DNA of 29,572 nucleotides, from IMG/VR virus record IMGVR_UViG_3300009164_000252, positions 1 to 29,572 of that record; one strand, 5' to 3'. The notes under the pieces are model-generated. The model had not been told where the DNA came from. It was given only the letters and a program-made list of their open reading frames with translations, and searched no databases. Positions 1-29,572 of this stretch are shown here, piece after piece (within the stretch, counting starts at the first letter, position 1; each line of letters opens with the position of its first letter). The stretch is from a virus. Position numbers and translations under genes: made by a program.

Positions 1-459
1 ATTGCCATGACATTGGCAAATTTATCCATTGCCACCTTTGGCGTGTGGATTAGCCCCATCAATGCATTTTTGTTCATTGGTCTTGATTTGGCATTGCGAG
101 ATTGGTTACAAATGCAAATTAAGGCATGGCAAATGGCAATCTTGATTGCAGTTAGTGGCGGTTTAACTTATGCCTTAAACCAAGACGCTGGCATGATTGC
201 TGTGGCATCTGTTGCATCATTTACGTTGGCAGCGTTGGTTGATTGGGCGGTGTTTTCAAAAGTAACCGGTTCATGGTTTAAACGAGCAAATGTGTCCAAT
301 GTTGCTGGCGCAGCAGTTGATTCCATGGCATTTCCGACCATTGCTTTTGGTGTGCTGATGCCTGAAATTATTGTTTTGCAATTTGGAGCAAAAATTTTAG
401 GTGGTGCAATTTGGGCTTATTTGCTTAATAAGGTGCAAAGTGATAGTTCACCTGTATAG
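1..459 (+). CDS. VUT family (YhhQ-like) queuosine precursor transporter, 5' end probably cut
   Basis: Membrane protein of the VUT/YhhQ (DUF165) family, whose cellular members import queuosine precursors such as preQ0. Seen: an N-terminal AN...FG..ISPINAFLFIGLDL motif followed by LRD, typical of the family, then several hydrophobic segments (about residues 15-35, 42-60, 65-85, 110-145). The frame is open to the window edge. An ATG at base 7 gives 150 residues, but the family motif sits very near that start, so a few N-terminal residues are probably missing. Cellular YhhQ is about 220 residues; phage versions are shorter. In phages such transporters are thought to feed 7-deazaguanine DNA modification, but no modification enzyme is visible here. 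The gene overlaps the NinB-like gene by 20 bases. Family fairly sure, substrate inferred. Confidence 0.78.
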   Translation: MAMTLANLSIATFGVWISPINAFLFIGLDLALRDWLQMQIKAWQMAILIAVSGGLTYALNQDAGMIAVASVASFTLAALVDWAVFSKVTGSWFKRANVSNVAGAAVDSMAFPTIAFGVLMPEIIVLQFGAKILGGAIWAYLLNKVQSDSSPV

Positions 460-841
460 CCCGACTCAAGCCGCAACGGTCATGAAAGACCTATGGCCTA
501 AAGTAAAGGAATCGCTTGCGCTTGGTAAAAAGATGCGCTTGGAGATTAAGCAAAGTAGGCGCAGTACCGAACAAAACGATATGTTTCATTCCATCATTGC
601 CCAAATTGCTCAAAAAATGGGCGAAGCAGGGTCAACATGGACAGCCGACGATTGGAAACGCTTGCTAATAGACCAATGGGCGCATGAAACTGGACGCAAA
701 ATTGGGAAAGTCGCCCCAAGCCTAGATGGTGAACGGGTGGTGCAGCTTGGCCTACAGTCTCACAAATTCACGGTGGAGGACTCAAGCGAGTTCATAGAAT
801 TTTTAATTGCCTGGGCAACTAATAAAGGTATAGATGTATGA
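440..841 (+). CDS. ninB: NinB-like recombination protein
   Basis: Resembles the NinB (lambda Orf) family, which assists RecA/Red-type recombination by binding single-stranded DNA and modulating SSB. Seen: a short beta-strand start, a conserved RSTEQNDMFHSIIAQIA helix near residue 42 (compare RS.DQN in NinB), the segment W.ADDWKRLLI, then a central G.RVVQLG strand and a C-terminal helix. The 133-residue length fits the family (about 145). I chose the GTG at 440 because AAGG lies just upstream and because an earlier ATG at 401 would add 13 residues overlapping the transporter. It overlaps the previous gene by 20 bases and the next by an ATGA junction. Family call likely; exact start uncertain. 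Confidence 0.75.
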   Translation: MIVHLYSPTQAATVMKDLWPKVKESLALGKKMRLEIKQSRRSTEQNDMFHSIIAQIAQKMGEAGSTWTADDWKRLLIDQWAHETGRKIGKVAPSLDGERVVQLGLQSHKFTVEDSSEFIEFLIAWATNKGIDV

Positions 842-1026
842 AATGCCCTGTATGCGGCGCATGGACTTTTGTAAAACAAACGATAGTACGAGATGACAAC
901 ACAAGAAAAAGACGATATGAATGCGCCAACCAACACCGTTTTGGGACGGTCGAAACAGTTGTATGTGCGAAGCAAAAGCCTGCTAAAAGCGGCGCGAAGC
1001 CTGCCGTGCCAGCATTGCGGGATTGA
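838..1026 (+). CDS. Small zinc-ribbon protein (NrdR/Ogr-like N-terminus)
   Basis: A 62-residue basic protein starting MKCPVCG. The metal site is C3-x2-C6 followed by C29 and H33, with a basic stretch (RKRRYEC) between, as in the zinc ribbons of NrdR or Ogr/Delta-type regulators. There is no room for an NrdR ATP-cone, so it is a ribbon-only protein that probably binds nucleic acid. Its start overlaps the NinB-like stop (ATGA). Its last 134 bases overlap the start of the nuclease gene in another frame, which suggests the tail after residue 45 is poorly constrained. Zinc binding is read from the sequence; a regulatory role is inference. Confidence 0.7.
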   Translation: MKCPVCGAWTFVKQTIVRDDNTRKRRYECANQHRFGTVETVVCAKQKPAKSGAKPAVPALRD

Positions 1027-1255
1027 CGATGGGACTGTGGTGGCCGCGCACACTAATTGGGGCGGCGGGAAAGGGCGAGGCATCAAAGCCTCAGACGATT
1101 TAATTGCCAGCCTGTGTTTTCGGTGTCATTGGAACCTAGACCAAGGCGCTACTTTGTCCAAAAGTGAGCGACAAGCCATGTGGCAAGCCGCCCACGAAAG
1201 GACTATTTCCGCATTGAAGGCAGCGGGGCTTGTGCCTGATGACTTGCGTGCATAG
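893..1255 (+). CDS. YbcO/Ref-like HNH-type nuclease (DUF1364)
   Basis: Resembles the YbcO/DUF1364 family, related to the P1 RecA-dependent nuclease Ref. Seen: LLKAARSLPC near residue 30 (the family signature K.ARG..C), C39-x2-C42, an AAH at 51-53, a glycine-rich turn (GGGKGRG), DDLIA at 68-72, then C75-x2-C78-H79. These residues fit an HNH fold with a structural zinc. It sits beside NinB as in lambdoid nin regions, consistent with recombination or Holliday-junction processing. The start is uncertain: ATG 893, ATG 917 and GTG 965 are all possible, and family members begin close to the KAAR motif, so the true start may lie downstream and shrink the large overlap with the zinc-ribbon gene. Its 3' end overlaps a convergent leftward gene by 53 bases. 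Confidence 0.7.
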   Translation: MTTQEKDDMNAPTNTVLGRSKQLYVRSKSLLKAARSLPCQHCGIDDGTVVAAHTNWGGGKGRGIKASDDLIASLCFRCHWNLDQGATLSKSERQAMWQAAHERTISALKAAGLVPDDLRA

Positions 1256-1412
1256 GATGGGCATGGGCCGCATCGGTACGTTCATGGGCTTTAAGTTCTT
1301 TTTCCAATTCCATGACTTTGCGGCGCTCTGCTTTATACTCACGCTCAATCACATAGTTCGAGGGCGTAGAGTGTTTCGCTTTCTCGGCGGTGATTTTGAA
1401 GTTTGTTGCCAT
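1203..1412 (-). CDS. Small charged hypothetical protein, leftward
   Basis: A 69-residue protein on the minus strand. Seen: a basic N-terminus (ATNFKITAEKAKH), then a charged helix (about residues 22-45, EREYKAERRKVMELEKELKA) likely to form a coiled coil, then a His/Ala/Pro-rich tail. The start has a good ribosome site (AGGAA) about 6 bases upstream, formed by one arm of a short palindrome. It is the only leftward gene in the left half and faces the late block divergently. Its tail overlaps the end of the nuclease gene. No function recognised. I judge it real from its ribosome site and protein-like composition. Confidence 0.6.
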   Translation of the reverse strand: MATNFKITAEKAKHSTPSNYVIEREYKAERRKVMELEKELKAHERTDAAHAHPMHASHQAQAPLPSMRK

Positions 1413-1431
1413 AGGAAATTCCTGTTAGAAT
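1403..1431 (+). promoter_or_regulatory. Candidate sigma70-like promoter for the late block
   Basis: TTGTTG at 1403-1408, a 17-base spacer, then TAGAAT at 1426-1431 (5 of 6 matches to TATAAT). It points toward the gene starting at 1470 and lies in the only divergent spacer of the left half. The -35 box is weak (3 of 6). The spacer contains the near-palindrome AGGAA-A-TTCCT (1413-1423). Confidence 0.4.
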
Positions 1432-1452
1432 GGTGACAGCATTTTACATCAA

Positions 1453-1462
1453 CCTTGCAAGG
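1453..1462. repeat. Perfect 10-base palindrome, possible operator
   Basis: CCTTGCAAGG is its own reverse complement and lies between the candidate promoter and the first late gene, overlapping that gene's ribosome site (AAGGA). It could be an operator half-site or simply the Shine-Dalgarno context. A 10-base palindrome alone is weak evidence. Confidence 0.25.
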
Positions 1463-1469
1463 ACTAATG

Positions 1470-1793
1470 ATGGGCTATCCTAAAATGGAAAAAATCCCCG
1501 CGAAAGTTGTCGCGTCGGATAAAACTGGTACTAAAAGCGTTTCGACTAGCAAAGTAGACAAAGAAGTCTACCGCCCTGGCGTATCTGGCGAGAAGATGCC
1601 CAAGGGCGTTTTGGCTTCCGATATGTCCGGTGAGCGTCGCGCCAAGATTGTTGGCGGTGTTGGCATGGGCGTGAAAGACAGCCCCACCCGTCACGACGTG
1701 GGCAAGATGGACGGCTTTGCCGGTGAGTTCAAAGGCGGTAGCAAAGAGCATGAGTGCTACAGCCACGAGCGCATGGCACACGCACAAGACTAA
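1470..1793 (+). CDS. Basic hypothetical phage protein
   Basis: 107 residues, rich in Lys, Gly and Ser. Two related segments are visible, KVVASDKTG near residue 12 and GVLASDMSG near residue 47, suggesting an internal duplication. The middle is glycine-rich (IVGGVGMGVKD) and the C-terminus has the His/Cys stretch HECYSHERMAHAQD. There is no membrane segment. I prefer the ATG at 1470 (AAGGA 6 bases upstream); an ATG at 1467 and a TTG at 1455 are alternatives. It is the first gene of the rightward block and is followed by a stem-loop. Function not recognised. Confidence 0.65.
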   Translation: MGYPKMEKIPAKVVASDKTGTKSVSTSKVDKEVYRPGVSGEKMPKGVLASDMSGERRAKIVGGVGMGVKDSPTRHDVGKMDGFAGEFKGGSKEHECYSHERMAHAQD

Positions 1794-1802
1794 AGCGGGT
1801 CT

Positions 1803-1824
1803 CCGAGAAGCGGCAACTTCTCGG
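1803..1824 (+). terminator. Stem-loop, weak terminator or attenuator
   Basis: A perfect 8-bp stem (CCGAGAAG/CTTCTCGG) with a 6-base loop, followed by only TTT then CCC. The short U-run suggests partial termination, an attenuator or a processing site between the 1470-1793 gene and the downstream small genes. Confidence 0.5.
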
Positions 1825-1851
1825 TTTCCCTGACCACATAGAAAGGGCTAT

Positions 1852-2040
1852 ATGGCTGAGAGCAATTGTAAGTTATGCGTTTACTTTGTTGATATTGACC
1901 GGATTGGTCAATGTCGGCGTTATCCGCAATTCGTAACCAAGCACGAAAGTGAATGGTGTGGCGAATTCCGTAAAGACCCGCCCGAAGGTAAGCGCGAAGC
2001 TAGAAAAACACTCAAACTCCGAAAGGACAATGATGTTTAA
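1852..2040 (+). CDS. Small four-cysteine protein
   Basis: A 62-residue protein with C6-x2-C9, C21 and C36 in a pattern that could bind one zinc (NCKLCVYF...IGQCRRYP...EWCGEF). The C-terminal third is strongly basic and helical. A good ribosome site (GAAAGGG) precedes the ATG. Its stop overlaps the GroES-like start region, so the two are probably translated together. Short proteins of this kind recur in phages without assigned function. Role unknown. Confidence 0.68.
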   Translation: MAESNCKLCVYFVDIDRIGQCRRYPQFVTKHESEWCGEFRKDPPEGKREARKTLKLRKDNDV

Positions 2041-2314
2041 GCCGCTTAAAGACAAAATCATTGTCAGGCCCGAGCCACGCATCAAGTCGGCGCTCGATTT
2101 AAGCCTAATGCAAGAAGCAGACTCCATAGGCTATGTAACAGCTATTGGTGATGAAGCCGCAGCCGAGGGCTTAAATGTCGGCGATAAGGTTCACTTTGGA
2201 CATCTTGCAAAAGACTACAAAGACGAATACCTTAAATTTGATACCATTATGATTAACGACCAGCGCCATCTCCGCATGAGTTGGCAGGACATTTGTTTTG
2301 TGGAAGAAGTATGA
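2033..2314 (+). CDS. GroES-like co-chaperonin
   Basis: A 93-residue protein of the GroES/Cpn10 fold, close to the usual 97. Seen: an N-terminal strand KPLKDKIIVRPEP matching the GroES start, a mobile-loop-like segment with the hydrophobic LDL where GroES has IVL, the IGYVTAIGDEA strand, then GLNVGDKVHFG and a C-terminal YLKFDTIMI...DICFVEE, matching the GroES barrel. GroES caps the host GroEL ring; phage versions (T4 gp31 type) help fold phage capsid proteins. It sits just upstream of the terminase genes and no GroEL partner is visible, so it would act with host GroEL. Start ATG 2033 chosen from GAAAGGA spacing; ATG 2030 is equally in frame. Confidence 0.85.
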   Translation: MFKPLKDKIIVRPEPRIKSALDLSLMQEADSIGYVTAIGDEAAAEGLNVGDKVHFGHLAKDYKDEYLKFDTIMINDQRHLRMSWQDICFVEEV

Positions 2315-2484
2315 CCAAAGACCTAATCACTCTCAGAATCCAAGACCTCATGGCTAAAGGCCGCGAACTGGAAGCGCAAATTCACCAAGTAAATGGTGCA
2401 TTGCAACAATGTCAATGGATGCTAACCGAACTGGAGAAGCAAGATGCCCCTAAAGAAATCACCGACACCCAAAGCGCTGAGTGA
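2311..2484 (+). CDS. Small coiled-coil protein
   Basis: A 57-residue protein starting MTKDLITLRIQDL, nearly all helix with heptad-like hydrophobics (about residues 4-48), as in an oligomerising coiled coil. The ATG overlaps the GroES-like stop (ATGA), which fixes the start. An ATG at 2281 in the same frame would give a longer protein but would lie wholly inside the GroES-like gene. It overlaps the next small gene by 41 bases. Function not recognised. Confidence 0.62.
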   Translation: MTKDLITLRIQDLMAKGRELEAQIHQVNGALQQCQWMLTELEKQDAPKEITDTQSAE

Positions 2485-2581
2485 GAACATCAAGGCTGAG
2501 ATTAAGGCTGGCAAACCGCCCAAGCAAGCGGTAGCTATTGCCTACTCGGTTAAGCGCGAAGCAGAGAAGAAGAAAAAGTGA
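2444..2581 (+). CDS. 45-residue lysine-rich protein
   Basis: A short gene in its own frame between the coiled-coil gene and small terminase. It begins MPLKKSPTPKAL, has a helix-like middle (ENIKAEIKAGKPPKQAVAI) and ends in a Lys-rich tail. A good ribosome site (GGAG, 7 bases before ATG) supports it, and its TGA overlaps the GTG start of small terminase (GTGA). Very short KPPKQAVAIAYS-type proteins are recurrent in phages and some bacterial genomes, without known function. The basic character suggests nucleic-acid contact, but that is inference. Confidence 0.7.
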   Translation: MPLKKSPTPKALSENIKAEIKAGKPPKQAVAIAYSVKREAEKKKK

Positions 2582-2979
2582 CCGAAGCTAAACACCCTGG
2601 TGGCCGCCCCACGCTCTACAGAGAGGAATACTGCGAGCGCGTAGTAGAGTTGGGTAGAGTTGGCAAGTCTATTGAACAGATAGCAGCCGACATAGGGGTT
2701 TCTACTAGGGTCTTATTCGATTGGCGTGATAAGCACGAGAAGTTTCTGCACGCCTTGGAATATGCAAAAGAATTAGAGCAGACATGGTGGGAAGACCAAG
2801 CGCAGGCTTACATGGTGGAAACGCACCAAGGGCCGAAGCTGAACGCCTCATTGTGGTCACGCTCAATGGCTGCACGTTTCCCTAAGAAGTACCGCGAGAG
2901 TGTCAAACAAGAGATTACAGGCGCAGATGGCGCACCTTTACTAACCGGCATTGAAGTTAGCTTTGTCAAGCCAAGTTAA
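2578..2979 (+). CDS. Terminase small subunit
   Basis: 133 residues. It recognises phage DNA and delivers it to the large subunit for packaging. Seen: GGRPTLY at 8-14, then a helix-turn-helix (about residues 20-52, ERVVELGRVGKSIEQIA...GVSTRVLFDW) as in terminase small subunits, then helices with LWSRSMAARFPKKYRES near 92-108, a motif common in this group, and a short C-terminal tail. Start is the GTG at 2578, coupled to the preceding stop. It overlaps the large subunit by 29 bases. Call rests on the HTH and on position before the large terminase. Confidence 0.88.
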   Translation: MTEAKHPGGRPTLYREEYCERVVELGRVGKSIEQIAADIGVSTRVLFDWRDKHEKFLHALEYAKELEQTWWEDQAQAYMVETHQGPKLNASLWSRSMAARFPKKYRESVKQEITGADGAPLLTGIEVSFVKPS

Positions 2980-4246
2980 AGACGCAGTAGCCAAGGCGCA
3001 GTTTCCGGTCAAGCTGGAGTGTCTGTTTCAGCCTGAGAAAAGCCGTTACCGAATTCTGTACGGTGGCCGCGGTGGGGCTAAGTCGTGGGGCGTTGCCCGA
3101 GCATTGCTCATAAAGGGCGCACAACGCAGTTTGCGTATCCTTTGCGCCCGTGAGTTTCAGACCTCCATCAAGGATTCCGTCCACAAGCTGTTGTGCGACC
3201 AAATCATTGACCTGGGGCTAGAGGGCTTTTACGAAATCACCCAGGCCAGCATTCGGGGCAAGAACGGGACTGAGTTTGCGTTTGTCGGCCTAAAGAACAA
3301 TGTGGCAAACGTAAAAAGTTACGAGGGGGTCGACCTGTGTTGGGTGGAGGAGGCACAAACGACCAGCCGATTAAGCTGGAACATCTTAATTCCAACCATC
3401 CGTAAGGAAGGCAGCGAGATATGGGTCACGTTTAATCCTGAGTTGGAGACGGATGAAACCTATCAGCGGTTTGTGCTGCATCCACCTGAGAACGCCGTTG
3501 TCCAAAAAATCAACTGGTCGGACAACCCTTGGTTCCCTGAGACGCTCTTATTGGAAAAAGACGCGCTCAAGATGCGCGACATCGAGGCGTATAACACCGT
3601 ATGGGAAGGAATATGCCGCCAGACTGTGGATGGGGCTATCTTTGCCCGCGAGATGCAGATGGCCGAGTTGGAAGGACGCATCACCAAGGTTGGATATGAC
3701 CCAATGAAGCCGGTTCACGCCGTATTTGACTTGGGATGGTCGGATGCAACCGCAATATGGTTTGTGCAGTTTATTGGCATGGAGACTCGGCTAATCCGCT
3801 ACCATGAGGACAATCAAAAGACCATATCCGATTACCTAGCCAAGATGCAGACCTACGGCTACGTTTACGATACCCTGTGGTTGCCGCACGACGCTGAGAA
3901 TCGGACGCTAGCCGCCGCCGGTCGGTCAATCGACCAAATCGTTCGGTCTGCGGGATATAAGACCAAAATCATTCCGCGAACGCCGATTGTGGATAGTATT
4001 AACGCCTCGCGTACCTTATTCCGTAATTGCTGGTTTGACAGGGATAATTGCTACGATGGGTTACAATGTTTGCGGCATTACCGCTACGAGGTTGACCCCG
4101 ACACTAAAGCGTTCAGCAAAAACCCGCTGCATGACCAGTTTTCGCATGGCGCGGACGCATTCCGTATGCTTGGGCTGGTGGTAAACGAGCCGCGCAAACG
4201 AGTGTCTAAGCCAACTTACGTTCAACCACAGAATTGGATGGGCTAA
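2951..4246 (+). CDS. Terminase large subunit
   Basis: 431 residues, ATPase-nuclease motor that packages DNA through the portal. Seen: Walker A YGGRGGAKS at about 38-46, an RILCAREFQTSIKDSV segment, Walker B DLCWVEEAQT near 128-137, a coupling motif (WVTFNPE), and an RNase H-like nuclease domain with D260 (VFDLGW), D314 (LPHDAEN) and D402 (SHGADAF). The layout matches PBSX/P22-type large terminases. The start is probably the TTG at 2951, inside the small-subunit gene; no ATG lies before the ATPase motif. Length is normal for the family, and nothing is missing from the catalytic set. Confidence 0.93.
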   Translation: MKLALSSQVKDAVAKAQFPVKLECLFQPEKSRYRILYGGRGGAKSWGVARALLIKGAQRSLRILCAREFQTSIKDSVHKLLCDQIIDLGLEGFYEITQASIRGKNGTEFAFVGLKNNVANVKSYEGVDLCWVEEAQTTSRLSWNILIPTIRKEGSEIWVTFNPELETDETYQRFVLHPPENAVVQKINWSDNPWFPETLLLEKDALKMRDIEAYNTVWEGICRQTVDGAIFAREMQMAELEGRITKVGYDPMKPVHAVFDLGWSDATAIWFVQFIGMETRLIRYHEDNQKTISDYLAKMQTYGYVYDTLWLPHDAENRTLAAAGRSIDQIVRSAGYKTKIIPRTPIVDSINASRTLFRNCWFDRDNCYDGLQCLRHYRYEVDPDTKAFSKNPLHDQFSHGADAFRMLGLVVNEPRKRVSKPTYVQPQNWMG

Positions 4247-6328
4247 ATGGACGAATCAATTATTGACGAAGCAAAGGATTTTCTAAAACTTTGCAACGAC
4301 GCGGACACAATGAACCGCCAAGAAGCCCTAGAAGACCTTAAATTCGTCTCGGGCGGCGACCAATGGCCGGTAGACCTACAAAACTCCCGCAATCTTGAAT
4401 CTCGCCCTGTCCTGACCATTAACAAGCTGGACGGATATTGCCGCCAGGTGACCAACCAGCAACGTCAACAACGTCCACGCATCAAGGTTCACCCGACAAA
4501 CACCCAAGCAGACGTTAAAACCGCCCAAATCATTGAAGGAATCTGCCGCCACATTGAGATTAACTCCAATGCGGACAATGCTTACGACACCGCTTTTGAC
4601 CACGCCGTGCGGATGGGATGGGGCTTTTGGCGCATTACAACTGATTATGTAAAGCAAGACAGCTTTGACCAAGAAATCTTCATTGAGGCCATTCAAAACC
4701 CATTCACCGTCTACTTTGACCCTAATTCCGAAGCTGTAAATGGGTCGGACGCTGACCGCTGTCTCATCACCACCATGATGAGCAAAGCCAAATTCCGCGA
4801 GTTGTACCCCAATTCTGATGATGGCAGCAGCTTTACCCAGCGCGGCACGGGTGACAGCCAATCCGAATGGATTACCAAAGAGGACATTCGCATTGCGGAG
4901 TATTTCTATACCGTGCGCGAACCCGCCAAGCTGGTCAAACTGTCCGATGGCACGCAAGGATTCATGGATAAAGACATGAAGGCGCGCATGGCCTTATCCG
5001 GTTTGAGCGTGATTGACGAGCGTGATTCATACAAAAAAGTAATAAAGTGGAAAAAGCTAACTGCCATTGAGGTCATTGAAGAACGCGATTGGCCTGGCTC
5101 TTACATTCCCGTTGTGCCCGTTTACGGGCGGCACATTGTCATTGGCGACAAGCGCAAGAAGTTCGGCATGGTGCGCCACGCTAAAGACGCGCAGCGGATG
5201 TATAACTTCTGGCAGACCACCATTACGGAAAGCGTCGCGCTGGCTCCAAAAGCCAAATGGATAATGGCAGAAGGCCAAGACGAGGGCCACGAAACCGAAT
5301 GGGCAGCGGCCAACATTAAGTCGTTCCCATTGTTGCGTTATAAGCAAACCGACATTGACGGGCAACCCGCGCCGCCGCCGCAGCGCCTCCAGCCTGAGCC
5401 GCCTCCGACCGGCGTTATGGCCGCCGCACAAGGGATAAACCAAGACATTGCCACGCTAATGGGTATTTTTGACCCAAGCCAGCAATTGCCTGGGAACATC
5501 TCGGGTAAGGCGTTGAACGGCCAACAACAGCAAGTTGACCTAACAAACTTTGACTTTTACGACAATTTGACCAAATCCATCGCGCAGACCGGCACGATTA
5601 TTCTTGACCTTATCCCTAAGATTTACGACTCGCAGCGGGTAATGCGAATCATTGGAGATGATGGCAAGCCCGACTTGGTGAACATTAACGAACCCAAGCA
5701 GGACGCGCAAGGCGTTTACACCATCATGCACGACATGACTGTGGGCGAATATGACGTGGTTATGGATACCGGTCCAGGCTACAACAGCAAGCGCCAAGAA
5801 GCCGTGGATGCAATGGTCAATATGCTCAAAGTTGACCCCGCGCTTATGCAACAAGCCGGTGACCTTATTTTCCGCAATATGGACTTTCCTGGCGCAGACA
5901 TCATTGCCGACCGCCTTGCCGCCGCTAACCCAATGGCGCAAATTGACGATAAATCACCCGTGCCGCCCCAAGTTCAGATGCAACTCAAGGCGAATCAGGC
6001 GCAAATGCAGAAGATGCAGCAGGCTATCCAGCAAATGCAGCAAATGATTAAAACCCGCCAAGATGTGGAGCAAGTTAAGCAGGACGCTGAAACCAAACGT
6101 TTGCTTATCAAAGAAACTAACCGCGCCCATGAGATGGAATTGCAAGATGCCCAGCGCCGTTACGACACGGATACGCGGACAAGCACCACAGCGCACGATA
6201 CGGTTATTAAGACGCAAACCCAATTGGAAATTGAGCGCATGAAAGCTGAAGTTGCCCTAATGTTGGCAAATTTGGATAAAGCCTCGGCTCATGCGGCATC
6301 TTTGGAAACTACTGAACGTGCAATATAA
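4247..6328 (+). CDS. P22-like portal protein
   Basis: 693 residues, close to the 725 of P22 gp1. It forms the dodecameric portal through which DNA is packaged and ejected. Seen: an N-terminal helical region with FVSGGDQWP near 33-41 and RPVLTINKLDGYCRQVTNQQRQQRPRI (about 53-79), diagnostic of P22-type portals, then DHAVRMGWGFWRI near 118-130, and NPFTVYFDP. The C-terminal 120 residues (from about 572) are Gln/Met-rich helices matching the long barrel of the P22 portal. The ATG follows the large-terminase stop directly (TAAATG), with GGATGGG upstream. Confidence 0.93.
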   Translation: MDESIIDEAKDFLKLCNDADTMNRQEALEDLKFVSGGDQWPVDLQNSRNLESRPVLTINKLDGYCRQVTNQQRQQRPRIKVHPTNTQADVKTAQIIEGICRHIEINSNADNAYDTAFDHAVRMGWGFWRITTDYVKQDSFDQEIFIEAIQNPFTVYFDPNSEAVNGSDADRCLITTMMSKAKFRELYPNSDDGSSFTQRGTGDSQSEWITKEDIRIAEYFYTVREPAKLVKLSDGTQGFMDKDMKARMALSGLSVIDERDSYKKVIKWKKLTAIEVIEERDWPGSYIPVVPVYGRHIVIGDKRKKFGMVRHAKDAQRMYNFWQTTITESVALAPKAKWIMAEGQDEGHETEWAAANIKSFPLLRYKQTDIDGQPAPPPQRLQPEPPPTGVMAAAQGINQDIATLMGIFDPSQQLPGNISGKALNGQQQQVDLTNFDFYDNLTKSIAQTGTIILDLIPKIYDSQRVMRIIGDDGKPDLVNINEPKQDAQGVYTIMHDMTVGEYDVVMDTGPGYNSKRQEAVDAMVNMLKVDPALMQQAGDLIFRNMDFPGADIIADRLAAANPMAQIDDKSPVPPQVQMQLKANQAQMQKMQQAIQQMQQMIKTRQDVEQVKQDAETKRLLIKETNRAHEMELQDAQRRYDTDTRTSTTAHDTVIKTQTQLEIERMKAEVALMLANLDKASAHAASLETTERAI

Positions 6329-6329
6329 A
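6302..6329 (+). promoter_or_regulatory. Candidate promoter before the scaffold gene
   Basis: TTGGAA at 6302-6307, 16-base spacer, TATAAA at 6324-6329, at the very end of the portal gene and 63 bases before scaffold. Matches are 4 of 6 and 5 of 6. It could boost scaffold and coat transcription. Not provable from sequence. Confidence 0.3.
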
Positions 6330-6363
6330 TTCGTGGTATAAACCACAAACCTTACCCGTGAGG

Positions 6364-6396
6364 CTCATGGGGAAAATACTTAGGGAAACCTATGAG
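6364..6396 (+). promoter_or_regulatory. Stem-loop covering the scaffold start codon
   Basis: CTCATGGG (6364-6371) can pair with CCTATGAG (6389-6396): 8 bp with one G-U, loop of 17. The start codon at 6392 lies in the stem and the AGGGA ribosome site in the loop. This could reduce scaffold translation or be a target for autoregulation. Confidence 0.35.
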
Positions 6397-7294
6397 TGAA
6401 AAAGAAGCCGGTCATGTTTTGACCAGTGAGAATTCGGCAGACTTTTATGCAAATCGACTTGGTTTAGCTGCTAGTGAGCCTGACGAGGCTGCGGTTGAGA
6501 ATACTCCTTCAGAGCCGTCAGAGGATACGAAACAGAGTGAACAGTCAGCAGACGATGATGCCAAACCGACAGAGGAACGGAAGCAGAATCCGAAACTCGA
6601 AAAGCGGTTTTCAGAGATAACCAAGCAACGCGAACTTGCCAAACAAGAAGCAGCGCAAGAACGTGAAGCTAGGCAAAGGCTGGAGACCGAGTTAGCGGCA
6701 CTACGTCAGCAAGCAACGCCCCAACCGGTGCAGCAAGCTGCCGCAGAGCCACAGCCGAGCCAATTTACTGATGCTTTTGAATATGCAAGAGCATTGGCAG
6801 AATGGTCGACTGAGCAGGCATTGGTGAAGCGAGATAGGGAAGACGCTAATCGCAGGGTCGATGCGGAACGCCAAAAAGTCATTGCGACTTGGGCGACCAA
6901 AGTGACAGCAGCGAAAGCAGAAATGCCCGATTTCGATGACATGGTTGCATCAAGCAGCGTGGTCGTTGGTGACCACATTCGGGATGCAATATTGGAAAGT
7001 GATGTAGGCCCACAAATCCTATATCACCTTGCAAAAGAAGATGATGTTGCGAAACGTCTAACTTCTATGTCGCCAGCGCAGGCGCTACGCGAGATTGGGA
7101 AACTAGAGGCGCGGTTTGAGAAGCAACCTGAGACCAAGCCAAGTAATCCTGTCGGTAAAAGTAAAGCACCACCGCCGATTAGCCCTATTCGCGGAACGGG
7201 CAAAGTAAGTGATGTGTCTATTGGCTCTGACGGCCAATTCCACGGAACTTATCAAGCCTGGAAAGAAGCGAGAAAAGCTGGTCGTATCCGTTAG
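6392..7294 (+). CDS. Scaffolding protein
   Basis: A 300-residue, highly charged, mostly helical protein between portal and coat, the position of P22 gp8 (303 residues). Seen: an acidic, disordered N-terminus (about 1-65), a long Lys/Glu/Arg/Gln coiled coil (about 65-110), a Pro/Gln linker, further helices including DAFEYARALAEW near 130, and a basic C-terminal tail ending WKEARKAGRIR, comparable to the basic coat-binding helix at the P22 scaffold C-terminus. It would direct procapsid assembly and then leave. Called from composition, length and position. Confidence 0.82.
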   Translation: MSEKEAGHVLTSENSADFYANRLGLAASEPDEAAVENTPSEPSEDTKQSEQSADDDAKPTEERKQNPKLEKRFSEITKQRELAKQEAAQEREARQRLETELAALRQQATPQPVQQAAAEPQPSQFTDAFEYARALAEWSTEQALVKRDREDANRRVDAERQKVIATWATKVTAAKAEMPDFDDMVASSSVVVGDHIRDAILESDVGPQILYHLAKEDDVAKRLTSMSPAQALREIGKLEARFEKQPETKPSNPVGKSKAPPPISPIRGTGKVSDVSIGSDGQFHGTYQAWKEARKAGRIR

Positions 7295-7313
7295 TATTTT
7301 TAGGAGTATGTAA

Positions 7314-8561
7314 ATGAGCAACAATCTGTTGACCATCTCCAAAATCACCAATGAAGCATTGATGGTTTTGGAAAATGAACTGACTTTCACGTCAGAAGTA
7401 GACCGCAACTACGACGACCAATTCGCTGTCGTTGGTGCGAAAATCGGTAACACCGTAAACGTCCGTCGCCCTGGCCGCTTTATTGGTACTACTGGCCCCG
7501 CGTTGAACGTGGAAGACTTTAACGAGACCTCGGTTCCCGTTACCCTGTCGACCCAGTTCCACGTCGATACCCAGTTCACCACTCAAGACCTGGCCCTGTC
7601 GCTGGATATGTTTAGTGACCGCGTTCTCAAGCCCGCTGTGGCCGCCATTGCCAATAAGATTGACCGCGACGGTCTTGTTATGGCTAAAAACAATACCGCC
7701 AATATCGTCGGTACTGCTGGCACGCCTCCCACCGGTTTGATTACTTACCTGACCGCAGGCGCTTACCTCGATGCCGAGGGTGCTCCCCGTGATGGCCGCC
7801 GTTCGTGCGTTGTGGAGCCTTTTACCGCTGCGACTATCGTTGACAGCCTGAAGGGTCTGTTTGTGCCCCAAGAAGCCATTGGCGAGCAATATCGCAAAGG
7901 CTTGATGGGACGCGACTCCGCTGGTATGAACTGGAAACTTGACCAGAACGTTGTGAGCCAGACTTTCGGTTCGTATTCCACCGCTACCTTGGCGTGCAAT
8001 ACTTCGACCGCAACTGGCTTCCTGACCTCTGGCTGGGCTTCTTCGTCCACCATTGCTCTGACCGCCACGACCGCAACCGCATCGCTGCAACAAGGTGACG
8101 TTATCACCATTGCAAACGTGTACGCAGTCAACCCCCAGAACCGCCAGGCTTACGGCTCTAACAAGCTGCGTAACTTTGTCGTGACCTCTGCTGTGACCGT
8201 TGCAACCTCCGGTACTACCTCGGTGACTGTCAGCCCCGCTGTCATCTCCGGTGGTCAGTTCCAAAACGTGTTCATCTCGGCTACGTCTTCGACCGCTGCT
8301 GTGACCCCGTTCAACAACACCGGTACTGTGTCTCCCCAGAACATCGTGATGCACCGCAATGCGTTCACGTTGGCTGTGGCTGACCTTGAGTTGCCCGACG
8401 GAGTTCATTTCGCAGGACGCGCTTCCGACAAGGAAATCGGTCTGTCCATGCGTGTGGTTCGCCAATACACCATCAACAACGATTCGATTCCGACTCGCTT
8501 GGACGTGCTGTATGGCTGGGCACCGCTGTACCCCGAGTTGGCTTGCCGCGTTGCCGCTTAA
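7314..8561 (+). CDS. Major capsid protein, P22 coat-like
   Basis: 415 residues (P22 gp5 is 430), HK97-fold coat protein. Seen: N-terminal helix with KITNEALMVLENELTF, then VDRNYDDQF and KIGNTVNVRRPGRF as in the P22 coat family, SLDMFSDRVLKPA near 97-110, and a Thr/Ser-rich middle (about 225-345) with QQGDVITI.NVYAVNP, corresponding to the inserted I-domain of P22 coat. The C-terminus RLDVLYGWAPLYPELACRVA is typical of the family. A strong ribosome site (TAGGAG) precedes the ATG. Codon use is richer in C-ending codons than in the fibre genes, consistent with high expression. Confidence 0.93.
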   Translation: MSNNLLTISKITNEALMVLENELTFTSEVDRNYDDQFAVVGAKIGNTVNVRRPGRFIGTTGPALNVEDFNETSVPVTLSTQFHVDTQFTTQDLALSLDMFSDRVLKPAVAAIANKIDRDGLVMAKNNTANIVGTAGTPPTGLITYLTAGAYLDAEGAPRDGRRSCVVEPFTAATIVDSLKGLFVPQEAIGEQYRKGLMGRDSAGMNWKLDQNVVSQTFGSYSTATLACNTSTATGFLTSGWASSSTIALTATTATASLQQGDVITIANVYAVNPQNRQAYGSNKLRNFVVTSAVTVATSGTTSVTVSPAVISGGQFQNVFISATSSTAAVTPFNNTGTVSPQNIVMHRNAFTLAVADLELPDGVHFAGRASDKEIGLSMRVVRQYTINNDSIPTRLDVLYGWAPLYPELACRVAA

Positions 8562-8586
8562 TATTAACTTGTAAAGGAAAAATATC

Positions 8587-9027
8587 ATGGCAAATCCAGG
8601 CCCAGCAACTACCGTCAGCAATCATCCCCAAAACCTGGCTACAAACCAAGCCTTGCGTTTGATTGCTTCCGCACAATCCGTTAACCTGTCCGTCGCCGGT
8701 GATACCGCGATGGTGGTTTTGGATGTGAGCAAATTTGTGCCCACCAAAGTTATCATCACCAATGGCCTTAACTCTAGCGGTGCTACCACCACTATTGCTA
8801 CGGCTACTGTTGGTGCATACACCGGCCAAGGCGCAACAGGTTCGACCATTTTGACTACCGCTGCTTTGACTAGCAACACCGGTGGCCCTTATGTGACGTT
8901 GACCGATGCAACAAATCTGAACACCGCCATTTCTAACCCCACCAACATTTATGTGAACGTGGGTACTACGATTGCCGCGACCTGTGACGTGTTTGTTTAC
9001 GGTTACGACCTGACTTTCCTGCCATAA
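8587..9027 (+). CDS. Small beta-rich structural protein after coat
   Basis: 146 residues, Thr/Ala/Asn-rich, without charged clusters or membrane segments. It alternates short hydrophobic strands and polar turns, as in virion decoration or head-surface proteins. AAAGGA lies before the ATG. It is the last gene before a strong terminator, so it shares the coat transcript and may be needed in similar amounts. A decoration-protein role is inference from position and composition; no family recognised. Confidence 0.6.
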   Translation: MANPGPATTVSNHPQNLATNQALRLIASAQSVNLSVAGDTAMVVLDVSKFVPTKVIITNGLNSSGATTTIATATVGAYTGQGATGSTILTTAALTSNTGGPYVTLTDATNLNTAISNPTNIYVNVGTTIAATCDVFVYGYDLTFLP

Positions 9028-9045
9028 GCGGGGAAGACGATAGGA

Positions 9046-9080
9046 GCCGCCTACTGGGGATTCTCGGTGGGCGGCTTTTT
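9046..9080 (+). terminator. Rho-independent terminator after the coat operon
   Basis: Stem GCCGCCTAC (9046-9054) with GTGGGCGGC (9067-9075): 9 bp with one G-U, 12-base loop, then TTTTT. The strongest intrinsic terminator seen. It separates the capsid transcript from the fibre island, which must use read-through or a promoter I could not identify. Confidence 0.88.
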
Positions 9081-9122
9081 ACTTTTAGGCTACAATTCAA
9101 TCTCCTCTACTAAAGGAAAACC

Positions 9123-9458
9123 ATGTCTTCTACGACTCTTTCGCGGGGCAACATTCTTGAACAGTTTGTTATGGGCCCGTCGCTAACTCCCGCCGCTTTG
9201 ACTACCGCATCGACTCAATCGTTGCAGTCGTTTTCAATCCCTGGTTTGAAAACTACCGATGTTGTGACCGTGTTGCAATTTAACGGAACACAAACCAAAG
9301 ACGTGATTATTGGTAATGCTGATGTGTTGACCGACAACAGCTTGACTATCAATTTCCAGAATACCTCGGGCGGCGCAACTGCAATCACGCCAGCGGCTGG
9401 AACTTACTTTGTCAAGGTTCACCGTATTGAAGGCCCAGCGCCTGTGAATGCGGCTTAA
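9123..9458 (+). CDS. Small hypothetical structural protein
   Basis: 111 residues, Thr/Ser-rich, with hydrophobic strand-like stretches (VVTVLQFNG, DVIIGNADVLTD, GTYFVKVHRIEG) suggesting a small beta-sandwich. AAAGGA precedes the ATG. First gene after the coat-operon terminator; followed two bases later by the next gene. Proteins of this look often sit between capsid and tail genes in aquatic phages. Function unknown. Confidence 0.6.
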   Translation: MSSTTLSRGNILEQFVMGPSLTPAALTTASTQSLQSFSIPGLKTTDVVTVLQFNGTQTKDVIIGNADVLTDNSLTINFQNTSGGATAITPAAGTYFVKVHRIEGPAPVNAA

Positions 9459-9460
9459 TC

Positions 9461-9805
9461 ATGGCAAGCACATCCGTTATCCGTACAGCAGGGCAAACCG
9501 TTGCCCTGTCGGTAACGGCTTCGTCTACATCGGCCACCCTCATTAACGACAGCACTAACGACCAAGTCAACTACGCAAGTTTTTTGAATACTGGCTCGGT
9601 GGTTGTTGCTGTTAAATGGGGCGACTCTAATGTGGGCGCTGCTGTCCTACCCGTAAGCGGTACTAATGGGGATTTCCTGCTTCCCGCAGGCATGACTTCT
9701 CCCATTGTTCTTGCTGTGCCTACCACGCCGTTTTATGTCCGAGCAATCGGTTCGGCGGCTGGCCCATCTCTTGTGTACGTCACTCCTGTGGCAGACCAAT
9801 CGTAA
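9461..9805 (+). CDS. Small hypothetical structural protein
   Basis: 114 residues, Ser/Thr/Val-rich. It looks like a single beta domain: TVALSVTASS, a polar turn, VNYASFLNTGSVVVAVKWG, FLLPAGMTSPIVL, FYVRAIG. No Shine-Dalgarno is visible; the start lies two bases after the previous stop (TAATCATGG), suggesting coupled reinitiation. A hairpin and the large fibre gene follow. Probably a virion component; no family recognised. Confidence 0.6.
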   Translation: MASTSVIRTAGQTVALSVTASSTSATLINDSTNDQVNYASFLNTGSVVVAVKWGDSNVGAAVLPVSGTNGDFLLPAGMTSPIVLAVPTTPFYVRAIGSAAGPSLVYVTPVADQS

Positions 9806-9810
9806 AGGGC

Positions 9811-9823
9811 GGGGCTTTGCCCC
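9811..9823 (+). promoter_or_regulatory. GC-rich hairpin just before the large fibre start
   Basis: GGGGC-TTT-GCCCC lies 7 bases before the fibre ATG, where a ribosome site would be expected; no other clear site exists. No U-run follows, so it is not a typical terminator. It could limit translation of the fibre. Confidence 0.35.
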
Positions 9824-9830
9824 TTGAAAA

Positions 9831-12305
9831 ATGACCTCTGCCGCACTTACGCAAACTATCAATATCGTGCCCGTGCAGGGCATCTTTAGTGAGACGGGCG
9901 TTTGTGTCGGCTTAGTAGGCCCAGGCGGGGAGTTTTTCTCCCCTCCTATCAATTCAGATGTGATACAAAACAGCACGATTGATTCATCCCCAATCGGCTC
10001 AACAGTACCGTCTACAGGTGTTTTTACAACGATAACAAGCACCGGATTAGCGACATTTAACAATTTTGCATCAAGCAATGCAAACATCACCGGCGGGTCA
10101 ATTTCCGGTGTTTCCATCACGATTACCGCGCTAAATAACACGCCTGTTGGCAATATCACGCCATCCACCGGCGCGTTTACCACGCTCAGTTCCACAGACC
10201 TTACAGTTACAAACACAATTAGCGGGTCGATTAACGGCAATGCGGCAACCGCGACTTATGCGACCACCGCGGGTTCGGCGACTACCGCGGGCTCGGCCAC
10301 TACCGCTACAACGGCCACCAACCTTGCAGGCGGTGCAGCAGGGTCTATCCCCTACCAGACAAGCGCAGGCGCAACGTCAATGCTTGCAACGGGCACTGGT
10401 GTGCTTATTGGTGGTGTAACACCTAGCTATACAACGACTCCGACGCTGACCGGCACAAACATTACCGGAATTCCTAATGGCGGCCTGCTTAATTCAAGCC
10501 TGACCATTGGTAGCACGTCAATTGCGTTAGGCGCTACGGCATCCACGCTGACCGCTGTCACTTTGGCTAATCCAACCATAAGCAATTACGGCGCGTTTAC
10601 GTCAACGTCTGCGCCAAGCTATGCGGAGGGTCGACTTTGGTATGACTCCACGCAAAAAGCGTTGGCGTACTTTAATGATGTAACAAATAATACGTTACAT
10701 ATTGGCCAAGAAATTCAATTAAAAGTTTACAACAACACCGGCAGCACGATTCCCCGTGGCGCACCGGTCTACATTACGTCAACTTCTAGCGGCTTTACTT
10801 ATCCTTTGGTGGCGTTAGCGCAAGCCAATACGCAAACCACAGGTAATGCAATTGGTCTAGCAAATCAAGACATTCCTAACGCAACAGCCGGTTATGTGGT
10901 CATTTCCGGTTTGGTTAATGGTTTAAGCATTGGCACAATGACAGTCGGAGATACGGTTTATGTAAGCCCATACTCTGCTGGTCAGTTAATGAACACTTAC
11001 CCGCCGACAGGGTATCCAGTAAAAATTGGTGTTGTTGCGTATGCCAATAGCCCCAATGGGGCAATTTACGTCAGCCAATCTCATGCATATGTTTTGGCTG
11101 GTAGCGTAATTGGAACGCTTGCAATTGCGAACGGGGGCACAAATGCTACGACAACTCCGACTGCGGGCGCGGTGGCGTACGGCACGGGTACGGCTTATTC
11201 GTTTACTGCGGCAGGCACTTCGGGCCAGGTCTTAACGTCAGCTGGCTCGGGCACTCCAACATGGACAACGCCCACGGCTTACGCGACAGTCACCGATGAC
11301 ACGACTACCGCGTCGGTTCGTTATCCTTTGTTTGCTAATCAAACAAGCGGAAACATCTCAACCGAATACACCAGTTCCACCAAACTTCAATACACGCCTA
11401 GCACCGGATTGTTGGCCGCCACTACCTTTAGCGGCTCGGGCGCAAACCTGACAAACATTCCTAACGCCGCGCTAACCAATTCGTCCATCACCATCGGCTC
11501 GACTGCGGTCAGCTTGGGTGGTACGGTCACCACGATTGCGGGACTAACTTCGGTCACTAGCACGACATTTGTGGGTGCGCTCACCGGCAATGCAAGCACG
11601 GCTACATCGGCGACTACGGCCACAAACGCCACAAACACCGCAATTACGGATGATGTAGTTACGTCATCGTCGGTTTATCCAACTTGGGTAACTACAACCA
11701 CCGGGAATCTGCCTCAAAAAACATCGTCCACTAAGCTAAGTTTTGTACCTAGCACGGGCGTATTGAGCGCCACGACCTTTAGCGGGGCATGGAATGGAAC
11801 CGCTATCGGGATTGGATATGGCGGCACAGGCCAAACAACGGCGGCAGCAGGCTTTAATGCGTTGTCTCCCATCACGACTACTGGCGACCTAATTATTGGG
11901 AATGGCACAAATAGCGCGACCAGGCTAGGAATTGGCACAAACGGCTATGTCCTAACGTCAAATGGAACAACGGCAACGTGGGCGGCTGCTGGTGGCGGCG
12001 GGTCATTGACAATTAGTAATGACACTTCAACCGCAACCAATCTTTACCCAACGTTTTTGTCAGCTACTTCGGGTACAGCATCAACGATTTACACCGGCAA
12101 TTCAAAGCTGCTTTACAAGCCAAGCACAGGCGAATTGCAGGCTTCAGAAGTAACCGCAAACAATGGCTTGCTTTTGAACGCAACAACAGTATCAACAAGT
12201 TACACTATTGCCGCCGGTTACAACGCATTTTCTGTTGGCCCTGTTGCATTAGGTTCTGGTGTATCGGTCACAGTTACTAGCGGTCAACGCTGGCTTGTGT
12301 TGTAA
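9831..12305 (+). CDS. Large repetitive tail-fibre-like protein
   Basis: 824 residues, very rich in Thr, Ser, Ala and Gly with few charges, as in fibrous virion proteins. Seen: an N-terminal region (residues 1-60) with VQGIFSETGVCVGLVGPGG and STVPSTGVFTTITSTG, a style frequent in environmental phage fibres; Ala/Thr-rich linker (about 135-165); a more globular central domain (about 290-420) containing GSTIPRGAPVYITS and GLANQDIPNATAGYVVISG; then three copies of an about 50-residue repeat (near 488, 606 and 729). IPN..L.NSS.TIGST also occurs twice (near 212 and 543). Probably trimeric and involved in host attachment. The start lacks a clear ribosome site. Function inferred from composition. Confidence 0.75.
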   Translation: MTSAALTQTINIVPVQGIFSETGVCVGLVGPGGEFFSPPINSDVIQNSTIDSSPIGSTVPSTGVFTTITSTGLATFNNFASSNANITGGSISGVSITITALNNTPVGNITPSTGAFTTLSSTDLTVTNTISGSINGNAATATYATTAGSATTAGSATTATTATNLAGGAAGSIPYQTSAGATSMLATGTGVLIGGVTPSYTTTPTLTGTNITGIPNGGLLNSSLTIGSTSIALGATASTLTAVTLANPTISNYGAFTSTSAPSYAEGRLWYDSTQKALAYFNDVTNNTLHIGQEIQLKVYNNTGSTIPRGAPVYITSTSSGFTYPLVALAQANTQTTGNAIGLANQDIPNATAGYVVISGLVNGLSIGTMTVGDTVYVSPYSAGQLMNTYPPTGYPVKIGVVAYANSPNGAIYVSQSHAYVLAGSVIGTLAIANGGTNATTTPTAGAVAYGTGTAYSFTAAGTSGQVLTSAGSGTPTWTTPTAYATVTDDTTTASVRYPLFANQTSGNISTEYTSSTKLQYTPSTGLLAATTFSGSGANLTNIPNAALTNSSITIGSTAVSLGGTVTTIAGLTSVTSTTFVGALTGNASTATSATTATNATNTAITDDVVTSSSVYPTWVTTTTGNLPQKTSSTKLSFVPSTGVLSATTFSGAWNGTAIGIGYGGTGQTTAAAGFNALSPITTTGDLIIGNGTNSATRLGIGTNGYVLTSNGTTATWAAAGGGGSLTISNDTSTATNLYPTFLSATSGTASTIYTGNSKLLYKPSTGELQASEVTANNGLLLNATTVSTSYTIAAGYNAFSVGPVALGSGVSVTVTSGQRWLVL
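11292..12164 (+). repeat. Three dispersed copies of a ~50-residue repeat in the fibre gene
   Basis: Units start near bases 11292, 11646 and 12015. Shared pattern: DD or ND followed by T-rich residues, YP, about 10 residues, SG or TG, then KL.(Y/F).PSTG.L.A. Spacing is about 118 and 123 residues. The DNA copies are diverged, so the repeat is old or under diversifying change. Confidence 0.7.
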
Positions 12306-12313
12306 GGACAAAT

Positions 12314-12586
12314 ATGGCATCAAGCATTTCAGCAGGCACAACCGCAGGAACAGCCCTAGTTGCTACCGCCGATACATCGGGGATATTGCAGCTTGCTTCT
12401 AATAGCGGCACTGTGGGATTAACCATAAACACGGCCCAAGCAATAGGCGTAGGTTCTAGCCCAAGCTATGGAACAAGCGGACAAGTGCTTACATCTGCTG
12501 GCTCGAGCGCTTCCCCAACATGGGCAACGCCAACTGGCGTTAGTACCGGCAAAAGCATTGCAATGGCAATGATTTTTGGCTTTTAA
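12314..12586 (+). CDS. Small fibre-associated protein
   Basis: 90 residues, Ser/Thr/Gly/Ala-rich. Seen: GTTAGTALVATADTSG, LTINTAQAIGVG, then GTSGQVLTSAGSS..PTWATPT, which closely matches a segment of the upstream fibre (about residues 463-482), and a hydrophobic C-terminus (IAMAMIFGF). TAAGGACAAA-ATGG overlaps the previous stop, giving a good ribosome site. Probably a fibre segment or tip protein produced with the large fibre. Function not established. Confidence 0.62.
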   Translation: MASSISAGTTAGTALVATADTSGILQLASNSGTVGLTINTAQAIGVGSSPSYGTSGQVLTSAGSSASPTWATPTGVSTGKSIAMAMIFGF

Positions 12587-12595
12587 GGACAAAAC

Positions 12596-12967
12596 ATGGC
12601 AAATCCCAATATTGTTAACGTCACTTCCATTTATGGAAATACGTCATACCTTGTACCAACTACAACAACTGCGACCACATGGACGGCACTAACTCCAGCC
12701 ACAGGAACAGTTAACAAAGTTGGTTCAATGATGGCAACCAATGTGACTGCTACGGCTGCAACTATCACGGTGTCTATCAATAGTGCAATTAGTGGTGGTG
12801 GTACAGCTTATCGGCTTACATATCAAACAAGCGTTCCAGGTAATTCATCTTTGATGGTTGTGGATAAAAGCACATCAATTTATGTTGGTGAGGCACAATC
12901 CATTGTCGTAACATCAGGAACAACCAACGCCATTGAGATGGTTGCTTCATACGAGGCTATTAGCTAA
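12596..12967 (+). CDS. Small hypothetical virion protein
   Basis: 123 residues, Thr/Val/Ala-rich, predicted beta. N-terminus NIVNVTSIYGNTSYLVPTT, middle KVGSMMATNVTATAATITVSIN, C-terminus SIYVGEAQSIVVTSGTTNAIEMVASYEA. The pattern (assignable strands with a conserved LV.....TSI.V.EG-like C-terminal part) resembles small tail-associated proteins often found beside glycine-rich adhesins in aquatic phages. Preceded by TAAGGACAAA. Its stop overlaps the next start (TAATG). Confidence 0.6.
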   Translation: MANPNIVNVTSIYGNTSYLVPTTTTATTWTALTPATGTVNKVGSMMATNVTATAATITVSINSAISGGGTAYRLTYQTSVPGNSSLMVVDKSTSIYVGEAQSIVVTSGTTNAIEMVASYEAIS

Positions 12968-13956
12968 TGAATCGTTTTAAGGGTTCCATTCGGTCTGCGA
13001 CGGCTGCTGCTACCAGCAGCTCTGCGGCTGTTGGTAAATGGACTTTGACCGAACAGATGCAAGCTAGGCAAGCTGGCGCTTGGCCTTTATTTTCTAATGT
13101 AACTCCAAATGTTGAATATTTGGTTGTCGGCGGCGGTGGTGGTGGTGGTGGTTATTTAGGCGGCGGCGGTGGCGCTGGAGGCTATCGAACAGCAACAGGT
13201 TTTGCGGTGTCGGCTGGGTCGGCAATAACCGTGACGGTCGGCGGTGGCGGCGCTGCTGGAACCACAAACAGTTCTAGCGGTGTGCAAGGTAGTTCTTCAG
13301 TTTTCAGCACTATTACATCAGCAGGCGGTGGTGGCGGTGGTATTGGCGGCGGTGGAACAGGAACAGCGCCTACTACGGGCGGTTCGGGCGGTGGTGGTTC
13401 ATCATCTTCTTTTCTTACTGGCGCGGCGGGTAACACTCCATCGGTTAGCCCGGCACAAGGATTTGCTGGGGGCAGTTCACCCGGCGCGTCTGGGGCATAT
13501 ACATCCGGTGGTGGTGGCGGTTCTTCAGCAGTAGGTCAAACTCCAGCATCAACTACCTCAGCGGGCGGTAATGGTGGTGCTGGAACATCTAATTCCATTT
13601 CTGGTTCAGCCGTAATTTATGCAGTTGGAGGCGGTGGCGCATCTTCTGCTGCGGCTGGTGGTGGTGTTGGTTCCGCAGATGGCGGCGGTCATGGTGGAGC
13701 ATATAACACTGGCGGCACTGGTGCTTACATTAGTGGAACGACTGCTGGAACAGCTAATACTGGTAATGGCGGTGGTGCCGGTGGATGGGGTACTAGCGGC
13801 GGGTCTAATACTGGTACTGGCGGCAAAGGAATAGTTATTATTCGTTACGCTGACACATACCCGCTTGCTACTAGCACTACAGGTTCTCCCACAATAACTA
13901 CTGCTGGTGGATATCGTGTTTATGTGTGGAATGGCAATGGGACAATTACGTTTTAA
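12967..13956 (+). CDS. Glycine-rich adhesin-like protein
   Basis: 329 residues. After a short head (1-45, with LTEQMQARQAGAWP), a VEYLVVGGGG motif opens a long region (about 53-285) of polyglycine blocks separated by Ser/Ala/Thr turns. It closes with GKGIVIIRYADTYPLA, the usual end of glycine-rich phage domains, and a C-terminal GGYRVYVWNGNGTITF. Glycine-rich sandwiches of this kind occur in receptor-binding adhesins such as T-even gp38 and in many environmental phage fibres. Likely a variable receptor-recognition tip; the family is recognised by pattern and the role is inferred. Confidence 0.75.
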   Translation: MNRFKGSIRSATAAATSSSAAVGKWTLTEQMQARQAGAWPLFSNVTPNVEYLVVGGGGGGGGYLGGGGGAGGYRTATGFAVSAGSAITVTVGGGGAAGTTNSSSGVQGSSSVFSTITSAGGGGGGIGGGGTGTAPTTGGSGGGGSSSSFLTGAAGNTPSVSPAQGFAGGSSPGASGAYTSGGGGGSSAVGQTPASTTSAGGNGGAGTSNSISGSAVIYAVGGGGASSAAAGGGVGSADGGGHGGAYNTGGTGAYISGTTAGTANTGNGGGAGGWGTSGGSNTGTGGKGIVIIRYADTYPLATSTTGSPTITTAGGYRVYVWNGNGTITF

Positions 13957-13958
13957 TC

Positions 13959-14321
13959 ATGGCACATTTTGCAAAACTTGATGAAAACAACATAGTGCTA
14001 GAAGTGCATTCCGTTCACAACAACGAGTTGTTAATTAACGGCGTTGAAGTGGAAGCAATGGGCATTGTGTTTCTTGTTAACTGGTCAGGTGGATATACCA
14101 ACTGGAAGCAAACTTCCTACAATGGCAATTTTCGCAAGAACTATGCGGGTATTGGTTATACCTACGATGCTCAACGTGATGCGTTTATTCCACCAAAACC
14201 ATACAATAGCTGGACATTGAGCGAAGACACCTGTTTGTGGCAACCGCCAATTCCAATGCCTATTGATGGCAAGCTGTATAGCTGGGATGAATTTACATTA
14301 TCTTGGACAGAAATTAGTTAA
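13959..14321 (+). CDS. Hypothetical phage protein, tail-fibre associated
   Basis: 120 residues starting MAHFAKLDENNIVLEVHSV, with a C-terminal GIGYTYD..RDAFIPPKP motif and repeated Trp residues (YNSWTLSEDTCLW). This N- and C-terminal combination is common among aquatic phages, usually near fibre genes, with no experimental function known to me. It is less Thr-rich than its neighbours and looks like a compact globular protein. The start follows the previous stop by two bases without a visible ribosome site (TAATCATGG). Confidence 0.7.
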   Translation: MAHFAKLDENNIVLEVHSVHNNELLINGVEVEAMGIVFLVNWSGGYTNWKQTSYNGNFRKNYAGIGYTYDAQRDAFIPPKPYNSWTLSEDTCLWQPPIPMPIDGKLYSWDEFTLSWTEIS

Positions 14322-14332
14322 AGGAATAAATT

Positions 14333-15211
14333 ATGTCAACCTTAGTTTTTCAAGCAACGCTTGGCGGTCAAATTAACTTAAATGGCGCAAATACTGCGTC
14401 AAGTTTTGACATTGCTGTGCCTGCCACAACGGGAACCATTGCATTAACCGGCTCTACGCTTACTTCTGGGCGTGTTCCATATTCCACTACTGGAGGCATT
14501 TTGACTGATGCTTCTGGATTGACATTTGACGGAACTACGTTAAGCACTACGGGATTAACGACTACAGATGGCTTGGTGGCAAATACCACAAATTGGTTTA
14601 ATGCAAAAATTGCTACTGGAACAGTTACGCAAGGGTACGTTTTAGTTGGTTCAGCAACTCCTTATACAACTGGAGGAAATGCAAATACCCGATTCCAAGT
14701 GCATGGTAATGTCACTTACAACGCCCGTTTAAGTGTAACGCAATGGAATGCTGGAGGCGCAACTTCTGCAATATATCTTGGAAAATCAAATTCTTCCACT
14801 ATTGGAACTCAAGCTGCTGTTGCAAGCACAACAGTATTGGGGGGATTGTATTTTGAAGGAAGCGACGGAACTGCTTTACAAGCAAGGGCTTATGTTGCTG
14901 GCGTTGTTGATAACACAGTAAGCGCAGGCGTAGTCCCGACAAGTCTAGTGTTTTATACAGGTACATCTTCTACATCCGAAGCAGTGCGTATTGATTCTAA
15001 TTCAAACGTGGGAATTGGTACTTCTGCACCAAACGCTTCTGCTATTTTGGACGCGCAAAGTACCACCAAGGGCGTGCGGATGCCCAACATGACCACCACG
15101 CAAAAAAATGCTATTTCTAGCCCTGCTGCTGGCCTGATGGTGTTTGACACTACCCTTTCAAAACTCTGCGTTTATTCTGGTTCTGCTTGGCAGACTATCA
15201 CCTCTGTTTAA
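14333..15211 (+). CDS. Tail-fibre-like protein
   Basis: 292 residues, Thr/Ser/Gly-rich. N-terminus has GGQINLNGANTASSFDIAVPATTGTIAL; the middle has alternating strands (RFQVHGNVTYNARLSVTQW, AIYLGKSNSS). The C-terminal part is SNVGIGTSAPNASAILDA, then TTKGVRMPNMT..QKNAI..PAAGLMVFDTT...LCVYSGSAWQTI, a fibre-end motif seen in many phage and bacterial surface proteins. The GIGTS.P..ILD segment resembles the region before chaperone-type fibre tips, but no S74 peptidase domain is present. AAAGGA precedes the ATG. Role in attachment inferred. Confidence 0.7.
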   Translation: MSTLVFQATLGGQINLNGANTASSFDIAVPATTGTIALTGSTLTSGRVPYSTTGGILTDASGLTFDGTTLSTTGLTTTDGLVANTTNWFNAKIATGTVTQGYVLVGSATPYTTGGNANTRFQVHGNVTYNARLSVTQWNAGGATSAIYLGKSNSSTIGTQAAVASTTVLGGLYFEGSDGTALQARAYVAGVVDNTVSAGVVPTSLVFYTGTSSTSEAVRIDSNSNVGIGTSAPNASAILDAQSTTKGVRMPNMTTTQKNAISSPAAGLMVFDTTLSKLCVYSGSAWQTITSV

Positions 15212-15223
15212 GAAAAACTTACC

Positions 15224-15523
15224 ATGACTACTTTTACTTGGACAATCACGCAAACTGATTATTTGGTAGCTGATGGCTTTATCACCACTGCGCACTGGAC
15301 AGCCATTGCCGTTGACGATACATACACTGCCAGCGTTTACGGCACTTGCGGCTTTGCTACTGCTACGTTATCCATCCCTTACGACCAAGTGACTATGCAA
15401 GAAGTGCTGAATTGGTGTTGGGCAAATGGCGTGGACAAGGACGCTATTGAAGCCAATCTTGCCGCAAAAATTTCCGCATTAAAAAATCCTGTAAGCGCCG
15501 TTGGCGTACCTTGGAGCGCATAA
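15224..15523 (+). CDS. Small phage protein, first of a paralogous pair
   Basis: 99 residues: MTTFTWTITQTDYL, DGFITTAHWTA, a two-stranded middle, a helical part (QVTMQEVLNWCWANGVDKDAIEANLAAKI) and an end V.VPWSA. The next gene has the same plan, with [32 protein letters not shown] and VVPPW. The family is found in aquatic phages near tail genes; function unknown. No strong ribosome site is visible. Confidence 0.65.
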   Translation: MTTFTWTITQTDYLVADGFITTAHWTAIAVDDTYTASVYGTCGFATATLSIPYDQVTMQEVLNWCWANGVDKDAIEANLAAKISALKNPVSAVGVPWSA

Positions 15524-15841
15524 ATGGCAAATTTCACATGGAAAATTTCTGAGATTTCCGCTACCGACGGGCTGATTACTCATGCGAAATACCATGTGAC
15601 AGCCCAAGTTGACAACGATTCCGTTGAGACTGAAGGCAATTGGTACTTCAATGAGCCAACCCTAAAAACGCAATTTGCCGATGTGACTGAGGATATGGTT
15701 GCTAGTTGGATTGAGGCCGAGTCTTACAAAGACGGAATAAATGTTATAAAATCGGGGCTAGAGGAACAACTGGCGCGTAAGTCGAATTCTGTTGTGCCTC
15801 CGTGGAAACCGCAAGTGTTTACCCTGGAGCAAACTGAATGA
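15524..15841 (+). CDS. Small phage protein, second of a paralogous pair
   Basis: 105 residues, matching the previous protein in order: FTWKI start, [18 protein letters not shown], beta middle, helix [14 protein letters not shown]...LEEQLA, and VVPPW near the end. It begins directly after the preceding TAA. GGAG lies 12 bases upstream. More acidic than its paralogue, and it lacks the Cys/Trp pair seen there. Its stop overlaps the gp4-like start (ATGA), which links the pair to the connector genes. Function unknown. Confidence 0.68.
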
Positions 15842-16809
15842 CGGCACCCATCGACATTATTTCACGCGCACTTAAAGACATTGGCGCTTTAGAAGCCGGT
15901 GAAACTCCTACGCCCGAAGCGGCGCAGGATGCGTTTGAAATGCTCAATGACCTTATTGACCAATGGTCGAATGAGGACATGATGACTTTCTACAAAACAG
16001 AAATCATCTTTCCCGTTACGTCAGGCCAAACGCAATACACCATCGGCCCAGGCGGTCAAATTGGCGCAGTTTTTACAGGTTCTATATCAGGGACAACCCT
16101 GACAGTCACGGCCATTACATCAGGCGCTATCGCCATAGGGCAAACCTTAAGCGGCACAGGAATCACGGCTGGCACAAAGATTTTGGCATTTCAAACCGGC
16201 GCGGGTGGCAACGTCAATGAAGCCGGTACATACACGCTTAACATTTCGCAAGCAGTAGCGGCCACCACAATCAACGCCTACTATCAGCGGCCTTTGGTTA
16301 TTAATTCGGCATTTGTTCGGATTAACACCACATCTAACGGCCAACCAATAACCGGCGGTGGCCTTGATTATCCGGTTTCGGTGCTGAACGTTGAAGAATA
16401 CGAAATGATTGGTCTGAAGACGCTTAACGGCCCGTGGCCTAAAGCGCTTTACTACCAACCGACTGAACTGTTAGGAAACCTTTTCCTGTGGCCCAATCCA
16501 GGCCAAGGCGAAATGCACATTTTTGCCGACACAATTTTCAGCAATTACACTGGCCTGTACGACAACATTACGCTTCCGCAAGGCTATGCAATGGCGCTGC
16601 GCTGGTGTCTCGCAGAGCGTCTTATGCCAATGTACGGCAAGGCAAGTCAGACCCAAATCGCAATGATTATGAAGTTTGCCGCCCAAGGCAAAGCCACAAT
16701 TAAGCGCACAAACATGAAGCCGCCGCCGGTTGCTCGGTATGCTGATGCGTTGTTGGTTGGTCGCAGTAAAGACGCTGGCTGGATTCTTAGTGGCGGTTTT
16801 TTCCGTTGA
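15838..16809 (+). CDS. P22 gp4-like tail accessory factor with inserted module
   Basis: 323 residues. P22 gp4 (166 residues) extends the portal and closes the head. Seen: [39 protein letters not shown] at 4-42, typical of the gp4-like family, then MMTF and [17 protein letters not shown] Thr/Gly-rich module follows at residues 79-147, after which the family sequence resumes with YYQRPLVI...RIN and GWP-like segments ([21 protein letters not shown]) and a helical C-terminus. The module interrupts the domain and is also found twice in the next protein. Start fixed by the ATGA overlap. Confidence 0.85.
16072..16278 (+). repeat. Inserted ~69-residue module in the gp4-like gene
   Basis: Encodes [18 protein letters not shown], then [16 protein letters not shown], a Gly-rich turn and GTYTLNISQ. 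The same pattern occurs at 17214 and 17427 in the next gene. Confidence 0.8.
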
Positions 16810-16817
16810 GGCCATAA

Positions 16818-18806
16818 ATGCCCGATTTTGGTTTTGTCGGCCCATCCTACGAAGCACCGTCGATTTATCAGGAATCGCAGGAGTGCATCAATTTCTTTCC
16901 CGAGATTGACCCACTCAAGCAGCCTGGCACGCGGGGCATTGTTGCGCTTTATCCAACCCCAGGGTTAACTTTACAGGCCGTATTGAATACTGCCGAAGTG
17001 CGCGGTCTCCGCACATTGTCGGGCGGTTCGCAAATGATTGCGGTCTGCGGCGTTTACGTTTACGTCTTTACGTCTAGCCTAACCCCGACCATTGTCGGCA
17101 CGCTCAATTCGTCCACGGGGCGCGTTGGGATTACCGACAACGGCATCAACGCTTATATCGTAGACGGGGCTTATCGGTACACATGGCGCATTTCCACCCC
17201 ATCTAACGCCATCTTTACCGGCTCTGTCTCGGGCACGACTTTGACCGTTACGGCCATGAGTTCGGGCACGATTACAGCTAACCAAAGTCTTACTGGTATT
17301 GGCGTGACCGCAGAAACCGTTATAACGGCTTTGGGGACGGGAACTGGCGGTGTTGGTACTTATACGCTCAATACATCGCAAACAGTTTCCGCACGTTCTT
17401 TAAGCAGCACGGCAGTCGGCGCTCGGTTTACGGCCACAGTCGCAGGCACAACAATGACTGTCAGCGCAGTCGCCTCGGGCACGATTTATCTTGGGCAAAC
17501 CATCCAAGGTGCAGGCGTTACGGCGGGCACAATTGTTACCGCATTTGGTAGTGGCTCGGGTGGCGTCGGCACTTACACTATCAGCAATTCGCTAACGATT
17601 GCCGTTGGACAGACCATGTATGCGCTGAACTTTAGCGTTTTGCCATCTAGTGATGGAGCGTTTAGCGGCGCGAATTCCGTTGATATTGTGGACAACTATT
17701 TTGTCTACAACGACCCAGGCACTCAGCTTTGGGGCGCATCTAATCTGTTGTCTCCCATCTCGCCAAGCACTTCTTATTCGCTAAAAGACGGAGCGCCCGA
17801 CAAGCTAGTAGCGCTTATTGTTGACCACCGCGAAGTTTATTTGATGGGCGAAGCATCGTCCGAAGTGTGGACAGATGTAGGCGCGGTTCAGTTTCCATTC
17901 CAGCGCATTCCAGGCACATCTACCCAACAAGGCATTGCAGCGCAATTTTCTGTTGCCCGCCTTGGTCAATCGTTTGCCTATGTGTCGCGCAACAATCGAG
18001 GTCAAGCGCAAGTAATGCAGATGAATGGGTACATTCCACAGCGAATTTCCACTCACGCCGTAGAGAATTCGCTGACCAATCAATACATTGATGACGCAAT
18101 TGCTTGGACGTATCAGCTTGAAGGCCATGAAGTCTATGTTTGCACATTTCCGACCATTGGGCTAACTTGGGCTTATGACTTCACCACGCAAATGTGGCAC
18201 AAGTGGCTTTACACAAATACGGATGGCACATACAGCCGCCATCGCGGGAACTGCTGTGCAGTCTTTCAAGGCATGGTGTTAGTCGGCGATTACGACAATG
18301 GTTGTATATACAAACTTGACAAACTTAACTACACCGACAACGGCCAAAATGTCCGTCGGTTGCGCCGCGCTCCCCACCTGACCACAGACCTACAGCGCCA
18401 GTATTTTGAAGAATTGCAGATTCAATTCCAGCCAGGCGTAGGTACGACAGGGCTTTCCATGCCTTTCAACACAAACATTTATGTGGGTTCGCCTTATTAC
18501 ATTTATTCTGCCGCAACTTTTACCATTGGGGCATTAGAAACTTACGTTCTTGGAACTCAAAGCACAATCAACAACACCACGACCACAACTTATCCACAGG
18601 CTATGTTGCGTTGGTCTAATGATGGCGGCTCCACTTGGTCTAAAGAATATTGGGTCACCATTGGACAACTAGGCAAGTACCGCAACCGCGCTATTTGGCG
18701 GCGACTTGGACAAGCGCGGGATAGGGTTTTTGAAGTGTCTATTACAGACCCTGTGAATGCGGTCATCATCTCTGCCAATCTAAAAATGAGCGCAGGAGAA
18801 AACTAA
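16818..18806 (+). CDS. P22 gp10-like packaged-DNA stabilisation protein with two inserted modules
   Basis: 662 residues; P22 gp10 has 472. It binds below gp4 and seals the packaged head. Seen: N-terminus [29 protein letters not shown], characteristic of the family, then YPTPGL, RGL.TL, and later [32 protein letters not shown] near 320-355, [33 protein letters not shown]. Two copies of the beta-rich module (residues 133-200 and 204-269) interrupt the N-terminal half and account for most of the extra length. AGG lies before the ATG. Family call firm. Confidence 0.88.
17214..17624 (+). repeat. Tandem pair of the connector module in the gp10-like gene
   Basis: Copy one starts at 17214 ([18 protein letters not shown]), copy two at 17427 ([18 protein letters not shown]). 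Both continue with GQ-type residues, G.G.TA, a TG or GSG.GGVGTYT turn and a strand. The second is homologous to the first and to the copy in the gp4-like gene. Confidence 0.82.
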
Positions 18807-19036
18807 TGGCACTTTCAAACACACAACAAATCAACCCTTATCCACAAGCTGAGTTTTTGGATAAAACGACCAACCGGCCTACCCGTTCATGGCAGCAGTT
18901 TTTTCTTAATCTGCTTAATTATTCATCGGCTACAACAGCTACGGCAGGGTCGGCCACATTGCCAGCTAACCCTGTTGGGTTCATAAATGTTACTGTGAAC
19001 GGGAATGCGTACAAGATTCCGTACTACAACGTATGA
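18806..19036 (+). CDS. Small hypothetical protein in the gp26 position
   Basis: 76 residues: [37 protein letters not shown], then an Ala/Thr linker and a short C-terminal strand (GFINVTVNGNAYKIPYYN). The RPTR.WQQFFLNLLN stretch recurs in phage genes next to gp10-like connectors. In P22 this place holds the tail needle gp26, but the long coiled coil of a needle is absent, so I do not call it one. GGAG precedes the ATG and the start overlaps the gp10-like stop. Confidence 0.65.
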   Translation: MALSNTQQINPYPQAEFLDKTTNRPTRSWQQFFLNLLNYSSATTATAGSATLPANPVGFINVTVNGNAYKIPYYNV

Positions 19037-19419
19037 AAACCGTTCAAGAAATTTTGGCCGCCGACTTGGATAAGAACTATCCAAAAAAGCCCATTGATGC
19101 CCAGCAATATTACGACGGGCTAATGGATGCGCTGCGCGGGAAATACAAGCTATACCGCGAAGACAACACGCTTTTTCTTACGCATGATGTGGATGACGGC
19201 ATTGAATTTCATGCCATGAATGCCGAAAGAGCCGACAGTTTAGTAAAAAATTGCAATGCGTTCTTTGATAAAATGTCAGAAAAGGGTTACAAGTACGCCG
19301 TCACCTATTACGACAACCCCAAAATCACGACGCTTTTGGTGCATTCCAAGTACCCTTATGAGTCAGAAAAGATTGACGATGGGGAATATCGAACCTATAA
19401 ATTTTTAGTGAGGCTGTAA
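19033..19419 (+). CDS. Hypothetical protein in the gp14 position
   Basis: 128 residues, charged, mixed alpha/beta. Seen: KTVQEILAADLDKNYP, QYYDGLMDALRGKYKLYREDNTLFLTHDVDDGIEFHAMNAE, KNCNAFFDKMSEKGYKYAVTYYDNPKITTLL. The ...LYRE.NTLFL...V..G..FH.MNAE part resembles small proteins found before ejection genes in several podoviruses. P22 has head assembly protein gp14 here, but no sequence link is claimed. ATGA overlap with the previous gene; stop overlaps the next start. Confidence 0.65.
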   Translation: MKTVQEILAADLDKNYPKKPIDAQQYYDGLMDALRGKYKLYREDNTLFLTHDVDDGIEFHAMNAERADSLVKNCNAFFDKMSEKGYKYAVTYYDNPKITTLLVHSKYPYESEKIDDGEYRTYKFLVRL

Positions 19420-21386
19420 TGGGCGCAGTAAATCAAGTTGTTCAACAGGTTAGTAATGTCGCAACTCAGGTTTTGCAGCCTGTTGAAAAAGGCATTAATC
19501 AAGGCGTTGCAGACATTACAAAAGATGTAAGTCGTGAATTAACTAATGTTGGCAAAACCATTGCAAACAGCCCAGCTTTAGAAAGCGCAATCACAGCCAT
19601 TGGCGCAGCGTATGGAGTGCCTCCCGAATTAACAGCGGCATTCTTGGCCGCAAACAAAACATCGCAAACCGGCGGCAACCTTGAAAAAGGTCTAGAGACA
19701 TTGGTTTTGTCTTATGGCGTTGGCAAGTTGATGGCTCCTGTTGATTTATCTACGCCTGCCGCTATTGACCAAAGCGTTGCTCAAGCGCAAACCGCTGCAC
19801 AAACTGCGGCTCAAACTGCTGCGCCAGCCGTTGTTTCTGCTCCAGCAGGCTCTGTTGGCACATCATTGTCAAACCTTGCCGCAATGGATGCAGGCGGCGA
19901 AGGATTAAGCGCTGCTATTGGTAGTGGTGGTGCTGCGCCAGCAGCATTAACGCCTGCCGCACTTGAGTCATTGATGGGAACTCCTGGTTATGGTGTTAAC
20001 GCATCCGCACTTCAAGCCGCACCTAGCCTTGGAATTCCTGCTGCGGCAGTTGGCGCTAACGCATTGGCTAGTTTTGGAGATGTTGCGCCCGCACTTGGGG
20101 CTAGTTCTTCCGCAATTCCTACAGTTAAAATAAACGCTGGATTGCCTGATGCTGCATCGGTTAATCAAGCGGTGGCATCTGGAATGTCGCCAGGCTCTGT
20201 GGGCGCATATGAAAGTGCCGCAGGAATGCTAACCCCAGAACAATTGGCCGCAGCAACAGGAACAACTGGTGCAGGTTCTGCACTTAATAGCTTGGCAATA
20301 GCAGGAAATGCAGCATCATTGGCAACACCGTCTTCGGTTATTCCTGCGGCTGGGATGTCGGCTAATGAAGCAGTTGCGTCTGGAATGTCGCCAGGTTCTG
20401 TTGGCGCTCAAATGGCTTCTACCGGTGGTTTAACTGCCGAACAATTGGCCGCCGCAGCGGGCACAACTGGCGTTGGTTCTGCGCTTAATGGTTTGGCAAC
20501 AGCAGGCAATGCAAGTGCATTAACAGACTTACTCAATCAAGGTTCATCGGGAATTGGTAATTTGCTAAGTCAAGCCGGTAACGCAATTGGCGGTTTGTCG
20601 GGCACTCAGCTTGCCGCGCTAGGAACGGGCGCAGCAGGGCTATACAACGCCTCTGCAACTCGTGAGGCAATGCAACAAGCCATTGGCGCACAACAGGCGG
20701 CAACAGCCGCGTCGCAAGGCACATTAAGCAACATCTATAACCAACAGCTTGGCTATCAAGCACCATACCAAGCGGCTGGAGTTGGCGCGGTAAATCAGCT
20801 TGCGGGCATGACCCCGTACTTGACGCACCAATTCAATGCGGCAGACCTACAAGCTGGCTTGGCTCCAAACTATGACTTCATGTTGCAACAGGGCCAGCAA
20901 GCTAATCAGCGTGCGGCTAACGTTGGCGGTGGTGCATTAGGTGGAAATGCGTTGACCGGCCTCAACCAATACACGCAAAATTATGCGGGCAATGCGTATC
21001 AAAACGCATTTAACAATTACCAAGCACAACGGCAAAATATCTATTCCGACCTTGCAGGCATTGCAGGCATTGGACAAAACGCCAATGTGGGCGCGGGAAC
21101 TGCTGGCACAAACTATGGCCAAGGTACTGTTGGCCTCAACACCGGCCTTGCAAACGCACAAGCCGCTAACATTCTTGGACAGGCTCAAGTCGGTGCAGGC
21201 GGTGTTACAAATGCTGCTAACACGGCATTTTTGGCAACCTTGTTGGGGCAAAATACGCCGACTGCTGGAACAGCTACAACGCCAGGTGCGACAAGCGGTT
21301 TTAGTCTTGGCGATATTGCAAAATTGGGGTCATTGACTAGCGGCCTTGGTAGCGCATACAACGGCATTAAGAGTCTATTTGGATAG
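19419..21386 (+). CDS. DNA ejection protein, gp7-like by position
   Basis: 655 residues, very Ala/Gly/Gln-rich and almost without Cys/Trp. Seen: an amphipathic N-terminus (VNQVVQQVSNVATQVLQ), an Ala-rich middle containing a 67-residue tandem repeat (from residues 249 and 316), then a Gln/Ala/Tyr-rich C-terminal part (TREAMQQAIGAQQAATAASQ..LSNIYNQQLGYQ, YDFMLQQGQQANQRAANVGGGALGGNAL, QNAFNNYQAQRQNIYSDLAGIAGIGQ), typical of phage DNA-transfer proteins. Such proteins are stored in the head and enter the host envelope before the DNA. First of three consecutive large genes in the P22 7-20-16 place. Confidence 0.72.
   Translation: MGAVNQVVQQVSNVATQVLQPVEKGINQGVADITKDVSRELTNVGKTIANSPALESAITAIGAAYGVPPELTAAFLAANKTSQTGGNLEKGLETLVLSYGVGKLMAPVDLSTPAAIDQSVAQAQTAAQTAAQTAAPAVVSAPAGSVGTSLSNLAAMDAGGEGLSAAIGSGGAAPAALTPAALESLMGTPGYGVNASALQAAPSLGIPAAAVGANALASFGDVAPALGASSSAIPTVKINAGLPDAASVNQAVASGMSPGSVGAYESAAGMLTPEQLAAATGTTGAGSALNSLAIAGNAASLATPSSVIPAAGMSANEAVASGMSPGSVGAQMASTGGLTAEQLAAAAGTTGVGSALNGLATAGNASALTDLLNQGSSGIGNLLSQAGNAIGGLSGTQLAALGTGAAGLYNASATREAMQQAIGAQQAATAASQGTLSNIYNQQLGYQAPYQAAGVGAVNQLAGMTPYLTHQFNAADLQAGLAPNYDFMLQQGQQANQRAANVGGGALGGNALTGLNQYTQNYAGNAYQNAFNNYQAQRQNIYSDLAGIAGIGQNANVGAGTAGTNYGQGTVGLNTGLANAQAANILGQAQVGAGGVTNAANTAFLATLLGQNTPTAGTATTPGATSGFSLGDIAKLGSLTSGLGSAYNGIKSLFG
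20163..20525 (+). repeat. 67-residue tandem repeat in the first ejection gene
   Basis: Unit one begins at 20163 and unit two at 20364, period 201 bases. Both contain AVASGMSPGSVGA, EQLAAA.GTTG.GSALN and AGNA. The third bases differ, so the duplication is not recent. Confidence 0.75.
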
Positions 21387-21396
21387 GTAAAAAATT

Positions 21397-22887
21397 ATGG
21401 CCGATACTTTCACCGGATACCAAAACGCATTGCCGCAAACGTCCCTTGCGGACATGATGAACCTTGCCTCATCCGCGCAGCAATACAAGCAAGCGCAAGC
21501 AATTAACCCATTGGCATTGCAAGCCAAGCAACTTGAACTTCAACAAGCGCAAGAAAGTTATCGCCAAGCATTGGCAACAAATCCTGACTTGGCATCTCGA
21601 ATTGCAGCAGAAGCAAAAACAGCGGGCATAAATTTAGATACAGCACGATTAACTCAAGCGCCAACAATTTCCAAAGCATATAGTGGTGCAGCACAAGCCT
21701 TGTCAGAAGCAGACTTGGCTAAACTTAATTTAACAAGTTCTTATTACCGTCAAGGAGCACAAAAAGCATTGCAGCTAATTGGGAAAAAAGATTTAACTTA
21801 CGAAGACGTTGTTAACGAACTTGATAAACATTTAGACCTTTTTGGCGCGTCTCCAGAAGCCCGTAAATTAGCAAAAGAAAGCATTCCTGTAACAAAAAAC
21901 CAAACGGTTTTGCAAGATGCACTAAGAGATTTTTCCCTTCAGTCGTTGACGGCTGAACAACAAATGAACAAACGCTTTCCTGCTGCAACCGCAACGACTA
22001 CGGAAGCAGGAAAAACATTTATTACGCAACCGGCGGCATTCCCAGGAACTATGCCAAAAGTTACGCAAGGCGTTGCGGGCGGTGGTCAAGGCAATGTGCA
22101 GCCAAACCAAAGTGCAGTTCAACCAATTGGTCAACCCGCACCTCAAGGCGTTCAACCCGCGCAAATGGGCGTTGTTGGCATAAGCGCGCCAATTAAATCA
22201 ACTTATCCAGTTCGCGTTGGTCAAGGCGCAGGAACATATACACCGGCTGTTGGTGAAGAAGAAGACCGCTCTACTGGCGTAAAAATGCGCCAAGCATTGA
22301 CTGCAAATCTAAACAATTCGGCTCAAATGAACCGAAATTTAGAAGAATCGCTAAAGTCAATCACAAAGCTAGACCCTGGCGCATGGTATTCCTCCGGTCT
22401 TGCAGGAACTATTCGCCGCAATGTGGCAAATCTTGCTGGTAGTTCAGACTATAAAGAATTGTCTAAAAACCTTGCCAATTTGCAAATTGCTCAATTGCAA
22501 GCACAAGGTCAGTCATTGCAAACTGATTCGGGCAAGCATTTGCTTGCTATGGCGTCGGGTGATGAGACTTACAACCCCGATGTGTTGATGGACATTGTTC
22601 AACGTACCGCTGCAACACAAAAAGAATTACAGCTAAAAGCGCCTGCAATGCAAACATTTGCACAAAAATATGGCGATGCAAATTACGCAAAATTTAACCA
22701 AGAATGGTCTAACAACTCAGATTCAAAAGTGTTTCAAGTGATGAACATTATTGATAGGGTAAAAGACCCCAAAGAACAAAAAGCGCAAATTGACGCGTTG
22801 CTTGGTGCAGACAAAGCAAAGCGCAAAGAATACTTAGAAAAATACGACAACATTCAAAAACTTGTTAAAAATGGGAGCCTAAACTAA
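21397..22887 (+). CDS. DNA ejection protein, gp20-like by position
   Basis: 496 residues, mainly helical and Gln/Ala/Lys-rich. N-terminus MADTFTGYQNALPQTSLADMMNLASSAQQYKQAQA with a long Q/A coiled coil (about 25-55); central Pro/Gln/Gly linker (about 215-265); C-terminal helical domain (about 295-496) with KSITKLDPGAWYSSGLAGTIRRNVANLAGSS and a charged end. P22 gp20 has 471 residues and the same place. Good ribosome site (GGATAGG). Inferred to be a minor head protein injected with DNA. Confidence 0.68.
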   Translation: MADTFTGYQNALPQTSLADMMNLASSAQQYKQAQAINPLALQAKQLELQQAQESYRQALATNPDLASRIAAEAKTAGINLDTARLTQAPTISKAYSGAAQALSEADLAKLNLTSSYYRQGAQKALQLIGKKDLTYEDVVNELDKHLDLFGASPEARKLAKESIPVTKNQTVLQDALRDFSLQSLTAEQQMNKRFPAATATTTEAGKTFITQPAAFPGTMPKVTQGVAGGGQGNVQPNQSAVQPIGQPAPQGVQPAQMGVVGISAPIKSTYPVRVGQGAGTYTPAVGEEEDRSTGVKMRQALTANLNNSAQMNRNLEESLKSITKLDPGAWYSSGLAGTIRRNVANLAGSSDYKELSKNLANLQIAQLQAQGQSLQTDSGKHLLAMASGDETYNPDVLMDIVQRTAATQKELQLKAPAMQTFAQKYGDANYAKFNQEWSNNSDSKVFQVMNIIDRVKDPKEQKAQIDALLGADKAKRKEYLEKYDNIQKLVKNGSLN

Positions 22888-25445
22888 TGGCCGACATTCG
22901 CGCTCTTATTGCTGGTGACGAGGAACAAGCCGCGCCTGCGGTGACGCGCGCCAATGTGCCCGTTGTGCAAAAAACAGCGCGGACTACTCAAGCGTCAAGC
23001 GATGTTGATAGAACAGCAATTTTTCAAAGTGAATACGCAAAAGCTAAAGCACGTTTGGCCGAGGGCGATTCAAGAGCAGCGGGCGACATTTCTGCACTAA
23101 TGCGAGAAATGAAAGCAATAGGCATCACGCCTGTTGAGCCAGCTATGGTTGCGCCCGCAACACCTGTTGCGCCACAAATAGCCCCTGATGCAAGGGCATT
23201 GATTGCTGGTGATGGAATAGCTACTGCTGCAAAGCCGCCGCCTCAATCATCGGTTTCAAAACATTTCATGGATGCGTTTAACACCATCCAAAATGCCAAA
23301 AAAGACATTGGTTCGCGCATTGCAGGCGGTATTGATGTTGCATATAGCGCATTGCCTATGGCTGCTGGTGCAGCTACCCAAGCCATTGCAACGCCGTTTG
23401 TTGGGCCTGCGCGGGCAGAACAAATCGGCACTCAGCTATCTCAATTTGCTGGGCAGCCCGTAGGTAAAGCGCTTGGAATTACAGGCGAAAAAGCCTATCA
23501 ACAACCAATTGGCCCTATCCCTGGGCAAATAGTTGAAGCCATAAAAGATTTTGCGGTCAATCAAGGTTTGACAGCAGACCAAATTTCAGCAAAAACGGGC
23601 ATCCCGCCGGAGTCGGTTAGAAACATTGCAATAATGGCATCGTTTGCCATTCCCGAAGTTGCGGGCATGGCTATTAAACCTGTGGTCGCTGCCGCCCGAG
23701 AAGCAATGCCAGCAGTGGTTGATGCACAAGGTAAGTTAATTTCACCCGCAGGACAGCCTCGGATTGCGCCTCGCGCCCCGCAACAATTACAAGAACAATT
23801 TGTTGCTCGGCAAGCCGCAGAGCCGTTAAAGCCTCCAGTTTGGTCGCCACCTGGCGCATCTGTTTACCCTGGGACAAAAGTTAATAACATTTTGTCGTTT
23901 GCTGAAAAACCACCTGTTGGTGTTGATTTACCGCCAGGACTTGTTTCAATTGAGCCGCCGCCCCGTGTTGAAATAAATGCGGGATTCCCTCCCGAACGCC
24001 GATTGCCAGGCGCATTTGGTGAAGAACCTGTTGCGGCAGCAGAAGCCCAACCTGTTGCGGCAGAAATGCCCGCATCTGTTGGCGCTGCTGGTGTGCCGCC
24101 TGCTATGGCTTTGCGCGGTAGCGTAGATGCTGTGCTTGCAAACGCATCGCCAGAACTCCAGCAATTTGTTGGGTCTAAGAAAATTGAATCACTGCATTTG
24201 CCTAGCTTGGAAACACGGGCGCTTGAAGAAAAGCACGGCGTTAATTTATCCGTTGGGCAACGGACAGGCGACACTCAACAATATTCAACCGAATGGAATC
24301 GTCGTGGCGAAACGCCTATATTGGGCAATCATTTCAATGAACAACCGGCTCAAATTTCAAATGCATTTGAAACGGCCAAGCAAAAACACGCACCGGACAT
24401 TTCGGTAACTGCTGACGCATCTGAACTAGGACAGCATGAAATTAACGCCTTGGCCGCAAAAGACCAAGTTCGTCGTGATGCAATTAGCAGCGCTTACAAA
24501 GCATTGGAAAATGAAAACGGCGGTCAATTTCCTATTGACATTGGAAAGCTAGATGAAAACATCAATACCGAATTATCCAAAAAGCTAAAGTTAAATCATC
24601 TTCCCGAAAGCATTAAAGCCGACTTGAAAGATTTTTATAAAAATCCGACATTTGAAAGCTATGAGGCTTTGCGGACAAATTTGGCAAACGAAATGCGCTC
24701 AAGTGCAAATGGCAATGCCCGAGGCGCTGCTTACATTGTGCGCCAAGAACTTGAAAACTTGCCTATCTTTGGGGAAGAAGCTGGCACGCCACAAGCTGCG
24801 CGCCTTAAAGAATTGGCTGACAATGCCCGCAGGCTGAATGCGGAGCGCATGGGCGTGATTAAGGGCAACCCTGCATATAAAGCAGCGGTTAAAGAAGCGG
24901 CAGATGCTGCTGACGCATCGGCGCAAGGAGAAAGTCTAAACGCGGCAAAGTTTCACAATAAATATGTGTCAAGCGCAACGCCTGAGTCTATTCGGCGCAT
25001 GAAAGCAGAAATTCCTGAAAATGACATTGCTCACCAAGCAATGGTATTTGGCGAATTGAGCCGCGCCAAAAATGCTGCTATCAATGCTAGTGAGCGCAAT
25101 CTCACGCCTGAGCAATTTGCTAAGTTTTACAAACAAAACAAAGCTGCTTTAACAGAATCATTGTCGCCACAAGCAATGCAAGATGTTACCGAATTGGGTT
25201 TGTTGACAAGCAAAATTGGTATGCCTAAAACTGGAACATTTAACTATTCCAATACTTACAGCAGTATGTTGGGCGACATGGCAAAAGAAGGATTGCTTAC
25301 TGCTGGAGAAGCTAAACTTGCTGGCGCTACTGGCGGTATGTCAATCCCTGTTCTTGGTCTTGCAAGACAATTTATGGGCAAACTAAACAAAGAAGGTTTT
25401 GCGAGAGAAGCAACAAATCCGCATGGCGGCTTAACCAAGGACTAA
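22887..25445 (+). CDS. Large DNA ejection protein, gp16-like by position
   Basis: 852 residues (P22 gp16 has 609). Seen: RALIAGD twice (residues 4-10 and 103-109), an internal N-terminal duplication; an Ala/Gly-rich hydrophobic stretch (about 140-180) that may interact with membrane; a second one at about 245-275; a Pro-rich linker (about 285-400); then a long helical, charged region to the end. No lysozyme or transglycosylase motif was recognised. The start overlaps the previous stop (TAATG) with GGGAG upstream. In P22, gp16 acts in passage of DNA across the inner membrane; assignment here rests on position, size and composition. Confidence 0.68.
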   Translation: MADIRALIAGDEEQAAPAVTRANVPVVQKTARTTQASSDVDRTAIFQSEYAKAKARLAEGDSRAAGDISALMREMKAIGITPVEPAMVAPATPVAPQIAPDARALIAGDGIATAAKPPPQSSVSKHFMDAFNTIQNAKKDIGSRIAGGIDVAYSALPMAAGAATQAIATPFVGPARAEQIGTQLSQFAGQPVGKALGITGEKAYQQPIGPIPGQIVEAIKDFAVNQGLTADQISAKTGIPPESVRNIAIMASFAIPEVAGMAIKPVVAAAREAMPAVVDAQGKLISPAGQPRIAPRAPQQLQEQFVARQAAEPLKPPVWSPPGASVYPGTKVNNILSFAEKPPVGVDLPPGLVSIEPPPRVEINAGFPPERRLPGAFGEEPVAAAEAQPVAAEMPASVGAAGVPPAMALRGSVDAVLANASPELQQFVGSKKIESLHLPSLETRALEEKHGVNLSVGQRTGDTQQYSTEWNRRGETPILGNHFNEQPAQISNAFETAKQKHAPDISVTADASELGQHEINALAAKDQVRRDAISSAYKALENENGGQFPIDIGKLDENINTELSKKLKLNHLPESIKADLKDFYKNPTFESYEALRTNLANEMRSSANGNARGAAYIVRQELENLPIFGEEAGTPQAARLKELADNARRLNAERMGVIKGNPAYKAAVKEAADAADASAQGESLNAAKFHNKYVSSATPESIRRMKAEIPENDIAHQAMVFGELSRAKNAAINASERNLTPEQFAKFYKQNKAALTESLSPQAMQDVTELGLLTSKIGMPKTGTFNYSNTYSSMLGDMAKEGLLTAGEAKLAGATGGMSIPVLGLARQFMGKLNKEGFAREATNPHGGLTKD

Positions 25446-25446
25446 C

Positions 25447-25989
25447 ATGGCAGTAAATCTATCACCCATCGGTAACGGGTTTCAATTCTTTACCACTACA
25501 GGCTTGCCGCTTACAGGCGGGTACATCTACACCTATGTGGCCGGTAGCACTACGCCTGCGGCCACCTACACTACGTCGGCGGGTACGACAGCTAACACCA
25601 ATCCTATCCAGCTTGGAACGGATGGGCGGCCACCGCAAGAGATATGGCTCACGACTGGCACGAATTACAAGTTTGTCCTCACCACTAGCGCCAATGTCAC
25701 AATCCAAACCTACGATAACCTTTATGGAATCATCGGAACAAGCCCATCTGTCAGCGCCGTACCATCGGGCGGCATCATCATGTGGTCGGGGTCTATTGGG
25801 TCAATCCCATCGGGCTACTACCTCTGCGACGGCACAAATGGCACGCCAAACCTTAAAGACTCCTTTGTTGTTGGTGCGGGCAACACCTATTCAGTTGGCA
25901 ATACCGGCGGTTTCACCAGTTCGGTAACATCGAGCGTCGGCACAAATCTTCCAACCTACTACGCCCTGGCGTTTATTCAGAAATCATAA
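25447..25989 (+). CDS. Short tail fibre with collar-like C-terminus
   Basis: 180 residues. N-terminal part (about 1-95) has NGFQFFTTTGLPLTGGYIYTYVAGSTTPAATYT and PIQLGTDGRPPQEIWL, matching the virion-binding head domain style of P22-like tailspikes and podovirus fibres. It is followed by a collar-like segment (about 106-146): SGGIIMWSGSIGSIPSGYYLCDG...PNLKDSFVVGAG, as in short tail fibres. There is no beta-helix or enzyme domain, so it would be an adaptor or short fibre rather than a depolymerase. It occupies the P22 gene 9 position. AAGGA precedes the ATG. Confidence 0.82.
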   Translation: MAVNLSPIGNGFQFFTTTGLPLTGGYIYTYVAGSTTPAATYTTSAGTTANTNPIQLGTDGRPPQEIWLTTGTNYKFVLTTSANVTIQTYDNLYGIIGTSPSVSAVPSGGIIMWSGSIGSIPSGYYLCDGTNGTPNLKDSFVVGAGNTYSVGNTGGFTSSVTSSVGTNLPTYYALAFIQKS

Positions 25990-25992
25990 ATC

Positions 25993-26163
25993 ATGGACGA
26001 TACACTTGCAAAACTAAACAGCCACGAAGCCGTTTGCGCGGAGCGTTATGAGCAAATTCAATTGCGCCTTGACCGCTTGGAAAAAGTAATTATTTGGTTT
26101 GCGGGTGGAATGCTTGCGGGTATGGGAAGTATCACTTACTCTTTGTTGACTCATGTTAGATGA
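25993..26163 (+). CDS. 56-residue single-span membrane protein, XhlA-like holin candidate
   Basis: A short gene: about 30 polar, helical residues (LNSHEAVCAERYEQIQLRLDRLEK), one hydrophobic span (about 32-50, VIIWFAGGMLAGMGSITYS), then a short tail. A coiled coil followed by one span near the C-terminus resembles XhlA/hemolysin-type lysis accessory proteins. It lies first in the lysis cassette. The start is three bases after the fibre stop with no visible ribosome site (TAAATCATGG). Its stop overlaps the next start. Confidence 0.65.
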   Translation: MDDTLAKLNSHEAVCAERYEQIQLRLDRLEKVIIWFAGGMLAGMGSITYSLLTHVR

Positions 26164-26432
26164 AATGGTTTGTTGCCTTGTTTTTGTTGTCGCTGATGGC
26201 GGCAGCAACTGTGCGGCATGAATGCAGCGTTTCCGATTTTGTAAACATTGCTTCTACAACAGACCCAAAGGAACGACATGAAAGAATACTTGATTGGCTT
26301 AATGAATCAGGCCCGTACTGCACTAAAGAAAGTCTTGGACTCATTTACAGCAATTTGGCACAAACGCTAGGCACGGCTGACAGCGTAAAAATTCGCTCAA
26401 AGATAGAAAAATTGTACGAAAGGGCAAAATGA
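26160..26432 (+). CDS. Exported small protein of the lysis cassette
   Basis: 90 residues. N-terminal signal-like segment (MKWFVALFLLSLMAAATV), then a periplasmic helical domain with C22 and C54 that could form a disulfide. No clear lipobox, so I do not call it an o-spanin, although spanins often lie here. ATGA overlap with the previous gene and ATGATG overlap with the next. Function unknown; export is predicted from the sequence. Confidence 0.6.
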   Translation: MKWFVALFLLSLMAAATVRHECSVSDFVNIASTTDPKERHERILDWLNESGPYCTKESLGLIYSNLAQTLGTADSVKIRSKIEKLYERAK

Positions 26433-26671
26433 TGGAACCAAAAGACAGACTAATTTACATGGTAACCATGATGGTGACCGCTACTCTTTGTTCTGTTGTT
26501 GTTGTGCTTATTGGTGCGCTAGTCCACGGCTTGTTTGTCAAAGAAGTGGATAACACCAAAATTTTTGAAATCATTGGCCCTGCCTTTCAGACCATCGTTG
26601 GTGGCTTGATTGGATGGCTTTCTGGCCTCAAGGTAGGCTCACACATGGATGAGGTAGCAAATGGCACTTGA
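26429..26671 (+). CDS. Two-span membrane protein, holin candidate
   Basis: 80 residues. Two hydrophobic segments (about 9-36, YMVTMMVTATLCSVVVVLIG..., and about 44-68, with GPAFQTIVGGLIGWLSGLKVG) around a short charged turn, with an N-terminal KDR and an acidic C-terminus. Size, topology and position before the other lysis genes fit a class II holin or antiholin. ATG 26432 is an alternative start; a good site (GAAAGGGCAA) is shared by both. It overlaps the 3TM holin by 11 bases. No family recognised. Confidence 0.6.
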   Translation: MMEPKDRLIYMVTMMVTATLCSVVVVLIGALVHGLFVKEVDNTKIFEIIGPAFQTIVGGLIGWLSGLKVGSHMDEVANGT

Positions 26672-27068
26672 CCCCGTATCCGCATTGCTTGACATTGGTG
26701 GCAAGGTAATGGACAGGCTGTGGCCTGACCCCGCCCAAGCTGCTGCGGCAAAATTGGAGTTGTTCAAACTTCAGCAAAGCGGCGAACTGGCAATGATTGC
26801 CGGTCAGCTTGACATTAACAAAGTAGAGGCTGCTAACCCGTCGGTGTTTGTCAGCGGCTGGCGACCAGGCATTGGCTGGGTGTGCGGCGCGGGGTTTGCC
26901 ATCCAGTTTGTAGTTGGCCCACTAGCCGAATGGGGCAGCGCAATTTACGGCAACCCCGTCAAGTTTCCGCAGATGGATATGGGCACAATGATGCCTTTGC
27001 TTCTTGGAATGCTTGGCCTTGGTGGTATGCGTACTGCTGAAAAAATCAACGGCGTGGCAGCAAAGTGA
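26661..27068 (+). CDS. 3TM-type phage holin
   Basis: 135 residues resembling the 3TM phage holin family (GTA holin type). N-terminal amphipathic helix (DPVSALLDIGGKVMDRLWPDP), a Lys/Glu helix ending NKVEAANPSVFVSGWRPGIGWVC, the family signature where WRP precedes the first membrane span, then hydrophobic segments (about 71-90 and 108-126). It would make membrane lesions that release the endolysin encoded next. GTGA overlap with the endolysin. Confidence 0.8.
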   Translation: MALDPVSALLDIGGKVMDRLWPDPAQAAAAKLELFKLQQSGELAMIAGQLDINKVEAANPSVFVSGWRPGIGWVCGAGFAIQFVVGPLAEWGSAIYGNPVKFPQMDMGTMMPLLLGMLGLGGMRTAEKINGVAAK

Positions 27069-27586
27069 AAGAAAACTTTGACGCCTGCTTTGCCAAAGTC
27101 ATTCAGTCTGAAGGTGGATATGTTTGGGACAAAGATGACGCTGGCGGTGAGACTAACTTAGGCGTGACCGCAGGCGCATGGGGCGCATATCTTGGTCGCC
27201 CAATAAATTCAGGGGAAATGAAAGCCCTGACAAAAAACACAGTCCAGCCATTCTACCGACAAATGTATTGGGATAAGGTCAAAGGTGATAATTTGCCCGC
27301 AGGCGTTGATTACGCTGTGTTTGATTTTGCTGTGAATGCCGGTGTTGCCCGTGCCGCTAAGTTTCTCCAGCGGGCGGTAGGGGCCGTGGATGACGGAGTG
27401 ATTGGCTCAGGCACTTTGGGCTTGGTCGCCAAAGCTGACCCACAAAAAACGCTAGATAATTTTGCAGACCAGAAGCAACGTTTCTACAATAGCCTTGCCA
27501 CAAACAATCCATCTCAGCAAAAGTTTCTTAAGGGATGGTTAGCGCGTGTAGACCATGTGCATATTGATGCAATAGCTATGTGTTAG
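27065..27586 (+). CDS. Endolysin, glycoside hydrolase 108 muramidase
   Basis: 173 residues, about the usual size. Predicted N-acetylmuramidase that cuts peptidoglycan. Seen: IQSEGGYVWDKDDAGGETNLGVT at 13-35, the GH108 catalytic motif with E16 as general acid, then MYWDKVKGDNLPAGVDYAVFDFAVNAG near 72-99, and a C-terminal peptidoglycan-binding part (about 100-165) with GVIG..TL and RFYNSLA. No signal peptide, so it relies on the adjacent holin. Start is GTG 27065, overlapping the holin stop. Confidence 0.92.
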   Translation: MKENFDACFAKVIQSEGGYVWDKDDAGGETNLGVTAGAWGAYLGRPINSGEMKALTKNTVQPFYRQMYWDKVKGDNLPAGVDYAVFDFAVNAGVARAAKFLQRAVGAVDDGVIGSGTLGLVAKADPQKTLDNFADQKQRFYNSLATNNPSQQKFLKGWLARVDHVHIDAIAMC

Positions 27587-27612
27587 ATTCCGCGCAACTT
27601 TGCGGGGTATAT

Positions 27613-28581
27613 ATGCAATCTAAAGTTTCGCGTGATGAATTTGTTGAAGCATGGAACAGATTAGGTTCAGTTTCTAAAGTAGCGCAACATTTTCAAGTTG
27701 ACGAGCGAGGCGTCCACCGCCGCCGCCGCAGGATTGAAGCAGAGCACAACATCCCATTGCCTAGCGCACATGAAAATGCCAAACACTACGCGCATATGCA
27801 GCCGATACAAACGGCACTTAATCGGATTGACTTAGGCATACTTGACCAAACAATAATCGTTTTTAGTGATGCTCATTTTTGGCCTGGTGAATACACCACG
27901 GCATATAGAGGGTTATTGTGGGCTATCAAAGAACTCAAGCCGCACGCCATTATCAGCAATGGCGATGCTTTTGACGGGGCTACTATTAGCAGGCACGACC
28001 CACTTGGATGGTCTAAGACTCCAAGCGTAATTGAAGAACTGAAAGCTGTGCAAACGCATTTGGGTGAGATTGAAGAAACGGCAAAAGCTGCCCGTCACAA
28101 CTGCAAACTGCTTTTTACTTGGGGCAACCACGACACGCGCTTTGCCAACAAGTTAGCATCTCAAGCGCCTCAGTACCGTGAGGTGCATGGATTTAAGCTG
28201 CAAGACCACCTACCAGCTTGGGAATTTGCTTGGTCTGTGTGGCCTACCAAAGACTGCATCATTAAACATCGCTATAAGAATGGCGTTCATGCCGCCCACA
28301 ACAACACCGTTAATGCTGGAGTGTCCATTGTTACCGGCCATTTGCATAGTCTCAAAGTCACGCCTTTTGCTGATTACAACGGCAATCGTTATGGCGTAGA
28401 CACTGGAACGCTTGCTGAACCCTATGGGGCACAATTTGATTACGGAGAAGGCAACCCATTAAACCATAGGTCGGGGTTTGCTGTCTTGACATTCAAGGAT
28501 GGTAGGATTTTGTGGCCTGAGTTAGTTCACAAATGGGCTGATGGGCAGATTGAGTTTCGGGGCAAAATCATTAACGTATAG
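27613..28581 (+). CDS. HTH-fused metallophosphoesterase
   Basis: 322 residues from the ATG at 27613, preceded by GGGG; an earlier GTG at 27580 would add 11 and overlap the endolysin. N-terminal helix-turn-helix (about 6-40, FVEAWNRLGSVSKVAQHFQVDERGVHRRRRRI), then a calcineurin-like phosphoesterase: D86-A-H88, G-D118, G171-N-H-D174, and G-H243-L-H245, all metal-ligand motifs intact. Such phage proteins are nucleases or phosphatases of unknown substrate, distant from SbcD/Mre11. Its place after the lysis genes, at the end of the rightward block, suggests a DNA-processing role; the substrate is not known. Confidence 0.85.
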   Translation: MQSKVSRDEFVEAWNRLGSVSKVAQHFQVDERGVHRRRRRIEAEHNIPLPSAHENAKHYAHMQPIQTALNRIDLGILDQTIIVFSDAHFWPGEYTTAYRGLLWAIKELKPHAIISNGDAFDGATISRHDPLGWSKTPSVIEELKAVQTHLGEIEETAKAARHNCKLLFTWGNHDTRFANKLASQAPQYREVHGFKLQDHLPAWEFAWSVWPTKDCIIKHRYKNGVHAAHNNTVNAGVSIVTGHLHSLKVTPFADYNGNRYGVDTGTLAEPYGAQFDYGEGNPLNHRSGFAVLTFKDGRILWPELVHKWADGQIEFRGKIINV

Positions 28582-28589
28582 GGGTTTTT

Positions 28590-28862
28590 ATGTTTCATTT
28601 CACATTTTTGGTTAACAGCGCGACAGAATTTGACAGCAGCGAAGATTTTTATCTTTTGGCCGATTGTTTTGAAGATGGCGAAGAATACGAGTACGACGAG
28701 GACTACGATTGCTATTGCTGGTACGACGAAGAACACGAAGCCTGGTATTGGCTCAATGAAGATACCGGCGAATGGCTCCTAGTCGAAGACGACGAGGCAG
28801 ATTGGGAAGACGACGAAGAAGAATACGACGACGAAGAAGAATACGACGAAGAAGAAGCCTAA
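28590..28862 (+). CDS. Extremely acidic protein, possible DNA mimic
   Basis: 90 residues with about 41 Asp/Glu and no Lys or Arg by my count, plus 5 Trp, 9 Tyr and 6 Phe. The first 27 residues look folded (FHFTFLVNSATEF); then acidic/aromatic stretches (EEYEYDEDYD, WYDEEHEAWYWLNED), ending in an almost pure D/E tail. Good ribosome site (AGGGG). Last rightward gene; its stop overlaps the stop of a leftward gene by four bases. Charge patterns like this occur in DNA-mimic inhibitors of restriction, CRISPR or gyrase, but also in calcium or histone-like binding proteins. No family recognised; function inferred. Confidence 0.75.
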   Translation: MFHFTFLVNSATEFDSSEDFYLLADCFEDGEEYEYDEDYDCYCWYDEEHEAWYWLNEDTGEWLLVEDDEADWEDDEEEYDDEEEYDEEEA

Positions 28863-29053
28863 TTAGGGTATATCATCGCCAAAGCGTCATTTACGGACGC
28901 TTGTATCTGAGACACGACTTTCTCAAAAGGTAAGTCGTGTTTTCTATTTTGGCGTAGCACTTCATTGATTTCGTGCAGAGTTTGCCAAGCATAGCCCGAA
29001 TGGATGGCTTTGATGGCTTCTTCCTCATCATTGAACGTGGCTGTGATTTTCAT
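28859..29053 (-). CDS. Small helical protein, leftward operon gene
   Basis: 64 residues, starting MKITATFNDEEEAIKAIHSGYAWQTLHEINEVLRQNRKH. One strand then two or three helices, mixed charges, no Cys. AAGGAA precedes the ATG by about 7 bases. A longer reading from 29164 exists but its first 37 residues cover the neighbouring gene. It ends the leftward operon and meets the acidic gene stop to stop. Function unknown; probably an early regulator, but only by position. Confidence 0.68.
   Translation of the reverse strand: MKITATFNDEEEAIKAIHSGYAWQTLHEINEVLRQNRKHDLPFEKVVSQIQASVNDALAMIYPN
28912..28946 (+). terminator. Terminator-like stem-loop for the rightward block, inside an antisense gene
   Basis: Perfect 9-bp stem ACACGACTT (28912-28920)/AAGTCGTGT (28932-28940), 11-base loop, then TTTC and a T-rich stretch. 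A second hairpin (AAGCGTC at 28882-28888 with GACGCTT at 28896-28902) lies just upstream. Both are within the coding sequence of the leftward 64-residue gene. Confidence 0.65.
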
Positions 29054-29055
29054 GT

Positions 29056-29232
29056 TTATTCCTTTTTCATATTCAAAAGTGCAGCGTGCATGATTGATAC
29101 GCTGACAAGCGCTTCTAGAGTTTTGACAATGGCCTGGTCGTATTTGTGTTCTAGCGTAGCCCAATGCGCTTCTTTCAATGCTTTTTCAGCATCCATGCAG
29201 GGTTTTGCGTAATCAATAAGTTCTGTGTTCAT
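29056..29232 (-). CDS. 58-residue helical protein, leftward operon gene
   Basis: Starts MNTELIDYAKPCMDAEKALKEAHWATLEHKYDQAI and is almost entirely helical, with KTLEALVSVSIMHAALL near the end. A strong ribosome site (AAAGGA) lies 7 bases upstream. Its start overlaps the previous stop (ATGA); the next gene starts two bases after its stop. Short but well supported by ribosome site and junctions. Function unknown. Confidence 0.7.
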   Translation of the reverse strand: MNTELIDYAKPCMDAEKALKEAHWATLEHKYDQAIVKTLEALVSVSIMHAALLNMKKE

Positions 29233-29513
29233 TTTTTTAGTCCTTTAATAAATACAGCAAAGCTGTCTTGCGTTGTTTGCCCAAAACCCTTGATTTCACC
29301 GATGCGTGCAGCGGCTTCGTCCAGTGCGGCGTTCCATTCGCTGTGCGCTGGCTGTGCCCTTGCATCACACGCAATACATCCGTCAACACAGTACTTGCAT
29401 TTCCCGTCCTGCAACTTGTCCGCAGCCATTGCTCTCTTAGCTTGATAGCCACCGCCCCACATACCTTGCTTCTTTGCAAGCTCGTCAAACGCTTCGTCTT
29501 CAGGTGTTTTCAT
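29229..29513 (-). CDS. Cysteine-containing small protein, leftward operon gene
   Basis: 94 residues: MKTPEDEAFDELAKKQGMWGG, a central metal-binding-like cluster CKYCVDGCIACDARAQ (four Cys), and a helical C-terminus (EWNAALDEAAARIGEIKG). I chose the ATG at 29513 because it overlaps the stop of the upstream membrane gene (ATGA) and has GGGGA upstream; an ATG at 29528 is also in frame. The cysteine cluster suggests zinc or an iron-sulphur site. Function unknown. Confidence 0.72.
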   Translation of the reverse strand: MKTPEDEAFDELAKKQGMWGGGYQAKRAMAADKLQDGKCKYCVDGCIACDARAQPAHSEWNAALDEAAARIGEIKGFGQTTQDSFAVFIKGLKK

Positions 29514-29572
29514 GCGATAAGTCCCCATACAAAACCGCCCATCACGGCGATGAACAAGATGAACACAAAAAT
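29510..29572 (-). CDS. C-terminal end of a small membrane protein (partial)
   Basis: The leftward frame open at the right edge encodes FVFILFIAVMGGFVWGLIA then TGA, overlapping the next start. One hydrophobic span is visible; the N-terminus lies outside the window. The ATGA junction and the membrane character support a real gene of the same operon. Function unknown. Confidence 0.55.
   Translation of the reverse strand: MFVFILFIAVMGGFVWGLIA

Follow-up and report, generated by a model that had tools for sequence, protein, structure and literature searches.

A short beta module, here called M1, interrupts two neck proteins of an uncultivated virus, once in the gp4-like head-tail adaptor and twice in the gp10-like head closure protein, and is probably a reusable part of the outer virion surface, not a component essential to either host protein. 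The window (i.e. the whole stretch of DNA that was analysed) is a record of 29,572 bases from an uncultivated freshwater virus of bacteria and contains a P22-type head module. Our preferred reading, to which we assign a probability of about 0.6, is that M1 is an accessory, outward-facing domain of the virion surface that entered the adaptor first and gp10 later, as a pair, where it came to serve as a platform for nested insertions. In short-tailed phages, adaptor and closure proteins usually count as a conserved core. What is unusual here is the presence of a promiscuous virion domain in two of these core neck proteins, together with nested insertion.

Host proteins and the three copies of M1

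Genes in the window follow the order terminase, portal (phrog_156), scaffold, coat (phrog_283), fibre-like genes, two DUF7936 genes, adaptor, and head closure. The two DUF7936 genes stand in tandem (15224-15523 and 15524-15841), directly 5′ of the adaptor gene. The features considered below are:

15838..16809, + strand: gp4-like head-tail adaptor, 323 aa (PF24175, phrog_12985, Foldseek)
16066..16284, + strand: M1 copy a, adaptor residues 77-149, in the fibre-dock region; predicted to be all-beta
16285..16809, + strand: adaptor sequence resuming after copy a (RPLVINSAF... to the C-terminus)
16818..18806, + strand: gp10-like head closure Hc3 / packaged-DNA stabilisation protein, 662 aa (phrog_578, profile, Foldseek)
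17208..17417, + strand: M1 copy b, gp10 residues 131-200; first of the tandem pair
17421..17627, + strand: M1 copy c, gp10 residues 202-270; second of the pair, hosting nested M2 or M3 in relatives
18438..18596, + strand: second variable stretch of gp10, approximately residues 541-593; low-confidence model

The adaptor matched phrog_12985 (E = 4.9e-40) and, slightly above the cut-off, the SU10_adaptor family PF24175 (28 bits, cut-off 27; residues 143-280). Its AF2 model, in which helices at residues 4-14, 26-45, and 248-291 flank a beta region at 50-233, retrieved podovirus adaptors in Foldseek (best match 9k09_d, E = 3.7e-7). Both features of an SU10-type adaptor were thus found, namely the PF24175 match and helical ends enclosing a beta-rich dock region. 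A Foldseek match of the same model to 8eci_1 of Arthrobacter phage Bridgette (94 columns, 24% identity, E = 0.033) may correspond to the module but was discarded as too weak.

For gp10, the match to phrog_578 spanned the full length (E = 4.7e-96), and a profile of aligned gp10 homologues matched the gp10 chains of Pan3, Pam1, Sf6, and P22 (E = 4.5e-45 to 1.6e-22). Although the N- and C-terminal parts of its AF2 model were poor, Foldseek retrieved P22 gp10 (8u10_1, E = 5.9e-16) as well as the proteins of Sf6, Pan3, and Pam1. Its gene follows that of the adaptor within a P22-type head module, which is the position of a head closure protein Hc3. The second variable stretch (residues 541-593) is unrelated to M1 and was common only to the window and MW202520 in an alignment of ten gp10 proteins.

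M1 is about 66 residues long (66-73 aa). A search of the single genome with copy a as query matched exactly three places (E = 9.5e-40, 3.7e-15, and 3.7e-12), and the copies share 58% (a-b), 46% (a-c), and 52% (b-c) protein identity; they are thus homologous, and the original prediction of one copy in the gp4-like protein and two tandem copies in the gp10-like protein was borne out. Their alignment scores lay 12.7-15.7 SD above those of 1000 composition-preserving shuffles, so that the similarity exceeds what composition alone would produce, a doubt that had been raised along with the prediction. Four additional residues (NVNE) in the glycine loop of copy a are common to gp4 copies and absent from the other copies.

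Homologues with an empty site identify the copies as insertions. Positions 6-227 of phrog_12985 align to adaptor residues 6-308, which leaves about 75 extra residues in the adaptor. When ten adaptors were aligned, six of the nine homologues ran straight from YTIGP.G to RP without M1; the module was found in the window, MW202520, and MW202674, and a diverged related stretch in Xanthomonas phage PBR31. In the ten-protein gp10 alignment, both inserts occurred only in the window and were absent from all nine homologues. The nearest gp10 proteins in phage records, which are 61-64% identical, also lack the two copies. The empty gp10 site is a 27-residue segment (AYIVDG..RYTW...TNTF..LP..DG), and the insert maps to approximately residue 123 of P22 gp10. 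The phrog_12985 alignment and the insert-free homologues of both proteins agree with the claim of the original prediction that the host domains resume after each copy.

Predicted fold and probable outward placement

AF2 models were computed from alignments of the window and its IMG/VR relatives. The two gp10 modules were modelled with pLDDT values of about 87-95, and copy a mostly with 86-95, falling to 68 in the glycine loop. Six strands were listed per module, i.e. two hairpins and two short strands. According to these models, M1 is probably a compact all-beta domain with its termini close together, and a module with adjacent termini would fit into the turn of a surface beta-hairpin and leave the host undisturbed. 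The Ig-like fold, a Greek-key beta sandwich, has about seven strands. Ig-like Pfam families did not match any of 15 M1 copies at E values up to 1, no family covering M1 was found in Pfam or NCBIfam, and a sequence search of the PDB with M1 profiles returned chance matches only and no sequence relative.

The alignment of P22 gp4 to the adaptor profile was confined to the helical ends, which places copy a in a part of the protein that P22 is without. In SU10, this part was described as the docking domain for the long tail fibres, which P22 and Sf6 do not have (PMC9509320). By strand order in the model, the gp10 insert was read as lying in the outer hairpin of the second propeller blade. In the SU10 nozzle, blades 1-3 of the propeller are located away from the channel, and blades 2 and 3 are separated by four inserted Ig-like domains (PMC9509320). 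Taken together, the position of copy a in the fibre-dock region and that of the gp10 insert in the blade-2 hairpin make it likely that the three M1 inserts face outward, as judged from homology and modelled strand order. With the ring stoichiometry taken from SU10, the copies would sit on the fibre-dock part of a 12-subunit adaptor ring and on the outer propeller-blade edge of a 6-subunit gp10 ring. As an accessory surface domain, M1 could help to hold tail fibres or spikes through additional contacts, or could touch the cell envelope weakly.

History of the insertions and nested modules

Scans of IMG/VR yielded hundreds of relatives, and 259 loci with distinct gp10 sequences were analysed; the scan frequencies (at least 80 loci and at least 600 pattern matches) describe these sampled relatives and not the environment. 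Neither insert was present in seven loci, only the gp4 insert in 21, and both in 231, and gp10 modules without a gp4 module did not occur in any of the 259. All 252 near relatives have retained the gp4 copy, and each of the 231 loci in the clade that acquired the gp10 pair still has it. A phylogeny of the gp10 core, from which the insert was left out, shows a single gain of the two-module state (support 99) and no loss of the pair. In the module tree, the gp4 copies were united in a single clade (SH-aLRT 95), and the gp10 copies sorted largely by position, first or second (seven label changes compared with 103 after shuffling). Trees and locus counts together indicate that the adaptor gained M1 first and gp10 the pair later, followed by inheritance of each copy in place. 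An adaptor with two M1 copies was found in 21 loci; such tandem copies (L380, L366, L381, L356, and others; ORFs of 398 aa) were observed in loci whose gp10 carries M3.

The insertion of M1 is therefore old, and each position has evolved vertically. The DNA identity among the three copies of the window is only about 60-68%, so they are no recent duplicates, and a recent duplication within the genome was rejected as the source of the copies in one virion, since copies group by position in the module tree. Recent spread, for which a DNA comparison of the copies had been proposed, was accordingly not supported. In close pairs, omega was 0.03-0.17 for the modules and 0.02-0.07 for the cores, which shows that the modules are kept by purifying selection; each site has evolved under such selection since its insertion. 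Among first gp10 copies, 92% have a glutamate (E) at one site; among second copies, 80% have a tyrosine (Y) at another. These position-specific conserved residues suggest local contacts, although they could also reflect purely internal packing.

The most striking feature of the relatives, missed by the original prediction from the window alone, is the nesting of further modules within their gp10 copies. Lengths of the gp10 segment enclosed by the host motifs on either side are quantal, i.e. 25-34 residues (empty), 159-169 (two M1 copies), 247-256, 305, 342-343, and 431, and the longer forms mostly contain other modules within the second M1. These are M2, located in the first hairpin of the second M1, and M3, located in its glycine loop; both are unrelated to M1, and one or the other is carried by about 95 of the 259 sampled loci. 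The gp10 pair is thus shown to be a platform on which M2 and M3 were inserted at two fixed loops. Changes on the gp10 core tree numbered two for M3 and four for M2. A comparison of L021 with L158 revealed a clean in-frame insertion of 264 nt with no obvious target duplication, and in L059 an M1-like unit was found inside an extra M1. Representatives with M2 or M3 in gp10 are L016, L020, L021, L057, L066, L080, L093, L195, L206, L207, L210, L213, L218, L219, L225, L229, and L239, two of which (L066 and L218) contain multiple M2 modules.

Free-standing genes for homing endonucleases of the HNH or GIY-YIG type lie between adaptor and gp10 in 33 of the 259 sampled relatives; the window has none. 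Examples are the HNH genes L182:6025-6627, L177:3834-4415, and L002:7035-7610, as well as a GIY-YIG-like gene with NUMOD3 (L049:5757-6389). In phages, nucleases mark the boundaries of exchange (PMC10448857). M1 probably spread by rare in-frame recombination between phages, which these endonucleases next to gp10 may promote here, and this is a plausible route. However, the HNH gene of L002 is present beside a gp10 without modules, so that a link between endonucleases and modules is not established.

M1 in other virion proteins, alternative readings, and known systems

M1 was also found inside the tail sheath (PF11863), neck terminator (PF23961), tail tube (PF18906), and capsid (PF05065) proteins of unrelated phages, as well as in baseplate wedge, minor head, phrog_3287 virion, and fibre proteins. 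In the tail tube, for instance, residues 7-351 map to profile positions 4-263, with M1 at 97-162. Several virions resemble the window virus in carrying M1 in more than one protein. Among 150 genomes drawn from the Cupriavidus family, four contained M1, one of them in three genes resembling phage structural genes. In myovirus-like genomes, M1 was observed in adjacent neck terminator and sheath genes (L315:1735-2457 and 2497-4437; also L289 and L278), so that its presence in several proteins recurs in an unrelated tail type. Terminator and sheath copies of one myovirus genome share 46-58% protein identity, and the terminator copies of L315, L289, and G021 share 57-66% with one another, i.e. they are at least as alike across genomes as terminator and sheath copies are within a genome. 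Proteins of the phrog_3287 type carry either single modules or arrays of 12-14 M2 (the latter, e.g. L435, L487, L436, L419, and L448, being phrog_3287-like proteins of approximately 1140-1355 aa); no homology was found between gp10 and the M1- or M2-bearing phrog_3287 proteins. M1-like repeats were further noted in large, apparently secreted proteins on bacterial MAG contigs (L329:1034-4006 and L330:2-5791), which are not phage structural proteins. Within PHROGs, M1 appears only as part of fibre and unknown families. Copy a gave six matches in a tblastn search of phage records; copy b and the copy from L266 gave none, which does not imply absence, since the low-complexity filter probably masks these queries. 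The interpretation given with the original prediction is thus supported in part: its description of the module as a mobile decoration domain is fair over evolutionary time, given the many unrelated hosts, but not in the sense of recent spread.

It is possible, and we propose it tentatively, that the blade-2 hairpin is a docking port and that, with the M1 pair as a platform for M2, M3, and modules inside these, gp10 grows outward by nested insertion. The product would be an arm that can be extended, resembling a nozzle or an adhesin and evolved independently of SU10. A rival explanation, which we consider unlikely, takes M1 as structural tail arms, with the gp10 copies forming a short nozzle or collar, similar to the Ig-like nozzle domains of SU10, that wraps the tail and rearranges on infection, and with nesting lengthening the arm. 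The insertion near the nozzle-domain site of SU10 (PMC9509320), the quantal lengthening of the gp10 insert from 0 to about 400 residues, the conserved residues specific to each gp10 copy, and the single modules or M2 arrays of phrog_3287-type proteins all fit a nozzle arm. Nevertheless, two 66-residue modules are small compared with four Ig-like domains, sequence homology to the SU10 nozzle is lacking, and a nozzle role would make no sense for the M1 copies in capsid, tube, and sheath proteins. These many unrelated hosts, together with nested insertions, the 33 of 259 loci that have homing endonuclease genes, and the association of nucleases with exchange boundaries (PMC10448857), would also be expected of a tolerated passenger that inserts readily owing to its adjacent ends, spreads by recombination and homing endonucleases, and has no function for the phage. 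Such a passenger is an improbable explanation, as omega is well below 1 and neither the gp4 copy nor the gp10 pair was lost in any of the respective 252 and 231 loci.

We regard pairing between the gp4 and gp10 copies across the neck interface, which the original prediction had offered as an option, as very improbable. While gp10 modules never occur without a gp4 module, the 21 loci with a gp4 module alone, including the near relatives MW202520 and MW202674, argue against obligatory pairing, and the copies in the two proteins have come to differ in their position-specific residues. Finally, in-frame insertion into conserved structural genes and endonuclease genes nearby in some relatives might suggest that M1 is an intein in disguise, an intron, or some other element that removes itself. 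Inteins possess a Hint domain with splicing residues and typically exceed 130 aa. M1, with 66-73 aa, is too short and gave no match to Hint or intein families in Pfam; moreover, its sites are variable hairpin turns instead of catalytic motifs, it is conserved at the protein level with low omega, and it is predicted to fold as a domain within its host. An intein- or intron-type reading is already inconsistent with these data and hardly credible.

In this freshwater lineage, hundreds of sampled relatives document the addition of an uncatalogued module to both adaptor and gp10, and extant members still show the order of the nested gp10 steps. With 0, 1, 3, 4 or more modules, they form a series, ordered by phylogeny, that offers a way to ask how accessory domains enter essential rings without disrupting them and what purpose they serve. 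The analysis also provides three domain profiles (M1, M2, and M3) that are absent from Pfam and recur in many phage structural proteins now called hypothetical.

Among known systems, the P22 gp10, Pam1 needle-head, and Pan3 stabilisation proteins are homologous to the gp10 of the window over the full length, but none of them has M1. The adaptor shares with the fibre-dock domain of SU10/T7-type phages (PMC9509320) a beta-rich region that P22 lacks and within which the gp4 copy lies; M1 itself is a further insertion inside the dock, absent from most homologues. Similarly, the nozzle protein gp17 of SU10 (PMC9509320) has domains inserted into a closure/nozzle beta-propeller, close to blade 2 and pointing away from the channel, whereas the gp10 pair consists of a different, shorter domain and, by strand count, would lie within the blade-2 hairpin and not between blades. 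SU10 gp11 and gp17 gave no sequence match to the adaptor and gp10 alignments, so that the comparison with SU10 is one of structural analogy. A parallel in distribution is that of the Ig-like phage domains (Fraser et al. 2006; phage sheath survey PMC9230969), which are likewise small beta domains, accessory, exchanged, and present in many unrelated surface proteins, and for which weak binding to cell-surface carbohydrates has been proposed (cited in PMC9230969). M1 shows the same promiscuous presence in unrelated virion surface proteins, but by sequence it is not a member of this group, as it matches neither Ig-like nor other Pfam families. It comprises about 66 residues with six predicted strands and, unlike Ig-like domains, is a landing site for further modules. 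Ongoing domain exchange in phage proteins, including neck passage proteins, has been described by Smug et al. 2023 (PMC10684548); while their neck example concerns exchange of a C-terminal domain, the insertions reported here are internal and nested and affect the core adaptor and closure proteins.
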